A stretch of 64,000 bases of DNA from Theionarchaea archaeon (GTDB lineage: Archaea > Methanobacteriota_B > Thermococci > Methanofastidiosales > SZ-28-30): positions 62,001 to 126,000 of the forward strand of contig JACVGT010000018.1 in assembly GCA_018992685.1 (NCBI GenBank), read 5' to 3'. The position numbers were made by a program, and so were the translations under genes. Under the pieces are notes generated by a model. The model saw nothing but the letters and a program-made list of their open reading frames with translations, searched no databases and was not told the origin of the DNA. This document shows positions 1 to 64,000 of this stretch, piece after piece (position 1 is the first letter of the stretch; each line of letters begins with the position of its first letter).

Positions 1-510
1 GGTAGCCTTGATGATGTGGAATTTCCTGAAGATGTTAACCTCAAATTACTCACAGAAATAGATAACGACAAGATTTACCCCTATTTCAATGAAACATTTC
101 TCGCAAGCAGAAATATGCTGTGGCTCGATCAGACTGCTGAACAGCAACGAGTAACATTCGATTACTGGTTCAGCAGATCAAGACCGCTGAATGAGAAAGC
201 ATCTATAATTCTCATGAGTGACCAACAAGTCATTGGATTCTCTGTGAGTCGACCTACTGCAGAGGGTGTCTACCTTGAGCCCTTCGGGATTCATCCGGAA
301 TACCGGAAGAGAGGACTGGGGAGAGCACTTCTCTTGCATAGCATGAAAATCGTGGCGCAACAAGGATTGAAAACCATGTCTCTAGGGGTCGATATCGAAA
401 ATAGACCAGCATGCCAGCTCTATCGGAGTGCAGGGTTCAAAGAATTACACCGGAACGTTGTATACTGCTGGAAAGACGTGCACATCCTCCGGCAAGGCAA
501 TCATGAATAA
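1..510 (+). CDS. GNAT-family N-acetyltransferase (5' partial)
   Basis: Acetyl-CoA-dependent N-acetyltransferase of unknown substrate. The C-terminal two thirds shows the GNAT core: a strand with VIGFSVSR, the acetyl-CoA loop HPEYRKRGLGRAL (Q/RxxGxG/A type), then SLGVDIENRPACQLYRSAGF, the usual motif B ending. The reading frame is open to the first base of the window with no stop, so the gene probably begins outside. GTG at 16 is the first start codon inside the window, but nothing there looks like a promoter or ribosome site. About 80 residues precede the GNAT core, so this may be the second half of a longer, two-domain GNAT protein. Fold assignment is firm; substrate is unknown. Confidence 0.8.
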   Translation, partial: GSLDDVEFPEDVNLKLLTEIDNDKIYPYFNETFLASRNMLWLDQTAEQQRVTFDYWFSRSRPLNEKASIILMSDQQVIGFSVSRPTAEGVYLEPFGIHPEYRKRGLGRALLLHSMKIVAQQGLKTMSLGVDIENRPACQLYRSAGFKELHRNVVYCWKDVHILRQGNHE

Positions 511-572
511 GACAAAGCTTCACATAAAGGCCTACCAACCCCCCAATGGTAGCGGTCTTATTAATCGAATTG

Positions 573-851
573 TTATCTAGCGTCAGTAACCTTTATGATG
601 TGATAGCCGAATTGCGTTTTCACAATATCTGAGAGTTCTCCCTTCTTTAACGAGAAGGCTGCTTTCTCAAATTCAGGTACCATTCTGCCCCTTCCAAACC
701 AACCTAGGTCGCCACCTTTTTTCCTGGACGGGCACTCTGAATGCTGCTGTGCCAATTTGGAAAAACTGGCTCCCTTCTTCAACTCATCTAGAATTTTCTC
801 AGCCTCACTCTTGGTCTTCACTAGGATATGACTTGCTTTCACTTCTTTCAT
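573..851 (-). CDS. Stand-alone parvulin-type peptidyl-prolyl isomerase
   Basis: Peptidyl-prolyl cis-trans isomerase of the PpiC/parvulin (rotamase) family, 92 residues and only the catalytic domain. Visible motifs are KASHILVKT at the start, then [21 protein letters not shown] and the closing FGYHIIKV. There is no signal peptide, so it should act in the cytoplasm as a folding helper. A TATA element at 871-880 on the same strand is centred 25 bases before the ATG, so the message is probably leaderless. Single-domain parvulins are common in bacteria and occur in only some archaea, so an ancestral transfer from bacteria is likely. Confidence 0.92.
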
Positions 852-870
852 GAACCTACCACGGGTTACC

Positions 871-880
871 GCATATAAAG
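871..880 (-). promoter_or_regulatory. TATA box of the parvulin gene
   Basis: On the minus strand this reads CTTTATATGC, centred 25 bases upstream of the ATG at 851. This is the spacing seen for many genes in the window and implies a leaderless transcript. Confidence 0.65.
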
Positions 881-1141
881 GTTAGCTCAGTGCCAGTATT
901 CAAGCTTCTCTTCTGGAAAACGCCTTTCACCTCATGAAAACCTGGCGATTATCCACCACTTTGTGAACATTCGCAGAACTGACATTCCTCTCAGAAGGAG
1001 CCACAATCCTGTATTGTCGCTATGCCATAGGTGTGACTGAAAATGTCCCAAGAGTAGCCAGTAAGCCCAGAACCTCTGTGATATGGTCTCTTCTACCCAC
1101 TTCAAATGCCTGATTATTTCTGCCGGAATTTCTCTTGAAAC

Positions 1142-1396
1142 CTAGAATGTCACCCGAAACAGGATGGCAAGCGAATTCTCTGCAAAAGGGAAATCCAGTC
1201 TTTTTCTGAAGTCAGCAAAAATCTCCCATTCCATAGTCTCAAGGAGGAAATCTATAGCATTAGTGTTGAGGCCATTGTCTCTCTGGACATGTAGCGTATC
1301 TCCAAGAAGAACTCCCTGAAAGTCTGGGTCCACGGAAGCATGACGCAGTGTCCGTTCTATAGCTGTATCCATTCTATCGAGCACGATCTTCACCAC
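1142..1396 (-). CDS. Hypothetical protein, 84 aa
   Basis: Not recognised. A soluble, mixed-charge protein with no signal peptide, no membrane segment and no cysteine. Two GTG codons in a row (1396 and 1393) can serve as start; an in-frame stop lies just upstream, so no longer form is possible. A TATA-like run (actatataag on the minus strand, near 1418-1426) sits about 25 bases upstream, supporting a leaderless start here. The 290 bases between this gene and the parvulin hold nothing I can identify. Confidence 0.5.
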   Translation of the reverse strand: MVKIVLDRMDTAIERTLRHASVDPDFQGVLLGDTLHVQRDNGLNTNAIDFLLETMEWEIFADFRKRLDFPFAENSLAILFRVTF

Positions 1397-1589
1397 CCTT
1401 TACTACCATGTCGTTGCTTATATAGTTTTCCGTGATTCATACAGAAATTGTCCTTGGGTAAGAATAATTCCAGATACATGTGGTGTTATGTATGTCAGAT
1501 ATTCTAAGATTAAAAGGATGACTTCCAGCCTCATTTATGAGTTTTCATGACGCCAGAAATTGTGCAGTCCCGGGCTTGTCAGAATTGGC

Positions 1590-1763
1590 CTAGTAAGCTT
1601 CGCAGAATGTGATGATTGTCTGTTCACCGGGTATCCTTGCATCGATTCTGTCTCTGAACTCTGAAAAGTTGTCGGGTGTTAGACTGTGCAGAAGCTTGAT
1701 ACGCTTTTCATCAATGCAGATACTCTCCGCTTCCTCCTCTGACGATTCATACCTCTCGGTCAT
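1590..1763 (-). CDS. Small acidic hypothetical protein, 57 aa
   Basis: Not recognised. The open frame extends to 1997, but the ATG at 1763 is the better start: it has a GAGGTGA ribosome site six bases upstream and a TATA-like TATTTAAGG at 1798-1806. The region upstream of it in the same frame translates to low-complexity, unlikely protein. The 57 residues begin with MTERYESSEEEAE and continue as a charged, probably helical peptide ending in FCEAY. It lacks membrane segments and metal-binding clusters. Confidence 0.55.
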   Translation of the reverse strand: MTERYESSEEEAESICIDEKRIKLLHSLTPDNFSEFRDRIDARIPGEQTIITFCEAY

Positions 1764-1911
1764 ATCTTTCACCTCAGTACCTATATTGACGGGATGCCTT
1801 AAATACTTTGCTGTGAGTGAAAAAGAAAGAATTACCGAAAAAAATTTAGAAAATAAATCCGCCAGAAACAGCCAAGTCTCCCCAATTTCCCTTCTTTCAG
1901 GAGAATGAACC

Positions 1912-2022
1912 GTGGATATCTGCACAGGGAAAAAAGATTCGGCAGACCTCAAGATACTCTGTGCAGGTGCAGTGGTTGGTGCTTTGATTCTTGCCAAGAA
2001 ATTCCGCTCTGGAAAGACGTGA
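1912..2022 (+). CDS. Possible small membrane peptide, 36 aa
   Basis: A short open frame from GTG with an AGGAG motif about nine bases upstream. It encodes a charged start, a hydrophobic stretch (ILCAGAVVGALILA) and a basic end (KKFRSGKT), the pattern of a single-pass micropeptide. An AT-rich patch at about 1840-1856 could hold a promoter. Size and lack of homology knowledge keep confidence low. Confidence 0.3.
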   Translation: MDICTGKKDSADLKILCAGAVVGALILAKKFRSGKT

Positions 2023-2086
2023 TCCTCATATCATAGAATCCATCTCTACATCAATAAGATTATAACCTCTCACCCCTAGTCGCGCC

Positions 2087-2605
2087 ATGCCAATCACTGC
2101 AGAAATGGAGGAAATCATGTCCTACCTGTCTGGCAGAGATGATTATGCCCTCTTTGCTGGGTTTGCAGCCTTTCTGTATACGGGAATTGAACCGTCTTCC
2201 GATATTGACATTTTTGTAGATTTGCCGGAAAAAGTAGAAGAAATCATAGAAGATTTTCTTAAAAAGGGCTGGAAAAGGACTCAATATTGCAGCCAGCAGT
2301 TTGTTACAGGCACAGTGAAGAGTCATGATACCACGCTAGACCTTTGCTTCTCGCCCCCTGCCCACAATGTCCTGATTCCTGAAAGGATTACTACCCATTA
2401 TAAAGGAATTCCCCTGCTGGTCATAACTCCAGAAGCACTTTTACTCACTAAAATGAGCCAGCTCACAAGCCCATTGAGAACTGATGCAAAGACTGCCAGA
2501 GACAGGCAGGTCATTCAGATGTTGCGGAAGAAGGTCGATGTATCCGCCCTCAGAGAACTGGTGGGGAATCTGGAAGACTCCTTCTGGACCCAGGGGTGGT
2601 ACTAG
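2087..2605 (+). CDS. Nucleotidyltransferase-fold protein
   Basis: A 172-residue protein with the minimal nucleotidyltransferase signature: GFAAFLYTG, then PSSDIDIFVDLP, where the paired aspartates of SDIDI match the metal-binding DxD of the MNT/AbiEii superfamily. A later conserved block (ITPEALLLTKMSQL) resembles the helix after the core in AbiEii-like proteins. A TATA box (gattataa, 2058-2065) is centred 25 bases before the ATG, so it is probably a single-gene leaderless unit. No partner HEPN or AbiEi-like gene is next to it, so a toxin-antitoxin role is not supported by context. Confidence 0.65.
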   Translation: MPITAEMEEIMSYLSGRDDYALFAGFAAFLYTGIEPSSDIDIFVDLPEKVEEIIEDFLKKGWKRTQYCSQQFVTGTVKSHDTTLDLCFSPPAHNVLIPERITTHYKGIPLLVITPEALLLTKMSQLTSPLRTDAKTARDRQVIQMLRKKVDVSALRELVGNLEDSFWTQGWY

Positions 2606-2725
2606 CTATGTGAGGTTTACTACCATCTGGCGGTTGATCTCATCTCCCTCACTACAAGCACAGAAAACTGTAACCGTCCCGACTTGTCCCAAGTACATTT
2701 ATAAACAAGTTGTCAGTCTAGAATT

Positions 2726-4108
2726 ATGGCGCGAGTCCCCGAGGATCAGATTCTAAAAGGCCCCATAGTTAAGACCTTGCTACTACTGGGCTGGCCAGTG
2801 ATGATATCCAACCTCCTGCACAGCATGTACAACATTGTGGATACCTTCTGGCTAGGAAAGCTGGGAGGAATTGAATCCACCAGTGCAGTGGCTGCCCTCC
2901 AGGTTTCCTGGCCCATTATCTTTCTCATGATTGCTATTGCTTTTGGATTTGGATCCGCAGGAGTAGCACTGGTATCTCAGTATACAGGAGCTCGAAAGCC
3001 GGAAGAGGCTAACAGATCTGCAGGTCAGGTCTTGTCCATGTCATTTGTGTTCGGGGTCACGATAGCAATTTTTGGATTTACCTTCTCTCACAATATTGTA
3101 GAATTCCTGGGAATTAAGGACGCCATTGCAGAAGCAGCTGTGACTTACCTGAGAATAATTTTCTTGGGAATTCCCTTCATGTTTACCTCCATGATCTTTG
3201 GGTTTCTCATGAGAGCGTACGGCGATATGATAACCCCCATGAAATTAGAAGCAGCCACTGTTTGCATCAATATGGTGCTGGACCCTGTGCTTATCTTCGG
3301 ACTGGCAGGCTTTCCTCAAATGGGAATAATGGGTGCAGCCATTGCCACCATATTCTCAAGGTCAGTCTCCTCGGCATTTGCTGTGTACATACTTTTCTCC
3401 GGAAGGGCTGGTATCAAGCTGGAATTCCCTTATTTGAAGCCTGTACAATGGAGAGTATCTCAGATTTTCGCCATCGGTGTTCCTGCTTCTGTGGGAAATT
3501 CTGGGACTGCTTTGGGATTCGTCGTGCTCATGGCCATCATAGCCCGCCTCCCTGACCAGGGCTCAGTACTGGCTGGATATGGTATTGCCAACAGGCTGAC
3601 AAACCTGATGTTCATTGCCATTGAAGGTCTGGGAGTAGGTGTAGCCACCATACTGGGTCAGAGTCTCGGGGCCAACAATGTGAACAGAGCAGAGGAAGTG
3701 GCCAAGAAGGGCATGATCCTCATGTTCCTGATACTGGTGGGCGCTTCCGCCTTCTTGTATCTTGGGAGAGAATTCTTAATCCAGATTTTCATAGATAATG
3801 ACGCAGTTATTGCGGAGGGATCGAATTTTATCAGAGTATTTGTGTTTGGAATGGCCTTCTTTGGCATTTTCAGGGCAGTCAACTCTTCTTTTATGGGCTC
3901 AGGACATAATATGCCCACCATGATCCTGGATCTGGTGAGACTGTGGGGACTGCGGATACCTCTGGCACTTGTATTTGGGTTTACCCTGGGCTGGGGGACA
4001 AGTGGAGTCTGGTTCGGTATGGCGTTGAGCAATGTCTTGGGAGCAGTACTAGCTCTCGGGCTATTTAAGACAGGAATCTGGAAAAAAAGAGTAATCAAAA
4101 CTGCCTGA
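2726..4108 (+). CDS. MATE-family multidrug/cation exporter
   Basis: A 460-residue polytopic membrane protein with about 12 predicted helices, the normal length for NorM/DinF-type exporters that use a Na+ or H+ gradient. Typical blocks are LLLLGWPVMISNLLHSMYN at the start, DTFWLGKLGG after helix 1, and in the second half FIAIEGLGVGVATILGQSLG, the repeat of the first-half GVALVSQYTGA. A TATA box (atttataa, 2697-2704) lies 25 bases before the ATG. It converges with rfcS with only 12 bases between the stops. Substrate cannot be told from sequence. Confidence 0.93.
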   Translation: MARVPEDQILKGPIVKTLLLLGWPVMISNLLHSMYNIVDTFWLGKLGGIESTSAVAALQVSWPIIFLMIAIAFGFGSAGVALVSQYTGARKPEEANRSAGQVLSMSFVFGVTIAIFGFTFSHNIVEFLGIKDAIAEAAVTYLRIIFLGIPFMFTSMIFGFLMRAYGDMITPMKLEAATVCINMVLDPVLIFGLAGFPQMGIMGAAIATIFSRSVSSAFAVYILFSGRAGIKLEFPYLKPVQWRVSQIFAIGVPASVGNSGTALGFVVLMAIIARLPDQGSVLAGYGIANRLTNLMFIAIEGLGVGVATILGQSLGANNVNRAEEVAKKGMILMFLILVGASAFLYLGREFLIQIFIDNDAVIAEGSNFIRVFVFGMAFFGIFRAVNSSFMGSGHNMPTMILDLVRLWGLRIPLALVFGFTLGWGTSGVWFGMALSNVLGAVLALGLFKTGIWKKRVIKTA

Positions 4109-4120
4109 CGTCCTTGAGAA

Positions 4121-5068
4121 TTATCCGACAATGGAAAAGTGAGCCAGCAGGGATTCCAGTTGTATCTTTTCGTTCGATCCTTCTACCAATCTGAAATCGT
4201 GCTCTCCCAGCCTGTCAACGAGCTCAACTTTTTTCTCGTCAGGGATATTCAGGTTGAAAATCTCCCTGTGCATCTGGCGTAGAATGTCCTCCCCTGATAA
4301 TCCATGATTGATCAGGAGATCATTTAATTGTTTTCGAGCTGCCAGAAAGTCGCCACTCAGTGCATTCTGCATCATCACTCGGATATCTTCAGGAGTCGCC
4401 CTGGCCGATACCTGGTATATGACATCTCCTGAGATGTTCTTGAAGGCACTGGCTGCCTGCAGCAGGTTTTCAGACTTACGCATATCTCCTTCCGCCACAT
4501 AGAGGAGAGCGTTCATGCCATCTTCTGTCATGGTCAGCCCTTCATTCTCCGAAATCAAGGTTATTTTTGACCTGATTGCATCATCTGGTAAAGGGCCAAA
4601 TCTGAACACAGCACACCTGGACTGGATGGGTTCGATTATCCGGGAAGAGTAGTTGCAAGACAAGATGAATCGGCACGTTGACGTGTAGATTTCCATGGTG
4701 CGCCTCAGAGCATTTTGAGCATCTGAGGTTAAAGCATCAGACTCATCCAGAAATATGACCTTAAAATCACCACCAATAGGTCTCGTTCTGGCAAAATCTT
4801 TGATTTTCTGACGGACGACATTGATACCACGTTCATCTGATGCATTTGTCTCCTGGAAATTCTGTCTCCAGGTTTCACCAAAGAACTCACGGGCCAGACA
4901 GATGGCACAGGTGGTTTTCCCCACTCCTGCAGGTCCTGCAAACAGAAGATGGGGCATGCTCTCGTGCTCCACATAGTATTTTAGTCGTTTCACAATACTA
5001 TCCCGACCCACAACCTCATTCAGCGTTCGAGGTCTGTATTTTTCAGTCCAGGGTTTCTCGAAAACCAC
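4121..5068 (-). CDS. rfcS: Replication factor C small subunit (clamp loader)
   Basis: AAA+ ATPase of the archaeal clamp loader, which opens PCNA and sets it on primed DNA. The 315-residue length is standard for an intein-free RfcS. Seen: RFC box PWTEKYRP (6-13), Walker A GPAGVGKT (45-52), Walker B FLDESDAL (about 106-113), the sensor/arginine-finger block ending in IQSRCAVFRF, and a C-terminal collar domain. Start is GTG at 5068 with AGGTGAT just upstream and a TATA box (5101-5112, minus strand), giving a short leader of roughly a dozen bases. The large subunit gene is not in the window. Confidence 0.97.
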   Translation of the reverse strand: MVFEKPWTEKYRPRTLNEVVGRDSIVKRLKYYVEHESMPHLLFAGPAGVGKTTCAICLAREFFGETWRQNFQETNASDERGINVVRQKIKDFARTRPIGGDFKVIFLDESDALTSDAQNALRRTMEIYTSTCRFILSCNYSSRIIEPIQSRCAVFRFGPLPDDAIRSKITLISENEGLTMTEDGMNALLYVAEGDMRKSENLLQAASAFKNISGDVIYQVSARATPEDIRVMMQNALSGDFLAARKQLNDLLINHGLSGEDILRQMHREIFNLNIPDEKKVELVDRLGEHDFRLVEGSNEKIQLESLLAHFSIVG

Positions 5069-5288
5069 AGTATCACCTGCTACGTGGCTTGAGGTTCTGA
5101 AATTTATAAAGGTTTGGTGACCTCACCCAGAGAATACCGAGTTCCAGCATATCCTTGAACATACACACACCCGAAGATTCTCACATGGGCTTCCCCTATT
5201 CTTTTCTTCTATAGAGATCCAATCTCATTTTTCTCTTAAAACGAGATAATTATCTAAGTTTTTTGCCCGTTGTCTTCTGCGTCAAAAC

Positions 5289-5298
5289 GTTTATATGG
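5289..5298 (+). promoter_or_regulatory. TATA box that fixes the start of the twin-PqqD gene
   Basis: The sequence gtttatatgg is centred about 26 bases before ATG 5319. It contains an upstream in-frame ATG (5295), which therefore lies inside the promoter and is unlikely to be the translation start. Confidence 0.6.
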
Positions 5299-5318
5299 TC
5301 AATCCACTGTTTATTCAC

Positions 5319-5945
5319 ATGAAAGATCTCGAGCACAAGTACATTCGCTGGTCTGACAACTGTGTATGGCAGTCTTTTGGTGAGACACTAGCTGTTTTAC
5401 ATACCCTCATGCCTGATGCAGGACTCATTCCTGCAGAGAATGTCACTCCTAGAATCCAGCTGAATGACGTGGGGAAGGACGTCTGGGAGTTGTGCGACGG
5501 CACCAGAACATTCAAAACTATCTTTGAACAGCTGTTGGAAGAATATGAAGGCGATCCAGAGAAAATCGAAGAGAATTTGAGAAAAACGGCCATAGAATTA
5601 GAGAAAAAAGGGTTCTTATCCTTCGAAGATACTCCCAAGGAGTATGAATACACTGACATCAACCCAGAGATGTATCCCTACTGGGACGACAATGTGCTCT
5701 GGAACGAGGTGGAGAATCAGGTACTTGCCATGAACAATCAAACCGGAGTGTCTTTTGAGTTCCCTGAAGATCTAGGAAAACTCTGGAAACTCTGTGATGG
5801 CAAGAGCACACTCAGGGAAATTCTTGTCATCCTTGAAAGGGAAGGAGGGGTAGACAAGCCACACCCGAAAAATATGGTACATCTGCTCCTGAAACAGTTG
5901 ATCAAGCTCAACATGATTGTCATGAGGGACTCCCCTGTCCCCTGA
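5319..5945 (+). CDS. Twin PqqD-domain protein (candidate RiPP recognition element)
   Basis: A 208-residue protein made of two PqqD-like winged-helix domains in tandem (about 8-95 and 110-205). Each has the family pattern: an aromatic opening (YIRWSDN, YPYWDDN), then WELCDGTRT or WKLCDGKST, and a final helix near KKGFLSF or KLNMIVM. In known systems PqqD domains bind the leader of a precursor peptide and present it to a radical SAM enzyme. The two radical SAM genes that follow at once (10 and 8 bases apart) fit that role, perhaps one domain for each enzyme; this last point is inference. Start 5319 is chosen over 5295 because of the TATA position. No precursor peptide was found beside it. Confidence 0.85.
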   Translation: MKDLEHKYIRWSDNCVWQSFGETLAVLHTLMPDAGLIPAENVTPRIQLNDVGKDVWELCDGTRTFKTIFEQLLEEYEGDPEKIEENLRKTAIELEKKGFLSFEDTPKEYEYTDINPEMYPYWDDNVLWNEVENQVLAMNNQTGVSFEFPEDLGKLWKLCDGKSTLREILVILEREGGVDKPHPKNMVHLLLKQLIKLNMIVMRDSPVP

Positions 5946-5954
5946 GGGATTCTC

Positions 5955-7316
5955 ATGCATCCTCTCAAGAGAAGAATTGTCGTCCAGCTCAAAGAAGATG
6001 AATACCTCCTCATTAACCCCTACTCTGGGCTAACTGATATTGTTGATGCAGAAGCATTGCGCGCTCTGGAGAACGGACATCCAGATCTCCAGAATGGTGT
6101 TATCCGGGCTCTCAGAAGAAGAGGTCACCTCAAGGAGGAAGATGACGAAGAGTATCTCTTTTCTTTCCTGGAAGCACAGGCAACCCGTGTACATAAGGCT
6201 GCTCGTTCCACTTACCTCCACGTTATTGTACCCACCTATCAGTGCAATCTGCGGTGCCCCTACTGTTTTGAGAAACATGTTTACAGAAAGGAGTTGAAGC
6301 AGAGGGCAATCATGGACGAAAAATCGGTGGATCTTCTCTTTGAGTCTGTGATGTCCCTGGATACAGAATCAAAAGAGAAGTGCATCGTACTCTATGGGGG
6401 GGAGCCCCTCCAGGTTCAGAACAAAGATATCATCCAGTACATACTGGAAAAGGGAGAGGACCTGGACTATTCGTTCAAGGTGGTTACCAACGGTGCTGAT
6501 CTGTATCATTTTGTTCCTGCACTCTCTGAGACAACTGTTCTCAAGATTCAGGTAACCCTTGACGGTCCCCAACCCGTGCATGATAGGAGAAGATTCCGAC
6601 CCGGAGGAAAAGGAACGTTCCATGATATCGTGAGAGGCGTGGATGCATGTGTGGAGCATGAACTGCCCATAGGAATACGAATCAATGTAGACAGAGAAAA
6701 TATTGATTACATGCCCGAGTTTGGGGAATTCTATAAACAAAAGGGGTGGTATCCCCAGGTATATGCCTTCCTGACCAATGTGCATGGCTCTGAGTGCGTT
6801 TCATACGTTCCATTAATCTCTCCAGAAGAATTCGTAGAGAAGATTGTACACCTCTTTGCAGAAGATGACCGGATGAGGCCTTTCTTACAAACATTCCGAT
6901 ACCCCAATGTTCTGCTGGAGCACCTCTTTGCGGGGAAGGAATTCAAGCCGCGGTTCTGGAGCTGTGGTGCCCACACCTCCATTTTGATATATGACCCTGT
7001 GGGAGATATCTATCCCTGCTACGAGGCTGTGGGTGATGAACGTCACAAGATTGGTGAGTACTTGCCCCAATTGCGGTTCAATGATGAATATGAATACTGG
7101 AGAAACAGAACAGTATTTGCAATCCCTGAGTGCAGAGAATGCAATTACAGCCTTCTCTGTGGTGGAGGATGTGCCTATGGGGCTTACAAGCAGCATGGAT
7201 CGATATACAGCCCGTACTGTGACAAGACCAAGTATTCATTGAAGTATGAAATACCTTATTTAATGAGACTGAGTGGGGAAGAAGTCTCTCTGTCTGAAGA
7301 GAGAGACTGGTACTAG
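5955..7316 (+). CDS. Radical SAM/SPASM peptide-modifying enzyme 1
   Basis: A 453-residue radical S-adenosylmethionine enzyme. The first ~80 residues (REDEYLLINPYSG-like start) look like the N-terminal domain common in SPASM peptide maturases. The radical SAM 4Fe-4S cluster ligands are C97, C101 and C104 (CNLRCPYC), followed by VLYGGEPL (the GGE motif). The C-terminal SPASM region holds further cysteines: SCGAH, YPCYEAVGDE, CRECNYSLLCGGGC and YCDKTK, enough for auxiliary clusters. Such enzymes make thioether, C-C or epimer modifications in peptides. It lies between the twin-PqqD gene and a close paralogue, in one operon. Target peptide unknown. Confidence 0.88.
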   Translation: MHPLKRRIVVQLKEDEYLLINPYSGLTDIVDAEALRALENGHPDLQNGVIRALRRRGHLKEEDDEEYLFSFLEAQATRVHKAARSTYLHVIVPTYQCNLRCPYCFEKHVYRKELKQRAIMDEKSVDLLFESVMSLDTESKEKCIVLYGGEPLQVQNKDIIQYILEKGEDLDYSFKVVTNGADLYHFVPALSETTVLKIQVTLDGPQPVHDRRRFRPGGKGTFHDIVRGVDACVEHELPIGIRINVDRENIDYMPEFGEFYKQKGWYPQVYAFLTNVHGSECVSYVPLISPEEFVEKIVHLFAEDDRMRPFLQTFRYPNVLLEHLFAGKEFKPRFWSCGAHTSILIYDPVGDIYPCYEAVGDERHKIGEYLPQLRFNDEYEYWRNRTVFAIPECRECNYSLLCGGGCAYGAYKQHGSIYSPYCDKTKYSLKYEIPYLMRLSGEEVSLSEERDWY

Positions 7317-7324
7317 GTGATGCC

Positions 7325-8620
7325 ATGAAGAGAACCCCTGTAATCCACGTGGGTGAGGATGAATTCCTCCTGTATAACCCTGTTTCAAAAGTGGTGGACG
7401 TGGTTGACTCTGACGTTGTCACTGCATTGGAGAGTGGAACCCTGCCGCCTGACATGAGAGAATATTTGGAAAGACATGGGCACCTCACCATGAGTGATGA
7501 TGAGGCAGAAGCCTGGTTAAAGGAGGAATGTTACAGGTCACATGCCACCCTTGCTGATTCTCCTGCTTACTACATAATTCCTACCTATAATTGCAACATG
7601 CGCTGTATCTATTGTTACGAGAAGGATTTGAGAAGAGAACCAAAAATCATGAGCAGTCGGACTGTAGAACAAGTTTTCAGTCTTGTGGAAAGCCGTCTAG
7701 TAGATACCATCATTCTCTACGGGGGAGAACCCTTCCAGAAGGGAACAAAACCCGTAATAGAACAGATTGCTAGACTCTCAAGAGAGACGGGGTGCCGCCT
7801 TTCTGCATGTACAAACGGCCTTGAATTGCTGGACTCCGAACCTCTTTTTGACTATTTCTCTGAAATCATCGTAACGTTGGACGGAGTGGAACCAGTCCAG
7901 AACTTCAGGAGACCTTCTGTAGGAGGACCCTCTTTTTCAACGGTGATCCGCAGCATTGAGAGAGTCATTGAAACAGGCACTCCTGTAACCATCTCAGTGA
8001 ACGCGGATGCTCAGAACGTGGAGTCACTACCTGAACTTGCAGATTTTTTCATTGAAAAAGGATGGCACACTCATCCTTCAGTTCACATTGCTGTGTCCCA
8101 CATATTGCAGCCGCTCGATAGGACCTATCCTTACATGCTGGAGCCCAAAGATGCTGCACAGAAAATGGTGGAACTCCACCAGAACTATCCTTCTATGGAA
8201 CTGTTCCAGGAATCATTCAAGGGGTTAAACCCGCTGGTTAACGTATTTTTCAAGGGAGAAGAGTGGAGGCCGCGCTACTGGTACTGTCGTGCAAACTGCT
8301 ACATGCTCCTTTTTGATCCGTATAACTATCTCTATCCCTGTTACATGGTAGTAGGGAGGCCTTCTTTTGCAGTGGGAAGATTCTCTGATACAATTGAGGA
8401 GTCTCCCAGCATGGCTGCGTGGAGAGAACGCACCTGTTTCACCATACCTCAGTGCAGGGAGTGCGCACTGGGCTGTTTCTGTGGTGGGGGATGTGCGTAT
8501 CGTCAGTATCGGAGAAGTGGTTCTTTTTCTGACCCGTATTGTGACACAGTGGAAGCCTTGATCACATATTATGTGCCATTTCTGTATGAAAAGGTGAAAG
8601 AAAGAGGTGATAGGCTGTGA
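7325..8620 (+). CDS. Radical SAM/SPASM peptide-modifying enzyme 2
   Basis: A 431-residue paralogue of the preceding gene with the same layout: an N-terminal domain with EDEFLLYNPVSKVVDVVD, radical SAM cysteines C90, C94 and C97 (CNMRCIYC), the GGE motif in ILYGGEPF, and a SPASM tail with YWYCRANC, YPCYMVVG, CRECALGCFCGGGC and YCDTVE. The pair probably arose by tandem duplication and may act on different positions of one substrate, which is inference. It starts eight bases after enzyme 1, and its stop codon overlaps the start of the methyltransferase gene (GTGA). Confidence 0.88.
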   Translation: MKRTPVIHVGEDEFLLYNPVSKVVDVVDSDVVTALESGTLPPDMREYLERHGHLTMSDDEAEAWLKEECYRSHATLADSPAYYIIPTYNCNMRCIYCYEKDLRREPKIMSSRTVEQVFSLVESRLVDTIILYGGEPFQKGTKPVIEQIARLSRETGCRLSACTNGLELLDSEPLFDYFSEIIVTLDGVEPVQNFRRPSVGGPSFSTVIRSIERVIETGTPVTISVNADAQNVESLPELADFFIEKGWHTHPSVHIAVSHILQPLDRTYPYMLEPKDAAQKMVELHQNYPSMELFQESFKGLNPLVNVFFKGEEWRPRYWYCRANCYMLLFDPYNYLYPCYMVVGRPSFAVGRFSDTIEESPSMAAWRERTCFTIPQCRECALGCFCGGGCAYRQYRRSGSFSDPYCDTVEALITYYVPFLYEKVKERGDRL

Positions 8621-9300
8621 AAACCAGTTTTTGGGAAAGGGAAGCACTGTATGACCCTGATCACCAGAAACCCATCAGGTTAGTGAGGAATGTAGTAGCT
8701 GAGATGAGAAAGAGGGGAATGTCGGATGTTCTGGAAGTAGGATGTGGCAAAGGAAGAAACTGCCTCTACCTGGCCAGGAAAGGACTTAATGTGACTGGAG
8801 TGGATTCTGATTGCAGGACGTTGCTCTCTTTCCAGGAACTCTTGAGAGAGGAGGGGTTGTCTGCTGCCGTCGCCTGCGCCGATATATCAGCCCTGCCATT
8901 CATAGGAGAGTGCTTTGACCTGATTATGTTCATTCATGTCTTGACGTTCACGAGGGAATGTGCCCGCTGGAAAACTCTTGATGAAGCAAAGAGGGTTCTG
9001 AAACGTGGCGGCATCCTGGTCCTGGTGGAACGATCCCAAGGAGATCCTCTGTACCAAGAAGGCGTGCAGATAGAAAGAGATACCTACCGGTGCCAGGGGA
9101 TAACTCATCATTTTTTTTCCAAGGAAGAGCTGGACTCACTTCTATCTCCACTGAAAATCGCAATCATGCGAGAATCACGAACCATCGATACGAGCCACGG
9201 AAGCCCGCACGTTCATGGAATGTGGTTCTGTGTAGCAATTGATGAACCTCAGACGTCGTGCATGAAAGATTCCCTAATGGATATCAGTCATCAATGGTAA
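8617..9300 (+). CDS. Class I SAM-dependent methyltransferase
   Basis: A 227-residue Rossmann-fold methyltransferase. Motif I is DVLEVGCGKGRNC (about 37-49), followed by the acidic end of strand 2 (GVDSD), a motif near ADISALPF and the strand RGGILVLVERSQ. Start is GTG at 8617, overlapping the stop of radical SAM enzyme 2, so the two are translationally coupled. Being the last gene of the PqqD/radical SAM operon, it may methylate the same product. It runs into the nitroreductase gene tail to tail, overlapping by 17 bases. Confidence 0.85.
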   Translation: MKTSFWEREALYDPDHQKPIRLVRNVVAEMRKRGMSDVLEVGCGKGRNCLYLARKGLNVTGVDSDCRTLLSFQELLREEGLSAAVACADISALPFIGECFDLIMFIHVLTFTRECARWKTLDEAKRVLKRGGILVLVERSQGDPLYQEGVQIERDTYRCQGITHHFFSKEELDSLLSPLKIAIMRESRTIDTSHGSPHVHGMWFCVAIDEPQTSCMKDSLMDISHQW

Positions 9301-9934
9301 GAGTAACGTCTTCCACTCTTTTCCTTGGAGGGCTTCGAGGATTGTGGGAGGGTTTCCCAACGGGTATCATGGCCAGTAATTCCCAGGGGTCCTCGACGTC
9401 AAACAACATTTCCAGTGAGTCCTTTGCCACGAAGGGAATGTTCATCCAGCATGCACCATAGCCCAGATCGTGGGCTGCCAGAAGGAGGTTCTCAATAGCA
9501 GCTGAGACACTGAGAATATTCACGTATCCAAACTGTCTGAAAGCTTCAAGTTCATCCATGCCCTGATTCGTGTAGCATTTCAAGAACGGGCTATCTTCTC
9601 TTTCCATCAAGACCACGAACACCACCGGAGCAGACCCAAAGAAGAGGGAAACAAGACGAAATCGCTTCTTGAGGGCTTCTGCTGTTTCTTCAGGATTCTC
9701 CACAACTCCCCTCAGGAGTGACTTCAGCTCAAAGCAGCTCTTCTTAATACATGCTACCATCTCCCTTTTTCGCTGCTCTGATTTCACCACGATGAATCTC
9801 CAGGGCTGCCTGTTGGCACCGCTGGGAGCCATGGTTGCTGCCTCAAGCATGGCGACAATGTCCTCCTGCGGGACAGGAGTTGGGTTGAACCTTCTGATGC
9901 TTTTCCTGGTCCTGATAGCATCAAGTGTTTCCAT
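9284..9934 (-). CDS. Nitroreductase-family FMN oxidoreductase
   Basis: A 216-residue protein with the nitroreductase fold. Typical blocks are AIRTRKSIRRFNP at the start (FMN phosphate contacts), MAPSGANRQPWRFIVV, and later LAAHDLGYGACWMN before the C-terminal MIPVGKPSHNPRSPPRKRVEDV. The frame is open to 10078, but the ATG at 9934 fits the family start and has GAGGGGAG about eight bases upstream. It overlaps the end of radical SAM gene 3 by 14 bases, so the two are co-transcribed. Relatives oxidise azolines in RiPP pathways or reduce quinones and nitro compounds; a peptide-related job here is inferred from neighbours. Confidence 0.85.
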   Translation of the reverse strand: METLDAIRTRKSIRRFNPTPVPQEDIVAMLEAATMAPSGANRQPWRFIVVKSEQRKREMVACIKKSCFELKSLLRGVVENPEETAEALKKRFRLVSLFFGSAPVVFVVLMEREDSPFLKCYTNQGMDELEAFRQFGYVNILSVSAAIENLLLAAHDLGYGACWMNIPFVAKDSLEMLFDVEDPWELLAMIPVGKPSHNPRSPPRKRVEDVTLTIDD

Positions 9935-11195
9935 GAGCACGTCTCCCCTCTCTGTATTCGGTATAAATGTTGTCCACTCGTTCCAGAACGTTCTGGGCAT
10001 CTTGTTCTGGATCGAAAGAGCACTGTGGATCTGGCATGAAAGGGTCTCCATATGCCCCATAAGAAATACAGGATGCACCTCCCATGCATGTGAAGTTAAG
10101 TCGGGTATCTGTGTTAAAGGGGCATTTTGAACACTTTCCTTTCATGTGTGCGTATTTTTTTCTCATTTTCCAGAGGAAAGAATGGTTCCACATTTCTTCA
10201 AAACTCTGGGTCAATAAATTCCCTACCACCACAGGCATTCTCCTGCAGGCATAGCAGGTACCGTCAGGCATCACTGCAATATACTTCTTTCCTACCTGAC
10301 AGTGGTTCCCATTCTTGTTGACTAGTGAAAACATGGAATCGAGACAGGTTCCTGTACACACTACGGGCCAGTCACACCGTAGCCGGTTGACAAATACGGC
10401 CTTTTCTTGGTTCACTGCTTTTTCAAATGCACTATCAGTGATGTTCCCCAACCAAGAATACAATGATTTAACCTCTTGCGAGGTAAGCAGCATGTCGTTC
10501 ATTTGCTTTCCCCTTCCGAAGGGAACCAGCCGGGTTACCAGTACATACTCAGCCCCCAGCTGTTCTGCAAGATCAGTAATCTCATATGCATCCTGATAGT
10601 TATTCTTGTGTACGACGAGATGAATGTGGAAAGGGATTCCTGCCTCCTGCAGACATCCAATTCCCTGAAGCGTTTTTTCAAAGGCGCCTCTTCCCCTGAC
10701 TCTGTCATGCGTCTCTGCACGGACTCCGTCCAGGCTTACCTGGACAAACCTCAGAACGTCGTAGGTTGCAAGGGTTTCAGCCACAGAACGATCCACCAAA
10801 GTGCCATTGGTGAGGACAGCGCCTGAAACAGGATGATTCTGGCTGTATGCCTGTAGATGATCCAGCAAGGGCCATACGCTTGGTGAAACCAGAGGTTCTC
10901 CTCCACTGAGGGGAACACGGGGCAACGCATGCCACTTTTCAACGGCTGTCAGAAACTTGTCCAGCATAGCAATCAACTGCTCAGTTGTGGCCTGGTAGGT
11001 GATGGACTCATCTTGATAGCAGTGGGTACAATGGAGGTTGCAGTTCTCAGTAATCTGGTATTGAAATGTGAATGAGTTCTCCAGTTGGTCAACTCTACGG
11101 ACTCCTCGTTCCTCGAGTTGAGATATTCCAGACACGTCTTTCACAAGAATCACCAGCTTATCTGGCCCACTAACGTTTATATATTTAGTCCCCAT
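9921..11195 (-). CDS. Radical SAM/SPASM enzyme 3
   Basis: A 424-residue radical SAM enzyme with cluster cysteines C52, C56 and C59 (CNLHCTHC), the motif PLSGGEPL and a SPASM domain (CTGTC, HCQVGK, CYACRRMP, CSKCPFN, CMGGASC). It differs clearly from the two enzymes on the other strand: it lacks their ~90-residue N-terminal domain and resembles PqqE/AlbA/heme d1-type maturases. The ATG at 11195 is only nine bases from the divergent glycosyltransferase start. An alternative GTG at 11153 (410 residues) fits better as a leaderless start from the TATA element at 11177-11187. It is in an operon with a nitroreductase. Confidence 0.88.
   Translation of the reverse strand: MGTKYINVSGPDKLVILVKDVSGISQLEERGVRRVDQLENSFTFQYQITENCNLHCTHCYQDESITYQATTEQLIAMLDKFLTAVEKWHALPRVPLSGGEPLVSPSVWPLLDHLQAYSQNHPVSGAVLTNGTLVDRSVAETLATYDVLRFVQVSLDGVRAETHDRVRGRGAFEKTLQGIGCLQEAGIPFHIHLVVHKNNYQDAYEITDLAEQLGAEYVLVTRLVPFGRGKQMNDMLLTSQEVKSLYSWLGNITDSAFEKAVNQEKAVFVNRLRCDWPVVCTGTCLDSMFSLVNKNGNHCQVGKKYIAVMPDGTCYACRRMPVVVGNLLTQSFEEMWNHSFLWKMRKKYAHMKGKCSKCPFNTDTRLNFTCMGGASCISYGAYGDPFMPDPQCSFDPEQDAQNVLERVDNIYTEYREGRRAHGNT
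11176..11188. promoter_or_regulatory. Near-symmetric TATA element between divergent genes
   Basis: The run TTTATATATTTAG reads as a good TATA box on both strands. On + it is centred about 24 bases before ATG 11205 (glycosyltransferase); on - it is about 28 bases before the in-frame GTG 11153 of radical SAM gene 3. It may serve both directions. Confidence 0.5.
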
Positions 11196-11204
11196 AATGC
11201 CCGC

Positions 11205-12380
11205 ATGCAGGTGTTATTCGTTTCTAAGTATCCCCCTATTGAAGGATTTGTGTCTTCTTATGCCTATTGGTTGGCTAGAGGTCTGGGAGAACGAGGGCAC
11301 CAGGTTTTTGTTGCTACCAATGCCCAGGAAGTTGATACCAAATACAGAGAAGATGTTTCTTTGGAAGACCCGTCCCTGATACCAAAAGGAGTGACCCTAC
11401 GTCTCACGTGTGAGGACAAAACTCTGGGGTGTATTCCCTATTTCAATCCTTTCACTGAGAAATTGGCCTCTCTTGCTCTGGATTGCATTGATGAGCACGG
11501 TATTTCCCTTATTGATTCATGGTACCTCATGCCGTACGGGATTGCTGGATTGATGGTCAGCCTGCTTTCAGGACTGCCCCTCGTGGGGAGAGTGGCTGGC
11601 ACAGATGGAGAAAGAATGTGTCGCTCACCTCAATTTAACAGACTTGCGCTCTCATTTTTTGAGCATTGTTCACAGATTGTTGGAAATTTCAAAGCGATTC
11701 CCTCTATAACTCCGGAAATTCAGAAAAAGATGATTCCTCACGGGATTGTGCTGCATCCTTCATTCATAGAGGAGAGATCTCCTCTGGATCTGTCAGGATA
11801 TCCTCAATACGTCGAGGGAATTCCTGTCATTACCTTTATAGGAAAGGCAACGTCATTCAAGGGATTTTTTCCCCTTGTTGACGCACTCTCGCAGATACCA
11901 GACCCGTTTCTCTTTTTGGTAGTTTCTAACGGACCTGAATCCTTTCAATTCACAGAGCATGTAAGGAATCGAAACCTTGAAGAGAGAACACTTTTCCTCC
12001 CTTTCCAACCTCCCTGGAAGATGCCTGCAGTATACCGCTCTTCCACCGTAGTGGCTTGTCTGGAACATGGAAATTTGATACAAAGAGCTCCCATTGTGCC
12101 AAGGGAAGCTGCCTCCTGTGGACGCTGCACAGTAATCAGCCCTGAAATCCATTCAAAAGGACACTATCGCCTCCTGGAAAATGGGGTCCATACCGTGATT
12201 GCAGATCCTGATGATCCGGAGGGCCTCAGGAGTGCAGTCCATGATCTGATTTCTCACCCAGAAAAGGCTGATGTCATCGGACAAGGCGGACATGACTTTT
12301 TTTCCCGGCTGGACAATCCAAGAAATCACAGCACATATATTGATGGTATCCTGGACATGTACAGAAGAATCTGCGAATAG
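11205..12380 (+). CDS. GT4-like glycosyltransferase
   Basis: A 391-residue protein with the two-domain GT-B fold. It opens with QVLFVSKYPPIEGFVSSYAYWLARGLGxRGH, the usual N-terminal strand and GxxxxxxLAxxLxxxGH motif of family 4, and the second domain starts near VITFIGKATSFKGF. The C-terminal donor-site block is PREAASCGRCTVIS, where the expected EA(x)4G acidic motif appears as REAASCG. The frame is open to 11085, but ATG 11205 fits both the fold and the TATA box. Context suggests a link with the peptide-modification genes, but it could equally work in surface glycan synthesis. Confidence 0.82.
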   Translation: MQVLFVSKYPPIEGFVSSYAYWLARGLGERGHQVFVATNAQEVDTKYREDVSLEDPSLIPKGVTLRLTCEDKTLGCIPYFNPFTEKLASLALDCIDEHGISLIDSWYLMPYGIAGLMVSLLSGLPLVGRVAGTDGERMCRSPQFNRLALSFFEHCSQIVGNFKAIPSITPEIQKKMIPHGIVLHPSFIEERSPLDLSGYPQYVEGIPVITFIGKATSFKGFFPLVDALSQIPDPFLFLVVSNGPESFQFTEHVRNRNLEERTLFLPFQPPWKMPAVYRSSTVVACLEHGNLIQRAPIVPREAASCGRCTVISPEIHSKGHYRLLENGVHTVIADPDDPEGLRSAVHDLISHPEKADVIGQGGHDFFSRLDNPRNHSTYIDGILDMYRRICE

Positions 12381-12497
12381 AGTCTACAGGGGAAGAATAC
12401 GGCTGTACTGGTGATCCACACCATTTGAAAGTGGTTTGCTCATCAGTTCCCAGAAAATATACAAAGAGAACCTTCAGAACTGTATCTCCTGAGTTTC

Positions 12498-12626
12498 TTA
12501 TTTCATCTTCCTGAATTTCTTGATCATTTCCCCTATCAGCGGGTAGTACACATTCAGTGCCTGGCGAGAAAAGGTACAATCCGGCTTGGTCAGGTCTCCT
12601 TTCTCATGGGACGCATGATGAGAGGG
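12498..12626 (-). pseudogene. Possible gene remnant in a 324-base gap
   Basis: An open frame of 42 residues plus stop with no ATG, GTG or TTG near its beginning. Its translation looks like a genuine protein C-terminus (KPDCTFSRQALNVYYPLIGE, then a lysine-rich tail). The rest of the gap 12381-12704 shows nothing recognisable. It may be the end of a decayed gene, or chance. Confidence 0.2.
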
Positions 12627-12704
12627 TCATCAGGGGCTGAAAGGTTGAAAGCTCTAAGAAAGAATAGATGAATTCTGGTTATGACAACCGATTGATGCCT
12701 GAAT

Positions 12705-14609
12705 TCAAATCCGGGGTACATATTTACGTCCCATCAAGAACAGAAACCCGATGAATAATCCAGCCAGTTGTACCTCAAGCAGTCCATGTCTTCTGGAATC
12801 AGTCCACTCAGGCACATCTTTTGGCACTACCTGATCTCCCAGTGCTTCAAATTCTTCTCTTGTCATGTAATGTATCACGGGATGGTAATGACCCATAATC
12901 CCCGGGCTATTCTCACCAACAAGAGTGACATCATATGCATCTTGAGACCACGCCCCGGTAGCCCAGGGAATATTGTTGCTATCGGGAGCTGCCTCCGGGA
13001 GATGCCACTCAGGAACAACACTCATCCACCTGAGAACTATGACCTGATGTGAAGAAGGACCCCATTCCTGCCAGGTGATACCATTTTCCTCTCGAGCATT
13101 TGCTGGCTTCTCTTCTTCTCGCGAAAATACTATGATGTATTCATTGTCCTCATTGGTGAGAATCTCGTCATCCATGAGACTCCCGTGAGGGACAGAGGTG
13201 TAGATGCTCTTTCCTAATCCACCACTTCCCTGTTGATGCGTGAACGAGAAGTACCGCACTTCACTTCCTGTCATGGTTCTCTGACCCTGGCGGGTCTTTG
13301 GAAACTCTGGCAATCGTCCTGTGAGGACAATCACCTTGTCCTCGCCAAGCGCAATTGGACGCAGCAGGTATGAGACATAGTTGCAGCATGTTGCTCCACA
13401 CTCGAAGTTTCCTGGGGGATCAGCAGATGCACCCCGATTCCATAGGAGGCGGAAAAAGTCGCGAATCTCTTTTCGTGTGGTTTTTACATCGGTTCTCCCC
13501 CACGGGTTGGAGCTGATGTAGCCTTGCGCTTCCAGCATGGCAAGATCGATTCCAAACATTTTGAACCAGCCCAGTGTGGGCCCCTCAAAAACGTAAGGTT
13601 CAAAAGGGGAGACGGGCCTGTTGGGGACGAGAGCTGTCTGATCTTCAACAGCCTTTGATTTATCACATGTTATCCAGAATTTCTCACCTGTGGGCAGCTG
13701 GAGGGTGGCCCTGGGCCATTGTACGCCGCCAAAAGGCTCTCTATCTTGATCGGGGGCATAGATCCGAAGCCAGAGAACAGAAGGAACCAAAACATTATTA
13801 CCCCAGGGTCCAGCAAATCCAAAAGGACTTCCCACGCGCGTGTTGCCTGGTGCACGGTAGTCAGGTGGGCTCATGACGTCTGGATTCAAGTCTACAGCAT
13901 TCCCGATTCTTAGCTCAAAAGTGACTTGATAATGTCTTTTTTCACCAGTCCTGTCAGCACCTACCCTGAAGGGATTGGTATGCCCAGGGTCAGGCTCAAT
14001 ATCTACATCCACCAGTGGGACCTCACACACTCCCATGTTGCCGGTAACTGGATGAAGTGGGTCAAAGGGCTGCAGAATCTGGTAGTTCATGAAACGGCAG
14101 TGAGGGAAATCGCCTTCTATCAATAGTTTCGAGTTGAAAGGAGCAATGAAAATGAGTTTCAGATACGTAACGTGAGGATCAGGAGAGCTTTGATGAAGTT
14201 CCTCTGTAGGATCGTACATTTCGAGAGCATACCACTGATCTTCCGGTGTTATCTGGTCAGGAGTTACCAGTGTCCAGGTATGCGTTTTTTCACTGTCGAT
14301 ATAGGCAGGAAGCAGCCCATCAGGAAATTCGGCATCAGCCTCACCATCAAGCCATCGGTAGATGTAGTCCTGCAATGATTGGGAGAGAGTTTCAGCTTCC
14401 TCAAGAGCGCGCCTGCAGTATGTATCTCTGTCTTTCTGGCTTTCCAGTGCACACTGTAATCGTTCTTCACCCGTCATGGAGGGGAGATCCTGGTATGTCC
14501 ATTGTGTATCGGGGAAGAGAACCTCATTTTCAGGAGAGGATCTTTTGTCCTGAGAGATACAACCGCATAAGAGAAACCCCAGTAGAATGAGGGCGCATTT
14601 CCTGTTCAT
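12705..14609 (-). CDS. Large secreted lipoprotein with C-terminal membrane helix
   Basis: Not recognised beyond its targeting. A 634-residue protein whose signal peptide ends in a lipobox (LLCGCIS), so it should be lipid-anchored outside the cell. A C-terminal hydrophobic helix followed by GRKYVPRI gives a second anchor. The long middle part is acidic and rich in tryptophan, proline and aromatics, with paired cysteines (FECGATCCNY), as expected of an extracellular, disulfide-bearing protein. The frame opens at 14627; ATG 14609 is preferred because a TATA-like CTTAAG lies about 25 bases upstream and it directly precedes the signal peptide. It stands alone. Confidence 0.7.
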   Translation of the reverse strand: MNRKCALILLGFLLCGCISQDKRSSPENEVLFPDTQWTYQDLPSMTGEERLQCALESQKDRDTYCRRALEEAETLSQSLQDYIYRWLDGEADAEFPDGLLPAYIDSEKTHTWTLVTPDQITPEDQWYALEMYDPTEELHQSSPDPHVTYLKLIFIAPFNSKLLIEGDFPHCRFMNYQILQPFDPLHPVTGNMGVCEVPLVDVDIEPDPGHTNPFRVGADRTGEKRHYQVTFELRIGNAVDLNPDVMSPPDYRAPGNTRVGSPFGFAGPWGNNVLVPSVLWLRIYAPDQDREPFGGVQWPRATLQLPTGEKFWITCDKSKAVEDQTALVPNRPVSPFEPYVFEGPTLGWFKMFGIDLAMLEAQGYISSNPWGRTDVKTTRKEIRDFFRLLWNRGASADPPGNFECGATCCNYVSYLLRPIALGEDKVIVLTGRLPEFPKTRQGQRTMTGSEVRYFSFTHQQGSGGLGKSIYTSVPHGSLMDDEILTNEDNEYIIVFSREEEKPANAREENGITWQEWGPSSHQVIVLRWMSVVPEWHLPEAAPDSNNIPWATGAWSQDAYDVTLVGENSPGIMGHYHPVIHYMTREEFEALGDQVVPKDVPEWTDSRRHGLLEVQLAGLFIGFLFLMGRKYVPRI

Positions 14610-14782
14610 AGTTGCCATTTCCTGCAATACTCTTAAGCCTTTTGTTTGGTGACTGCTGCTGGCCTGCTATCGTGGGACACCATCCCTCATCCCACACTGA
14701 TCTTCATCCCTCTTCTGAAATAGTCTTCTCTTTGTGGCCAGAAGACAGCAACCCTTTATAGTGGTATTCTGCATTCTACTGT

Positions 14783-15436
14783 ATGAAAATCGAAGAGCGT
14801 GTGAAAAGCACTTTTCCTGACCTGATTCTGCTGACAACAACATTTGAGGATGTGATAGTAAAATCGGAAAGTGAAGAACTAGAAAAATTTAAAACTGGAT
14901 TCATTTCGAGGATCAAATCTCAGTATGATATCGAAACGCTGAAAGATATACTGGAACTCCGATTGTACCGTGATTTTTTCTGGAAGATCGGGATAGATCC
15001 CACCAAGACCAGACCTGCCTCAGAAGCTTTGATACGAAGAGTGATCCAAGGGAACCCCCTCCCTCGGATCAACACGTTGGTAGATGCGTACAACCTGGCC
15101 TCAATGGAAACACGGGTTCCTCTGGCAGCATTTGACACGAAAGCACTTTCGGGAGAGCTGGTACTCCGGTTTGCTGACAAGGGTGAGGAGTTTACAGGTA
15201 TCGGCATGAAGAGTCCAGTTGTGCTGGAGGGAAATGAACTGGTGATTGAAGCGGGAGATGAGGTCATAGCACTGTATCCTCATCGGGATGCAGACAGAAG
15301 CAAGATAACTCTGTCAACTAGAGATGTACTCATTGTTGTCTGTGGAGCTCCCGGCATTCCTGTGGAAACGTTAAGAAAAGCTCAGAAGGTTGCTGAGGAA
15401 TACATTAGCACGTTTTGTGGTGGCAGGTTTTCATAG
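14783..15436 (+). CDS. B3/B4 tRNA-binding domain protein
   Basis: A 217-residue stand-alone B3/4 domain protein (COG3382). This domain is the editing region of phenylalanyl-tRNA synthetase beta subunits. The hallmark run is present: YRDFFWKIGIDPTKTRPASE followed by ALIRRVIQG, NPLPRINTLVDAYNLASM and PLAAFDTKAL. Stand-alone members are thought to clear mischarged tRNA or bind amino-acid-like ligands; the substrate is not known here. A TATA box (ctttata, 14754-14760) is centred 26 bases before the ATG, so this is a leaderless monocistronic gene. Confidence 0.85.
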   Translation: MKIEERVKSTFPDLILLTTTFEDVIVKSESEELEKFKTGFISRIKSQYDIETLKDILELRLYRDFFWKIGIDPTKTRPASEALIRRVIQGNPLPRINTLVDAYNLASMETRVPLAAFDTKALSGELVLRFADKGEEFTGIGMKSPVVLEGNELVIEAGDEVIALYPHRDADRSKITLSTRDVLIVVCGAPGIPVETLRKAQKVAEEYISTFCGGRFS

Positions 15437-15606
15437 AGGCGCCTCACCATCTGTGATACGTTCCACAGGCAGAATCATATCGGGATGAATTGCACCACAA
15501 CAAACCGCTCAACTCCTGGACACCATGCTCTTGTGAGATGCACGGTCCAGGTGGGTGTCACTTATCTCCACCAAAATCATTTATACCTTGTAACAGAGGA
15601 TACATC

Positions 15607-17685
15607 ATGAAGAGACTCCTCATACTTTCCATTCTTGTTCTAGGAATCTCATCTGTTGTTTCTCAGCTGGTCGTGGTGAGAGAATTTCTGGCAGTTTTTG
15701 GCGGAAATGAACTCATATTTGGAATAATCTTGGGCAACTGGACCTTGCTAACTGGAATTGGGAGCTATCTGGGAAAGAAAGTCAACCCTTCTCAGCGTGC
15801 ACTGATATTCCTGCACATAGGTCTGGGTGTCCTCCCCCTAACCCAGCTCGTACTCTTAAGGGTGACTAAGACCATACTCTTCATTTCTGGAGAAGTAGCT
15901 GACCCGACAGAACTTTTCGTCTGGTCGTGTGCATTATTGGCACCTCTCTGCCTCATAGCAGGTAGTTTCCTGGTTGTGGCCTGCTCGCTGTATGCACAGA
16001 AGAGAAAACCCTCCGACATTGGGAGTGTGTATATTATTGACAGCCTGGGTGACATTGCAGGTGGGGCCCTTTTCAGTTTCCTTCTGGTGTATTTCCTTAG
16101 CCAGATCCAGATTGTCTATGTTCTCTTAGTAGCAAACGTGAGTATGGCTCTTATTACGTCCTTTTCTTCACGATCAAAACTGGCCCTGGTCTGTGCTGTC
16201 ATTCTGGTGGGTCTGGGAGTAATTACCACTGGTGTAGATCTCAATCATATGACAGTCCAGGCACTGTACCCGGGCCAGTCTATCCTTCACCAGGAATCCT
16301 CACTGTACGGTAATATTGTGGTCACACAACTGGAAAGCCAGACTACCATGTACGAGAATGGCACTCCCTTCTTTTCTACAGGAGATGTAATGGCTCGAGA
16401 AGAAACTGTCCACTACGCCATGATCCAGCGGGATAAAAACGTCTACACCGTCTTGCTCCTGGGCGGGGGAGCCTCAGGCACTATCCAAGAAGTCCTCAAG
16501 TATCCCGCTGCTCTGGATTATGTGGAATTGGACCCCTCAATCATTACCATATCACAGATGTACACTGGAAATCTATCTGGTGCCAACGTTTTCGAGATGG
16601 ATGCCAGAAAGTACGTCAAAGAAGCCAGTACAGCGTATGATGTCATCATTGTAGATGTCCCTGATCCTGATTCAGCACAGATTAATAGGCTGTACACCGT
16701 GGAATTCTTCCGTGAAACAAAGAAAATCCTTGCAGAAAATGGCATATTCAGCACCAGTGTGAGTGCATCGCCTAATTACATGGGGGAACATACTCGAAAA
16801 CTAAATTCTTCTTTATATCGTAGTTTAAAGTCCGTCTTCGAGAATGTCATCATTATTCCTGGCAACAACATTTATTTCCTGGCATCCGATGGTAACTTAA
16901 CCTATGATATTGCCCAGAAAATTGAAGAAAAAGGCATCCTCACTCAATACGTTAACAAATACTACTTGTCAGGTGTCATAACTGAAGATAGGATTGAGAT
17001 GGTTCTTGCCTCTGCAGCAGAAAATGTAGCTGAAAATACAGATTTTAGCCCTCACGCATATTACTACTACCTCTCGTTCTGGATGAGTCAGTTTCGTAGC
17101 CATTTTCTTGTGTTCCTGGCAATGGTGGTCATACTCGTGATAATTCTTTCTGTACGTATTGCCACTCACCCCGTTCCCCTTGCTCTAGTAACTGCTGGGT
17201 TTGCGGGCACTGCGCTGGAAGTAGTTCTGGTTCTGGGATTCCAAATTCTCTATGGATACGTGTATTCCCACATAGGAATCTTGATCACCTCATTCTTGAT
17301 AGGGCTAGCTGGAGGCGCTTTCTATGTCAACAGAACTCCAAGTATTTCACAGAAGCACTATCTGGTGATTCTGGAGGGACTGTTGGCTGGCTTTGCTGTT
17401 CTTATAGGGATTATTCTTCCACATCTGACAAGAACCTCTTTTCCTGTGATAGTTGGAATAGTGGGGGCCCTGATAGGGTCTGAATTCCCTTTAGCTTCCC
17501 GGCTATACTACAAAGATATCCGGGTCACGGCAGCAGCCCTCTTCAGCGCAGATCTCTTGGGGGGATGTCTAGGTGCCCTCATGGTCAGCACACTGCTGAT
17601 ACCTGTACTGGGAGTGATCAAGGTGTGTCTCCTGGTGGGAACCCTGTCCTTCATGAGTGCACTCCTTGTTTTGTGGAAAGGATAG
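15607..17685 (+). CDS. Membrane-embedded spermidine synthase-like protein
   Basis: A 692-residue fusion of two membrane regions around a spermidine-synthase-like Rossmann domain. Residues 1-220 form about seven helices; roughly 240-480 hold the enzyme-like part, with LLLGGGASGTIQEVLKYP as the SAM-type glycine motif, YVELDPSIITIS and VIIVDVPDPDSA; the last 200 residues form about seven more helices. Such fused proteins are widespread and their reaction is mostly unknown; aminopropyl or methyl transfer at the membrane is a guess. The frame opens at 15490, but ATG 15607 lies 24 bases after a TATA box (15580-15586) and begins a signal-anchor, so it is the start. Confidence 0.85.
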   Translation: MKRLLILSILVLGISSVVSQLVVVREFLAVFGGNELIFGIILGNWTLLTGIGSYLGKKVNPSQRALIFLHIGLGVLPLTQLVLLRVTKTILFISGEVADPTELFVWSCALLAPLCLIAGSFLVVACSLYAQKRKPSDIGSVYIIDSLGDIAGGALFSFLLVYFLSQIQIVYVLLVANVSMALITSFSSRSKLALVCAVILVGLGVITTGVDLNHMTVQALYPGQSILHQESSLYGNIVVTQLESQTTMYENGTPFFSTGDVMAREETVHYAMIQRDKNVYTVLLLGGGASGTIQEVLKYPAALDYVELDPSIITISQMYTGNLSGANVFEMDARKYVKEASTAYDVIIVDVPDPDSAQINRLYTVEFFRETKKILAENGIFSTSVSASPNYMGEHTRKLNSSLYRSLKSVFENVIIIPGNNIYFLASDGNLTYDIAQKIEEKGILTQYVNKYYLSGVITEDRIEMVLASAAENVAENTDFSPHAYYYYLSFWMSQFRSHFLVFLAMVVILVIILSVRIATHPVPLALVTAGFAGTALEVVLVLGFQILYGYVYSHIGILITSFLIGLAGGAFYVNRTPSISQKHYLVILEGLLAGFAVLIGIILPHLTRTSFPVIVGIVGALIGSEFPLASRLYYKDIRVTAAALFSADLLGGCLGALMVSTLLIPVLGVIKVCLLVGTLSFMSALLVLWKG

Positions 17686-18005
17686 TCACATTTCTCACTT
17701 CTGTACAGTTCCTACTTTGGGACGAATGATGCATTTTCCTAAAACCACGCAAAAGATGGACTTTGTGCTTACAAGCATTCGTTACGAATGATTTGGATTA
17801 TTCTTTCCATTTTGAGAAATTCTAATCCAGATAACAACCAGGTAGCATTGAATAGTGCAGTCTACTTATTTTCTTCCTACACTGAATTGATAGAACTTAT
17901 TAAATGCTAAAATAGACAAATGATCTTTAAAAGTGAAATAATTAAACTAATGTTTTTAAAAAATAATATTAAGGAATTAAGACGATTTAAACCAGTATAG
18001 AAAAG
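17686..18005. other. AT-rich non-coding stretch with a 15-base palindrome
   Basis: No gene seen. Base composition turns strongly AT-rich from 17760 to 18005. It contains a palindrome, CATTCGT-T-ACGAATG (17776-17790), and a further ACGAATG half-site at 17722-17728. These could be a terminator hairpin of the upstream gene or a binding site. Confidence 0.4.
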
Positions 18006-18013
18006 TTTATATA
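18006..18013 (+). promoter_or_regulatory. Strong TATA box of a small transcription unit
   Basis: The sequence tttatata, with an A-rich flank upstream, predicts transcription start near 18035. The nearest standard gene is 440 bases downstream and has its own TATA box, so this promoter serves the small unit ending near 18245. Confidence 0.55.
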
Positions 18014-18134
18014 CCCCCATTGTTATGAAAGGTTGTCACTCTATGGCCAAGGGCAGATAGAAGGACATTCATCGCTTCAAACTGCAATCAAGCCAGAAAG
18101 GACATGCATCACTGGGAAATCGAGGTGATAAAAA

Positions 18135-18188
18135 ATGTCCAACAAGAAGTCTGAGAAGAAGACAGGGAAAGAAAAAAAGAAGTGCTAA
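18135..18188 (+). CDS. Lysine-rich 17-residue peptide with strong ribosome site
   Basis: A tiny open frame with GAGGTGA seven bases before its ATG, one of the clearest ribosome sites in the region. The peptide is MSNKKSEKKTGKEKKKC, almost only lysine and small polar residues with a terminal cysteine. It lies within a predicted transcript that starts near 18035 (TATA at 18006) and ends in a hairpin plus T-rich run. It may be a true micropeptide, a leader peptide or a chance frame within a non-coding RNA. Confidence 0.35.
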   Translation: MSNKKSEKKTGKEKKKC

Positions 18189-18245
18189 TGTGATTAGCCA
18201 ATTCTTGTTCTCTATGTAAGCTTTCTTATTCCTTTTTTTCCTTTT
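18184..18245 (+). terminator. Hairpin and T-rich transcript end
   Basis: A perfect stem GCTAAT-GTG-ATTAGC (18184-18198) overlaps the stop of the micropeptide frame. It is followed by pyrimidine/T-rich sequence with runs of seven and five T (to 18245), the typical archaeal termination signal. Confidence 0.5.
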
Positions 18246-18475
18246 TGAATTCCAGATACCCTCCAGCTGACTTTTATCAGGCAGATGACCCGGTTCACCT
18301 GGTTCATCATGACAGATTCTTCCTCGAATGTGTGTTGCTGGAACATCCCTCCCAGTATTTAGGCAAATAGAAGCCCAACCCTTGAAAGAAAGCCGTGAAG
18401 AGGTTCTCCTTGTTGCAGGAGACCGAAGTGAGATGTGAGCACAAACCTTAAATAGGAAGTCGCCTCTACCAACAC

Positions 18476-18688
18476 ATGCGAATCTCCAGATTCTACGGAC
18501 TGGCCATTTATAACTCCAGGGCAGAATACGTGGGCATTGTCAACGATGTCGTGCTGGATTTTGACAACGGAGAAGTCTTCGGACTAGCAGTAGGACAGGA
18601 AGCTGGAGTTCAAAACACTGCCGTCCCCTTCAAGGATGTCGTAGCAGTGGGTGATATCATCATTGTCAGGGCAAAGGGCCAGGAATAA
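18476..18688 (+). CDS. PRC-barrel domain protein
   Basis: A 70-residue single PRC-barrel protein (beta-barrel first seen in photosynthetic reaction centres and RimM). It opens with MRISRFYGLAIYNSRAEYVG and contains the usual NDVVLDFDNGEVFGLAV, ending with the VPFKDVVAVGDIIIV strand pair. Archaeal stand-alone members have been linked to RNA processing or cell division scaffolds, but no function can be given here. A TATA box (cttaaatag, 18447-18455) is centred 25 bases before the ATG. It ends one base before the stop of the convergent DHH gene. Confidence 0.85.
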   Translation: MRISRFYGLAIYNSRAEYVGIVNDVVLDFDNGEVFGLAVGQEAGVQNTAVPFKDVVAVGDIIIVRAKGQE

Positions 18689-20050
18689 CTAGGACTGAGT
18701 ATAAACCTGCATAATCCTACTGATAATCTCATCTTCAAAGTTCTCAGAAAGCCTACTCAATGGAATGGCAGCACCTGCACTCATCGGGTGTCCTCCTGCT
18801 CGTCCCAGCTGATGAAAAGCTTTTCTCAGGAGTTTTCCCATGTGCAGATCTTCATTCCATGACCTGGCTGAAACATAGAGAATGTCCCCAATAATCCCAT
18901 ACACGATGACTACATCGAGACGTTGCATCTTCAGGAGAAAATCAGCCGAATTCGAGACCGCATCCCTGTAGTGGACTTTTCCAACGAAACTGAAGACCAC
19001 CCCATCTTTCACTTCCATGTTCTTGACGGCCTCCCCCATGACATTCAAGAAATCGGATGTTTCGTGACTTGGAGTTGCCCTTCTGGCCAACCCAGCCCGT
19101 TCTATCTGTGAGAGGAACTCAGTGTCAATTTTATCCTGTAGAAAATTTAGTGCTCTAATATCCTGCTCTGATATTCCTCTCCTGAACCCATTTGTGTCCA
19201 CCAGTAACCCGTAGAACAATGCAGTTCCCAGCCTTGGAGTAATCTCTATGTTGAACAATTCCAGATACTCAGTAAGAATCGTGGATGTTGCACCGACGTC
19301 CTCCCTCACATCCACGAATTTTCCCTGATAGTCAGGGAAGAGGTGGTGATCGATAACAATGTCAGGGTTAATATCCCTCGCAATGCTCGTATAATCCCAG
19401 GGACTGTGATCCACAAAAGCTGTGAGATCATATCGAGAAAAATCGGGCTGAGAATCAGGAGAAGGGGGCACCAGAATCAACTCCAGAAGGTCTACCAGGG
19501 CTTTGTTCTCCAGAAACCCAATCTGTCCTCCGTAGTACAGATCAGAGGTCACGCCCATGTTCTGAGCAACTAACTTCAGAGATAGTGCAGAGGATATGCA
19601 GTCAGGATCTGGATTATCGTGCATAATAATGGCCATTGTGGTGCCCGACTGGAGAGCCTTTTGCAGGAGGTCTTTTCTCTTCTTTTTCTCCACATACTCA
19701 ATCTGACTATAACATTCGCAGGCCATCATTTCCTCTGTGGGTATGATATGATCAGCCCCCAGGTCAACACTGCCACGCTCACTGTGGACAATGATAATGT
19801 AGGCATTGGGGGCATGGTTCCTCACTTCCTCGGAAGACACTGATCTGTCCAGAATCACAACGACAGCGGCCTCCTGTAGCCCGATAGTCTGCCATAGGAC
19901 GTGATCACCAGGATCACCTTTCACCGCACTATATCCTTCTTTTTCGAGTATGTCGCCTTCTGGATCTACAATTTTGAATCGTGATTCTTTCTTCAAGAGA
20001 AGACGTCCAATCCAGCCGCATCCCAGCATCACATAGACGGGAACCACCAA
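18689..20050 (-). CDS. TrkA-N/DHH-DHHA1 phosphoesterase
   Basis: A 453-residue protein joining an N-terminal nucleotide-binding TrkA-N domain (GCGWIGRLLL, about 1-120) to a DHH phosphoesterase (about 150-450). DHH motifs are all visible: MHDNPDPDCISSAL, VDHSPWD, VIDHHLFPDY and GLLVDTNGF, and the DHHA1 part ends with GRAGGHPMSAGAA. The DHH core cleaves phosphodiesters of oligonucleotides or cyclic dinucleotides; with the TrkA-N sensor a c-di-AMP or nucleotide-controlled role is possible but inferred. The frame opens at 20134; TTG 20050 or GTG 20047 is preferred because a TATA box (20068-20075) lies 22-25 bases upstream and the fold starts there. Confidence 0.85.
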   Translation of the reverse strand: MVVPVYVMLGCGWIGRLLLKKESRFKIVDPEGDILEKEGYSAVKGDPGDHVLWQTIGLQEAAVVVILDRSVSSEEVRNHAPNAYIIIVHSERGSVDLGADHIIPTEEMMACECYSQIEYVEKKKRKDLLQKALQSGTTMAIIMHDNPDPDCISSALSLKLVAQNMGVTSDLYYGGQIGFLENKALVDLLELILVPPSPDSQPDFSRYDLTAFVDHSPWDYTSIARDINPDIVIDHHLFPDYQGKFVDVREDVGATSTILTEYLELFNIEITPRLGTALFYGLLVDTNGFRRGISEQDIRALNFLQDKIDTEFLSQIERAGLARRATPSHETSDFLNVMGEAVKNMEVKDGVVFSFVGKVHYRDAVSNSADFLLKMQRLDVVIVYGIIGDILYVSARSWNEDLHMGKLLRKAFHQLGRAGGHPMSAGAAIPLSRLSENFEDEIISRIMQVYTQS

Positions 20051-20067
20051 TGTCTTTAAATAGAAGC

Positions 20068-20075
20068 ATTTATAA
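20068..20075. promoter_or_regulatory. Bidirectional TATA element
   Basis: ATTTATAA on +, TTATAAAT on -. It is centred about 28 bases before GTG 20100 on the + strand and about 24 bases before GTG 20047/TTG 20050 on the - strand, so one element could start both divergent leaderless messages. Confidence 0.5.
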
Positions 20076-20099
20076 CTCTTTCTAGAAGAGGTAGTTTCT

Positions 20100-20978
20100 G
20101 TGAACCAAACCGAATTTCCGCACATGGAGAACACTATCCGTCAGTTGCGCGAGAGGCTGGAAACGCTTAACGCAGAGATACGGGAACTCGTGAAAGAACG
20201 TGATGAACGAAATACCAAGGTTTCAGAGTTTTCTAAGGAAGCAAAGGAGAACAAAGCACTGAGAGATGAAATCAACGAGAGAGTCAAAGAGGATGTTGAA
20301 CTGAGAAAAGAAGCCCTTGAGAAGATTAGAAGTCTGAATAAGGACATTGAAGCTCTCAAAACAGAAAGAGAAGACCTGTACGCTGCCATGGAGAAGAGCA
20401 AGATGAAACCTCGAAACCCCACCGCACTGCGAGAGGAAATTGAGAAAATGGAATGGAAACTGGTGACCAGTGTGCTCAGCCTAAAGAAAGAGAATCAACT
20501 GGTGGATCTCATTGAACAGAACACGAAGGTTCTTGAGTTGTCAGAGAAGGTTGACAAGATCAGGAAACATATGAAAGCCATTTACGAAGAGAAGTCAGAA
20601 TTGAAAGAGAAACTGACAGAACTTAACGAGAGAATAAAAGAAGTTAGGGGGGAATCCGAAAAGTACCATCAACGCATGCTATATGCCTACCAAAGAGCTA
20701 ACGAGATCAAGAAAGAGGCAGATTCCTATCACAATCAGTTCGTGGAGAGAAAGGAGGAACGAGACAAAGTATTTAAGGACTACAGGGAATTGATTGATAG
20801 GAAGGAAAAGATGATGAGCACACTCCGGGAAGAGAAGATCAGAAAGAAGGTGGAGGCGATCAGAGAACGTGACGAATTGCTGCGCAGTAGGGCTAAAAAA
20901 ATCTTAGAGGAGTTCAGAAAAGGGAAAAAGCTGAATACTGAAGAGTTCCGAATTCTTCAGGAGGGTGGCTTGTTGTGA
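20100..20978 (+). CDS. Archaeal coiled-coil protein (COG1340 type)
   Basis: A 292-residue protein that is nearly all heptad-repeat coiled coil, rich in Glu, Lys, Arg and Leu (for example RQLRERLETLNAEIREL). No catalytic motif or membrane segment. This matches the conserved archaeal coiled-coil family COG1340, whose members are phosphoserine-phosphatase-annotated in error or left unnamed; the function is not known. Start is GTG 20100, 28 bases after the shared TATA element; an internal ATG at 20124 is an alternative. It overlaps the following DUF373 gene by four bases (GTGA), a pairing that suggests a joint role. Confidence 0.85.
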   Translation: MNQTEFPHMENTIRQLRERLETLNAEIRELVKERDERNTKVSEFSKEAKENKALRDEINERVKEDVELRKEALEKIRSLNKDIEALKTEREDLYAAMEKSKMKPRNPTALREEIEKMEWKLVTSVLSLKKENQLVDLIEQNTKVLELSEKVDKIRKHMKAIYEEKSELKEKLTELNERIKEVRGESEKYHQRMLYAYQRANEIKKEADSYHNQFVERKEERDKVFKDYRELIDRKEKMMSTLREEKIRKKVEAIRERDELLRSRAKKILEEFRKGKKLNTEEFRILQEGGLL

Positions 20979-22069
20979 AGGAAAAGAAGGATATTCTGGT
21001 TATAAGTGTGGACCGCGACGATGATCTGGGCAGAAAAGCAGCATTGAAAGGCCCTATCGTTGGGAGAGAAAAGGTCCTGGATGCTGCCATGAAGCTGGGT
21101 CTGGCAGATCCCACTGACTCTGATACTAATGTTCTGTTCAGGGCAGTCAAAGTCAGAGATGAGTGGGCAGAATCTGCCGGGAAGATTGAAGTTGCAGCCG
21201 TTACGGGAGATGGAAAAGTAGGAGTCACATCTGACGTTAAGATTGGAGATCAGCTGGATGCAGTACTCAAATCGTTTAAGGCAGATGGAGTCATCCTGGT
21301 CACTGATGGAAAAGAAGATGAGTTTATTGAGCCAGTTGTCCGGTCGAAGACGCAGATTTTGTCTGTGGACAGGATCATTGTGCAGCAGTCTGAAGAACTG
21401 GAAACCCAGTACTTCATTTTGCAGGAATATCTGCACAACCTCATGGAAGATAGGAAGGTTTCTGGTCTGGTGTTTGGGCTTCCCGGATTGTGGGTTATGG
21501 CCTTCTGTCTGGCTAGATATTTCGAACGGTCTGAGATCTTATATGCTATTGGTGCGTTCACAGGGTTCTATTTTTTCTCCCGAGGATTTGGCATTGATAA
21601 GATACTATCAGAGGAACTGGCACCAGGCAAATTCAGTATCTTCACGTACCTGGCAGCCATTCTTCTGGCCTTTGTGGGAGTGTCCAATGTGTGGCAGCAT
21701 GCTCCAAGTACCTGGCAGGAAGTCCAACTCTTCAGGGTGCTGCAGTTATACATCTACGCCAATCCCTGGATTCCCCTGGCTGTTTTTGTAGCCCTGGCAG
21801 GTAAAACCATTGATGCCTATGCGCACAGCGCAACTACTGAGTCTGAAGAATCCCCTCCTAGACCTGTCATGTGGTACTATTTGCGTGTGTGGGGATTTGC
21901 CACCTCTCTGTTCTTCCTGCTGTACCAGGTGGCCAACTATGTCGTGGGAGTGATTTCCTTTGATGAGCTGTCAATGACCGCTATCATAGCCATGTTCTTT
22001 GCTCTGACAGTCTGGGTCATATCATACCGTCAAGAGGGAAAGGCAGAGGTCGGGACAGCAGTGACCTAG
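20975..22069 (+). CDS. DUF373 family membrane protein
   Basis: A 364-residue protein conserved in archaea. The soluble first half has the family blocks ILVISVDRDDDLGRKA and GPIVGREKVLDAAMKLGLADP, TDSDTNVLFRAV and VAAVTGDGKVGV; the second half (about 165-355) has about six hydrophobic helices. Start is GTG 20975, overlapping the coiled-coil gene's stop. Function is unknown; the aspartate-rich N-terminus hints at a nucleotide or phosphate ligand. Its end overlaps the end of the convergent THUMP gene by four bases. Confidence 0.9.
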   Translation: MKEKKDILVISVDRDDDLGRKAALKGPIVGREKVLDAAMKLGLADPTDSDTNVLFRAVKVRDEWAESAGKIEVAAVTGDGKVGVTSDVKIGDQLDAVLKSFKADGVILVTDGKEDEFIEPVVRSKTQILSVDRIIVQQSEELETQYFILQEYLHNLMEDRKVSGLVFGLPGLWVMAFCLARYFERSEILYAIGAFTGFYFFSRGFGIDKILSEELAPGKFSIFTYLAAILLAFVGVSNVWQHAPSTWQEVQLFRVLQLYIYANPWIPLAVFVALAGKTIDAYAHSATTESEESPPRPVMWYYLRVWGFATSLFFLLYQVANYVVGVISFDELSMTAIIAMFFALTVWVISYRQEGKAEVGTAVT

Positions 22070-22554
22070 AGGTCAATAGGTTCTTTTTCTACTATTTCTG
22101 AAGCTGAAAGCACAGCAATACCCACTTTCTTATCTATAATCTCAACGAGCACCACTTTGTCTGGGTTTTCCAGGTCCACGGGATTTCCCATTGTCTTTAC
22201 GATCTGAGCACCCACTTTCCGTTCTATTTCCATGCTAGGTATGGGAAATCCACGTCTCTTACAGCGTACTGCAAACGTTTCTCCTTGACCTAGCTTCTTC
22301 TCTGCAAGGCAAAGCGTTCTCTCAAGAATTACAGCAAGATCTGCACGCATGAAGTCATCAAGAGGAATTACTCTGCATATGGCCGTTGTCTCATAGGATC
22401 GAACCTGCTGAAGAGCTTCCTCATCTGCCTCTATCAGAAAGAGTCCCCTGTACCTCGTTCTGATGATTCTGCAGTTCTCCACTGCCCATTGGATTTCCCA
22501 CATGCCGTCATACTGGCGGTTCACAGGAGTGGTCACCATGAAGTACATACCCAA
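22066..22554 (-). CDS. THUMP-domain RNA-binding protein
   Basis: About 162 residues, ending in a THUMP domain (FAVRCKRRGFPIPSMEIE, then VDLENPDKVVLVEII), which binds the acceptor end of tRNA in modification enzymes. It resembles the archaeal Tan1-like proteins that assist tRNA acetylation, but has no catalytic domain. The frame is open to 22593. TTG 22554 follows a GGAGGAG site at a good distance; ATG 22548 is the alternative. It begins 45 bases after the DP2 stop and is likely the last gene of the DP1-DP2-THUMP operon. Confidence 0.8.
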   Translation of the reverse strand: MGMYFMVTTPVNRQYDGMWEIQWAVENCRIIRTRYRGLFLIEADEEALQQVRSYETTAICRVIPLDDFMRADLAVILERTLCLAEKKLGQGETFAVRCKRRGFPIPSMEIERKVGAQIVKTMGNPVDLENPDKVVLVEIIDKKVGIAVLSASEIVEKEPIDL

Positions 22555-22599
22555 GGAAGGGGCTCCTCCATTAAAAGAGTTGTGTTTTGGCACAGACCA

Positions 22600-25500
22600 T
22601 CAAATGAAATCACTGAGATGCAGCTGCTTCTGGGTTTCATGGAACATCAACTCAATCTCGTGTTCCACGAGATCAATTCGCTGTTTCACATAGCTTGATA
22701 TGTCATACTTTTCCACCAGATCTTGGGAGATCTGTAAGTATTTTTCAATCGAACCTCTTGATATGGTGAGAATGACATTTCCTCTGCACCGAGGGCACAC
22801 ACCTGTGAGAGGTACTCTCCTGAACTTCTTGTTGCAGGTTGTGCATCTGAACCCCTGCTTTGAAAAAGAGCGCAGATTTCCTATCATATCAGGTATAAAA
22901 TGAGATTTTATTAATCTTTCTGCGGTATCATCAATGTCTACTGCCCGTACCCTCCGTGCAATCTCTAGCTGGGCTGAAATCTTATCTTTCATGGCTCCCA
23001 GCGTCTTGTAGGAACTTTCTGGCGGTCCTTGCGATATATCAGAGGTGGGATGGGTCACCTTGAACCCCTGATACTGGGCAGGAGTGCCCAGTCTGTCTTT
23101 GACCGTTTCCACGTGCACAGCTGAAGGAGACACAATCTCCGAGCTGTACAGCTCCATTGGATACTGTGACACGATGTCAAGATCGTGGGCTTCTTTATCC
23201 ACCTCGCGAGGATCAATCTTGGTAGTCAAGACAAGGGGTGCATCCATTTTGCCCCCTCTCTTCTCCGGGAGGTAGTACACAGAGAAATTCAGAAGAGCAT
23301 CCAGGGCCACGATGATGGCATCTTCATCCCCATCGCAGTTCCGCCTCTTGGCAGCATGAAAATACGGATGGGCGTACCCCACCTTTGCATCGACAAATCC
23401 GATGATCCTTCCAAGCACACCTGCAGAGGTGTGGGGAGCGAGCCCAATGACGAGGTGGCCGAGAAGATCCTTTCCGGAGTGGACATTATAGAAAGGAGGA
23501 AGCTTGTAATGCCTCTCCAACAGCTGGTCTAAGAACTGAGTCACCCTGATCAGGTAGGGAATGGCATTCCTTGAGATGATTATGTCCTGGACATTGAGTT
23601 CCACCACCTGAGTCTCATGTTCCAGAGGGTTTCCCAGATAGTCGGTGGTATACCCCAGCTTTCTCAATTCCTCCAGTGATACTCCTATTTCCTGCGGAGT
23701 GAAATGTGTTAGTGGGAGATCAGTTGCATCAAATCGAATAGTGCCATCTTTAAACACATATACCTTGTTTCGAGCTCTGAGAACACCTTTCATCACGGGT
23801 TCAGGGAATTTATATGCTGACGTCATTCCGATTACTCCTTTTACCTGTTCGGGCACCTTCTCATTAATCTGACCTAATTCATCAGCTATATTGACTTTCT
23901 TTCTGGAATACAGTTGGAGTGGTAAATTACACGCAGGACACAGGTCATATTCAGTCTTGATTTTGTCTACTGAACAAGATCTATTGATGCAGGTCTTGAA
24001 AAGCTCCGTTACTGATCCACATTTCGGACAGGTCCGTTTGTAGGTGATCTCTCCGCAGCGAGGGCACTCCAGGTTGACCACGTCCACTTCAATGACATGA
24101 TGACCTGCCTTCACCATGTTCCTGGTTTTTCCTCCATGAGTTCCCACGGGGAAGAGCGCGTGGACAGGGGGAGACATGACCCTGTATTTGCTCTTCTCTG
24201 GTCTGCCCATTCTCACACCCACAGTGTAAACGCATTTTGCTCTGACGGGGAATCCTGCCATCTTGCTGACAGCCTCCAGGACGGGGAGGTCTGGGCTGAA
24301 CGTCTCTTCATTCAGACAGGCAAAAAAAGCAGGAGATTCAATAGTGAGTTGATCCTCCCTGACCCTGTGGGGGACTCCAAGGACTTCAAGAATGTCCTTT
24401 ATCTGGGGGGAATAGGTTCTCTTGTCCCAGGTGACCAGCGCCAGTAGCTCCTCCTTCTCCAGGTAGTTCCAGGAGTAGGTGTACTTGGGATGGAGAGGGC
24501 ATTTGTGCTCTCTGCTGATGGCCAACGCTTCCTCTTCACTCACAGAATGCGGGTCTACCTCGACGGGAACCTCCTGTATCCACCACTCTTCTACGTATCC
24601 CGAAGGGAGAACGACATGACTGTTCTGCAGAAAATCTCCATATGATATCAAAGCATCTCCCATGTACAGAATCTCATCAATCTCCTCTTTGGACGCTTCT
24701 GCCTGTTCATACGTCTCAAGCCTGACCACATCTCCATTCTTTAATAAGACGGTAGGGCCTTCAATTGAATCCACCGGTGCTGCAGCAGTGGCTTTTCCAG
24801 GCCGCTCCGTCTTCAACTGAGTCCCTGTGGCAATGAACCCGCTGCACACTGACATGGTGGCAGGATGTATTCCCCAGGCCCCCAGTCCCGTGTTTCTGGA
24901 GCGTCCCAGCCGAATGCGGAACCCGCCTCTTCGCATGGGATATGAGAAGACAGGTCGTCCTGCAATAACATCTTTCAAGTACTTCTCATTGGCAGAAATC
25001 ACCGTGGCATCCTGTACTGACACTGTATGGAGATCTTTCAACCATTCCCAGTCAGGAATATTAAACTTAACTGCATATTTATAGACTTTCTTGCTTTTCT
25101 GGATAACACTCTCTGCCAGAGCCAGGATAGCACCTCCGCGAACCCTGTCGGTCTCGATTCGCTCCATATTCCGGTGCCCAGACACCTCTTCTTTCTCTGT
25201 GGGTTCTCCCGTTATTTCAACAGGGACATGTGTCAGGGCTTCCCGGGTTTCATCAGGAGTTGGAAAATACTGGAGACGAGTAATCCTGTTATATAACTCC
25301 ATTTCCTCGATATACCGTTCAATTTCATCCTGAGAAGCCTTGAACGCATCAAGGTGGAGTTTTCGCCTGATATAATCTCCCAGTAGTACCACAAGGGCAG
25401 CAGCAGTCCCTCCTGCGCTCCTGATGGGACCTGCAAAGTAGACTGCCAAGTACTTGGTGCCATCAAAATTGGATTTGATCTTGACCTTGGCAATCCCCTC

Positions 25501-25836
25501 CAAGGGAGCTGCCACAATTCCCTCTGTGAGAATCGCCAGTGAGGTTCTGATGCACTGCTCTGCAGTCTTCTCTCCCTGGAAATCTGATTCGATGATCTGG
25601 TCAATGACCTTCAGTGCGATATCTTCCCGGGAGAATCCTTCTCTATCAAGAGTTCGGACAGTATCAGCAATCCCCCGGGGACCTACCAGACTCTCCACTC
25701 TATCTGCCATGTCTTTAGCCCGGGGAATTTCCACATGCGGCGAAGGGTCTTTCCACTGTCTCCGGGCATTTCCAGCCACCACATATAGCTCTTCCAGCTG
25801 CTCTTCCAACAGTGAAAAGTATTGTTCAGGCTCCAA
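22600..25836 (-). CDS. polC: DNA polymerase D large subunit DP2
   Basis: Catalytic subunit of the archaeal replicative polymerase PolD, 1078 residues and intein-free. Seen: the N-terminal region with VGPRGIADTVRTLDREG, the double-psi beta-barrel core with HAAKRRNCDGDEDAI, whose aspartates bind the catalytic metals, a central zinc region (CPRCGEITYKRTCPKCG, CINRSC, CPAC) and a C-terminal zinc finger (CTTCNKKF, CPRCRG) that binds DP1. Start is TTG 25836, overlapping the DP1 stop by 11 bases. With DP1 it forms the polymerase plus proofreading exonuclease; PCNA is not encoded in this window. Confidence 0.98.
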   Translation of the reverse strand: MEPEQYFSLLEEQLEELYVVAGNARRQWKDPSPHVEIPRAKDMADRVESLVGPRGIADTVRTLDREGFSREDIALKVIDQIIESDFQGEKTAEQCIRTSLAILTEGIVAAPLEGIAKVKIKSNFDGTKYLAVYFAGPIRSAGGTAAALVVLLGDYIRRKLHLDAFKASQDEIERYIEEMELYNRITRLQYFPTPDETREALTHVPVEITGEPTEKEEVSGHRNMERIETDRVRGGAILALAESVIQKSKKVYKYAVKFNIPDWEWLKDLHTVSVQDATVISANEKYLKDVIAGRPVFSYPMRRGGFRIRLGRSRNTGLGAWGIHPATMSVCSGFIATGTQLKTERPGKATAAAPVDSIEGPTVLLKNGDVVRLETYEQAEASKEEIDEILYMGDALISYGDFLQNSHVVLPSGYVEEWWIQEVPVEVDPHSVSEEEALAISREHKCPLHPKYTYSWNYLEKEELLALVTWDKRTYSPQIKDILEVLGVPHRVREDQLTIESPAFFACLNEETFSPDLPVLEAVSKMAGFPVRAKCVYTVGVRMGRPEKSKYRVMSPPVHALFPVGTHGGKTRNMVKAGHHVIEVDVVNLECPRCGEITYKRTCPKCGSVTELFKTCINRSCSVDKIKTEYDLCPACNLPLQLYSRKKVNIADELGQINEKVPEQVKGVIGMTSAYKFPEPVMKGVLRARNKVYVFKDGTIRFDATDLPLTHFTPQEIGVSLEELRKLGYTTDYLGNPLEHETQVVELNVQDIIISRNAIPYLIRVTQFLDQLLERHYKLPPFYNVHSGKDLLGHLVIGLAPHTSAGVLGRIIGFVDAKVGYAHPYFHAAKRRNCDGDEDAIIVALDALLNFSVYYLPEKRGGKMDAPLVLTTKIDPREVDKEAHDLDIVSQYPMELYSSEIVSPSAVHVETVKDRLGTPAQYQGFKVTHPTSDISQGPPESSYKTLGAMKDKISAQLEIARRVRAVDIDDTAERLIKSHFIPDMIGNLRSFSKQGFRCTTCNKKFRRVPLTGVCPRCRGNVILTISRGSIEKYLQISQDLVEKYDISSYVKQRIDLVEHEIELMFHETQKQLHLSDFI

Positions 25837-27337
25837 AGTCCATCACCAGCATATTGTAGGTTTTCAGATTCAGGAGGGGAACCTTGCACGGCGTGGGTTT
25901 AATATTCCGGGTCTTCTGGTATTCCGATTGTTCCATCCAGCAACCCGCGTTCAACACTGTGGTCCCTCTATAGTTCTGGTACGAATTGACATGAATATGT
26001 CCAGTCACAAACACGTCCGGCACGTCCTCTATCACCAGCAAGTCCTCTTCAGAGGGAGCCATGGGCACATTTCCGTACATGGGACAGAGATGTCTTTTCT
26101 TCAGCATTTCAACCATGGGAACAGACGCATCATCATGCTCCTTCTGGAGAGCCAGAAAGTCGAAGAGACTCCCTCCGTGGTACAGCAGAACCTTCACTGA
26201 GTGTAGATCCAGGAAGCAGGGGTTGCCCACCATTCTCACATTCTCCATACTGTACAGATCGGGGGCATATTCTTCCAGAATGGGGAGCTGGGGCTCTGCA
26301 ATGCGTGTCGCATCGTGATTTCCAGGTGCCAATATCAAGGTGATATGAGAAGGAATTAATTTCAAGAGAGTTGCCAGGTTCCGGTACTGCTCCATGATGT
26401 CTGGGATGACCAGATCGTTCTCCTGGCCAGGATAGATGCCCACGCCATCCACCAGGTCTCCCACCACCAGGAGGTATTGAATCTTGCGGGCAATTTCTGC
26501 CCGGTGATCATATTTCAGGTTCAACCAGCGAATGAACCTGAGGAATGCCTTCTCCATGAAACTGCTGCTTCCTACATGAAGATCAGAAGTGACAGCCACC
26601 CAGATATCCTCTTCACTGTGGTTGGGTTCCCGTCCTGGAATGTCCGGAAATTCCAGATGATTAACAAAAATAATATCTTGCCCCAGGATTCCCGAGACAC
26701 CCACCACTTCATCGGTGAGAATGGTCCGGGCTTGCTCAGCCAGCGTTTCATTCCTACTGTGGAGCAGTGCTTTTATGGAGTCAGTCTCATCCTCAAGAGT
26801 CAGAATCGTGTGTCCATTGCGGGTAGTTCCACAGTCTGTTACTATGCCAACTGTTTTCACCATATCTTTGATCTTCATTTTCTTCACCACGGACAGTGGC
26901 TGGAAATCACGCATGGTGGGCTTAGCTCGAAACATTCGAGACAATTTGCGGTACCGGCTTCGGAACATGTCCACGAAGTTCTTGCAGGTCCCTTCAGACA
27001 GAACTTTTCGGGTAACATCCTTGATGATCCTGAAGTCATGATCGGCAGTGAGCGGGGTGGCGGGGACAAATTCGTCAAGAGGCAAATTCTCCCCCGTATA
27101 TTCAAAGGTTGCTTCTGCTTCAACCTGTGGGTAAAAGAATGAATCAATATGATCTCTTCCTACGAATGTGACGTTTCTCTTCTTGAGATATTCAATGAAT
27201 TCATCCAATTTGGTGGATTCCTGCGTGGCCAGCACTTCGACAGAATCTGTGGTTAGAAAGAGGTTGTTCCTGTTGAATTTCTCATTTATTATCCCTATGG
27301 AAGACGAAGTTTCAATCATTGTATCATCTGTATCCAA
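25826..27337 (-). CDS. polB: DNA polymerase D small subunit DP1 (3'-5' exonuclease)
   Basis: Proofreading subunit of PolD, 503 residues. An N-terminal helical part is followed by an OB fold (about 165-225) and a calcineurin-like phosphoesterase domain with all metal motifs: TSDLHVGSS, VVGDLVDGVG, LAPGNHDATR, LYHGGS and VTGHIHVNSY. These make the Mre11-like exonuclease site. Start is TTG 27337; a TATA-like gtatatac at 27368-27376 predicts a start of transcription ten bases before it. ATG at 27319 is an alternative. The C-terminus overlaps the DP2 start, giving the usual DP1-DP2 order. Confidence 0.97.
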   Translation of the reverse strand: MDTDDTMIETSSSIGIINEKFNRNNLFLTTDSVEVLATQESTKLDEFIEYLKKRNVTFVGRDHIDSFFYPQVEAEATFEYTGENLPLDEFVPATPLTADHDFRIIKDVTRKVLSEGTCKNFVDMFRSRYRKLSRMFRAKPTMRDFQPLSVVKKMKIKDMVKTVGIVTDCGTTRNGHTILTLEDETDSIKALLHSRNETLAEQARTILTDEVVGVSGILGQDIIFVNHLEFPDIPGREPNHSEEDIWVAVTSDLHVGSSSFMEKAFLRFIRWLNLKYDHRAEIARKIQYLLVVGDLVDGVGIYPGQENDLVIPDIMEQYRNLATLLKLIPSHITLILAPGNHDATRIAEPQLPILEEYAPDLYSMENVRMVGNPCFLDLHSVKVLLYHGGSLFDFLALQKEHDDASVPMVEMLKKRHLCPMYGNVPMAPSEEDLLVIEDVPDVFVTGHIHVNSYQNYRGTTVLNAGCWMEQSEYQKTRNIKPTPCKVPLLNLKTYNMLVMDFGA

Positions 27338-27537
27338 ACATACTTTTTCCTATTTTCATGAATTCGCAGTATATACGGAGGTTAGAATACTTTTAAAGGT
27401 TAATATAATCATACGGCTTAAATGCCTCATTTACTTCATAAAATGGATTCTCCTTTTTCACATGTGAGACGCACGATGCTTCCCAGTCATGTTACTGATA
27501 GTGAAAAATGAAAGAAAGAGGTGAAAAAAGACAGAGA

Positions 27538-27711
27538 TTAGAGCCCTTTCACCAGAATACCAAGGATGAGCAGGACATTTGAAATCACTAAGCAAAGCTG
27601 GGCAAAATCAGTACGTATTGCGATTACGTTTGTGTAGAGACCCAGAAGACCGATGAGAAAAAAGATGAGGGCTATAACAAAAGTCACTGTCTTTGGTGCT
27701 TGAGGTTTCAT
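27538..27711 (-). CDS. Small two-helix membrane protein
   Basis: A 57-residue protein with two hydrophobic helices (TVTFVIALIFFLIGLLGLY and LCLVISNVLLILGILV) joined by a short polar loop. The frame is open to 27753, but ATG 27711 is the better start: a TATA-like CTTTTAATT lies 26 bases upstream. Similar small proteins are widespread in archaea next to unrelated genes; no function is known. It has its own promoter. Confidence 0.65.
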   Translation of the reverse strand: MKPQAPKTVTFVIALIFFLIGLLGLYTNVIAIRTDFAQLCLVISNVLLILGILVKGL

Positions 27712-27870
27712 ATGCACACTATGCATTCGACAATTAAAAGCTTTCTGATCCAAATGACTGAAAACTGAAAACAGCTTGAGAAACGGTCTCAGTAAGACAT
27801 GTTTATTTTTGGAAACACTCTTTAAGAGAATGTATCCGCACCTTTATAAGTGGAGTATTTACTAACAATC

Positions 27871-28047
27871 ATGGAAATGGAGTATTGCCAGATTTGTGGA
27901 CGAAATACACCAGCCTTAAGAGAGTGCATTCTGTGCGGGAAGAACGTATGTCCCCGCTGTTTCCGAATTTCCATGGGCGTCTGCAGAGTCTGTGTGCCCG
28001 GGCAGAAAGGAGCCTATTATGATATTCTCAGAGAGCATGTAGAATAG
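27871..28047 (+). CDS. Small zinc-ribbon protein with eight cysteines
   Basis: A 58-residue protein with four CxxC pairs at C6/C9, C19/C22, C27/C30 and C38/C41, enough for two zinc sites in a treble-clef or ribbon-like fold (CQICGRN, CILCGKNVCPRC, CRVC). A TATA box (ctttataa, 27842-27849) is centred 25 bases before ATG 27871, so the longer frame from 27850 is not used. It probably binds nucleic acid or a protein partner. No neighbour suggests its pathway. Confidence 0.75.
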   Translation: MEMEYCQICGRNTPALRECILCGKNVCPRCFRISMGVCRVCVPGQKGAYYDILREHVE

Positions 28048-28181
28048 TATCGAAGATTTGGGCAGTGAAGATGCTTTCCTTTGTGACTGCAACGTTTTGG
28101 GTGCTCTCAAGATCCGATCTCGCAATTGATTGAAGAAATCACTATTTTGGCCCTATAGTACTTCCCTTATTTCATTTCATA

Positions 28182-28454
28182 ATGGTTTTTCAGCATCATG
28201 TCGACACCCTGTTCCTGAAAACGACTCTGAAGTGTTCCGGGAGCAAACCTTTCATTGGTGTAGGAAGTCCAGAGAGCAGTGATAGTCTGATCAAGTGCGT
28301 GACAGTGTGTGGAATTCTGATGTTGACAGTAGTGACCTCACGGGATGAGCTTCCTTTCACGGAGACAGTCTCTCTGAGTGAGCTACCTGATCGCCATTCC
28401 TCTGAAGTGGCTACAGCCATCCTGGAGAATACGAAGGAGTTAGGACTCCCCTAA
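28182..28454 (+). CDS. Hypothetical protein, 90 aa
   Basis: Not recognised. The frame has an acidic, polar C-terminal half (SRDELPFTETVSLSELPDRH) and a short hydrophobic segment (CGILMLTVV). A weak TATA-like cctatagt lies about 27 bases before the ATG. A 74-residue frame on the other strand covers the same bases, so coding is uncertain. Confidence 0.3.
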   Translation: MVFQHHVDTLFLKTTLKCSGSKPFIGVGSPESSDSLIKCVTVCGILMLTVVTSRDELPFTETVSLSELPDRHSSEVATAILENTKELGLP

Positions 28455-28552
28455 AGGGTTGGTGAGGAGGACTGGGTTGAGTCGGAAAGTGACAGCATAA
28501 GTTCTAAAAAGAAGATGAAACTCTTAAATAGACCTACGTGTCATATGTACCC

Positions 28553-29974
28553 ATGAAGAAATATGTGGTATTGGCCTTGCTCTTGCTTGTAGTCAGTTCG
28601 AATGCTGTGGTATCTCAGCCATTTACCGCAACTGTCGCCCTGTTCCCCGGATGTGGTCTGCAGTACTGGTATGGCCAGGAGGTGTGCGGGGAGATTGTGG
28701 TCTCTGATGATGCCTGGGTTACCCGATGGGTTGAGGACCAGTACGGGAATATCTGGTATCACTGGGGTACTCGGTACTACACGGCAGGTGTTCACCACTT
28801 CTGTGGATACATGGGATTACCCATAGGAGTCCATGTCATGAACATTGAAGCACAGCGGATCTCTGATGGTGCCATTGCCACTGACCAGTGCCAGTATACG
28901 GTATGCTGCGTCAGCTCGATATGGATACCTGGCAGACCTTCCTGTAATTGTGAGGATGTGACCTTTTCTGTTGATATTGACAAAAGAGAGGGTTCTCCAG
29001 GAGACTACATTACCGTGGTGGTGACAGCCACCAACGACATGGGAGGTGACTGCAACAAGAAGTTTGATGCAGGGCATCTCGAGATTGACTGGGGAATTCT
29101 CGGCGGCAACACGTCACCTCTGGAAAAGGATGTTCTGGTTAGACCCGGGGACACCAAGACCATTCTGGAAGAGACTCATTTGATACCCTTGATCCCTGAA
29201 GGAGATTACAATGTGGTGGTCTACTACTCTGATTCTGAATGCACCTGGATAGATTATACAATGATATCTGTTGTCTTGACGACTGAAGGCTCTCTTGAAG
29301 TCTTATCATATCCTGACATCATGAATGTGGATGAAAAAGGTCGCGTACGGGTCTTGGTACGAAATAAGAGCCAAAAAGAGGCTGAATTTACCTTGGTTGC
29401 CAGTGCTCCATCTGAGATTCATCTGCTTCAGAATAGATACACGGTTACTATTCCTCGAGCCGGGTACACTCAGATTGATGTGGCATTTCAGCCAGAGGAG
29501 AGAGGAACATACTCTCTCGAACTGGAGCTGACCAGTGAAGGCCAGTCTCTGGGGCACACAGTGGTCAGCATCCAGGTGGAAAAACCCATATCTGGACAGC
29601 TGGAAGTTATTCACCCGCCTGATGACGTCTCGAAGACTGAAAGTACTGTTGCTGTGCTACGCATAACAAACACGGGACAGTACGACACAGACTATCGACT
29701 GACTGCTTCAGCAGAAAATGTTGAGATTCAACCCATATCTGACTTCTTCGTGCCCGGGTCTCAAAACAGAGAAGTTCAGATCTACATGACCCCCCTGGCT
29801 GAGGGAGTGCATCAGGTGACCTTTCAACTTCTGGCAGAGGACCACCTTATGGACTCGGCCTCAGTCGCCTTTGAGACAACCAAGAGCCCTCCTCTGCTCA
29901 TGATAGGTGGAATTGTCACAGTTGTAGTTGTCCTGGTAGGAATAGCACTCATGTACTACGCCCTCAGAAGATGA
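28553..29974 (+). CDS. Secreted, membrane-anchored beta-sandwich protein
   Basis: A 473-residue surface protein: a signal peptide (KKYVVLALLLLVVSSNAVV), a cysteine-rich region (residues 30-140, with CQYTVCCVSS and CNCEDV), then about three Ig-like/CARDB-like beta domains with repeated patterns such as RVRVLVRNKSQKEAEFTL and TVAVLRITNTGQYDTDYRL, and a C-terminal helix (MIGGIVTVVVVLVGIALMYY) with a short basic tail. It should sit outside the cell, anchored at its C-terminus. A TATA box (cttaaata, 28523-28530) fixes ATG 28553 rather than 28538. Ligand unknown; adhesion or S-layer association is only a guess. Confidence 0.75.
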   Translation: MKKYVVLALLLLVVSSNAVVSQPFTATVALFPGCGLQYWYGQEVCGEIVVSDDAWVTRWVEDQYGNIWYHWGTRYYTAGVHHFCGYMGLPIGVHVMNIEAQRISDGAIATDQCQYTVCCVSSIWIPGRPSCNCEDVTFSVDIDKREGSPGDYITVVVTATNDMGGDCNKKFDAGHLEIDWGILGGNTSPLEKDVLVRPGDTKTILEETHLIPLIPEGDYNVVVYYSDSECTWIDYTMISVVLTTEGSLEVLSYPDIMNVDEKGRVRVLVRNKSQKEAEFTLVASAPSEIHLLQNRYTVTIPRAGYTQIDVAFQPEERGTYSLELELTSEGQSLGHTVVSIQVEKPISGQLEVIHPPDDVSKTESTVAVLRITNTGQYDTDYRLTASAENVEIQPISDFFVPGSQNREVQIYMTPLAEGVHQVTFQLLAEDHLMDSASVAFETTKSPPLLMIGGIVTVVVVLVGIALMYYALRR

Positions 29975-30131
29975 CACTCAACCGGCCCCTCTCAGACCGC
30001 AGTCAGACTTCAGCCAGTGAGAGCACGGATCCTGAGAACAGGCTACCATGACCACTGGAAACTCTCCTCCTGACAGGATAACCATCAAATCGGGACGCCA
30101 AAAGTTAAAAAGCACTATTCGATCATAATTC

Positions 30132-31379
30132 ATGAATATCCAACTGATTCCTGAGAAGGACCTTCATGACTTTATTACCATAGTGGCCAATGCGTATCCT
30201 AGGATGAAGCTATCTACTCCTGAGGAGAGAGACCGAACCAGGAGTCTGCTTCTCAAACTGCAGAATGAAGAACCCACAACACACATTTACGGATTTTATG
30301 AGGATGGAACCTTAAGGGGAGGAATGATACTCTATGATTTCACTATGACAATGTTTTCAGTGCCTGTCCTCGTTGGAGGAGTCGGCCTGGTAGCGGTGGA
30401 TCTTATCCATAAGAGAGAAAAAGTCTGCAAGGAAATGATCTCCTTCTTCCTTGATTACTATAAGAAAAAGGGGTCTTTCTTAACTTCACTGTATCCATTT
30501 CGCCCTGATTTCTATAAAGAGATGGGATTTGGATTTGGGACGAAAATGCACCAGTACCGTCTTCACCCTGAACAGCTACCTGCCAGAACAAAAGAACACA
30601 TCCACTTCTTGTCCAAGAAGGATACGGCGGCTCTGGTGGACTGTTACAACCGATATGCTGCAACAACACACGGAATGATGAAATTGACCAGCGAGAGAAA
30701 AGTGGAACGGATAATGGAAGATCCTCTTACCCGGATTGTGGGATATAAGACCGGGAATTCCATTCAGGGCTACCTTGTCTTCATGTTCAAGGAAGCTGAG
30801 ACAGAGAATTTTGTCATCAATGACATCAGGGTCAGAGAATTCATTTATGAAACCACAGAGGCCTTCTGGGAATTGTTGACATTTCTTCACAGCCAGAAGG
30901 ATCAAATTCGTTACTGCATGATTAATACCCAAGATGAGTACTTCCACCACGTACTTGATGATCCCCGGTACGGAGAGGACATGCTGATGCCACACATCTA
31001 CCATGAGACTGATCGAGATGGGATTGGCCTCATGTACCGAATCATTGACGTAAAAAGAGCTTTTGAAGTTCTCAAAGATCACAATTTTGGAGGCATAGAC
31101 TGCAGATTGCGTATTGATATCCAGGATGGGTTCTTTCCTGAGAATCAAGGGAGCTACATTGTCCATTTTGAAGAAGGAATTCCTCAACTGGGAAGAAACG
31201 ATTTTGAAGTGAGTATTCACCTTAAAATTTCTGATTTCACGTCCCTGATCATGGGGATTGTTCCTTTTGATAGGTTGTGCACATATGGATTGGCAGAGAT
31301 CTCTGATTCCGGCTATGTAGATGTGGTTACACGTCTTTTTGCATGGGCAGAGAAGCCAGTGTGTACCACAGAGTTTTAA
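30132..31379 (+). CDS. Eis-type GNAT acetyltransferase
   Basis: A 415-residue protein of the Eis family: two GNAT domains followed by a sterol-carrier-like (SCP2) domain. The first GNAT part has GGVGLVAVDLIHKREKVCKEMI, matching the acetyl-CoA loop, then LTSLYPFRPDFYKEMGFGFG, a family hallmark. The second covers about 160-290 and the SCP2-like part about 300-410. Eis proteins acetylate amines, including aminoglycosides and lysines, in bacteria; archaeal substrates are unknown. A TATA-like agttaaaaag is centred 25 bases before the ATG. Single-gene unit. Confidence 0.85.
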   Translation: MNIQLIPEKDLHDFITIVANAYPRMKLSTPEERDRTRSLLLKLQNEEPTTHIYGFYEDGTLRGGMILYDFTMTMFSVPVLVGGVGLVAVDLIHKREKVCKEMISFFLDYYKKKGSFLTSLYPFRPDFYKEMGFGFGTKMHQYRLHPEQLPARTKEHIHFLSKKDTAALVDCYNRYAATTHGMMKLTSERKVERIMEDPLTRIVGYKTGNSIQGYLVFMFKEAETENFVINDIRVREFIYETTEAFWELLTFLHSQKDQIRYCMINTQDEYFHHVLDDPRYGEDMLMPHIYHETDRDGIGLMYRIIDVKRAFEVLKDHNFGGIDCRLRIDIQDGFFPENQGSYIVHFEEGIPQLGRNDFEVSIHLKISDFTSLIMGIVPFDRLCTYGLAEISDSGYVDVVTRLFAWAEKPVCTTEF

Positions 31380-31463
31380 ATGGAAATTTCAGGCCGGAAG
31401 CGGGACTGATCAGGAAAGGGAGACCACTACTTTAATGGTTTTCCGGAGAAACCTTGAGCAGTC

Positions 31464-32267
31464 CTATCTCCTTTGTGCCTTCAAGACTGTTGAACCCAGC
31501 AACACGCCTCCCAGGACCAGAACGATGGTTGCACCTGAGGGCAAATCACCAACATAGGATATGAACAATCCTGTCACAGTTCCCATGACTCCAATGACCA
31601 CGGATAATATCATCATTTTTTTCACATTGAAGGTGAAATACCTTGCAATTGCCGCAGGCATGGTCAGCAGAGCAATTACCAGGACAACTCCCACCACACG
31701 TATCAGTGCCACAACACTCAGTCCCACCAGGCAGAGCAGAAGCAAATTCAACCACTGGGCAGGAATCCCCACCACCGTGGAGAACTCTTCATCAAAAGAC
31801 AGTCCCACAAACTCCTTATAGAACAGAAAAACACCTCCCAGGATCAAAACATCCAGGATCAGCATCATTATAAGATCCTGCCGTGGGACAGTGAGAATGC
31901 TCCCAAATAGGTAACTGAATAAATCAGGGGCATATCCCTCACTCATGTGAATAAATACCACACCAGATGCCATCCCCAGTGTCCACAATACTCCGACGGC
32001 TGCATCTTCCCCCATGTCTGCTTTCTTGCTCAGCATCCCGATTCCAACTGCTGACATCACACTGAAGGGGATGGCTGCCACAATGGGGCTTATTCCCACA
32101 AGGTACCCCAGGCCAATGCCTCCGAATGCAGCGTGGGCGATTCCCCCACTGATGAAGACGATCTTCCGGATGACTACAAATGTGCCCACCACTCCACATG
32201 CAATGCTCACCAGTGCTGCAGCTGCCAGTGCGTTCCTCATGAATTCATACTCAAGGATTTCAATCAT
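31464..32267 (-). CDS. Metal ABC transporter permease (ZnuB/MntB family)
   Basis: A 267-residue membrane protein with about eight helices. Typical ZnuB-family blocks are RKIVFISGGIAHAAFGGIGLG after helix 1, PDLFSYLFGSILTV and RVVGVVLVIALLTMPAAIAR. It forms the pore of a high-affinity importer for Zn, Mn or a similar divalent metal. The start overlaps the ATPase gene by eight bases and it is the last gene of the three-gene operon. The metal cannot be told from the permease; see the binding protein and nikR. Confidence 0.92.
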   Translation of the reverse strand: MIEILEYEFMRNALAAAALVSIACGVVGTFVVIRKIVFISGGIAHAAFGGIGLGYLVGISPIVAAIPFSVMSAVGIGMLSKKADMGEDAAVGVLWTLGMASGVVFIHMSEGYAPDLFSYLFGSILTVPRQDLIMMLILDVLILGGVFLFYKEFVGLSFDEEFSTVVGIPAQWLNLLLLCLVGLSVVALIRVVGVVLVIALLTMPAAIARYFTFNVKKMMILSVVIGVMGTVTGLFISYVGDLPSGATIVLVLGGVLLGSTVLKAQRR

Positions 32268-33009
32268 CAGTGTGCCTCCTCAGTACTCGATGAGGTATCC
32301 CGTGGGCTAGAACCTCAACGGGACACTGATACACCTGTTCCAGCTGGTTCAGGGCTCCTTCTGCAGGACCATGATAGTACAGTTTCCGGTTGAGGCAGGC
32401 CACACTGTCCACATATACACTGACCACACTGATATCGTGCGTCACCAGGAGAATGGCCATCTTTTCCTTTAGAGAAGTCAATAACTCATAGAATGCTTTC
32501 CGTGCATCGGGATCAATACTCGCTGTCGGTTCATCAAGTAGCAAGAGCCGGGGCTGACGAACCAGGGCACGAGCCAGAAATACGCGCTGCTGTTCACCTC
32601 CGGAGAGGGTACCGATCCTCCTGTCTTTGAACTTGGCCATCTCCACCGTCCTGAGCGCATCCATAACGACCTCTTTATCCTCTTCAGAATGGGGGGAAAG
32701 AAGACCTTTGTAGCGACCCATTAAGACGACATCAAACACTGAAATGGGAAAGGCACTGTCAAATTGAATGTCCTGGGGCACATACCCGATCTGCTTTCTC
32801 CCAATCTTGGGTGGAGAACCAAAAACAGTCACGGAGCCCTTTGCTGGCTGTATCAAGCCTAGTATGACCTTGAGCAATGTTGTCTTCCCCGCTCCATTGG
32901 GACCAATTATGGACAGAAAATCATGGTCATTGACGACAAGAGATACATCTTCCAGCTGGGGAGAATGATCATAGTACACCCACACATTCAATACTTCTGC
33001 GAGAGACAT
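32260..33009 (-). CDS. Metal ABC transporter ATPase
   Basis: A 249-residue ABC ATPase with Walker A GPNGAGKTT, Q-loop in GYVPQDIQFD, signature LSGGEQQR and Walker B LLLLDEPTAS, then the H-loop in LLVTHD. It powers the metal importer. The frame is open to 33054, but ATG 33009 is chosen because it directly follows the binding-protein stop and the GGAGGTG ribosome site overlaps that stop. Closest in type to ZnuC/MntA-family ATPases. Confidence 0.93.
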   Translation of the reverse strand: MSLAEVLNVWVYYDHSPQLEDVSLVVNDHDFLSIIGPNGAGKTTLLKVILGLIQPAKGSVTVFGSPPKIGRKQIGYVPQDIQFDSAFPISVFDVVLMGRYKGLLSPHSEEDKEVVMDALRTVEMAKFKDRRIGTLSGGEQQRVFLARALVRQPRLLLLDEPTASIDPDARKAFYELLTSLKEKMAILLVTHDISVVSVYVDSVACLNRKLYYHGPAEGALNQLEQVYQCPVEVLAHGIPHRVLRRHTDD

Positions 33010-33010
33010 T

Positions 33011-33865
33011 TCACACCTCCATAAAGGCCTGTGCCACTTTGAACAGGTTCTCAACGTAGTTCTTCTCCAGAGGATCTACCAGCACCACCTTCCCGCCGAT
33101 TTCTCTGGCAATAACCTCAGCCGGTTGTCTGTTCACCTGCGGGGATACAAAAATCACTGTAATATGCTCCTTTCTGGCCAGATCGATGAGTCGAGCTATG
33201 TCCTGGGGAGTGGGATCTTTCCCTTCTTTTTCAATAGGAATCTCTTCCAGTCCGTACTCTCTACAGAAATAACCCCATGAAGGATGGTATACTATGAGTT
33301 TGGTGAGAGAAGCAGGAAGAGCTTCCCGTATTCTGTGATCCAGAGTTTCAAGCTCCTGGAGGTATCGTTCCTTGTTTTCTGTGTAATAATCAACAGAGTC
33401 TGGATCGACTGCTACCAGTCCCTGGAATATGTTTTCTACCATGATGGCTGCGTTCCTTGGGGAAAGCCAGACATGAGGATTAGTCCCTCCATGATCGTCA
33501 CCGTCATGATCCCTGGATATGAGTTCTATCCCTTTGCTGCAGTCAATGACAGCCATATCTCTGTTCATGCTGATAATTCTATCCATCCAGCCCAGTTCGA
33601 ACTCTATTCCTGAACCCACAGCACAATACAGAGAAGCTGTGCTGACCTGAATTAACTGGTCAGGCGCAGGTTCATAAGAGTGGGGACTGGCCCCGGGAGG
33701 TATCATGACTGTCACAATAACTCTGTCCCCTCCAACCTTTTCCACAAACTCGGCTTGAGGAAGTATGGAAACGATAACGCCGATTCTTCCGGTGGCTTCA
33801 GGCTGTGGGCCTGACGTGCATCCGGCTGATAAGATCAGTACAATGAGGAGGAGTCGCTTTGTCAT
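33011..33865 (-). CDS. Metal-binding lipoprotein of the ABC importer (ZnuA-like)
   Basis: A 284-residue cluster A-I binding protein with a lipobox (LILSAGCTS). Family motifs: VSILPQAEFVEKVGGDRV, PPGASPHSYEPAPDQL, an acidic/histidine loop HDGDDHGGTNPHVWLSP, YHPSWGYFCREYGL and IFVSPQVNRQPAEVIA. The histidines of PHSYE, NPHVW and YHPSW and a late Asp form the usual metal site, and the short HDxDDH loop resembles the zinc-chaperone loop of ZnuA. Two TATA-like runs lie upstream; the farther one (33892-33900, minus strand) has leaderless spacing. Divergent from nikR, 190 bases away. Confidence 0.92.
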   Translation of the reverse strand: MTKRLLLIVLILSAGCTSGPQPEATGRIGVIVSILPQAEFVEKVGGDRVIVTVMIPPGASPHSYEPAPDQLIQVSTASLYCAVGSGIEFELGWMDRIISMNRDMAVIDCSKGIELISRDHDGDDHGGTNPHVWLSPRNAAIMVENIFQGLVAVDPDSVDYYTENKERYLQELETLDHRIREALPASLTKLIVYHPSWGYFCREYGLEEIPIEKEGKDPTPQDIARLIDLARKEHITVIFVSPQVNRQPAEVIAREIGGKVVLVDPLEKNYVENLFKVAQAFMEV

Positions 33866-33919
33866 ATTACCATATATATAAAGTGTTATTAGTATATAAG
33901 GATTTGGACAATAATCTTT

Positions 33920-33935
33920 ATGATGAATGCATCAT
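33920..33935. promoter_or_regulatory. Inverted repeat between metal importer and nikR
   Basis: ATGATG-AATG-CATCAT, six-base arms with a four-base spacer, about 20 bases upstream of the importer TATA box (33892-33900). A candidate binding site for the adjacent metal regulator; the arms do not match the E. coli NikR operator (GTATGA). Confidence 0.4.
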
Positions 33936-34044
33936 TATCTTAATAAGGCAAAAAGTGAAGAAGAGTTGTCCATAGCGAACGGAGGCAAGAATCGAGACAC
34001 AATCCCATCAGAATGCAACGGTTAACCTTTTATACCCTGTGATG

Positions 34045-34056
34045 TACCGTATGGTA
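34045..34056. promoter_or_regulatory. Inverted repeat at the nikR transcription start
   Basis: TACC-GTAT-GGTA overlaps the predicted transcription start and the first base of the nikR ATG, downstream of the TATA box at 34026-34034. A protein bound here would block the promoter, so autoregulation is possible. Confidence 0.35.
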
Positions 34057-34439
34057 TGCCTGTGGTCAGTATTTCAGTAAATGAGAAAATGCTGGAGGAG
34101 ATAGACAGAATACAGGAGAAACTGGGATTCTCCGGAAGATCTGAAGTGATCAGGGCAGGAGTCCGCATGCTGATTGCTGACACGAGGGAGAAGGAAAAAT
34201 TCACTGGTGAAATCAATTCAATACTGCTGCTTGTTCATCACCAGGACGTGGAAAGCGTGGTAACCCAGATAAAACATAACTTCGAGGATATCACGACTAC
34301 TCAGGTTCACAGTCATTTAAAGGGTGGGAAATGTTTGGAAATCTTCATCCTGGATGGAGAGGCTGAGAGGATAGAAGAATTGGCTGGATTTTTCCTCACC
34401 AGTGGGAAAATGGAATATGTTAAACTGATTGTCGCTTGA
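34056..34439 (+). CDS. nikR: NikR-type nickel-responsive regulator
   Basis: A 127-residue ribbon-helix-helix transcription factor of the CopG/NikR family. Residues 1-45 form the DNA-binding part (VVSISVNEKMLEEIDRIQEK, then GFSGRSEVIRAGVR); residues 50-127 form the ACT-like nickel domain. The ligands H74, H85, H87 and C93 have the same spacing (11, 2, 6) as H76, H87, H89 and C95 of E. coli NikR, so nickel binding is expected to be intact. A TATA box is centred 25 bases before the ATG. It is divergent from the metal importer, its likely target; the NiFe hydrogenase at 48-50 kb gives the cell a need for nickel. Confidence 0.92.
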   Translation: MPVVSISVNEKMLEEIDRIQEKLGFSGRSEVIRAGVRMLIADTREKEKFTGEINSILLLVHHQDVESVVTQIKHNFEDITTTQVHSHLKGGKCLEIFILDGEAERIEELAGFFLTSGKMEYVKLIVA

Positions 34440-34482
34440 GGGCTGGGGAACATGGCGATGTGTTGTAACCAGAGGTGATTTC

Positions 34483-35124
34483 TTGAACTGGAGGTCTGCC
34501 TGGAACCTTATGATACTGTGGTTCGGTGCTGCATGTCTCATACTTGCTACTGCAAAAGAATGGTCTGTGGTTCTGTTTGCAGTAACGTATGGACTGGGAT
34601 TTGGTGGAATTTGCTACGTACTGCGAAAAAGGGTGAGAAAGCGTCTTATGGACTTACATCTCAAGAATTATGGTGGATTCTTGGTGACCACTGTCCTCAT
34701 TACTGTGGGAGAAGAAACGTACTGCTATGCTCTTGGCAATAGAATTGCTCATCCTGTTCTGTGGGTTGATCTTCTCATGGTGACGATCTTTTGGTCAGTG
34801 TGGTTTGGCACATGGTATTTCTTTCTTTCCAGGTGGTATCAGTTCCAGGAAAAGGAAGCGCTAATGACAGCAGGGTGCACAGGGATTTTGTATGAATTCG
34901 TGGGTACTGGAGCAATCCTGGAGAATCCTGGAGGATTCCTGCTGATCACACCCCTTGCTGTGGTGGTCTACGCCGCCATTTTCGTCCTACCTCTGCAGTT
35001 TCTGGACTTTTCTGGAAAACGAACGGGCTCTTCAAAATACATGGTCGGAATTTTCCTCCCTTTCTTTCTGACAGTTCCTGCAGCACTTGGATTGTATGTG
35101 ATATTTTCCGTCCTTGGCATCTAG
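34483..35124 (+). CDS. Membrane protein of unknown function
   Basis: Not recognised. About 213 residues with six to seven hydrophobic helices. The frame opens at 34429, but TTG 34483 has a GAGGTGA site five bases upstream and starts 43 bases after the nikR stop, so it is probably translated from the nikR message. A conserved-looking polar block (VGEETYCYALGNRIAHP) sits between helices 3 and 4 and might be catalytic or ligand-binding. Its place behind nikR suggests, but does not show, a link with metal handling. Confidence 0.65.
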   Translation: MNWRSAWNLMILWFGAACLILATAKEWSVVLFAVTYGLGFGGICYVLRKRVRKRLMDLHLKNYGGFLVTTVLITVGEETYCYALGNRIAHPVLWVDLLMVTIFWSVWFGTWYFFLSRWYQFQEKEALMTAGCTGILYEFVGTGAILENPGGFLLITPLAVVVYAAIFVLPLQFLDFSGKRTGSSKYMVGIFLPFFLTVPAALGLYVIFSVLGI

Positions 35125-35342
35125 AGTGCATTTTACGGAAACCTGCAATCTCCCTTCTTGTACATTTTTACAGATGAAATCGAAGCCAGTCGGTAGTGGT
35201 CCGATTCCAGATGGGAAGAGTGCTCCCTGAGAGATGTGATCGGGAAAAAATGTGCCAGTTATCGTCTATGAGACCTGTGAACCTCTCGAATTATCAGTAC
35301 GTATTCAGCAGGATATATAAACTATCAATCATATTGTAAGAG

Positions 35343-35936
35343 GTGATGACTATGAGCAAAGGCACACCAAGAGTTGGAGAAGAATTCAGACCTGCTTCAC
35401 AGCTTCAAAAGCTGTATTTCATATATCTCATTCTGGTCATACTTCTGGCATTCGTGTGGTGGTGGATTCTTGTCTTGGTACTGGTTCCCTTTGTTGCAGT
35501 CCTGGTAAGCATTCCTTTCTGTGCTGCCTTTGGGTTTACTGCATACTGGATTCCCAAGTACTATTCCACAATTCGGTACACGATGACAGAGAATGAGGTT
35601 CGATGGCTGAGAGGAGTGTGGTTCAGGAAGACAGGAATTGTTCCCTACAACAGGATCACGAATGTAGACATATCACAGGGACCACTATCCAGGAGACTGG
35701 GCATTGCGTCTTTGAGGATACAAACGGCAGGGTATTCCGGTCAATCTGGAGGAATGGGTACTGCAGAACTGCATCTGGATGGCATTGAACAGTACGAAGA
35801 ACTGCAGGAAGTCCTAGTGGAATATGTGCGTGGCAGGAAGCCTGTGGCGGTGGAAACATATGAACCTGAGGGTATACAGGGAAAGATGTTGGAGGAATTG
35901 ACCAGGATTCGAACCTTACTGGAGAAGTCTTCCTAG
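35343..35936 (+). CDS. Membrane-anchored bacterial PH-domain protein (bPH2/DUF304)
   Basis: A 197-residue protein with two adjacent N-terminal membrane helices (LYFIYLILVILLAFVWWW and VLVLVPFVAVLVSIPF) followed by a bPH2 domain: YSTIRYTMTENEVRWLRGVWFRKTGIVPYNRITNVDISQGPLSRRLGIASLRIQTAG is the full family hallmark seen in pieces (TENEVRWLRG, VPYNRITNVDISQGPLSRRLG). The last 30 residues look like a short coiled coil. The TATA element gatatataa (35312-35320) places the transcript start at or next to GTG 35343; ATG 35346 and ATG 35352 are alternatives. Function of the family is unclear. Confidence 0.85.
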   Translation: MMTMSKGTPRVGEEFRPASQLQKLYFIYLILVILLAFVWWWILVLVLVPFVAVLVSIPFCAAFGFTAYWIPKYYSTIRYTMTENEVRWLRGVWFRKTGIVPYNRITNVDISQGPLSRRLGIASLRIQTAGYSGQSGGMGTAELHLDGIEQYEELQEVLVEYVRGRKPVAVETYEPEGIQGKMLEELTRIRTLLEKSS

Positions 35937-35981
35937 TGTAGTATTTTGGAGAACCTGATGACTGCAGGAGCTTCTGGGAAT

Positions 35982-36917
35982 TCAAAGTCCACAGATGAAT
36001 TCTTTTTCAAAGTCAAAAAGAATTCCTTTCTCTTCTTTATAATGAAGTTCCAACTTCCTTTGTGTGGTAATTTCACCCATGATGCTAACTGAGATGTCAC
36101 GATCTCTGAATATTTGAGTCACTTCATCTACATGAATGGGGTTCACAGTAAGAATGAATCCGTAACCAGGGTACATTTTCACAAAAGTGGTGATGTCTAT
36201 CGGGGAGGGTATGGACTCTACATCTACAAGAGCACCTACTTTACTGGTTTCCAGCAACATGCCAAGAGACCCCAGTATTCCTGGGTTGGAAACGTCCTTG
36301 CAGGCTGTGGCCAGCCCCTTCTCAGCAATGACGGGTAATGCCTCAAGTCGGTACAGGACTTCTTTGGTGGTCTTCATACTGGTTGAATCCCAGTTTAGAT
36401 AGGTCTTGTATTGCTTCCCTTCTAAATCAATAGCCAGAATAACCGTGTCCCCCGGACGTGCATCGAAGCTGGTGAGAACCTTTCTTGCCTTCCCGAGAAT
36501 GGAAACGGCCACAGAGGTAGGTGCATCTGGGTGCACATGACCCCCCACCATGGGAACCGCAAACTTCTGGCAGGCAGTCTCAATTCCTTCCAGGAGCTCT
36601 TCTGCCTCCTCTTCTTTGAGAGACAGAACATTGACCATGGCCACGGGTACACCTCCCATGGCGTAGATGTCATTGACGTTAACGAGGACTGAACAGTACC
36701 CTGCCCAGAAAGGATCTCCTCCCAGCCTCCACCAGATACCATCTGAAGCAAACAACAGGTAGTAATCTTCCCAGGGGAGGATAGCTGCATCGTCTCCCAG
36801 CATGGTCGGAATTCCTGCCAAGGATGCACTCTCCTTAAGCCGTGTCACATGCTGTACTGCTTTCTTCCGGGTCAATCCCTCATAGTCCTTTATATCCTCT
36901 ATCAACCTGTTCAACAT
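35982..36917 (-). CDS. PurM/AIR synthase-like protein (COG2144 type)
   Basis: A 311-residue protein with the AIR synthase/ThiL/SelD fold. The ATP-binding block is seen as GDDAAILPW and FASDGIWWRLGGDPFWAG, then VNVNDIYAMGGVPVAMVNVL and MVGGHVHPDAPTSVAVSILG. It resembles the selenophosphate-synthetase-related COG2144 proteins and methanogenesis marker 2 relatives; the true substrate is unknown, probably an ATP-dependent small-molecule kinase or synthase. Start ATG 36917 has GAGG six bases upstream and lies 38 bases inside the ABC ATPase gene, so it belongs to the ABC importer operon and may act on the imported compound. Confidence 0.8.
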   Translation of the reverse strand: MLNRLIEDIKDYEGLTRKKAVQHVTRLKESASLAGIPTMLGDDAAILPWEDYYLLFASDGIWWRLGGDPFWAGYCSVLVNVNDIYAMGGVPVAMVNVLSLKEEEAEELLEGIETACQKFAVPMVGGHVHPDAPTSVAVSILGKARKVLTSFDARPGDTVILAIDLEGKQYKTYLNWDSTSMKTTKEVLYRLEALPVIAEKGLATACKDVSNPGILGSLGMLLETSKVGALVDVESIPSPIDITTFVKMYPGYGFILTVNPIHVDEVTQIFRDRDISVSIMGEITTQRKLELHYKEEKGILFDFEKEFICGL

Positions 36918-37641
36918 ATTCTTCCTCTAGCTCCTTTAAAATTTCTTTCCTCACGGAAACGAATTCAGGAGACGTGCGATCACGCTCCCTTTCCAGATCT
37001 ATGAGGAATTCTTCTTTTACCGTGGCCGGCCTCCTGGTGAGAACCATGACTCTGTCTGCCAGAAAGACTGCTTCATCCACATTATGCGTAATAAACAAGA
37101 TGGTCTTGTGTGTCTTATTCCAGATTCTCAGGAGCTCTTTCTGCAACATGTTCCTGGTCTGAGCATCCAGTGACACGAAAGGTTCATCCATGAGCAAAAT
37201 CTCCGGATCAGTAGCGAGGGCTCTGGCAATGGCCACCTTTTTCTGCATCCCCCCTGAAAGTTCGTGAGGGTATGCGTGCTCGAATCCCTGCAGTAGGAAG
37301 AGATCCAGGAGTGATGCCACAATGTCGTCCATTTCTTTCCTGGGTTTCTTCTGGATTCTCAATCCAAATTCCATATTCCCCTTGACTGTCAGAAACGGGA
37401 AGAGAGAAAACTCTTGGAAAACATATCCGATTTTTGGATTGATCCCCTGTGACAGCCTCCCGTCAATGCGTATTTTGCCTTCATACGTTCTCAACCCTGC
37501 TATGCACTTGAGCAAGGTAGTCTTTCCACACCCTGACGGCCCTACCAGGCACATAAATTGCCCTTTCTTCACGGACAGAGATACAGCCTCCAGGATGGGG
37601 AGCTCACCAATGGTCTTGGCAACTTGTTCCAGTGTGATCAT
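36880..37641 (-). CDS. ABC importer ATPase (SsuB/TauB family)
   Basis: A 253-residue ATPase of the nitrate/sulfonate/taurine importer group. Walker A is GPSGCGKTTLLK, the Q-loop GYVFQEFSLFPFLTV, the signature LSGGMQKK and Walker B ILLMDEPFVSLD, followed by ILFITHNVDEAVFLADR. Start ATG 37641 overlaps the permease stop (ATGA) and has a GAGGTGG site. The substrate class (sulfonate, nitrate, pyrimidine or thiamine precursor) cannot be decided from the ATPase. Confidence 0.92.
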   Translation of the reverse strand: MITLEQVAKTIGELPILEAVSLSVKKGQFMCLVGPSGCGKTTLLKCIAGLRTYEGKIRIDGRLSQGINPKIGYVFQEFSLFPFLTVKGNMEFGLRIQKKPRKEMDDIVASLLDLFLLQGFEHAYPHELSGGMQKKVAIARALATDPEILLMDEPFVSLDAQTRNMLQKELLRIWNKTHKTILFITHNVDEAVFLADRVMVLTRRPATVKEEFLIDLERERDRTSPEFVSVRKEILKELEEEYVEQVDRGYKGL

Positions 37642-38372
37642 GGTCGCCACCTCACCAGTCGTTTCTCCAGCTGTCTGAGTGCTATATTCATTGCATACCC
37701 GATGACTCCTATTGCAATCATACCTGCCATCACGGTATCTGCCCTTCCAAGATCACGTGCTTCCATTATCAGATACCCTAACCCCAGAGGAGGGTTTAGC
37801 CCAGTGAGTTCTGCAGCCACCAGGCACATCCAGGCTATCCCCAATCCAATCCTCAACCCTTCCAGAATAGAAGGAAAGGAATTCGGAAGGATGATATTCC
37901 GGAGAATTTGACTATCACTGGCTCCCAAAACCCTGCCTGCTTCAACAAGATATGGTTCTGTCTCCCGCACACCAAGGAGAGCATTGCTGAGAATGGGGAA
38001 AAACGCCCCGATAAATATGATAAAGGCTTTTGACTGAAATCCAATGCCAAACCACAGCATGGCCAGAGGAATCCAGGCCAGGGGCGGGATGGGTCGCAGC
38101 ATCTCGATGATGACAGAGAGATTCTCCATTTTCGGGAACCATCCCATCAACACTCCCAGAGGCAGCCCAACGGCAAGTGCCAGGAGGAACCCGGCCAGAA
38201 CCCGGGCCAGACTTACAGCAGCGTGCCGAAACAGGGCGCCTGAACTCAGTAAGTTCCAGAACGTCGTTCCCACATGGAGAGGACTCGGCAGAAACCGGCT
38301 GTTTGCCAGTACTGCCACCACCTCCCAGACTACAACAAAAACAAAAACTATGAACACCTTGTGTGTTCTCAT
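37638..38372 (-). CDS. ABC importer permease (SsuC/TauC family)
   Basis: A 244-residue membrane protein with about six helices and the binding-protein-dependent transport motif (ESPFAGLN-type loop seen here as GASDSQILRNIILPNSFPS, the EAA region). Other blocks are GLRIGLGIAWMCLVAAEL and LGYLIMEARDLGRADTVMAG, typical of SsuC/TauC permeases. It starts four bases after the binding-protein gene and overlaps the ATPase gene. Confidence 0.92.
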   Translation of the reverse strand: MRTHKVFIVFVFVVVWEVVAVLANSRFLPSPLHVGTTFWNLLSSGALFRHAAVSLARVLAGFLLALAVGLPLGVLMGWFPKMENLSVIIEMLRPIPPLAWIPLAMLWFGIGFQSKAFIIFIGAFFPILSNALLGVRETEPYLVEAGRVLGASDSQILRNIILPNSFPSILEGLRIGLGIAWMCLVAAELTGLNPPLGLGYLIMEARDLGRADTVMAGMIAIGVIGYAMNIALRQLEKRLVRWRP

Positions 38373-38376
38373 GTTC

Positions 38377-39336
38377 TCAACTCACGACAAGTGCCGATCC
38401 CTCATTATTTGCTCCTGCCAGTATCACAATGGGAATTCCGAGGTTCAGCCGCTTGGTGGTGGCGGGTGCAATACCCAGGTAACCCATGTCAATGTCCTGC
38501 GAACCGAAGGCATCCATCTCCTGGGGACCTGCAGAAAAGACATAGAGTTCTACAGTGAGCCCGAATTCTTCAAAGTACCCTTGGTCTAGGGCGACAAACA
38601 GGGCAAGCTGGTGCAAATCAGCTCTCAGGTACCCCATCCGAACTATCCTATCCAGGTTCGAACATGAGTACGCTGCAGCTTCCTCAATCAGCTGTGAATT
38701 GACGAATTCACCCAGAAATGTATCCATGTCACCCACGTCATCAGAAGACACGTACTCCATTTCCAGTAGCTGTTCAAGGTAATCCTTTATTCCTGCATAG
38801 TTGGGTTCATATACATATTCAATGGTCTGCACAGCCTGGCTGACTACCTCTTCAGACATCCCTGTGAAATCCACCCCGATCCTTATTGCTTCCTGAGGAT
38901 TCTCCAGTATGAAGGCAGTGGCTCTCATGTGAGAGGCCAGGACAGCGAGAACAACATCTTTATTCTCTGCGAGGTACTCCTTCTGAACAGCCAGCACACA
39001 GCAGGGATGATGGGGCCAGATCTCCCGGGAGGTTACCAGTAGCATGTGTTCACCTTCCACAACGGCACGAGCGGGATATGGCTCCCAGGCAATGAACCCA
39101 TCAATGCCACCACTCTCTAACGTTTGGATCATTTCAGGGGGTCCCACAATTATTGTGGTAGCCGTTATGTTATTGTCTCTAAGAAATCTCTGCAATAGAA
39201 AATCCTGCACGGTAGCTTTTCCGGGGATCGCTATTGTCTTGCCGTTCAAATCATCGATGGACTGAATCCCTCCTTCCTGCTGAGAGAGACAGCCCACCAC
39301 TAGAATCACGAGAAGAAGACTGCAAATCTTCTTCAA
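38377..39336 (-). CDS. Circularly permuted ABC substrate-binding lipoprotein (SsuA/NMT1-like)
   Basis: A 319-residue lipoprotein (lipobox VVGC, Cys16) of the SsuA/NMT1 type, but with its halves in swapped order. Family members normally run from a first-lobe block (like MGYLRADLHQLALFVA, GYFEEFGL, GYLGIAPATTKRLN, EGSALVV) into a second block (DLNGKTIAIPG, VQDFLLQRFL, FIAWEPYPA, WPHHPCCVL, TGMSEEVV). Here the second block is at residues 24-215 directly after the signal peptide, and the first block is at 233-319, ending exactly where the second would normally begin. Every expected piece is present once, so this looks like a true circular permutation rather than a truncation. It leads the operon with its permease, ATPase and the PurM-like gene. 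Confidence 0.88.
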   Translation of the reverse strand: MKKICSLLLVILVVGCLSQQEGGIQSIDDLNGKTIAIPGKATVQDFLLQRFLRDNNITATTIIVGPPEMIQTLESGGIDGFIAWEPYPARAVVEGEHMLLVTSREIWPHHPCCVLAVQKEYLAENKDVVLAVLASHMRATAFILENPQEAIRIGVDFTGMSEEVVSQAVQTIEYVYEPNYAGIKDYLEQLLEMEYVSSDDVGDMDTFLGEFVNSQLIEEAAAYSCSNLDRIVRMGYLRADLHQLALFVALDQGYFEEFGLTVELYVFSAGPQEMDAFGSQDIDMGYLGIAPATTKRLNLGIPIVILAGANNEGSALVVS

Positions 39337-39340
39337 TCAA

Positions 39341-40054
39341 TCACTCCCGTAGTTGGTCAATGTACTTCTTGACTTCGTCGTCTGACATCTTCTTGAACTT
39401 TCTGTCCTTGATCAACGCCATCTCAATGTTTCCTTTGACCAGTGCCTCCACAGAAGGCTTCAGGGCTTTGAGAGCCAGGACAATGCTCTCATCCATGGTG
39501 ATATCGTCCCTGAATTCTGCCTCGAAGACATCCTGAGCACTGGTTCTGCCAGAACCGATGGCCGAGGCTTTCCAGCCCAGGTACCCTCCGCTGGGGTCTG
39601 TGACAAAGAGTTCAGGTTCGTCATTGACACCTGCAATGATGAGGGAAGCGCCGAAGGGTCTGAGTCCTCCATACTGAGTATGCATCTGCATGAGGTCTCC
39701 AATCTTCTTGCACAGAAGGGCAACAGAGATATCTTCATCGTAAGTTAGCCGGTGAATCTGCGCTTCCAGTCGTGCTCTTTCCACCAACTGGCGAGCGTCA
39801 GCAATCATCCCTGAGGCTGCTGTCCCGATGTGAGTATCCACCTGGAAGATCTTCTCAAAGGATTCAGGCTGCACCAGCTTTGAAGGGATTCGCTTGTCCA
39901 CAGCCAGTACAATGCCTTCCTCGCACTTTACACCCAGAGCTGTTGCACCTCGCTTCACCGCCTCTGAAGCATAGTTTACCTGATACAGCGATCCGTCTGG
40001 ACTGAAAACAGTGATAGCCATGTCATATCCAATACCGCGTGGTCTAAACGCCAT
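39341..40054 (-). CDS. psmA: 20S proteasome alpha subunit
   Basis: A 237-residue outer-ring subunit of the archaeal 20S proteasome. The alpha signature [21 protein letters not shown] with the YDxA gate motif is at residues 9-29, followed by [22 protein letters not shown]. It lacks a catalytic threonine, as expected. The ATG follows the psmB stop directly, with GAGGTG eight bases upstream, so the two are translated from one message and can assemble together. It ends five bases before the ABC importer operon on the same strand. Confidence 0.98.
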
Positions 40055-40660
40055 TTACAACACCTCTTCTATTTCCTTCTTGGTGAGTTCTCGATACCCG
40101 TCTTTTGTGATGACTGCCATGGAAATACCATCCCCCGTTGCAAGGTCCCTCTGAGTCGCTGCGTTGATGCAGCGGGCGGCCAGTTTCTGCAGCTCTTTCA
40201 CTGTCATTCCTTCCTTGTACTGGTCTTCAAGAAGACCATATGCCACCTGCATCCCTGATCCTGAAGCAATGAAGTTGTCCTCGTTCATTCCACCAAGTGG
40301 ATCAAGTGAGAAAGCGACTGGTCGCTCATCATACCCTCCTATGATGAAGAGGGCAAAATAGGGATAGTATCTATGACTGAAGAGGATACGAGATGCAAGC
40401 GTGGCCAGCGATTTGACAGTCAAGTCCTGGTTAGTCTTAATGCTGTAGAGGTTTGATTCAACTCTGAGCAAGTTGACAAAGTTCTGTATGTCGCCCACTG
40501 AACCCGCTCCTGTAGCACCTGCTAACCCTGATACCTGGAAAATCTTGCGCGCGTTCTTATGGGCAACTGCATAGCCCATGGATGCTCTCTTGTCTGCTGC
40601 CAGCACAACTCCGTCTTTACCAACTAAGGCCACTGTAGTCGTTCCTTTTGTAACATCCAT
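40055..40660 (-). CDS. psmB: 20S proteasome beta subunit
   Basis: A 201-residue precursor of the proteolytic inner-ring subunit. A six-residue propeptide (MDVTKG) precedes the catalytic threonine T7 in TTTVALVGKDGVVLAADKRAS; the active-site Lys of ADKR and the later SGSGMQ and DLATGDGIS blocks are present. The frame opens at TTG 40678, but ATG 40660 has an AGGTGAT site and gives the usual short propeptide. The promoter has a TATA box at 40726-40734 with a 22-base inverted repeat immediately downstream. Confidence 0.98.
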   Translation of the reverse strand: MDVTKGTTTVALVGKDGVVLAADKRASMGYAVAHKNARKIFQVSGLAGATGAGSVGDIQNFVNLLRVESNLYSIKTNQDLTVKSLATLASRILFSHRYYPYFALFIIGGYDERPVAFSLDPLGGMNEDNFIASGSGMQVAYGLLEDQYKEGMTVKELQKLAARCINAATQRDLATGDGISMAVITKDGYRELTKKEIEEVL

Positions 40661-40703
40661 ATTATCACCTTGAGCCAAGCATTCCTGTTCGCATGCTTAA
40701 CCT

Positions 40704-40734
40704 TACCTTAAGTTAAGTTAAGGTACTTATAAAG
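40704..40734 (-). promoter_or_regulatory. psmBA promoter with operator-like palindrome
   Basis: The TATA box (TTTATAAG on the minus strand, 40727-40734) is followed at 40704-40725 by TACCTTAA-GTTAAG-TTAAGGTA, eight-base perfect arms. The palindrome fills the space between TATA and the expected transcription start near 40705, where a bound repressor would block RNA polymerase. Confidence 0.55.
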
Positions 40735-40851
40735 GTATCGGTCACCGGTCCCCGGGGAACTCGCTCACCCTTTATCGAGAAGGATCTCCCTCTGAATTGC
40801 CTCAATCCAGACAAGGAGCCCTGTGAAATCCCCCGTCTCTCAACGTGAGAG

Positions 40852-41358
40852 CTACCCATTGTTCTCGATATAGAAGTCCTTGACAAACTGAGGCGGGAAG
40901 CCTCCGTTCTGAACCTCTAACACCAAAGTGTCCACCGTTTCAAGCGCTTTTTTCTCCACTGTCTCGGTCAGAAGTCCATCCTTGGCGATATTTCTAAATA
41001 TGCTGGTGCCAAATACTTTACACTGATCTACAGGCGAAATCCATACCTTGATGAAGAGGTCCATGGTGTTGAGAAACGTGAGGTTCTCTTCCACAGGGGT
41101 CACGACATTGATGAGAAATCCTGTAGGACGAGCCTGAAAGTCGAAAATCTTCTCTGTGATGTACCAGTTGCCGTACTCTATGAAAGCTACTGCTGTATAC
41201 CCATTCTCCAGGACATGAACCCCATCAACAACCAATGGGTTCTGCAGGTTGCTCACAGGGTAGCGAGCAATAACCATCTTGTTTGACTGATAGATAATCT
41301 CCATCTCTCTTCTAGAGAGGTTTCCCCACAGGTTCGTCTGGGTAATCTGTATTCGCAT
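40852..41358 (-). CDS. DUF402-like protein linked to uvrB
   Basis: A 168-residue protein, tentatively DUF402-like (the fold of nucleoside di-/triphosphatases such as Ntdp and the FAU-1 C-terminus). Suggestive blocks are NGYTAVAFIEYGNWYITEKI, FDFQARPTGFLINVVTP, and MDLFIKVWISP, where the family has a D.DLDV strand. The expected acidic metal ligands are only partly visible, so the match may be remote. Its ATG overlaps the uvrB stop (TAATG), so it is the second gene of a uvrB operon. Confidence 0.55.
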   Translation of the reverse strand: MRIQITQTNLWGNLSRREMEIIYQSNKMVIARYPVSNLQNPLVVDGVHVLENGYTAVAFIEYGNWYITEKIFDFQARPTGFLINVVTPVEENLTFLNTMDLFIKVWISPVDQCKVFGTSIFRNIAKDGLLTETVEKKALETVDTLVLEVQNGGFPPQFVKDFYIENNG

Positions 41359-43295
41359 TATGATCCTCCTTTCAATTCCCGTATTTTGTCTCTGAGCACA
41401 GCGGCACGTTCGAATTCCAGTCTTCGTGCAGCCTCCAACATTTCTCTCTCCAGATCATCCAGAACCAGGGGCAGTTCCTCATGAGGTTTCTTCTCCCTGT
41501 CTTTTTCTTTCTCTTCCCTCATGCGCTGAAACACTTTTTTCCTTATGGACTCAGGTCTGATGTCGTGGCTTTCGTTGTATGCCTGCTGGATACCTCTCCT
41601 CCTCTCTGTCTCTTTAATAGCTTTTCGCATGGAATCGGTAACCTGGTCTGCATACATGATGACCTGACCTGAGACATGACGTGCGCATCTTCCAATTGTC
41701 TGGATGAGAGAGGTTTCGGATCGCAGGAATCCTTCTTTATCTGCATCCAGGATAGCCACGAGAGATACCTCTGGGAGGTCAAGTCCTTCCCTCAACAAGT
41801 TGATACCCACCAGACAGTCAAATTCACCCAGACGCAGGTCCCTTATGATGTCCATTCGATCCAGAGTGTCAATTTCGGAGTGCAGGTATCTCACCCTGAG
41901 TCCCATCTCAATGAGGTACTCAGTAAGATCCTCAGCCATTCTCTTGGTCAAAGTGGTTACCAGAATCCGTTCCTGTGGAGCTCTCCTCTCAATCTCCGCT
42001 ATGAGGTCGTCAATCTGATTGGCAGTGGGACGGACTATAACTTCAGGATCTACAAGCCCTGTGGGCCTGATTATCTGTTCCACAACCTGCTGGGATCTTG
42101 TGAGTTCGTAGACGGCAGGTGTTGCGGATACGTAGACCACTTCGTTGATCTTCTTTTTGAACTCTTCAAACATCAAAGGCCTGTTGTCGAATGCGGAAGG
42201 CAGCCTGAATCCATATGCCACCAGGGCGTCCTTTCTGGCCTTGTCTTGAAAGTACATCCCCTTTATCTGGGGCACGGTAACGTGAGATTCATCAATGACT
42301 AAGAGATAATCCTCAGGAAAATAGTCCATGAGGGTGTAGGGCGGATCTCCTGGCACTCTGCCGTCAAAGTGTCTGGAATAGTTTTCAATACCAGGACAAT
42401 ACCCGATTTCCCTTAACATCTCCAGATCAAACCGGGTTCTCTGCTCCAGCCTCTGAGCCTCCAGCAGTTTCCCCTCCTTCTTGAGGTATTGCAACCGTTC
42501 CTCCAGTTCTTGTTCAATGGAATGGAGACCTCTTCTGGTTTTCTCTTCAGGGGTAACGTAATGCTTGGCTGGATGAATGTGAGATCCTGAGGTCTCTTCC
42601 AGTATCTTGCCTGTCACCGGATTGAAATAGTAAATTCGGGACATCTCACCCCCGGAAAATCCAACGCGGATGGGTATGTCGCTGTAGGAAGGGAAAACAT
42701 CCACCATGTCCCCCCGTACCCTGAACGTGCCCCTGCCAAAGGCCATGTCATTTCGTTCATACTGAATCTCCACAAGGCGGCGCATGAACACATCCCTATC
42801 ATAGGGGATACCTGGTCTCAGGGCAATGCCCATTTCCTTGTAATCCTTGGGAATACCCAACCCGTAAATACAGGATACGGAGGCTACCACAATCACATCG
42901 CTACGATCCTGGAGGGAAGCGGTGGCAGACAGACGCATCTTGTCAATCTCTTCATTCACCGAGGTTTCTTTTCCAATGTAGGTATCCGTCTTGGGAATAT
43001 ACGCTTCTGGTTGATAATAATCATAATAGGACACAAAATATTCCACCGCGTTTTCGGGGAAAAATTGTTTGAACTCAGTGTATAATTGTGCTGCCAGGGT
43101 CTTATTGTGGGAAATCACCAGTGTAGGCTTATCAATCCTTTCTATGACGCAGGCCATGCTAAATGTCTTTCCTGATCCTGTGACGCCCAAAAGGGTCTGT
43201 TCTGAGAGTCCTGACTGGATGCCCTCTGTCAACTGGGCAATTGCCTTGGGCTGATCCCCTGATGGGGCAAAATCAGATTGAAGAACAAAGGGCAT
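41358..43295 (-). CDS. uvrB: UvrB excision-repair helicase
   Basis: Damage-verifying subunit of bacterial UvrABC nucleotide excision repair, 645 residues, near full length. Seen: the opening [14 protein letters not shown], Walker A GVTGSGKT (37-44), the beta-hairpin with [12 protein letters not shown] that clamps DNA, motif II VIDESHV, helicase motifs V and VI ([24 protein letters not shown]) and a C-terminal UVR domain ([20 protein letters not shown]) for UvrC contact. TATA (CTTTTTAAAG, 43316-43325) lies 25 bases before the ATG. uvrA and uvrC are not in the window. The gene is bacterial in origin and found in some mesophilic archaea. Confidence 0.98.
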
Positions 43296-43507
43296 ACCTC
43301 GTTATTGCTCTCGCACTTTAAAAAGGTTCTCAGCAAAGAAAACTACTGACTGAAGTGAGTTGTACATATGATGTGGCATGTCCATATTGAGATGGACCAG
43401 ATCGAACCCTTTATTGGTGACACATAATCTTCTGCGAAGAGTCCTCCACAAGAGTCATCCTCTCCCTAAAGAAATAGATATTGGATAGTACTATCTCTGA
43501 GCACTGT

Positions 43508-43729
43508 CTAACATGAGCTGTGTTCGATCGCGTCCTGGGGGCATCCTTCCACACATGCGCAACACTCGATGCATTCATCTACATTGGGAGCCGTCGACTT
43601 CTCGCCAACAATCTCGTACACTTCAGTGGGGCAGACTTCAGCGCACTCACCGCAACCCGTACACAGATCATAGTCAATTCGGATAGAGCATCCAACATCT
43701 TCACTTTCCCAGGTCTTAATATCAGCCAT
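43508..43729 (-). CDS. 2x[4Fe-4S] ferredoxin
   Basis: A 73-residue ferredoxin with two complete cluster motifs, CTGCGECAEVCP and CIECCACVEGCP. A low-potential electron carrier in the cytoplasm, a plausible partner for the hydrogenase and transhydrogenase complexes at 48-62 kb. Start ATG 43729 has GAGGTGA just upstream and is preferred over 43738. Monocistronic and divergent from the aldehyde dehydrogenase gene. Confidence 0.95.
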   Translation of the reverse strand: MADIKTWESEDVGCSIRIDYDLCTGCGECAEVCPTEVYEIVGEKSTAPNVDECIECCACVEGCPQDAIEHSSC

Positions 43730-43842
43730 TTTAGTCACCTCTCTTTGTTCACCAACCTACTCATTTATAAATTTTTTGCCTCCTTTCTCAGGCTTCTAGA
43801 GCTTCTGTTCCTCTATTTATTTGTCATTGATACTCTTCTGGC

Positions 43843-45525
43843 ATGATCCACCAGGACACACTAGTAGATGAAGGAGATCAATCAGTGCGAGAACAAACCC
43901 AAAAAATCTTTAAATGCATCCACAGCTTGTGTGATATGTACAAGCTTCTCATTGGTGACTGGGTGGAGACAGCTGATAGAGGTCTGGCCCTCCGGGCAGA
44001 TGACATCATAAAAGATCCAGGCATATCCATTGCATACTATCTCAGAAAAGTTCCTGCTTATCAGAAACTGCTCTTGCGGCTGGCCTCTGGGTTCTTCACG
44101 CCCAAGAGTGCAGAAGAACGATATGCGGTCAAGTACATCAGGAAGCATGGTATTCCCCACTTTGATGAGAGCGCAGCCTATGCAGAGTTCTGTATTGCTT
44201 CTCAAAAAGAAGTCCAGGATTCTATCAAGGTGTCACGGTCCTGTGAACAGGACGTGAGGTCAACCTCCATAGAGAAAAGAAAGGAGATTTTGTCCAGAAT
44301 TGGGGAGGAATTCAAAAACCACAGGAGAAAAATTGAAGAGATCAGCGTTGCAGAAGGACATCCCCAGAAAATGCTGGACTGGGAATACAGAGAATCGTCT
44401 ACCTTTTTTACAGATGACATGTTGTACTACCTTGGAGAACAGATCAGCCCCAAGAACCTCAATGGAGATTCGTTGCTGAGGACTCCTTTCGGTTCAGTGG
44501 GATTGGTCACTCCTTATAATGCAGCTACAACTCTGGGAATTTTGAATATTTGCTGTTCTTTCATTTCGGGGAATTGTACTGTGGTGAAACCCCCCTCTAT
44601 GCTACCCATTTCAACCCTCTACATTTCTGAAATGATGTATAACATATTCCAGGAATACGCCATCAACCCACTGTGCACAACGGTGGCTGAGTCAAAAATG
44701 TGTGTCACCGAATGGATCAACGGGCTGGACTGTATCATATTCTACGGATCATCTGAAAGCGGTGTGCAGATTGCAGCAAAGGCTGTGAAAAACTACAAGA
44801 AAGTAATTCTGGAGATTGCTGGAAGCGATGCCACACTCATATGGGAAGATTCCGACCTGGAGAGGGCCATCCAGGATGCTGGGAGGGCACGATTTCTCGG
44901 GTCAGGCCAGGCCTGCATTGCCACCAAGCGGCTGTTTGTGCATGAAAAGGTGTATGATGAGGTGGTCTCTGCCCTGACCAGATATGCAGAGTCTTTGCAG
45001 ATTGGACTGCCTTCAGATCCCCGGACTGATATCGTCCCTACAGCCATTGAGGCTCTGGAAAATGTCGAAAGATACGCTGCAGATGCTCTGGAACAGGGGG
45101 CTCAGGTAGAGTGCGGTGGTCACAGAGTAAATCACAAAGGAGAACCGGACGATTTGGGACTCTATTTTGAACCCACCATCCTCTCGGGATGTGATACTTC
45201 TATGCTGTGCATGCAGGAAGAAACCTTTGGACCACTCCTGCCTGTCTGCAAGGTAAAGAACTTAGAAGAAGCTCTCACCAAGATTAACCAGTCCAAATAT
45301 GGGCTGAGGGCCTCTGTGTGGTCTGAAGATGAGAATGTCACAGAATCCTTCATAGAGAAGGTGGATACAGGGGGAGTGATGGTCAATGATGATCATCTGC
45401 TCTTTACCTCCCGATTGCCACACCTGGGAGGCGTGAAGGCCTCTGGCATCATCGGTTCCAAATACTTCAACCTGGAGCTGACGTACATGAAATATGTTCA
45501 CAGGAGGGGGCCAACCCACGGGTGA
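43843..45525 (+). CDS. Aldehyde dehydrogenase family protein with extended N-terminus
   Basis: A 560-residue NAD(P)-dependent aldehyde dehydrogenase. Catalytic residues are in place: the nucleophile C358 in GSGQACIATKR, the general base E324 in VILEIAGSDA, the Asn of TPYNAAT and the late EETFGPLLPV. The first ~125 residues are an extra helical segment not part of the normal ALDH core (which is about 450-480 residues). Its position next to a ferredoxin suggests aldehyde or acyl-CoA chemistry, but the substrate is open. TATA-like ctatttattt is centred 25 bases before the ATG, so it is probably a single leaderless gene. Confidence 0.9.
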   Translation: MIHQDTLVDEGDQSVREQTQKIFKCIHSLCDMYKLLIGDWVETADRGLALRADDIIKDPGISIAYYLRKVPAYQKLLLRLASGFFTPKSAEERYAVKYIRKHGIPHFDESAAYAEFCIASQKEVQDSIKVSRSCEQDVRSTSIEKRKEILSRIGEEFKNHRRKIEEISVAEGHPQKMLDWEYRESSTFFTDDMLYYLGEQISPKNLNGDSLLRTPFGSVGLVTPYNAATTLGILNICCSFISGNCTVVKPPSMLPISTLYISEMMYNIFQEYAINPLCTTVAESKMCVTEWINGLDCIIFYGSSESGVQIAAKAVKNYKKVILEIAGSDATLIWEDSDLERAIQDAGRARFLGSGQACIATKRLFVHEKVYDEVVSALTRYAESLQIGLPSDPRTDIVPTAIEALENVERYAADALEQGAQVECGGHRVNHKGEPDDLGLYFEPTILSGCDTSMLCMQEETFGPLLPVCKVKNLEEALTKINQSKYGLRASVWSEDENVTESFIEKVDTGGVMVNDDHLLFTSRLPHLGGVKASGIIGSKYFNLELTYMKYVHRRGPTHG

Positions 45526-45657
45526 GTAACAGCTCGCATTGCCATTCACCAATCGAGAGAGCCCAGATAGCACAACAACCTCCCTCTTTTCTACTCATTG
45601 ATGAGTATTTACCCAAACGTATTTAAAAAGACAATCCAACCTCATTGCGGTGATCCA

Positions 45658-46299
45658 ATGGACATGGAAACATTGATCCCAGAACTGGCAGTAATTGTAA
45701 TCATTGTACTTCTGGGAATTGTATTGAGGAGATATGTAAGTAAACAGAAAATCACGGTAAAACACATTGTCTTCGTGGGTATTATGTCAGCTATGGGTAC
45801 CGCTCTGGCGGTGGTCTCTTTTGTGCCTATAGGACCTAATATCAATGTAGATTTCTCTCATATTGGGACGTTCATTGTGGCTATTGCTCTTGGGCCTTTC
45901 TATGGAATGATTACTGGTGCACTAATTGGAATTTATCCCATGACCGTATTTGGGAATGTACTTGTGCCTCCAGGCAAAGCCTTAACCGGGCTCTTCGTCG
46001 GGTACCTGGCCATGAAGTTGAATCTGATTGGCAGGAATGGTACTGAAAAGCCAGCTGAAACTGGGAACAAGAGAATACCACGAATTGTGCCTACAGTTCT
46101 GGCAGGCTGGATCCCTGAAGCAGTGTTTGTGTTAATCACCATGGGAATTGTGGGTATTCCCTATCTCTTGCCCATGCCTGTGGTGGAAGGAATCCTGGTC
46201 AAAGGGGTAGCAGAGATTCTGCTGCTGGGCATAGTGTGTGAAGCTCTATTTGCCAGTAAAGCGATAAGAAATGCCCTTAAGTCGTTTAGAAACCACTAA
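45658..46299 (+). CDS. ECF transporter S component
   Basis: A 213-residue membrane protein with about six helices and the S-component pattern of energy-coupling factor importers: TVKHIVFVGIMSAMGTALAV (with the A-x-x-x-A helix that docks on the T component), PIGPNINVDFSHIGTFIVAIALGPFYGMITGALIGI and PPGKALTGLFVGYL. The vitamin or metal bound is not evident. No ECF ATPase or T component is beside it, so it should share a common module encoded elsewhere. Start ATG 45658 follows a TATA-like atttaaaaa (45620-45628) and a GGTGATC ribosome site; the longer frame from 45598 is unlikely. Confidence 0.8.
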   Translation: MDMETLIPELAVIVIIVLLGIVLRRYVSKQKITVKHIVFVGIMSAMGTALAVVSFVPIGPNINVDFSHIGTFIVAIALGPFYGMITGALIGIYPMTVFGNVLVPPGKALTGLFVGYLAMKLNLIGRNGTEKPAETGNKRIPRIVPTVLAGWIPEAVFVLITMGIVGIPYLLPMPVVEGILVKGVAEILLLGIVCEALFASKAIRNALKSFRNH

Positions 46300-46300
46300 T

Positions 46301-46323
46301 CTCTCTTTTCTTCACCTTTTTTT
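46301..46323 (+). terminator. T-rich terminator after the ECF gene
   Basis: Pyrimidine-rich run with two T tracts, the second of seven, immediately after the ECF S-component stop; consistent with archaeal oligo-T termination. Confidence 0.4.
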
Positions 46324-46361
46324 GGCCGTGCTTTTTACCTCCACAGCTTTATTAGCTGTGT

Positions 46362-47177
46362 GTGCCAGTGGAGAATGTGATACTGGATCATCCATGCTTT
46401 GATGAGAAAGCACACTTCCTATATGGGAGAATCCATCTCCCTGTGGCAAAGAGGTGTAACATTCACTGTACGTACTGCTCTCAAGAAGTGGGAATCTCAT
46501 ATCATGGATGCAGGCCAGGGGTAGCTGAACGAATATTGACCCCTCTTGAGGCAATCGAGAGAGTGTCCTTTCATATGAGGCCTGAGTTGAAAGTGGCAGG
46601 TGTTGCAGGACCCGGGGAACCCTTGTGCAACAATGAGACCTTTGCAACTCTTGAATTGATTCATGAGAAGTTTCCACATCTCATTCTGTGTGTTGCCACC
46701 AATGGACTGCTGTTGCCTGAGAAAGCTGACCTTCTCGCCCAGCTAGGGGTAAGGACAGTCACGGTCACAGTCAATACAGTCAACGCAGAGACTATTCCAG
46801 AGGTATATCAGCATATCATGGGGAACCCTCCAGAAAAGATGGCAGGACGATTTATTTCCAGTCAGCTGGAAGGAATCGAGGCCTGCGCTGAGCTGGGCAT
46901 ACAAGTCAAAGTGAACTCAGTGCTCATTCCCGGTGTTACAGCAGAGGGAATGAAAGACGTGGCCATCCAGTCAAAGAAGAGAGGTGCATATTTACAGAAC
47001 ATTATCCCTCTCATTCCACTGGCAAACCGTCCGCAACCGAGACCTCCCACATGTGAAGAGCTCAGGTCGGCCAGAGCAAAATGCGAAGAGACACTTCCCC
47101 AGTTCAAACTGTGTGTCCAATGCAGGGCTGACGCAGTTGGAATACCGGGTAAGAGAGAAATATTCATTACAGAGTAA
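46362..47177 (+). CDS. nifB: NifB-type radical SAM protein
   Basis: A 271-residue radical SAM enzyme matching the short, archaeal NifB that builds the 8Fe core (NifB-co) of the nitrogenase cofactor. Diagnostic blocks are HPCFDEKAHFLYGRIHLPVAKRC (C12 and the run leading into CNIHCTYC, C32/C36/C39), GVAGPGEPLCN, CVATNGL, and the C-terminal CVQCRADAVG pair for the second feeder cluster. It lacks the NifX-like domain fused in bacterial versions. No nifHDK, nifE or nifN is within the window. Start could be GTG 46362, 46368 or 46377; the TATA-like ctttattag at 46346-46354 favours 46377. Confidence 0.88.
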   Translation: MPVENVILDHPCFDEKAHFLYGRIHLPVAKRCNIHCTYCSQEVGISYHGCRPGVAERILTPLEAIERVSFHMRPELKVAGVAGPGEPLCNNETFATLELIHEKFPHLILCVATNGLLLPEKADLLAQLGVRTVTVTVNTVNAETIPEVYQHIMGNPPEKMAGRFISSQLEGIEACAELGIQVKVNSVLIPGVTAEGMKDVAIQSKKRGAYLQNIIPLIPLANRPQPRPPTCEELRSARAKCEETLPQFKLCVQCRADAVGIPGKREIFITE

Positions 47178-47251
47178 GTAAAGATAACAGCTAAAGATCG
47201 AATTTTCGCTCTATGTATGGGATAACATAGTCCTATACTTTACATATAGCA

Positions 47252-47283
47252 ATATTTATATTTCGAGAAACGCATCATGATGC
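47252..47283 (+). promoter_or_regulatory. TATA box and 12-base palindrome of a small transcription unit
   Basis: A TATA run (atatttata, 47252-47260) is followed by the perfect palindrome GCATCATGATGC (47272-47283), which covers the expected transcription start near 47282. The layout resembles a repressible archaeal promoter. Confidence 0.4.
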
Positions 47284-47326
47284 TGAAATAAATCTGGATG
47301 TGTGAAACTCAAAGGAGGTGGGCCCT

Positions 47327-47437
47327 TTGAAAAGACGTGGAAGAAGGCCTTTAGTCTGGATGGAATGTCTCGAAAGGAGAGAGTATGTTGCAGCGCGGAG
47401 ATGGGATGCTGCAGAACAGAAAAAGAAAAAGAATTGA
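47327..47437 (+). CDS. Basic small protein, 36 aa, with strong ribosome site
   Basis: A short open frame from TTG, seven bases after a textbook GGAGGTG (47314-47320), in a predicted transcript starting near 47282. The peptide is arginine-rich at the start (KRRGRRPLVWMECLERREY) and lysine-rich at the end. A competing 61-residue frame from GTG 47302, rich in cysteine pairs, overlaps it but has no ribosome site. The rest of 47178-47525 holds nothing else recognisable. Confidence 0.35.
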   Translation: MKRRGRRPLVWMECLERREYVAARRWDAAEQKKKKN

Positions 47438-47525
47438 AGTTGGAAAAGAAGCTAAGTAGAAAAATGGTTATAGATAACCCAATGTGACGTGATATATCCT
47501 GATAATCAAAAGGAATCGTGTACAT

Positions 47526-48017
47526 CTATTGAGTTATCTTCGAGATCTCTCTCAGTATTTCCTCCACAACCAGTGGAATTGCAGCAGAAACTCTTTCTGA
47601 TACTGTTGTGGCTGGTTCTATTTTCTCAGGCTGAACGGCAATGATTTGCATGATTTCCGGCGCTTCTCCAATCCTCTGGGAGAGAGTTATGACCTCCATC
47701 AAATCCAGCTGGTGCAGGGAATATTCGATCCCTCGTAGCGATCGCACTTCTTCGGGCAGAAATACTCTGACTTCTCCAGGAATTCCTCCAAAATCCACAC
47801 AATCGATGAAGATAACGTGAGCATAATCCTTTATTACGTGTAAGAGTGCCATCCCTCCTGTCCCCCCATCAATCACATCGACACCTGGAGGCAGGGATTC
47901 CCTTTGAAGAGCCTTGAGAACAGCGGGGCCTGCCCCATCATCTCCCATGAGTTCATTTCCAAGAGCAATGACTGCAATTGCAGGTGGTTGAGGTAGTTCA
48001 TCCCTTTTCTGATTCAT
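47526..48017 (-). CDS. NiFe hydrogenase maturation protease (HycI/HybD family)
   Basis: A 163-residue endopeptidase that removes the C-terminal tail of the hydrogenase large subunit after nickel insertion. Family blocks: VIALGNELMGDDGAGP at the start (nickel-sensing Glu and the DDG turn), VIFIDCVDFGGIPG (second metal-binding Asp) and SLHQLDLMEV (His ligand). It lies 149 bases downstream of the large-subunit gene on the same strand, and its likely target is the seven-residue tail after H423 of that protein. Probably co-expressed with the operon. Confidence 0.92.
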   Translation of the reverse strand: MNQKRDELPQPPAIAVIALGNELMGDDGAGPAVLKALQRESLPPGVDVIDGGTGGMALLHVIKDYAHVIFIDCVDFGGIPGEVRVFLPEEVRSLRGIEYSLHQLDLMEVITLSQRIGEAPEIMQIIAVQPEKIEPATTVSERVSAAIPLVVEEILREISKITQ

Positions 48018-48166
48018 TATCTACGGTGTAGCCAGAACAAAAATAAAGGTTTGGAAAAGATGTCTGATCACTGCAATATGCCCAGAAATCCACGCTAACC
48101 CAGGACACACAGAACCGCAATACAGTAAATAGAGAAAAGAAGTAAAAGAGAGTGCGAAAGAAACCT

Positions 48167-49459
48167 TCATGTGAATTCTACGGTGAGATAATGTGTTGAA
48201 CACGATATGCAGGGATCATAGGCTCTGACCAGCATTTCCAGATTCAGTTCAATTTCCTTCTCTTCCAGATCAAGGAGTGTGGGGACAAAGGCTTCTAAAT
48301 CCAGGTTAATGTTCTTGTGATTCTGATTGGATGGTATGATACAATTGGCTTTGGTACAGAATCCCTGATCATCATACGTGTAATCGTGGAACAAGATGCC
48401 GCGAGGAACCTCAATGGCTCCGACACCGCGTCCTGCCTTCACTGTGTAGGTTGCTGTCTCATTCTTCAGGTCTGTGTCTAAAATGGCGTCTAGTAACCTG
48501 ATGGAATCCTCTACAGAATGATAGTACTCAACAAGCTGAACAGCATTGTTCATGAAGGGGTTGCAGTTGATGGGGCTGAGTCCGAACTTCTGTGCCCACG
48601 CCTTGGCTCCTGAGGTCAGGTTCGCTGCATTGAGATTGAACCGGGCCAGAGCTCCAACCATATAGGATTCCCGGGCGTGTTTGGCAAATTTGGCCGTTGA
48701 GTAGGGCACCATGTACTCATTGGCGATTGACTCATAGTCGGCCACAGCGTGAGTACCCGTATCTGTGGAACCAATGACTCCATCATATAATGCATATTCT
48801 GTGTCACTGGTGAGCCCGATGTACTCTGTCTCTCTGGTGAAATCAGGAAGTAGATGCAGATTATCCATTAGCAACTGGTTGACCTCGTCGCACACAGGCA
48901 GAACGCTGACGAGTCTATCTCTCAAGGTGGAAAGTTCTTTCTCCGAAGGTATCTTGGTAAATCCGCCCACCATCAAGGTGATAGGATGTGTAGTTCTGCC
49001 GCATATAAGGTCCGACATCTGATTAGCCAGCCGGTGAAGGCTCACGATCTTCAAGACAGCATCAGGGTGAGTCTCGATCAGCGGGAACACACTCCCTTTT
49101 CGAAACAAATCAGGAGCTACCAGATACCCCACGTGGAGAATGTGGCTTTGCATGTTCTCTGCATGGAGAGCAACCTTTCTCAAGAGTTCAGTCTCATCAC
49201 TGATAGTAACACCCATTGCAGCCTCAGTGGCTTTTAGCGAGCATAATGCATGGCCAATGGAGCAGATCCCACATATCCGAGACATGACATGTGATACCTG
49301 ATGGTAGTGCCTCCCTCTCACAAATGATTCAAACATGCGAGGGGCTTCAGTGACCTGCCACTGGACCTTCTCTACAATTCCATCTCTGGCGTTCAGAATA
49401 ATGTTGCCGTGACCTTCCACCCGCGTGAGATGATCTACCTTAATAGCAATTTCACTCAT
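48167..49459 (-). CDS. hydA: NiFe hydrogenase large subunit (group 3b-like, HydA type)
   Basis: A 430-residue catalytic subunit of a cytoplasmic bidirectional hydrogenase, like the alpha subunit of Pyrococcus sulfhydrogenase I. The nickel site is formed by the L1 motif RICGICSIGH (61-70) and the L2 motif DPCISCSTH near the end. The tail YLTVEFT after H423 is the expected cleavage product of the maturation protease. The ATG overlaps the small-subunit stop (ATGA) with a GAGGTGG site. Assignment to group 3b rests on its HydB, HydG and HydD partners. Confidence 0.95.
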   Translation of the reverse strand: MSEIAIKVDHLTRVEGHGNIILNARDGIVEKVQWQVTEAPRMFESFVRGRHYHQVSHVMSRICGICSIGHALCSLKATEAAMGVTISDETELLRKVALHAENMQSHILHVGYLVAPDLFRKGSVFPLIETHPDAVLKIVSLHRLANQMSDLICGRTTHPITLMVGGFTKIPSEKELSTLRDRLVSVLPVCDEVNQLLMDNLHLLPDFTRETEYIGLTSDTEYALYDGVIGSTDTGTHAVADYESIANEYMVPYSTAKFAKHARESYMVGALARFNLNAANLTSGAKAWAQKFGLSPINCNPFMNNAVQLVEYYHSVEDSIRLLDAILDTDLKNETATYTVKAGRGVGAIEVPRGILFHDYTYDDQGFCTKANCIIPSNQNHKNINLDLEAFVPTLLDLEEKEIELNLEMLVRAYDPCISCSTHYLTVEFT

Positions 49460-50238
49460 TGTTCCACCTCCGCCTTGGCTTTCTCCTCAATGTACCGGTA
49501 GGTAAACATGGATTTCAGCTGCATGATCTGTTCTGCAGATATCTCGTACTTCTCCAGAACCTCAGTGTGGGCATCCTCTTCGGGGTGAGTGACATACCCG
49601 CGGCAAGCTTCACATTCACTTCCGTGGGTAGGACAGATTGCGCCACACCCTGCTCGAGCTACCGGGCCCATGCAGACTCTACTCAACTCATAGAGGCACA
49701 CATTCTCTTTCTTTTTACAGTCCACGCACACAGGATAGTCAGGAATAGGGGGTTTCTTACCCTGCAGCAAAGCCGCCAGCACATTGCAGAACTCATCGCG
49801 ATCTATGGGACATCCCGGGATATACACGTCGACTGTGACCACTTCATCCAAGGCCTTAGTTTTGAAATTGGCAAAATATGGGTTGTCATTGAGGGCCGGG
49901 TCCTTGTCATAGACTGCGGCGATGCTTTCCTCAACAGGCCACTGGTTGACCATTCTCTGAACACATCCGATACAGGCACAGGCCCCCAGAGCCACCAGTA
50001 CCTTGGCATTTTTTCTGATTTTCTTTAACCGTTCAACGTCCATGGGGCGCATGATAGATCCTTCTATCACTGCAATATCATAATCATCAGAGTGTTCTTT
50101 CATCACTTCCCTGAAAGAGACGATGTCTACAAGCTTCGTTACATCGATGACTGCCTCTTCGAGGTTTGCTATCTGCAACTGACAGCCTTCGCAACTGGCA
50201 AAGTCAAAGAAGGCTACCCGTGGTTTTTGTTTCTTCAT
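49456..50238 (-). CDS. hydD: NiFe hydrogenase small subunit (HydD type)
   Basis: A 260-residue iron-sulfur subunit that passes electrons from the NiFe site. It starts with PRVAFFDFASCEGCQLQI, whose CxxC begins the proximal cluster, then VALGACACIGCVQRM and VDVYIPGCPIDRDEF, and later cysteine groups (CVDCKKKENVC, CMGPVARAGCGAICP, CEACRG) for two more clusters. The frame opens at 50346, but ATG 50238 overlaps the stop of the HydBG gene (ATGA) and fits the family. It lacks a twin-arginine signal, so the enzyme is cytoplasmic. Confidence 0.94.
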   Translation of the reverse strand: MKKQKPRVAFFDFASCEGCQLQIANLEEAVIDVTKLVDIVSFREVMKEHSDDYDIAVIEGSIMRPMDVERLKKIRKNAKVLVALGACACIGCVQRMVNQWPVEESIAAVYDKDPALNDNPYFANFKTKALDEVVTVDVYIPGCPIDRDEFCNVLAALLQGKKPPIPDYPVCVDCKKKENVCLYELSRVCMGPVARAGCGAICPTHGSECEACRGYVTHPEEDAHTEVLEKYEISAEQIMQLKSMFTYRYIEEKAKAEVEQ

Positions 50239-52202
50239 GTGAACGCCTCCGGGAGGTTCTTGATCTCGCTGTACTTGAACACTGGTCCCTCCTTGCAGAC
50301 ATAGACTCCATTCATCTGACAGTGGCCACACTTTCCCACACCGCACTTCATACGCCTTTCCAGAGACACGATGATGTTCTCTTCAGGCATGCCTCTGTTC
50401 ACAAGGTCACGTATCACGAACTTGTACATGACAGGAGGACCCACCACGAAAGCAATAGTGGTTTTTGGATCAAACGTAGCCAGAGGGATCAAACAGGTGA
50501 TGAGACCTACTTCACCCTCCCAGCATTCTCCTTCGGGACAGGAATCTACTGATCTCAGATGGGTAACATCGTCTCTCTTGTCCCATTCTGTCACTTCCTT
50601 AGAGAAGAGAAGTTCGCATGGCTTCTTGCATCCGTACAGAACGGTGAGTTCCCCGAAATCCTGCCTGTGATCCAGGACATAGTTGATGAGTGACCGTGTG
50701 GGAATAATCCCAATGCCACCTGCAATAACCAGGAGGTTCTTACCCTCGAGAGCCCTAGCACCAAACCCAGTGCCAAAAGGACCTCTAATTCCTACCTTGT
50801 CTCCGGGGCTCAATTCGTGCAGTCTCGAGGTGACGTCTCCCACTTTTCGGACTGCGAGCTCGAAGGACTTTGGTCCAGGGGCTGAAGACACAGATATGGG
50901 GGCTTCGCCATATCCCATAATGGACAATTCCACAAATTGACCAGGTTCATGGTCCAGTGTACTCCCATCATCCAGCTCAAGTTCAAATAGCTTCTCCCAC
51001 TCTGATAGGTGCTCTACCCTCTTGATTGTGGCAGGACGGGGAATATACAAGTCCCTGTCTGTGGAACTGAGAGCTGGTCCTTTTGCCGTGATGGGAGAGA
51101 CAGGATGCAGTACGGGTCTTTCTTCCAGTTCGCGAGAGCTTTCTGTTATCATGTTAAAGAGGGTGACAGGGTCTGCAATGTCAGGAATACACTGGGTGGA
51201 ACAGCGACCACACCCAACGCATGCCACAAAGTTGAGTCTTGCAGGGAGATATTCTCCTTTGCGGCGGAACCTGTGTCTGTATCTATCTATCCTCTTCTCT
51301 CTGAAGATTTCGCCTGAGCCCACTTGTGTGAACCCGCGTAGCATGCAGCCGTCCCATGTCCTCATCCTGCTGCCAGTCTTCATGTCCAGGTGCATCTTGT
51401 CACTGACATCATAGCAGAAACAGGTGGGGCACACACTGGTGCAGGTTCCGCACGAGAGGCACTTGTCTGACTGGGTTTTCCACGCTGGGTTATCATGATT
51501 TCTCTGCAGGAGATGAGACCACTGTTCCGGAGGTGTTTTTAGTCCTCTCCTCGCAGCTGCTGCAGCATGTTCTCTCTTTCTTCTGACTTTGTCTGCCTCT
51601 TCCGGCGTGGCATCTCGAGTATGTACTTTCGCTATCAGGTCTGCTCCTGCTTCTGTGCCAACCTCAAGTGCCATGACATCTTCAAGGTCAGTAAGCATGA
51701 GATCAAACCCGGAATCTACAATACCAGTTCCCATGTCACCGAAAAACGCCTTCTCTGAAACATTCGCAACAGTTACACCCACAATCAAGGTATTCTTCCG
51801 CCTCCTGACATAGAGATCGTCCACAAAGGAATCTGTGTAGTACGTATCCATCTGTCTGATTGCAACAATATCGTACGGATGAACTCCGATTATGACTCTC
51901 TTTGGAACATCCTCGCTTGCCTGTACCCAAAAGGGCTGAGACACGTCGAAGTGCATCATGGACTCGTACAGGGGCAGGAAGTACTTTTTGGGGGGTATGA
52001 CCGTAACGTCATAATCAAGCCGCAACTCATCGGCTGATTCCAGCGGTCCAAACACGAATTTTGTGTCTTTTGATTTTACGCCATGAACTTCTAGGGACTC
52101 ATCTTCTATGAGTGAATCCAAAAAGGCCGCAAAATCTTTTTTCAACACTATTTTTAACGGATTCTTGTCTGGATTCGGATTATGTTCATTCTTGGTGTTC
52201 AT
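50235..52202 (-). CDS. Natural HydB-HydG fusion: Fe-S and FAD/NAD(P) subunits in one chain
   Basis: A 655-residue protein joining two subunits that are separate genes in Pyrococcus. Residues 1 to about 365 match HydB (beta): two 4Fe-4S motifs, CLSCGTCTSVCP and CVGCGRCSTQC. Residues about 370-655 match HydG (gamma), a ferredoxin-reductase-like unit with APISVSSAPG for FAD, GGIGIIPTRSL for NAD(P) and a C-terminal 2Fe-2S motif, CGVGKCGHC with a fourth cysteine in YVCKEGP. The fusion keeps the flavin next to the iron-sulfur chain. Start ATG 52202 overlaps the stop of the upstream gene and has GGAGG before it. Confidence 0.92.
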   Translation of the reverse strand: MNTKNEHNPNPDKNPLKIVLKKDFAAFLDSLIEDESLEVHGVKSKDTKFVFGPLESADELRLDYDVTVIPPKKYFLPLYESMMHFDVSQPFWVQASEDVPKRVIIGVHPYDIVAIRQMDTYYTDSFVDDLYVRRRKNTLIVGVTVANVSEKAFFGDMGTGIVDSGFDLMLTDLEDVMALEVGTEAGADLIAKVHTRDATPEEADKVRRKREHAAAAARRGLKTPPEQWSHLLQRNHDNPAWKTQSDKCLSCGTCTSVCPTCFCYDVSDKMHLDMKTGSRMRTWDGCMLRGFTQVGSGEIFREKRIDRYRHRFRRKGEYLPARLNFVACVGCGRCSTQCIPDIADPVTLFNMITESSRELEERPVLHPVSPITAKGPALSSTDRDLYIPRPATIKRVEHLSEWEKLFELELDDGSTLDHEPGQFVELSIMGYGEAPISVSSAPGPKSFELAVRKVGDVTSRLHELSPGDKVGIRGPFGTGFGARALEGKNLLVIAGGIGIIPTRSLINYVLDHRQDFGELTVLYGCKKPCELLFSKEVTEWDKRDDVTHLRSVDSCPEGECWEGEVGLITCLIPLATFDPKTTIAFVVGPPVMYKFVIRDLVNRGMPEENIIVSLERRMKCGVGKCGHCQMNGVYVCKEGPVFKYSEIKNLPEAFT

Positions 52203-54907
52203 TCTTCTCCCTCCTTCTGTAACGTGATCACATCCACCTTTCTGATGGCACAAGCACAGACCTTGAGCTCCGGAATCTTGGCCTCAGGGTCCAGAGCATC
52301 ATTCGTCAGTCTGTTGGCCGGCGCCTCGCTAAAGTGGAAGGGGATAAACACAGATTGTGGAGCCACTCTGTCAGAGATTTTGGCTCTTACTGTAATTCTC
52401 CCTCTTCTGGTAGTGACTTCCACAAAATCATCCTGGTTAATGTTGAGGATATCTGCATCCTGGGAGGAAATCTCCACGTAGCCTTCATGGACAAAGGAGT
52501 CCAGTGCTTCTACTTTCCTGGACATTGTCCCCGTGTGATAATGAAAGAGAATTCTGCCTGTTGAGAGCACGAAAGGATACTCCTCGTCAGGACATTCTGC
52601 AGGGGGCACAAAGTCCACAGGGGAGAATAATCCCATTCCTCTTGAGAACGTTCCCCTGTGCAGGTACGGCGTCCCAGGATGGTCTTCAGATGGACATGGC
52701 CACTGGAGGCCTTCTGTAACCCTTTCTGGGGTAATTCCTCTGTAGATTGGCGTTACTTGGTTGATCTCCCTTAAAATATCCCATACTGTCCCATATTCCA
52801 TGGGGTATCCCATTTTCCCCGCTATCGATCCAATGATTTGCCAGTCAGTCTTGGTGTTTGGAGGTGGTTCCACCACTCTTCTTCCTGGCTGGATGCGCCT
52901 TTCAGTATTGGTGAAGGTACCCTCTTTCTCCAGTGCCGCCTGTGAAGGAAGCACCACATCTGCTAGCAGAGCAGTTTCGGTCATAAAAATATCCTGTACT
53001 ACCAGAAATTCCAGATTTTTCAACGCCCTTTCTACATGGTTGGTATTGGGGTCCGAAACCATGGGATTTTCACCCACGATGTACATTCCCTTGATTTCGC
53101 CCAGGGCTGCCTTGTTTATCATCTCTACAACAGTGAGCCCAGGGTTATCTGACAGAGCGACGCCCCAGGCAGTTTCAAACTGCTCCCGTGCTTCAGGACT
53201 GGTCACGGGCTGATATCCTGGATACACTGAGGACAGGGCACCGACATCGCAGGCTCCCTGTACATTTCCCTGGCCCCGGAGAGGGTTAACTCCGGTAGAG
53301 GGCCTGCCCACGTTTCCAGTAAGCAAGGCCAGATTGGCCAGTGATAGCACGTTGTCAGTGCCAGTAATGTGCTGGGTTATTCCCATGGAGAACACGATCG
53401 ACGCTTTTTCAGCCTGGCCAAAAAGGAGAGCAGCCTCCTGTATTTTCTCTGAGGAAACTCCCGTAATATCCTCCACCCTTTCTGGGGTGTACTCGCCTAC
53501 TACATTAATAAAATCAGAAAATCCTTCTGTTCGGGTTTCTATAAAATCCTGGCTGTGCAACCCTTGCGTATATATGTAATTCATAATGCCATTGAGCACT
53601 GCCACATCAGTGCCGTTCTTGAGCTGAAGATGGACATGAGCAGATGAAGCGAGGTCTATGGCTCGAGGGTCTGCTACAATGAGGGCAGCTCCCTTTCGAA
53701 CTGCATTTCTAATGAAGGTGGCAATAACGGGGTGTGTCTCGGTGGTATTTGAACCCATGACAAAGATACAGTCACTGTCAGCGAGCTCAGCAATGGAATT
53801 GGTCATAGCACCTGAGCCAAATGCTCTGGTCAATCCTGCCACAGTGGAGGCATGGCAAAGACGGGCACAGTGATCTACATTGTTGTTATGGAACAGAACC
53901 CTCACGAATTTCTGGAAGAGGTAGTTCTCTTCATTGGTGCACCGTGCTGACGACAATCCCCCCAGCACGTGAGGTCCGTACGTGGTCAGCATTCTGGAGA
54001 ATGTGTCTGCCACATGGTGAATCGCTTCATCCCAGGTGACTTCTACAAATGTGCCGTTCATCTTGATAAGAGGGGAGGTCAGTCGGTTTATTTCTAAGTA
54101 TTGATGCCCAAATCGTCCCTTTACACACAATCGTCCTTCATTTGCTGGCCCGTCCTTACCTTTGACTTTGACAATGTGGTTGTTTTTTATATAAACCTGA
54201 ATCAAACACCCCACACCGCAGTATTCGCACACTGTGTCTGTACTGGTGAGCTCCCACGTTCTCCCTTTTCGTACTGCCTCCTTTTCGTACAGAGCTCCCA
54301 CAGGACAGGCCTGGATGCATTCACCACATCCATCACACGAGCTTTCTTTCCATATCCCGTTGTATCCAGCCCACACCCTGATCTCATTGCTGCGTTCAAC
54401 CATGTCCAGAACGTGTTTTTCCTGAAGTTCATCGCACGCTTTCACACATCTATAACATTTTATGCATTTCCGCGGGTCAAACACGAGGACTTGTGTCTCA
54501 TGAACAGGTGACGCCGTGTAAGCAGGGGGATACACCTCACTAGATGAATCAATGCCATATCGATACGCCAAGTCCTCCAAATCACAGCTACCCGCAGCTT
54601 CACACGTCATGCAGTCATGGTGATGTTCTGAAAGGATCAACTGCAGTGTCTCTTTCCGGTAACCTTCTATTTCCGGAGTGAAAACTTGAATATCCATCCC
54701 CTCACAGACAGTCAAAGTGCAGGCCATCTCCACCTTATCAGTCTTAGTATCTTTGATACAGCACAGGCGACAACATCCAGTTGGAGACACTTTTCCGTTG
54801 TAACAGAGCCCAGGGACGTCAACCCCTGAAGAGCGCAGCTCAGATAACAGGGTTTCCCCCTTGGTCAGCTGCATGGGGTTTCCGTCGACAGTAATCTCCA
54901 CCTGCAT
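52199..54907 (-). CDS. Formate dehydrogenase-like molybdopterin oxidoreductase with NuoG-type N-terminus
   Basis: A 902-residue enzyme. The first ~230 residues hold a 2Fe-2S ferredoxin domain, a HHHDCMTCEAAGSC cluster region and two 4Fe-4S motifs (CIKCYRCVKACD, CDGCGECIQACP). A catalytic molybdo- or tungstopterin part follows, opening with CEYCGVGC. The metal ligand is C351 in VDHCARLCHAST, with H352 next to it, as in cysteine-type formate dehydrogenases; selenocysteine is not used. It likely oxidises formate or reduces CO2, sending electrons to the NuoEF and hydrogenase subunits. Start ATG 54907 overlaps the NuoF-like stop (TAATG). Confidence 0.9.
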   Translation of the reverse strand: MQVEITVDGNPMQLTKGETLLSELRSSGVDVPGLCYNGKVSPTGCCRLCCIKDTKTDKVEMACTLTVCEGMDIQVFTPEIEGYRKETLQLILSEHHHDCMTCEAAGSCDLEDLAYRYGIDSSSEVYPPAYTASPVHETQVLVFDPRKCIKCYRCVKACDELQEKHVLDMVERSNEIRVWAGYNGIWKESSCDGCGECIQACPVGALYEKEAVRKGRTWELTSTDTVCEYCGVGCLIQVYIKNNHIVKVKGKDGPANEGRLCVKGRFGHQYLEINRLTSPLIKMNGTFVEVTWDEAIHHVADTFSRMLTTYGPHVLGGLSSARCTNEENYLFQKFVRVLFHNNNVDHCARLCHASTVAGLTRAFGSGAMTNSIAELADSDCIFVMGSNTTETHPVIATFIRNAVRKGAALIVADPRAIDLASSAHVHLQLKNGTDVAVLNGIMNYIYTQGLHSQDFIETRTEGFSDFINVVGEYTPERVEDITGVSSEKIQEAALLFGQAEKASIVFSMGITQHITGTDNVLSLANLALLTGNVGRPSTGVNPLRGQGNVQGACDVGALSSVYPGYQPVTSPEAREQFETAWGVALSDNPGLTVVEMINKAALGEIKGMYIVGENPMVSDPNTNHVERALKNLEFLVVQDIFMTETALLADVVLPSQAALEKEGTFTNTERRIQPGRRVVEPPPNTKTDWQIIGSIAGKMGYPMEYGTVWDILREINQVTPIYRGITPERVTEGLQWPCPSEDHPGTPYLHRGTFSRGMGLFSPVDFVPPAECPDEEYPFVLSTGRILFHYHTGTMSRKVEALDSFVHEGYVEISSQDADILNINQDDFVEVTTRRGRITVRAKISDRVAPQSVFIPFHFSEAPANRLTNDALDPEAKIPELKVCACAIRKVDVITLQKEGEE

Positions 54908-56133
54908 TAAACTACCTCCAGGTTCAGGCCTGACTGCAGGGGCATTACAACGGACTGGCCCAGAGGACATAGGCAGGTCTTGTTCATGACCCGGGCAAGA
55001 CTGAGGATTCTGTCAATGCCATCTTCGGGTTCTATTGTTCCGGTGGCCATACCACTGAGCAGGCGATGAATCTGAACAATACCCACCCTGCAGGGGGCAC
55101 AGAGCCCACAGGATTCACGCATAAAGAACTCCATAATGCCGACCAGAATATCCAGGATATTGGTATCGCAATCCAGAACTACCACAACGCCTGAACCGAG
55201 CTGGGCATTCACCTGGTTCAGATGTTCAAAACTCAGAGGAACACTGAGGTTCTCTTTTCCCAAGAATGTTCCTGCAGCAGCTCCTCCCACCAGGACTGCC
55301 TTCAGCGTTTTCCCTTTTTTTATTCCGCCTGCATGGGTTAGAATGAGGGTTTCCAGAGAAGTCCCCATGGGCAGTTCATAACATCCAGGTCTTCTAACTG
55401 CACCTGAAACGGGAAAGAGCTTGGTGCCAGTAGACTGCGGCGTTCCTACTGAAGAGAACCACTTGCTGCCACCTGCAATGATCGCCGGTATGGTGGCCAG
55501 TGTTTCTACATTATTGACCACAGTGGGCTTACCGAATAATCCCCTGGACGTGGGATAGGGGGGTCTGATACGGGGATTCCCTCTTTTCCCTTCCAGAGAG
55601 GATATCAGGGCTGTTTCCTCTCCACACACATAGGAGCCAGCTCCCGCTCTCACTTTAATGTCAAAGCAGAAGTCAGAGCCAGCTATCTTGTTCCCCAGGA
55701 AGTGATGCTTCCGTGCGTCAGCACAGGCCTCGTCAAGCAGGTTCAGGCAGTGTGAATACTCTCCCCGCACGTATATGAACCCGTGAGAAGCACCCACTGC
55801 ATACCCTGCAATGGCAATTCCTTCAATCAGTTTGTGAGGGTCTCCTTCCATGATGAGACGGTCTTTGAATGCCCCCGGTTCACCCTCATCTGCATTGGCC
55901 ACCACATAGGCGGTGTCCTTCCGAGAGGCTGCATATCGCCATTTTGTCCCTGTGGGAAACCCTGCTCCCCCTCTTCCGCGGAGTTTGGAATCTTCCACTT
56001 CTCTTATCACAGATTCAGGATCTCTGGTCAGGCATTCCTTCAGAGCCTCATACCCTCCTTTCCCTGTGTATTCTCTTACAGACGCAGGGGTTTCATAACT
56101 GCCCACATTGTTGAGAACGATCTGTTCATTCAT
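54907..56133 (-). CDS. NuoF-like NAD(H)- and FMN-binding subunit
   Basis: A 408-residue flavoprotein of the NuoF/HoxF family, lacking the extra ferredoxin domains of hydrogenase HydB-type relatives. FMN/NADH motifs are RGRGGAGFPTGTKW, NADEGEPGAFKDR, GAGSYVCGEETALISSLEG and the NNVETLATIP loop; the 4Fe-4S cluster binds ESCGLCAPCRVG plus a cysteine near CLCPLGQS. It exchanges electrons with NAD(H). Start ATG 56133 overlaps the NuoE-like stop by eight bases. Confidence 0.93.
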   Translation of the reverse strand: MNEQIVLNNVGSYETPASVREYTGKGGYEALKECLTRDPESVIREVEDSKLRGRGGAGFPTGTKWRYAASRKDTAYVVANADEGEPGAFKDRLIMEGDPHKLIEGIAIAGYAVGASHGFIYVRGEYSHCLNLLDEACADARKHHFLGNKIAGSDFCFDIKVRAGAGSYVCGEETALISSLEGKRGNPRIRPPYPTSRGLFGKPTVVNNVETLATIPAIIAGGSKWFSSVGTPQSTGTKLFPVSGAVRRPGCYELPMGTSLETLILTHAGGIKKGKTLKAVLVGGAAAGTFLGKENLSVPLSFEHLNQVNAQLGSGVVVVLDCDTNILDILVGIMEFFMRESCGLCAPCRVGIVQIHRLLSGMATGTIEPEDGIDRILSLARVMNKTCLCPLGQSVVMPLQSGLNLEVV

Positions 56134-56608
56134 GAGAAATCCTCTCCAGTATCTCCCTGATCTTCTCACGAGTCAGATCACCATAGACCTCACCATCAAC
56201 CATCATGGCTGGTGCTCTCTCACACACTCCAAGGCAGGATGAAGGTTCCAGCGTGACAAGATTGTCGCTGGTGGTCTCACCCGGAGATATCCCAAGCAGG
56301 TCTTCCAGCATGGTTATGATACTGTAGTGGATACTGCAGCTGGGAGAGGTGCACACCCTGATAACATACTTTCCTCTGGGCTCGAGAGAAAACATGGAAT
56401 AGAAAGAGGCAACACCATATACTTCCGCGCAGGATATCCTGAGGTATGCTGCAGTTTCTCTCAGAGCATCCTCAGAAATGTAATGGGCTGGAGTGCTCCC
56501 CTGAAGGCGATGCAGAATGGGGAGAAGGTTTTCCCTTCTGGGTTCATATTCCTTCAGGATGGCACTAATAGAGCCTGAGGGTTTTTGTGGAAGATGGTCA
56601 CCTTTCAT
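56126..56608 (-). CDS. NuoE-like thioredoxin-fold 2Fe-2S subunit
   Basis: A 160-residue 2Fe-2S protein of the NuoE/HoxE family. The four cluster cysteines are in CTSPSC and CLGVCERAP; the N-terminal helical part (about 1-75) contains ISCAEVYGVASFYSMFSLEPRGKY, a family hallmark. It pairs with NuoF. AGGTGG precedes the ATG. It is the first gene of the formate/hydrogenase operon, whose TATA box lies at 56703-56713, giving a leader of about 75 bases, unusually long here. Confidence 0.93.
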   Translation of the reverse strand: MKGDHLPQKPSGSISAILKEYEPRRENLLPILHRLQGSTPAHYISEDALRETAAYLRISCAEVYGVASFYSMFSLEPRGKYVIRVCTSPSCSIHYSIITMLEDLLGISPGETTSDNLVTLEPSSCLGVCERAPAMMVDGEVYGDLTREKIREILERISHE

Positions 56609-56702
56609 GCTTTTCCACCTGGGTCAAATGGGTTACTGCGGGCTGGTGTCTCAGTCTGAGCATTTTTCAAGCCAGGGTAGCTATCTCAGGGTAGAAAGGT
56701 TC

Positions 56703-56713
56703 CATATATAAAC
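56703..56713 (-). promoter_or_regulatory. TATA box of the formate/NiFe hydrogenase operon
   Basis: On the minus strand GTTTATATATGG-like sequence predicts transcription start near 56682, about 74 bases before the first ATG. The long leader sets it apart from the mostly leaderless genes around it. Confidence 0.5.
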
Positions 56714-56721
56714 TTTTACCT

Positions 56722-56844
56722 ATGTCAACAATTAAGAAAAAAGACAAAATTGAAATCTTCTGCCCTTTCTGTCACGTAAAGGCAGTTGCTACAGTTGAGT
56801 TTCTGCACTGTACAGGCTACCTAGTTCTCATCCCTAAATGGTAG
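56722..56844 (+). CDS. Possible small zinc-binding protein, 40 aa
   Basis: A short open frame with a lysine-rich start (MSTIKKKDKIEIFCPFCHV), a CxxCH motif and a later LHCTGY, which together could bind one metal ion. It reads like a small zinc ribbon rather than random sequence. The nearest TATA-like run is only about 14 bases upstream and better explained as the opposite-strand promoter, so its own promoter is unclear. Confidence 0.3.
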   Translation: MSTIKKKDKIEIFCPFCHVKAVATVEFLHCTGYLVLIPKW

Positions 56845-57366
56845 TTACTGGATTCTGCGGGTAGGCAACCCCCAGAACTTCGTCAAACGTGCCTGAGCTA
56901 GATATGGCTATCGAATAGCATCATGGTGGGAATTCTGAAGACATCCTTGTATATGAGATAAATTACTTACCTGCCATCCTATCTTTCATAAAGAAGAACT
57001 GACCCTGCTTCTTCGTGAAATCATATTGAATCTTGTAGGAAAGAAGATGGTCATGGAATACAAAATCCGTGTACGCTTTCGAAACCCCTGCGTTGACTGG
57101 AATTGTCCAATGATTCTCTTCAGCACTTGAAGGTGACTTATCAAGTATGGGGGGAGACTGGTTCCCAGACTCCAGTAATTTTCTTCTGGACAACCATAAC
57201 AAGATTGAATACAGTAGCAAGACACAGTGTCGTCTTAGCCGCAGCGGCCAGACTCACGTGATGCTCCTACCCATTGTTTAGAATCTCAAGACATTCGCAA
57301 AAGTTGCTGAATTGCTGAGAGAAAAGACGATTTATTGGACAACTCCGTGTTGGTGTTGAGCATAAC
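56845..57366. other. Gap of about 520 bases with no supported gene
   Basis: Lies between the two divergent redox operons. An 85-residue frame on the minus strand (56963-57220) has no promoter, ribosome site or recognisable domain, so I do not call it. No tRNA or stable RNA fold was recognised. Confidence 0.4.
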
Positions 57367-57374
57367 ATTTATAA
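57367..57374 (+). promoter_or_regulatory. TATA box of the transhydrogenase/glutamate operon
   Basis: atttataa, centred 27 bases before ATG 57398 of a 47-residue frame that precedes the NuoE-like gene. Confidence 0.6.
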
Positions 57375-57397
57375 GATGAAATCCTTTGCTTTTGAAC

Positions 57398-57541
57398 ATG
57401 GATAAAGCACTTCCGATGGTGGCAGGTGAACAGTCTGGACTTTCTTGTAGTGTACTTCTTGGCATTCATCAGATCCTGTCGAAAGGAAGTGAGCGGAGGG
57501 TTTTTGTCCTCTTGAAGGATTCATGTCATCTTTTCAATTGA
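57398..57541 (+). CDS. Leaderless 47-aa protein or leader peptide at the head of the operon
   Basis: Not recognised. The ATG sits exactly where a leaderless transcript from the TATA box at 57367 would begin, and the frame runs 47 residues to a TGA 19 bases before the next gene. The peptide includes AGEQSGLSCSVLLGIHQILS and RRVFVLLKDSCHLFN, with two cysteines and mild hydrophobic stretches. It may be a small subunit or a leader that tunes expression of the following genes, which use a GGAGG site. Confidence 0.45.
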   Translation: MDKALPMVAGEQSGLSCSVLLGIHQILSKGSERRVFVLLKDSCHLFN

Positions 57542-57560
57542 AGAGGAGGTAGAGTTCACC

Positions 57561-58043
57561 ATGAAAGATACAACTGCGGTTGTAAAGTCTGTGTTGGATA
57601 GATGGAATAATGATAGCGCATGCTTGATCTCCATTTTGCTGGATATTCAGGAAGAGCTGAATTATCTGCCCCATGAGACAATCACTGCCATTGCTGATAG
57701 TCTGGGTATTCCCCTCATCGATGTATATTCTGCTGCAACTTTCTACACAGTTTTTAGCCTAGAACCCAGAGGCAAACACATCGTCAATGTTTGTGTTGGA
57801 ACAGCATGTCACGTTCGGGGGGGAAAGCGAATCCTGGACAGAATTCAGAGAGATTTGAAGCTTAACCCCGGAGAGACAACAGAGGATGGTCTTTTCACCC
57901 TAGAAACAGTCAGGTGCCTCGGGTGCTGTGCGTTGGGCCCTGTGATGGTTGTGGACGAAACCTACTATCCACACATGACCACAAAAAAGGCAGACACGAT
58001 TCTCAGCAAGTACAGAAAAGACTCAGAAGGAGTGGTTGCATGA
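57561..58043 (+). CDS. stnA: NuoE-like subunit of a Stn-type transhydrogenase
   Basis: A 160-residue 2Fe-2S thioredoxin-fold protein of the NuoE family, paralogous to the one at 56126-56608. Cluster cysteines are in CVGTACHVRG and CLGCCALGP; the hallmark YSAATFYTVFSLEPRGKH is present. GAGGAGGT lies about ten bases before the ATG. The stop overlaps the next start (ATGA). With the following two genes the set and order match StnABC, the Sporomusa-type electron-bifurcating NADH/NADPH transhydrogenase; that identity is by architecture, not by experiment. Confidence 0.88.
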   Translation: MKDTTAVVKSVLDRWNNDSACLISILLDIQEELNYLPHETITAIADSLGIPLIDVYSAATFYTVFSLEPRGKHIVNVCVGTACHVRGGKRILDRIQRDLKLNPGETTEDGLFTLETVRCLGCCALGPVMVVDETYYPHMTTKKADTILSKYRKDSEGVVA

Positions 58044-61000
58044 CTAGCATAGAGGAATTTCAACTACAGTGTACTGAAATTCGGAGGAAAAGATCAGAGA
58101 CTGCAGACAGCCCGACAATAGTCATATCATCTGGGACATGCGGTCGGGCTAGAGGATCTGCTGAGGTTGCCATAGCATTGGAGGAAGCCATTAGAGCCCA
58201 TAACCTAGAAAACAAAGTGAGCCTGAGGATAACAGGATGCCAGGGATTTTGTCAGGTGGCACCCATCGTTGTCATTCAACCTGAAAACATTTTCTACCAG
58301 GGTGTAACTCCAGAAGACGCAGAAGAGATCGTCACGGAAACAGTCATGAACAAGAAGGTCGTAAACAGACTACTCTATCCCGACCCACAGATTGGTGAGG
58401 GAATTCTGTCCAAAGAAGACATTCCTTTTTTCACCAAACAAAGAAAAATCCTCCTGGAAAACAATAGCCTGGTAGATCCAACGAATATTGATGATTATAT
58501 CGGAATTGGCGGCTATTCTGCACTGTGTAGAGCTTTAAGAGATACCAATCCTGAAGAAATAATAGAGACAATAAAATCATCTGGCCTCAGAGGGAGAGGT
58601 GGTGCGGGATTTCCTACTGGCCTGAAATGGCAGTTCTGCAGGAATTCAAAGGGTGATCGCAAGTATATCGTGTGCAATGCTGATGAAGGTGATCCCGGAG
58701 CCTATATGAATAGGAGCCTTTTAGAAGGGAATCCTCATTCAGTGCTTGAAGGCATGCTAATTGGCGCATATGCAATAGGAGCACAACAGGGATATATCTA
58801 CATCCGACACGAATACCCTCTTGCAGTCAAGCATGTCTTGATCGCTGTTGAACAAATGAGGGAAAAGGGCCTTTTGGGCAAGGATATTTTGGGTACGGGT
58901 TTCGAATTTGACATCAAGGTGGTAAAGGGTGCTGGAGCCTTTGTTTGTGGCGAGGAGACTGCACTCATCGCATCTGTTGAAGGAAGGAAGGGTGAACCCA
59001 GACAGAGACCACCATTCCCTGCACAGAAAGGCATATGGGGAAAACCAACAAACATTAACAACGTAGAGACCTGGGCCAATGTTCCACATATAATAAACAA
59101 TGGGGCAGAATGGTACTCACAAATCGGCACAGAAAGGAGCAAGGGCACAAAGATATTCTCTCTCGTAGGGAAGATAAACAATACAGGACTCGTTGAAGTA
59201 CCAATGGGAATAACATTGAAAGAAATGGTATATGATATCGGTGGTGGAATACCAAAGGGCAGGAAATTCAAGGCCGTACAAACAGGTGGCCCATCTGGAG
59301 GATGCATACCAGCAGAATTATTGGGTCTCAAGGTTGACTATGAGCAGTTGAAAGAAGTTGGCTCTATCATGGGCTCTGGCGGTATGGTCATCATGGACGA
59401 GGATACTTGTATGGTAGATACTGCCAAGTACTTCCTGGAGTTCCTGCAAGAAGAATCCTGCGGGAAATGTACAACCTGTAGAGAAGGTATCGAGCGACTT
59501 ATTGAGATTCTCACAGACATTACTGAAGGAAAAGGAAGCCTCGAAGACCTAGAAACCTTACGAGATTTGGGTGAACTGGTCAGAGATGCGTCCATGTGCG
59601 GACTTGGACAGACTGCACCCAATCCGTTGCTGTCTACCCTCACCTACTTCTATGACGAGTATCTGCAACACATCAAGTACAAGAGGTGCCCTGCAGCTGT
59701 TTGTAAGGAGATTACCTCTGCTCCATGCCAGCATACCTGCCCCATTGGTACGGAGGCGGTGGTCTATGTCTCCTTAATAGCCCAGGGCAGGTACGATGAG
59801 GCCTTCACCATCATCAGGAAAGATAATCCTCTTCCATCTGTTTGCGCCCGAGTGTGCAGCCATCCCTGTGAATCTAAGTGCCAGGCGGGCAAGTTCGGAA
59901 ATCCCATCGCTATCAGAGCACTGAAACGGTTTGCCACAGATTATGCAATGAAGAACAAGTTGATCTATCCCATTACGAAGGAGAACAAGAGAAAGGAGAA
60001 AGTAGCTATCATTGGATCTGGACCCGGGGGCCTGACCGCAGGCTACTACCTGGCTATCAAGGGGTACAATGTTACTGTCTTTGAGTCACTTCCCCTCTTG
60101 GGAGGAGCTCTGGCAGTCTACATCCCGGAGCATCGTCTTCCCAGAGACATGCTCAACTATGACATTGAGAACATCAGAAAGGCAGGGGTTGAGTTCAAAA
60201 CCAATACTACCGTGGGCAAAGATATCTCCTTCAAAGAGCTCAAAGACACGTATGATGCCATCTTCATAGCTACCGGGGCCCACAAATCCATGGAACTGGG
60301 CATTCCTGGTGAAGAAGCTGAGGGGGTCATTCACGCTCTAGACTTTTTGAAAGATGTGAGCCTGGGAACCAAAGTCACTGTTGGACGAAGAGTGGGAGTG
60401 ATTGGAGGCGGTAATGCAGCTGTGGATGCTGCTCGTGTGGCTGCCCGTCTTGAAGACTGTGACACGGTGACGATTCTCTACCGAAGAACCAGGAAGGAAA
60501 TGCCTGCCTTTGAGGAGGAGACTGAAGCCTGCCTTGAGGAACAGATTGACATCCAGTTCTTGACTGCTCCTAGGAAAATCCTCACTGAGAAAGGTAGGGT
60601 TACAGGCGTGGAATGCGTGAAGATGCAGCTGGGAGAAATTGATGAAAGTGGCAGACGACGGCCCATCCCCATTGAGGGCTCAGAATTCGTGGTGCAGCTT
60701 GATACCCTGATTGTGGCCATCAGCGAACGTCCTGATGTTTCATTCCTGAAGGGTCATGAAGGTGTCGAATTCACCAAATGGGGAACTATTGTGGCAGACC
60801 CTGAAACCTATGTCACGGGGTTGGAAGGCGTCTTCGCTGGCGGAGATGTGGTCACCGGTCCCAACGTGGCTATTTATGCTATGGGAGCGGGAAAAGTGGT
60901 GGCTGAGATGATCCATCAGTATCTCCAGGGGAAGACACTGCAACCAGAGTACAAGGTAACCAGACCGTCCATGTACCTTAATCCTGTGGAACTGTCCGAA

Positions 61001-61186
61001 GAAGAAGTGGCTGAAGCAGAGCGTCCCGCCACGCGGTGTATATCTGTTGAAGAACGAGTATGCTCCTTCAACGAAGTAGACCTGGGGCTCTCTGAGGAAC
61101 AGGCAGTGAAGGAAGCCCGGCGCTGCTTGCGATGCGATCTGGAAACAGAGGAGGGAAGAAAAAAAGTTGAGGAGGTGACAGCATGA
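58040..61186 (+). CDS. stnB: NuoF-GltD fusion flavoprotein (StnB-like)
   Basis: A 1048-residue fusion. Residues 1-115: ferredoxin-like domain with SSGTCGRARG and TGCQGFCQVAP. About 125-540: NuoF part with GRGGAGFPTGLKW (near 183), NADEGDPGAYMNR, CGEETALIASVEG and 4Fe-4S motif ESCGKCTTCREG (near 472). About 550-1048: glutamate-synthase-small-subunit/NfnB part with Fe-S cysteines (CKEITSAPCQHTCPIG, CARVCSHPCESKC), FAD motif IGSGPGGLTAGYY (near 657) and NAD(P)H motif IGGGNAAVDAARVA (near 784). One chain can thus bind NADH at one flavin and NADPH at another, the basis of Stn-type bifurcation. A longer frame from 57914 lies inside the upstream gene and is rejected. Confidence 0.9.
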   Translation: MTSIEEFQLQCTEIRRKRSETADSPTIVISSGTCGRARGSAEVAIALEEAIRAHNLENKVSLRITGCQGFCQVAPIVVIQPENIFYQGVTPEDAEEIVTETVMNKKVVNRLLYPDPQIGEGILSKEDIPFFTKQRKILLENNSLVDPTNIDDYIGIGGYSALCRALRDTNPEEIIETIKSSGLRGRGGAGFPTGLKWQFCRNSKGDRKYIVCNADEGDPGAYMNRSLLEGNPHSVLEGMLIGAYAIGAQQGYIYIRHEYPLAVKHVLIAVEQMREKGLLGKDILGTGFEFDIKVVKGAGAFVCGEETALIASVEGRKGEPRQRPPFPAQKGIWGKPTNINNVETWANVPHIINNGAEWYSQIGTERSKGTKIFSLVGKINNTGLVEVPMGITLKEMVYDIGGGIPKGRKFKAVQTGGPSGGCIPAELLGLKVDYEQLKEVGSIMGSGGMVIMDEDTCMVDTAKYFLEFLQEESCGKCTTCREGIERLIEILTDITEGKGSLEDLETLRDLGELVRDASMCGLGQTAPNPLLSTLTYFYDEYLQHIKYKRCPAAVCKEITSAPCQHTCPIGTEAVVYVSLIAQGRYDEAFTIIRKDNPLPSVCARVCSHPCESKCQAGKFGNPIAIRALKRFATDYAMKNKLIYPITKENKRKEKVAIIGSGPGGLTAGYYLAIKGYNVTVFESLPLLGGALAVYIPEHRLPRDMLNYDIENIRKAGVEFKTNTTVGKDISFKELKDTYDAIFIATGAHKSMELGIPGEEAEGVIHALDFLKDVSLGTKVTVGRRVGVIGGGNAAVDAARVAARLEDCDTVTILYRRTRKEMPAFEEETEACLEEQIDIQFLTAPRKILTEKGRVTGVECVKMQLGEIDESGRRRPIPIEGSEFVVQLDTLIVAISERPDVSFLKGHEGVEFTKWGTIVADPETYVTGLEGVFAGGDVVTGPNVAIYAMGAGKVVAEMIHQYLQGKTLQPEYKVTRPSMYLNPVELSEEEVAEAERPATRCISVEERVCSFNEVDLGLSEEQAVKEARRCLRCDLETEEGRKKVEEVTA

Positions 61187-61893
61187 TAACACTGACCATC
61201 AATGGACTGGACCTGCAAGCTGAACAGGGGTGGAGTATCCTGGAAACCTGTGAATTCTATGGAATAGAAATACCCACCTTATGCTACCATGAAGGTCTTT
61301 CCCCATATGGAGCCTGCAGGTTGTGCATTGTGGAGATTGGAGAGGGAGAGAGAGCAAAGGTCGTGACCTCCTGTACCTATCCTGCTCAGGAAGGGCTGAA
61401 GGTCAGAACTCATTCTGAAAAGATCCACAAGTACAGGAAATTGATCATAGAACTGCTGCTTGCCAGATGCCCCACCTCAAAGACCGTGCAAGATCTGGCA
61501 TCGAAACTGGGAGTCACTAAGGTGCGCTTTTCCATCAAGAATGATGACTGCATTCTCTGTGGGCTGTGTACACGCATATGCGAGGAGCAGATGGATGCCA
61601 GAGCCATTGGATTTGTTAACAGAGGGAAGGACAGAAAGATTACTACCCCGTTTGACATAAAATCTGATGTGTGTCGGACCTGCGGTGCCTGCATGTACGT
61701 CTGTCCAGCATGTCAGCTGAGATGCCACGGGCCTGAACCTCCGGGCGCTGTGTGCGGAGGCTGTCTCAATATCGAGTATCCATGTCTGGATGTATATGAG
61801 GACGTCCACTGCTACGTGGACCCCTGCGCTGCATGTCTCTTATCAGAAGCAGAAAAGAAGAAGGAGGAAGAAAAAAAGGAGGTCAAAGCATGA
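61183..61893 (+). CDS. stnC: 2Fe-2S and 4Fe-4S electron-transfer subunit (StnC-like, NuoG N-terminus)
   Basis: A 236-residue iron-sulfur protein resembling the N-terminus of NuoG/HoxU. A 2Fe-2S domain has cysteines C34, C45, C48 and C64 (PTLCYHEGLSPYGACRLC); two 4Fe-4S motifs follow (CILCGLCTRIC, CRTCGACMYVCP), then a cysteine-rich tail (CGGCLNIEYPCLDV, CYVDPCAACLL) and a lysine/glutamate-rich end. It should carry electrons between the flavins and ferredoxin. The ATG overlaps the StnB stop. Confidence 0.88.
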   Translation: MITLTINGLDLQAEQGWSILETCEFYGIEIPTLCYHEGLSPYGACRLCIVEIGEGERAKVVTSCTYPAQEGLKVRTHSEKIHKYRKLIIELLLARCPTSKTVQDLASKLGVTKVRFSIKNDDCILCGLCTRICEEQMDARAIGFVNRGKDRKITTPFDIKSDVCRTCGACMYVCPACQLRCHGPEPPGAVCGGCLNIEYPCLDVYEDVHCYVDPCAACLLSEAEKKKEEEKKEVKA

Positions 61894-61933
61894 CTATCAA
61901 GATTAAGAATGAATGTATAGAGGAGGTAAAACC

Positions 61934-63514
61934 ATGTCTCTAACCAAGATTAACGCCACAGCAGCAACTCTGACCAAGAACAGAACAGAGGGGTCAATTA
62001 ATCAGCTCAGTGGAATGTGTGTTACCTGTGTTGACGGATGCGTGGGTATGTGTGAAATCGGAAAATCAGCGTACCGGGGACACGAGATAATTTATCCACA
62101 ACCTTTCGGTATCATCACGTCCGGAAGCGAAAAGCTCTATCCTGTTGACCTATCCCACTTCACCATCCTCGGTGGCGTCGTGGGTGCATGGGGAATCGAG
62201 ACTGACAGTGATAAGGCGCTCTTCTCCAATGTGAAACTGGAAACCTCGATTGGAAAAGAGAAAGACATCAAGCTGAGAATGCCCGCCATCATCCCCGGAC
62301 TTGGCTCCACAGCTATTGCCAAGAATAACTGGGAAGGGCTGGCTGTAGGTGCTGCACTCACCGGCATCCCTCTGACCATCGGAGAGAATGTGTGTGGAAT
62401 GGACGCTGGATCTGAGATTGTCGATGGAAAGATAAAGCACTCGCCAGATCTGGAATGGAGAGTCAAACTGTACAAGAAATGGCAGAGAAAAGGGTATGGT
62501 GCCATTATAGTACAGGCCAATGTGGAGGACAGCAACCTGGGCGTCCATGAGTATGCCATATCAGAACTGGATGCAGATGCTGTTGAACTCAAGTGGGGCC
62601 AGGGAGCCAAGAACATTGGCGGTGAGGTCAAGCTCAAGACCCTTGAGAGAGCACAACTTCTCAAATCCAGAGGATATGTGGTGCTTCCTGATCCTACAAA
62701 CCCGGCAGTGATCGAGGCCTTCAAGAAAGGAGGCTTCAAAGAGTTTGAACGGCACTCTCGAGTGGGTATGGTATCAGAAGAAGCCTTCATGAAAAGGATA
62801 AAGGAATTGCGAGACTACGGCGCAAAGCACGTCTTTCTGAAGACTGGTGCCTACAGACCAATGGATCTTGCCCGCGCTCTGAAATTCGCGTCCAAGGCAG
62901 AACTGGATCTTCTGACAGTTGATGCTGCGGGCGGAGGAACCGGCATGTCGCCCTGGAGAATGATGAATGAGTGGGGAGTTCCAGAAGTGGAATTACACTC
63001 ACTGTTGTACCAGTACGCAGACAAGCTGGCCAAGAAGGGCAAGTACGTCCCGGACATTGCCATTGCTGGAGGGTTTGCCTTTGAAGACCAGATGTTCAAG
63101 GGGCTGGCAATGGGCGCACCATATGTCAAATTGATTGGCATGGCACGAGCACCACTTGCTGCAGCCATGGTGGGAAAGACCATAGGAAAGAAGATCAACG
63201 AAGGAATGGTCCCTGTCTACATTGAACGGTTCGGAACTTCCAAGGAAGAGATCTTTGTTACTGCCCCCGATTTGAAGAGGGATCTGGGGAAGGACTTTGA
63301 TGAGCTTCCCACAGGTGCTATGGGTCTGTACACCTATATGGAACGACTGCACCAGGGTCTGAGGCAGATCATGGCAGGGTCACGCAAGTTCGCACTGGAG
63401 TACATCAGCAGAGACGATATTGCAGCCCTCACCCATGAGGCAGCTGACATCAGTGGCATTTCATACATCATGGACTGTGACAAAGAAGAAGCTGAAAAGA
63501 TACTCAATTCCTGA
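61934..63514 (+). CDS. FMN-binding glutamate synthase domain protein (GltB2-like)
   Basis: A 526-residue protein of the archaeal glutamate synthase large-subunit core (COG0069): an N-terminal cysteine cluster (CVTCVDGCVGMC), then the TIM-barrel FMN domain with TVDAAGGGTGMSPWRM, IAIAGGFAFEDQ and PYVKLIGMARAPL. It lacks the glutaminase domain and the C-terminal beta-helix domain of bacterial GltB. It would take reducing power, probably from the preceding NuoF-GltD/StnC proteins or ferredoxin, to convert 2-oxoglutarate to glutamate, but without a glutaminase gene nearby the reaction is open. Start ATG 61934 follows GAGGAGGT by six bases, with 40 bases after the StnC gene. Confidence 0.85.
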   Translation: MSLTKINATAATLTKNRTEGSINQLSGMCVTCVDGCVGMCEIGKSAYRGHEIIYPQPFGIITSGSEKLYPVDLSHFTILGGVVGAWGIETDSDKALFSNVKLETSIGKEKDIKLRMPAIIPGLGSTAIAKNNWEGLAVGAALTGIPLTIGENVCGMDAGSEIVDGKIKHSPDLEWRVKLYKKWQRKGYGAIIVQANVEDSNLGVHEYAISELDADAVELKWGQGAKNIGGEVKLKTLERAQLLKSRGYVVLPDPTNPAVIEAFKKGGFKEFERHSRVGMVSEEAFMKRIKELRDYGAKHVFLKTGAYRPMDLARALKFASKAELDLLTVDAAGGGTGMSPWRMMNEWGVPEVELHSLLYQYADKLAKKGKYVPDIAIAGGFAFEDQMFKGLAMGAPYVKLIGMARAPLAAAMVGKTIGKKINEGMVPVYIERFGTSKEEIFVTAPDLKRDLGKDFDELPTGAMGLYTYMERLHQGLRQIMAGSRKFALEYISRDDIAALTHEAADISGISYIMDCDKEEAEKILNS

Positions 63515-63517
63515 GTA

Positions 63518-63543
63518 ATCTTCTACTTTTTCCCCTTTTTTTT
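63518..63543 (+). terminator. T-rich terminator of the transhydrogenase/glutamate operon
   Basis: Right after the stop, a run of T tracts (five, then eight) in pyrimidine-rich sequence; consistent with oligo-T termination before the glutamate dehydrogenase promoter. Confidence 0.5.
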
Positions 63544-63605
63544 AAATATTCTCCTCTTTCTGTTTTCAACTGCCCCAACTGATCACCATAGCCATTCTCA
63601 TGCAG

Positions 63606-63633
63606 TGTACACTAGGTACATACGCCATATGGC
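63606..63633. promoter_or_regulatory. Two inverted repeats upstream of the glutamate dehydrogenase gene
   Basis: TGTAC-ACTAG-GTACA (63606-63620) is followed by the perfect ten-base palindrome GCCATATGGC (63624-63633). Both lie just upstream of the TATA box (ctatttaaa, 63658-63666), where a regulator of nitrogen assimilation could bind. Confidence 0.35.
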
Positions 63634-63708
63634 AAAATCCCTCACTGACATCACAACCTATTTAAAACTGCACGAAGAACGTATGTAAAAAGACTTGAGG
63701 AATGGCCT

Positions 63709-64000
63709 ATGGAATTCTCGCTAACTCAAATGGTTCAACAACAAGTGGAGAAAGCATTTAACTGTGCAACCATCCCCGAGTATGTTCAAAAAATACTAAA
63801 GTGTCCCAAACTGGTGCTGGAAGTGAATTTCCCAGTCAAAATGGACGACGGCAGCTACAAGTGTTTCAAAGGGTTCCGCTGCCAATATGACAATGCTTTG
63901 GGCCCCACCAAAGGGGGCGTGAGATACCATCCTGGAGTGACCAGAGAAGAGGTGGAGGCACTGGCTGCCTGGATGACCTGGAAATGTGCGCTGGCTGACC
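63709..64000 (+). CDS. gdhA: Glutamate dehydrogenase (3' partial)
   Basis: The first 97 residues of a Glu/Leu/Phe/Val dehydrogenase, cut by the window edge. The family motif KGFRCQYDNALGPTKGGVRYHP is recognisable in its parts, with the GGVRYHP substrate loop and EVEALAAWMTWKCALAD that follows; the catalytic lysine lies further on in the missing part or just past the TWKCALAD block. It catalyses reversible amination of 2-oxoglutarate. ATG 63709 has GAGG eight bases upstream and a TATA box at 63658-63666. Its place after the glutamate-synthase gene links the whole island to nitrogen assimilation. Confidence 0.93.
   Translation, partial: MEFSLTQMVQQQVEKAFNCATIPEYVQKILKCPKLVLEVNFPVKMDDGSYKCFKGFRCQYDNALGPTKGGVRYHPGVTREEVEALAAWMTWKCALAD

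Follow-up and report, generated by a model that had tools for sequence, protein, structure and literature searches.

The seven-gene block at positions 5319-12380 of the window (the stretch of 64,000 nucleotides analysed here, contig C1:62001-126000 of a 3.03 Mb host genome that is 91% complete) very probably makes a chemically modified, Cys-rich small peptide, to judge from its genes and their relatives. Our preferred reading, which we hold to be probable, takes the block to be a RiPP maturation cassette whose tandem RRE and SPASM enzymes act in trans on a precursor with an LNKKxW leader encoded on another contig, C18. The comparison genome throughout is that of Theionarchaea archaeon SZ_28-30, the sole other genome of the same genus compared. 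The shared genus, and 74-85% protein identity at the orthologous locus, make the host a Theionarchaeon as well.

Gene content and conservation of the block

All seven genes are present with intact frames and intact catalytic motifs, so that the inventory in the earlier note (a twin PqqD protein, three radical SAM/SPASM enzymes, a methyltransferase, a nitroreductase and a glycosyltransferase) is borne out. The features are as follows.

5290..5298, +: TATA-like box TTTATATGG, ~29 bp before the ATG of the twin PqqD gene; recognized by sequence and conserved at the orthologous locus; putative promoter element
5319..5945, +: twin PqqD (tandem RRE) protein, 208 residues; Pfam PF05402, internal duplication and structure-profile matches
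5955..7316, +: rSAM1, radical SAM/SPASM peptide maturase of the CefB/TIGR04463/PapB/CteB kind, 453 residues; models, motifs and CteB match
7325..8620, +: rSAM2, radical SAM/SPASM paralogue of rSAM1, 431 residues; models and motifs
8617..9300, +: SAM-dependent methyltransferase (MT); four-nucleotide overlap with the rSAM2 stop
9284..9934, -: nitroreductase-fold flavoprotein (NR), BluB/FbiB-like; start corrected to the ATG at 9934
9921..11195, -: rSAM3, radical SAM/SPASM enzyme of the AhbD/MftC/ACGX-like kind; models and motifs
11205..12380, +: glycosyltransferase (GT), Glycos_transf_1; own TATA-like box

The probable start codons are ATG 9934 for the nitroreductase, in place of 10078, and ATG 11205 for the glycosyltransferase. 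As the TATA-like box precedes the ATG of the twin PqqD gene by ~29 bp in both genomes, the mRNA is probably leaderless, which would leave hardly any space upstream for a precursor in the same transcript. The glycosyltransferase is a syntenic neighbour, adjoining rSAM2 at the orthologous SZ_28-30 locus, and may or may not belong to the pathway. Beyond it lies a 640-residue protein at 12705-14627 (-) with no Pfam or NCBIfam match.

The orthologous locus, on SZ_28-30 contig C62, is syntenic, with identities of 74% (twin PqqD), 85% (rSAM1), 81% (rSAM2) and 77% (GT). The dN/dS values for the first three lie between 0.10 and 0.15 which, with the intact frames and catalytic motifs and the conserved TATA-like box and start, makes it highly improbable that the cassette is a decayed orphan with no function in its host, the reading that the missing cis precursor and the rearrangement or loss of the MT/NR/rSAM3 part in SZ_28-30 would favour.

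The twin PqqD protein

The two PqqD domains span approximately residues 4-104 and 115-206. Domain 1 scores 48.7 bits, above the Pfam PqqD cut-off of 23.4, and domain 2 alone is weak at 21.9 bits. Aligned with each other by hhalign, the halves match along 90 columns with a probability of 98.8% (E 1e-16) and thus represent a true duplication. Searching the PDB with the single sequence gave weak matches only, but a seven-row profile succeeded: the lasso-peptide RRE of TbiB1 (PDB entry 5v1u) matches with both repeats, PqqD (5sxy/3g2b) matches with domain 1, and the TfuB1 structure was matched too. The PF05402 assignment and the TbiB1/PqqD profile matches together predict an RRE fold, as expected of a RiPP system. 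AlphaFold models were too poor for a fold search (pLDDT 39 alone, 46 with one orthologue); in the latter, domain 1 shows the strand/helix order of an RRE at low confidence. The protein exceeds none of the NCBIfam equivalog cut-offs.

Domain 1, with its Pfam score and structure matches, resembles the discrete RRE proteins of PQQ, lasso-peptide, GeoRSP (TIGR04302) and ScmD systems, but here two repeats stand in one protein. We found no description of tandem RREs in the literature, the RRE surveys being silent in the passages searched, and nothing on GeoRSP that is relevant to the cassette. The twin PqqD profile matched in the host and SZ_28-30 only among 115 genomes of the phylum, and a pattern scan, a method that finds close relatives only, returned SZ_28-30 alone from 84,980 species genomes.

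The earlier proposal of two recognition domains serving two enzymes does not hold across the family: at three SZ_28-30 loci (C97, C30 and C13) the twin protein adjoins a single rSAM1, and on host contig C10 a twin PqqD protein is fused to an rSAM3-type enzyme. This 616-residue fusion follows three rSAM1-type genes, and its C-terminal part is 47% identical to the window rSAM3; it thus links the twin PqqD protein to the rSAM3 type in particular.

The radical SAM/SPASM enzymes

rSAM1 and rSAM2 are paralogues with 35% identity, and both carry the CX3CX2C motif and the SPASM signature CX2CX5CX3C. In a 21-row alignment of the rSAM1 family the radical SAM cysteines are invariant, as are the SPASM cysteines except for one, which is nearly so. 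The closest solved structure to rSAM1 is the SCIFF maturase CteB (PDB entry 5wgg; E 3e-27), and its best NCBIfam matches are CefB (150 bits, against a curated cut-off of 600) and TIGR04463 (139 bits, cut-off 525); it also falls below the PapB and SCIFF equivalog cut-offs. All three enzymes match peptide-maturase SPASM models with intact motifs and with scores under the equivalog cut-offs. In kind, then, rSAM1 and rSAM2 are CteB/PapB-type enzymes with a seven-Cys SPASM domain, as in ranthipeptide pathways. As they are of the CteB/PapB/CefB kind with full sets of SPASM cysteines, they likely install thioether-type cross-links, an unproven activity read from the sequence. CteB has an N-terminal RRE (PMC8172795), and by analogy the conserved N-terminal regions of rSAM1 and rSAM2 (e.g. 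YLLxNxxxGxxDxVD) suggest that these enzymes may have their own.

rSAM1 also matches QhpD-type (TIGR03906) and anSME models, as well as solved anSME structures, which would fit enzymes whose target is a peptide stretch inside a larger protein, in the manner of anSME or QhpD. We consider this improbable: peptide maturases are the best model matches, the presence of a tandem RRE points to a leader, the paralogous cassettes have short precursors, and no candidate target lies nearby save the unannotated 640-residue protein.

rSAM3 is of a different subfamily, resembling AhbD, MftC and ACGX. The mycofactocin maturase is its second best NCBIfam match (138 bits), and the gene kinds of the block (RRE, radical SAM/SPASM, FMN enzyme, GT) parallel those of mycofactocin (PMC3023750). 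The block could accordingly be imagined as a PQQ- or mycofactocin-like pathway, in which an RRE, SPASM enzymes, a flavoprotein, a GT and an MT turn a short peptide into a small redox cofactor. Several observations render this unlikely. rSAM3 is far under every equivalog cut-off (265 bits for the mycofactocin model TIGR03962); hmmscan of the block finds no MftA-, MftE- or MftF-type family; no MftA-like ORF with the conserved C-terminal motif was seen in the block; the window GT is of the Glycos_transf_1 family, whereas MftF is of group 2; rSAM1 and rSAM2 are of the thioether-maturase kind; and the related cassettes have Cys-rich precursors that vary from one to another, where cofactor precursors are invariant.

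The methyltransferase and the nitroreductase

Relatives of the window MT occur in two other cassettes, L052 (26.7% identity) and L130 (26.8%), both of which also hold copies of the window NR with 40% identity. Relatives of the RiPP-type C-methyltransferase TIGR03975, below its cut-off, adjoin L051 and L116. The NR had been taken for an azoline oxidase, a role that the analysis does not bear out: the protein looks BluB/FbiB-like, and the host genome, 91% complete, gave no match to YcaO cyclodehydratase (PF02624), so that oxidation of azolines is unlikely. Azole RiPP chemistry, which pairs YcaO with a nitroreductase-type dehydrogenase, was rejected for the same lack of YcaO in the host. SZ_28-30 has one PF02624 match, on C46, a contig with none of the cassettes studied. 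In that genome, contig C50 carries rSAM3 and an MT that matches in part, and the NR is absent there; as these genes are not beside the cassette, MT, NR and rSAM3 may form a separable module.

Related cassettes and their precursors

SZ_28-30 has three further cassettes of twin PqqD and rSAM1, on contigs C97, C30 and C13, and in the rSAM1 tree the window enzyme clusters with the twin-PqqD neighbours of C62, C97, C30 and C13 (support 100/99). L052, on SZ_28-30 contig C13, is a complete cassette with an NR, a diverged twin PqqD, an rSAM1-type enzyme, an MT, an rSAM3, another radical SAM enzyme and a precursor; L130, on C140, brings together PqqD, two rSAM3, NR, MT and rSAM1-type genes. The association is thus recurrent, the same gene kinds occurring together at other loci of both genomes. 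rSAM1-type enzymes number 13 in the host and 27 in SZ_28-30 at E values up to 1e-20, and the system is one of a family multiplied in this lineage.

Comparing the neighbourhoods of twin PqqD genes for a conserved small ORF, a check proposed in the earlier note, did reveal one at related cassettes. In both genomes, short Cys-rich ORFs with strong ribosome-binding sites adjoin the paralogous cassettes, which gives good support to the RiPP reading first given to the block. Six SZ_28-30 precursors and one host precursor share the leader M[KE]xxx[LV]NKKxW, and the cassettes on C97, C30 and C13 have such precursors in cis; a divergent family member, C13:39093, retains K9 and W11 only. A profile of five precursors found two members outside it, on SZ_28-30 C29 (E 6e-10) and host C18 (E 1.8e-8), both adjoining pairs of rSAM1-type enzymes. 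In the two genomes a profile of the leader alone gave seven matches and no more up to E 10, six of them in SZ_28-30 and the seventh in the host; across 115 genomes of the phylum a single further match appeared, weak and partial (E 0.008). Precursor orthologues have dN/dS values of 0.02-0.19, indicating purifying selection. Ten precursor peptides from related loci matched no NCBIfam family. The LNKKxW precursors and the other precursor families include the following.

LNKKxW precursor, SZ_28-30 C13: MKAISLNKKLWTDVTMDSLDFVSPDCEGPLINGCGGGGCYFSPCPPWIWPCNFF
LNKKxW precursor, SZ_28-30 C97: MEVVRLNKKMWTDATVEPLDFNPGPAVICGCGGGCCYGRW
Other family, C2/C128: Cys-every-ninth repeat (CALEVQPTF)
Other family, host C13/C154: CITEGTGSWCCRICHPYV
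Other family, C1:310k/C4: QCMCCA pairs
Other family, C71: CPPYPCGCINI triplets
Other family, C105: GGTP

As a rough control for chance, we counted small ORFs preceded by a Shine-Dalgarno (SD) sequence and with four or more Cys among the final 35 residues. Cassette loci spanning 251 kb have 20 of them, against three in 133 kb of the host's other PqqD loci (some of which may be precursors themselves) and two in the 64-kb window, neither near the block.

The substrate of the window cassette

A search by motif, Cys content, ribosome-binding site and conservation found no short precursor in or beside the block within the window, and none was found at the orthologous locus C62 of SZ_28-30. Paralogous cassettes thus encode a leader-and-core precursor within the cluster, and these two loci do not. 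The earlier note had likewise seen none in the window. Its suggestion that the substrate gene may lie elsewhere seems correct, as the host has one precursor with the matching leader, on another contig.

Contig C18:10930-11088, -: candidate substrate MKALRVNKKLWTNVLIVDMNESPSLCEIIVTPYGVCGCGGCCCAFYCRTLIC, the sole LNKKxW precursor in the host genome
Candidate ligand of the twin PqqD protein: LNKKxW-type leader sequence MKALRVNKKLWTNVLIVDMNESPS

The C18 precursor adjoins two rSAM1-type enzymes without a twin PqqD gene, and the same is true of C29 in SZ_28-30; the two loci are orthologous. Each genome thus has exactly one LNKKxW precursor at a locus lacking a twin PqqD gene. Since these unpaired precursors are mutually orthologous, and the nearest paralogous cassettes have LNKKxW precursors in cis, the host C18 peptide is the most likely in-trans substrate of the window cassette, a parsimonious pairing of orphan cassette with orphan precursor that we infer from sequence and gene order. 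With two more rSAM1-type enzymes beside it, the peptide would be modified from two loci. Equally, having its own two radical SAM enzymes, the C18 precursor might be independent of the window cassette.

It is also conceivable, at an appreciable but minor probability, that the machinery is the same and the cognate precursor is another, unseen peptide, lost in an assembly gap or bearing an unrelated leader. The cassette has no cis precursor, other families of Cys-rich precursor exist in the host, and with the genome 91% complete another precursor may be missing. Against this, the orthologous SZ_28-30 cassette also lacks a precursor, all of the closest paralogous cassettes work with LNKKxW leaders, and no precursor but that of C18/C29 is unpaired.

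Under the preferred pairing with the C18 peptide, the twin PqqD protein, as a discrete tandem RRE, would bind a short Cys-rich precursor by its LNKKxW-type leader and present the peptide to the radical SAM/SPASM enzymes. rSAM1 and rSAM2, with two SPASM auxiliary clusters, would put radical cross-links, most likely thioethers, on the Cys/Gly-rich core, and rSAM3, the flavoprotein and the methyltransferase would modify the same peptide further. The order of steps and the final product given here are putative.

Relation to known systems

The ranthipeptides (SCIFF/CteB-CteA and PapB-PapA) resemble the present system in that CteB is the nearest structure, PapB, TIGR04463 and CefB are the nearest models of rSAM1 and rSAM2, and related loci encode short Cys-rich precursors. 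The differences are that all model scores are far under the curated cut-offs, the LNKKxW leader is new, the precursors have Cys/Gly clusters and not the CX3D core repeats of PapA, and the cassette has paired enzymes, a discrete tandem RRE, the additional rSAM3, NR and MT and no cis precursor. The Cys-every-fifth (CefA/CefB) and TIGR04463 Cys-rich systems supply the best family matches of rSAM1, under their cut-offs, but the ten precursor peptides compared match no NCBIfam family. Among cofactor pathways mycofactocin comes closest, with an RRE, SPASM enzyme, flavoprotein and GT (and in some cases an MT) in one neighbourhood and an MftC resembling rSAM3, which stays below the defining radical SAM model; the present system differs in the lack of MftA, MftE and MftF in the block, in its GT family, in the additional CteB-type enzymes and in the Cys-rich peptides at related loci.

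Archaeal radical SAM RiPPs are widely predicted and uncharacterized, and experimental validation was earlier limited to two haloarchaeal lanthipeptides according to a 2025 survey (PMC12144867). Our literature search found no paper on Theionarchaea RiPPs. Distinctive here are the unusual tandem RRE, the precursor families outside NCBIfam and the probable in-trans precursor. More speculatively, and with a confidence well below even, Theionarchaea may run a genome-wide trans-acting RiPP network in which the tandem RRE is a two-site scaffold for leaders from other loci, passing them between CteB-like and AhbD/MftC-like SPASM enzymes, so that one peptide is modified from separate loci. This lineage has 13 CteB/PapB-like enzymes in the host and 27 in SZ_28-30, along with six or more unannotated precursor families. 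The tandem RRE, fused to a SPASM enzyme at one locus, offers a tractable system for leader sharing among several radical enzymes, and the C18 peptide is a concrete, testable candidate substrate for the orphan cassette.

Precursor-like peptides beside radical SAM/SPASM enzymes

In both the host and SZ_28-30, another Theionarchaea genome of the same genus, a pair of CteB/PapB-like radical SAM/SPASM enzymes (rSAM1-type) lies immediately downstream of a precursor-like ORF in which CALEVQPTF is repeated in tandem four to six times, with Cys at every ninth residue; host and SZ_28-30 copies compare with a dN/dS of 0.02. Also in both genomes, a duplicated QCMCCA peptide of 28–35 residues precedes genes for an rSAM1-type enzyme, PqqD and a methyltransferase. 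Peptide triplets of two further families flank rSAM1-type enzymes in SZ_28-30, and L051 464-628(+) may be of the GGTP kind. B12-binding radical SAM proteins, related to RiPP C-methyltransferases (TIGR03975) by matches below the cut-off, also adjoin rSAM1-type cassettes.

L115 (host C2) 9883-10110 (-), CALEVQPTF-repeat ORF
L122 (SZ_28-30) 8550-8726 (-), CALEVQPTF-repeat ORF
L118 10155-10241, 10539-10646 (-), QCMCCA peptides, two copies
L121 7390-7476, 7764-7871 (-), QCMCCA peptides, two copies
L125 (SZ_28-30) 6790-8772, triplicated precursor-like CPPYPCGCINI peptides
L129 (SZ_28-30) 1845-5686, triplicated precursor-like GGTP peptides
L051 4262-6082 (+), B12-binding radical SAM protein, TIGR03975 below cut-off
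L116 2536-4380 (-), B12-binding radical SAM protein, TIGR03975 below cut-off

Further host loci

A short ORF ending in KCSCGCDPTLIP precedes an ACGX-like radical SAM enzyme (best match TIGR04340) and a small PqqD, making this locus a candidate further RiPP system. PqqD–radical SAM fusions, three in tandem in L040, adjoin a 389–445-residue protein of the xITVGRQDIGKYVSLP type, the L040 copy of which has no NCBIfam match.

L042 (host C7) 4556-4666 (+), short ORF
L040 7212-12706, also L045 and L047 (host C3, C7, C19), PqqD–radical SAM fusions

The window cassette and its SZ_28-30 counterpart

The window also encodes a 640-residue protein with neither a Pfam nor an NCBIfam match.

Window 12705-14627 (-), 640-residue protein, lipoprotein-like N-terminus

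At C62, the orthologous SZ_28-30 locus, L050 7444-7548 between rSAM2 and the glycosyltransferase matches the nitroreductase C-terminus (40% over 35 residues, E 6e-4); the rSAM3 orthologue now lies on C50. This segment, a possible remnant of that C-terminus, suggests that the methyltransferase–nitroreductase–rSAM3 block once stood there and was then lost or relocated.
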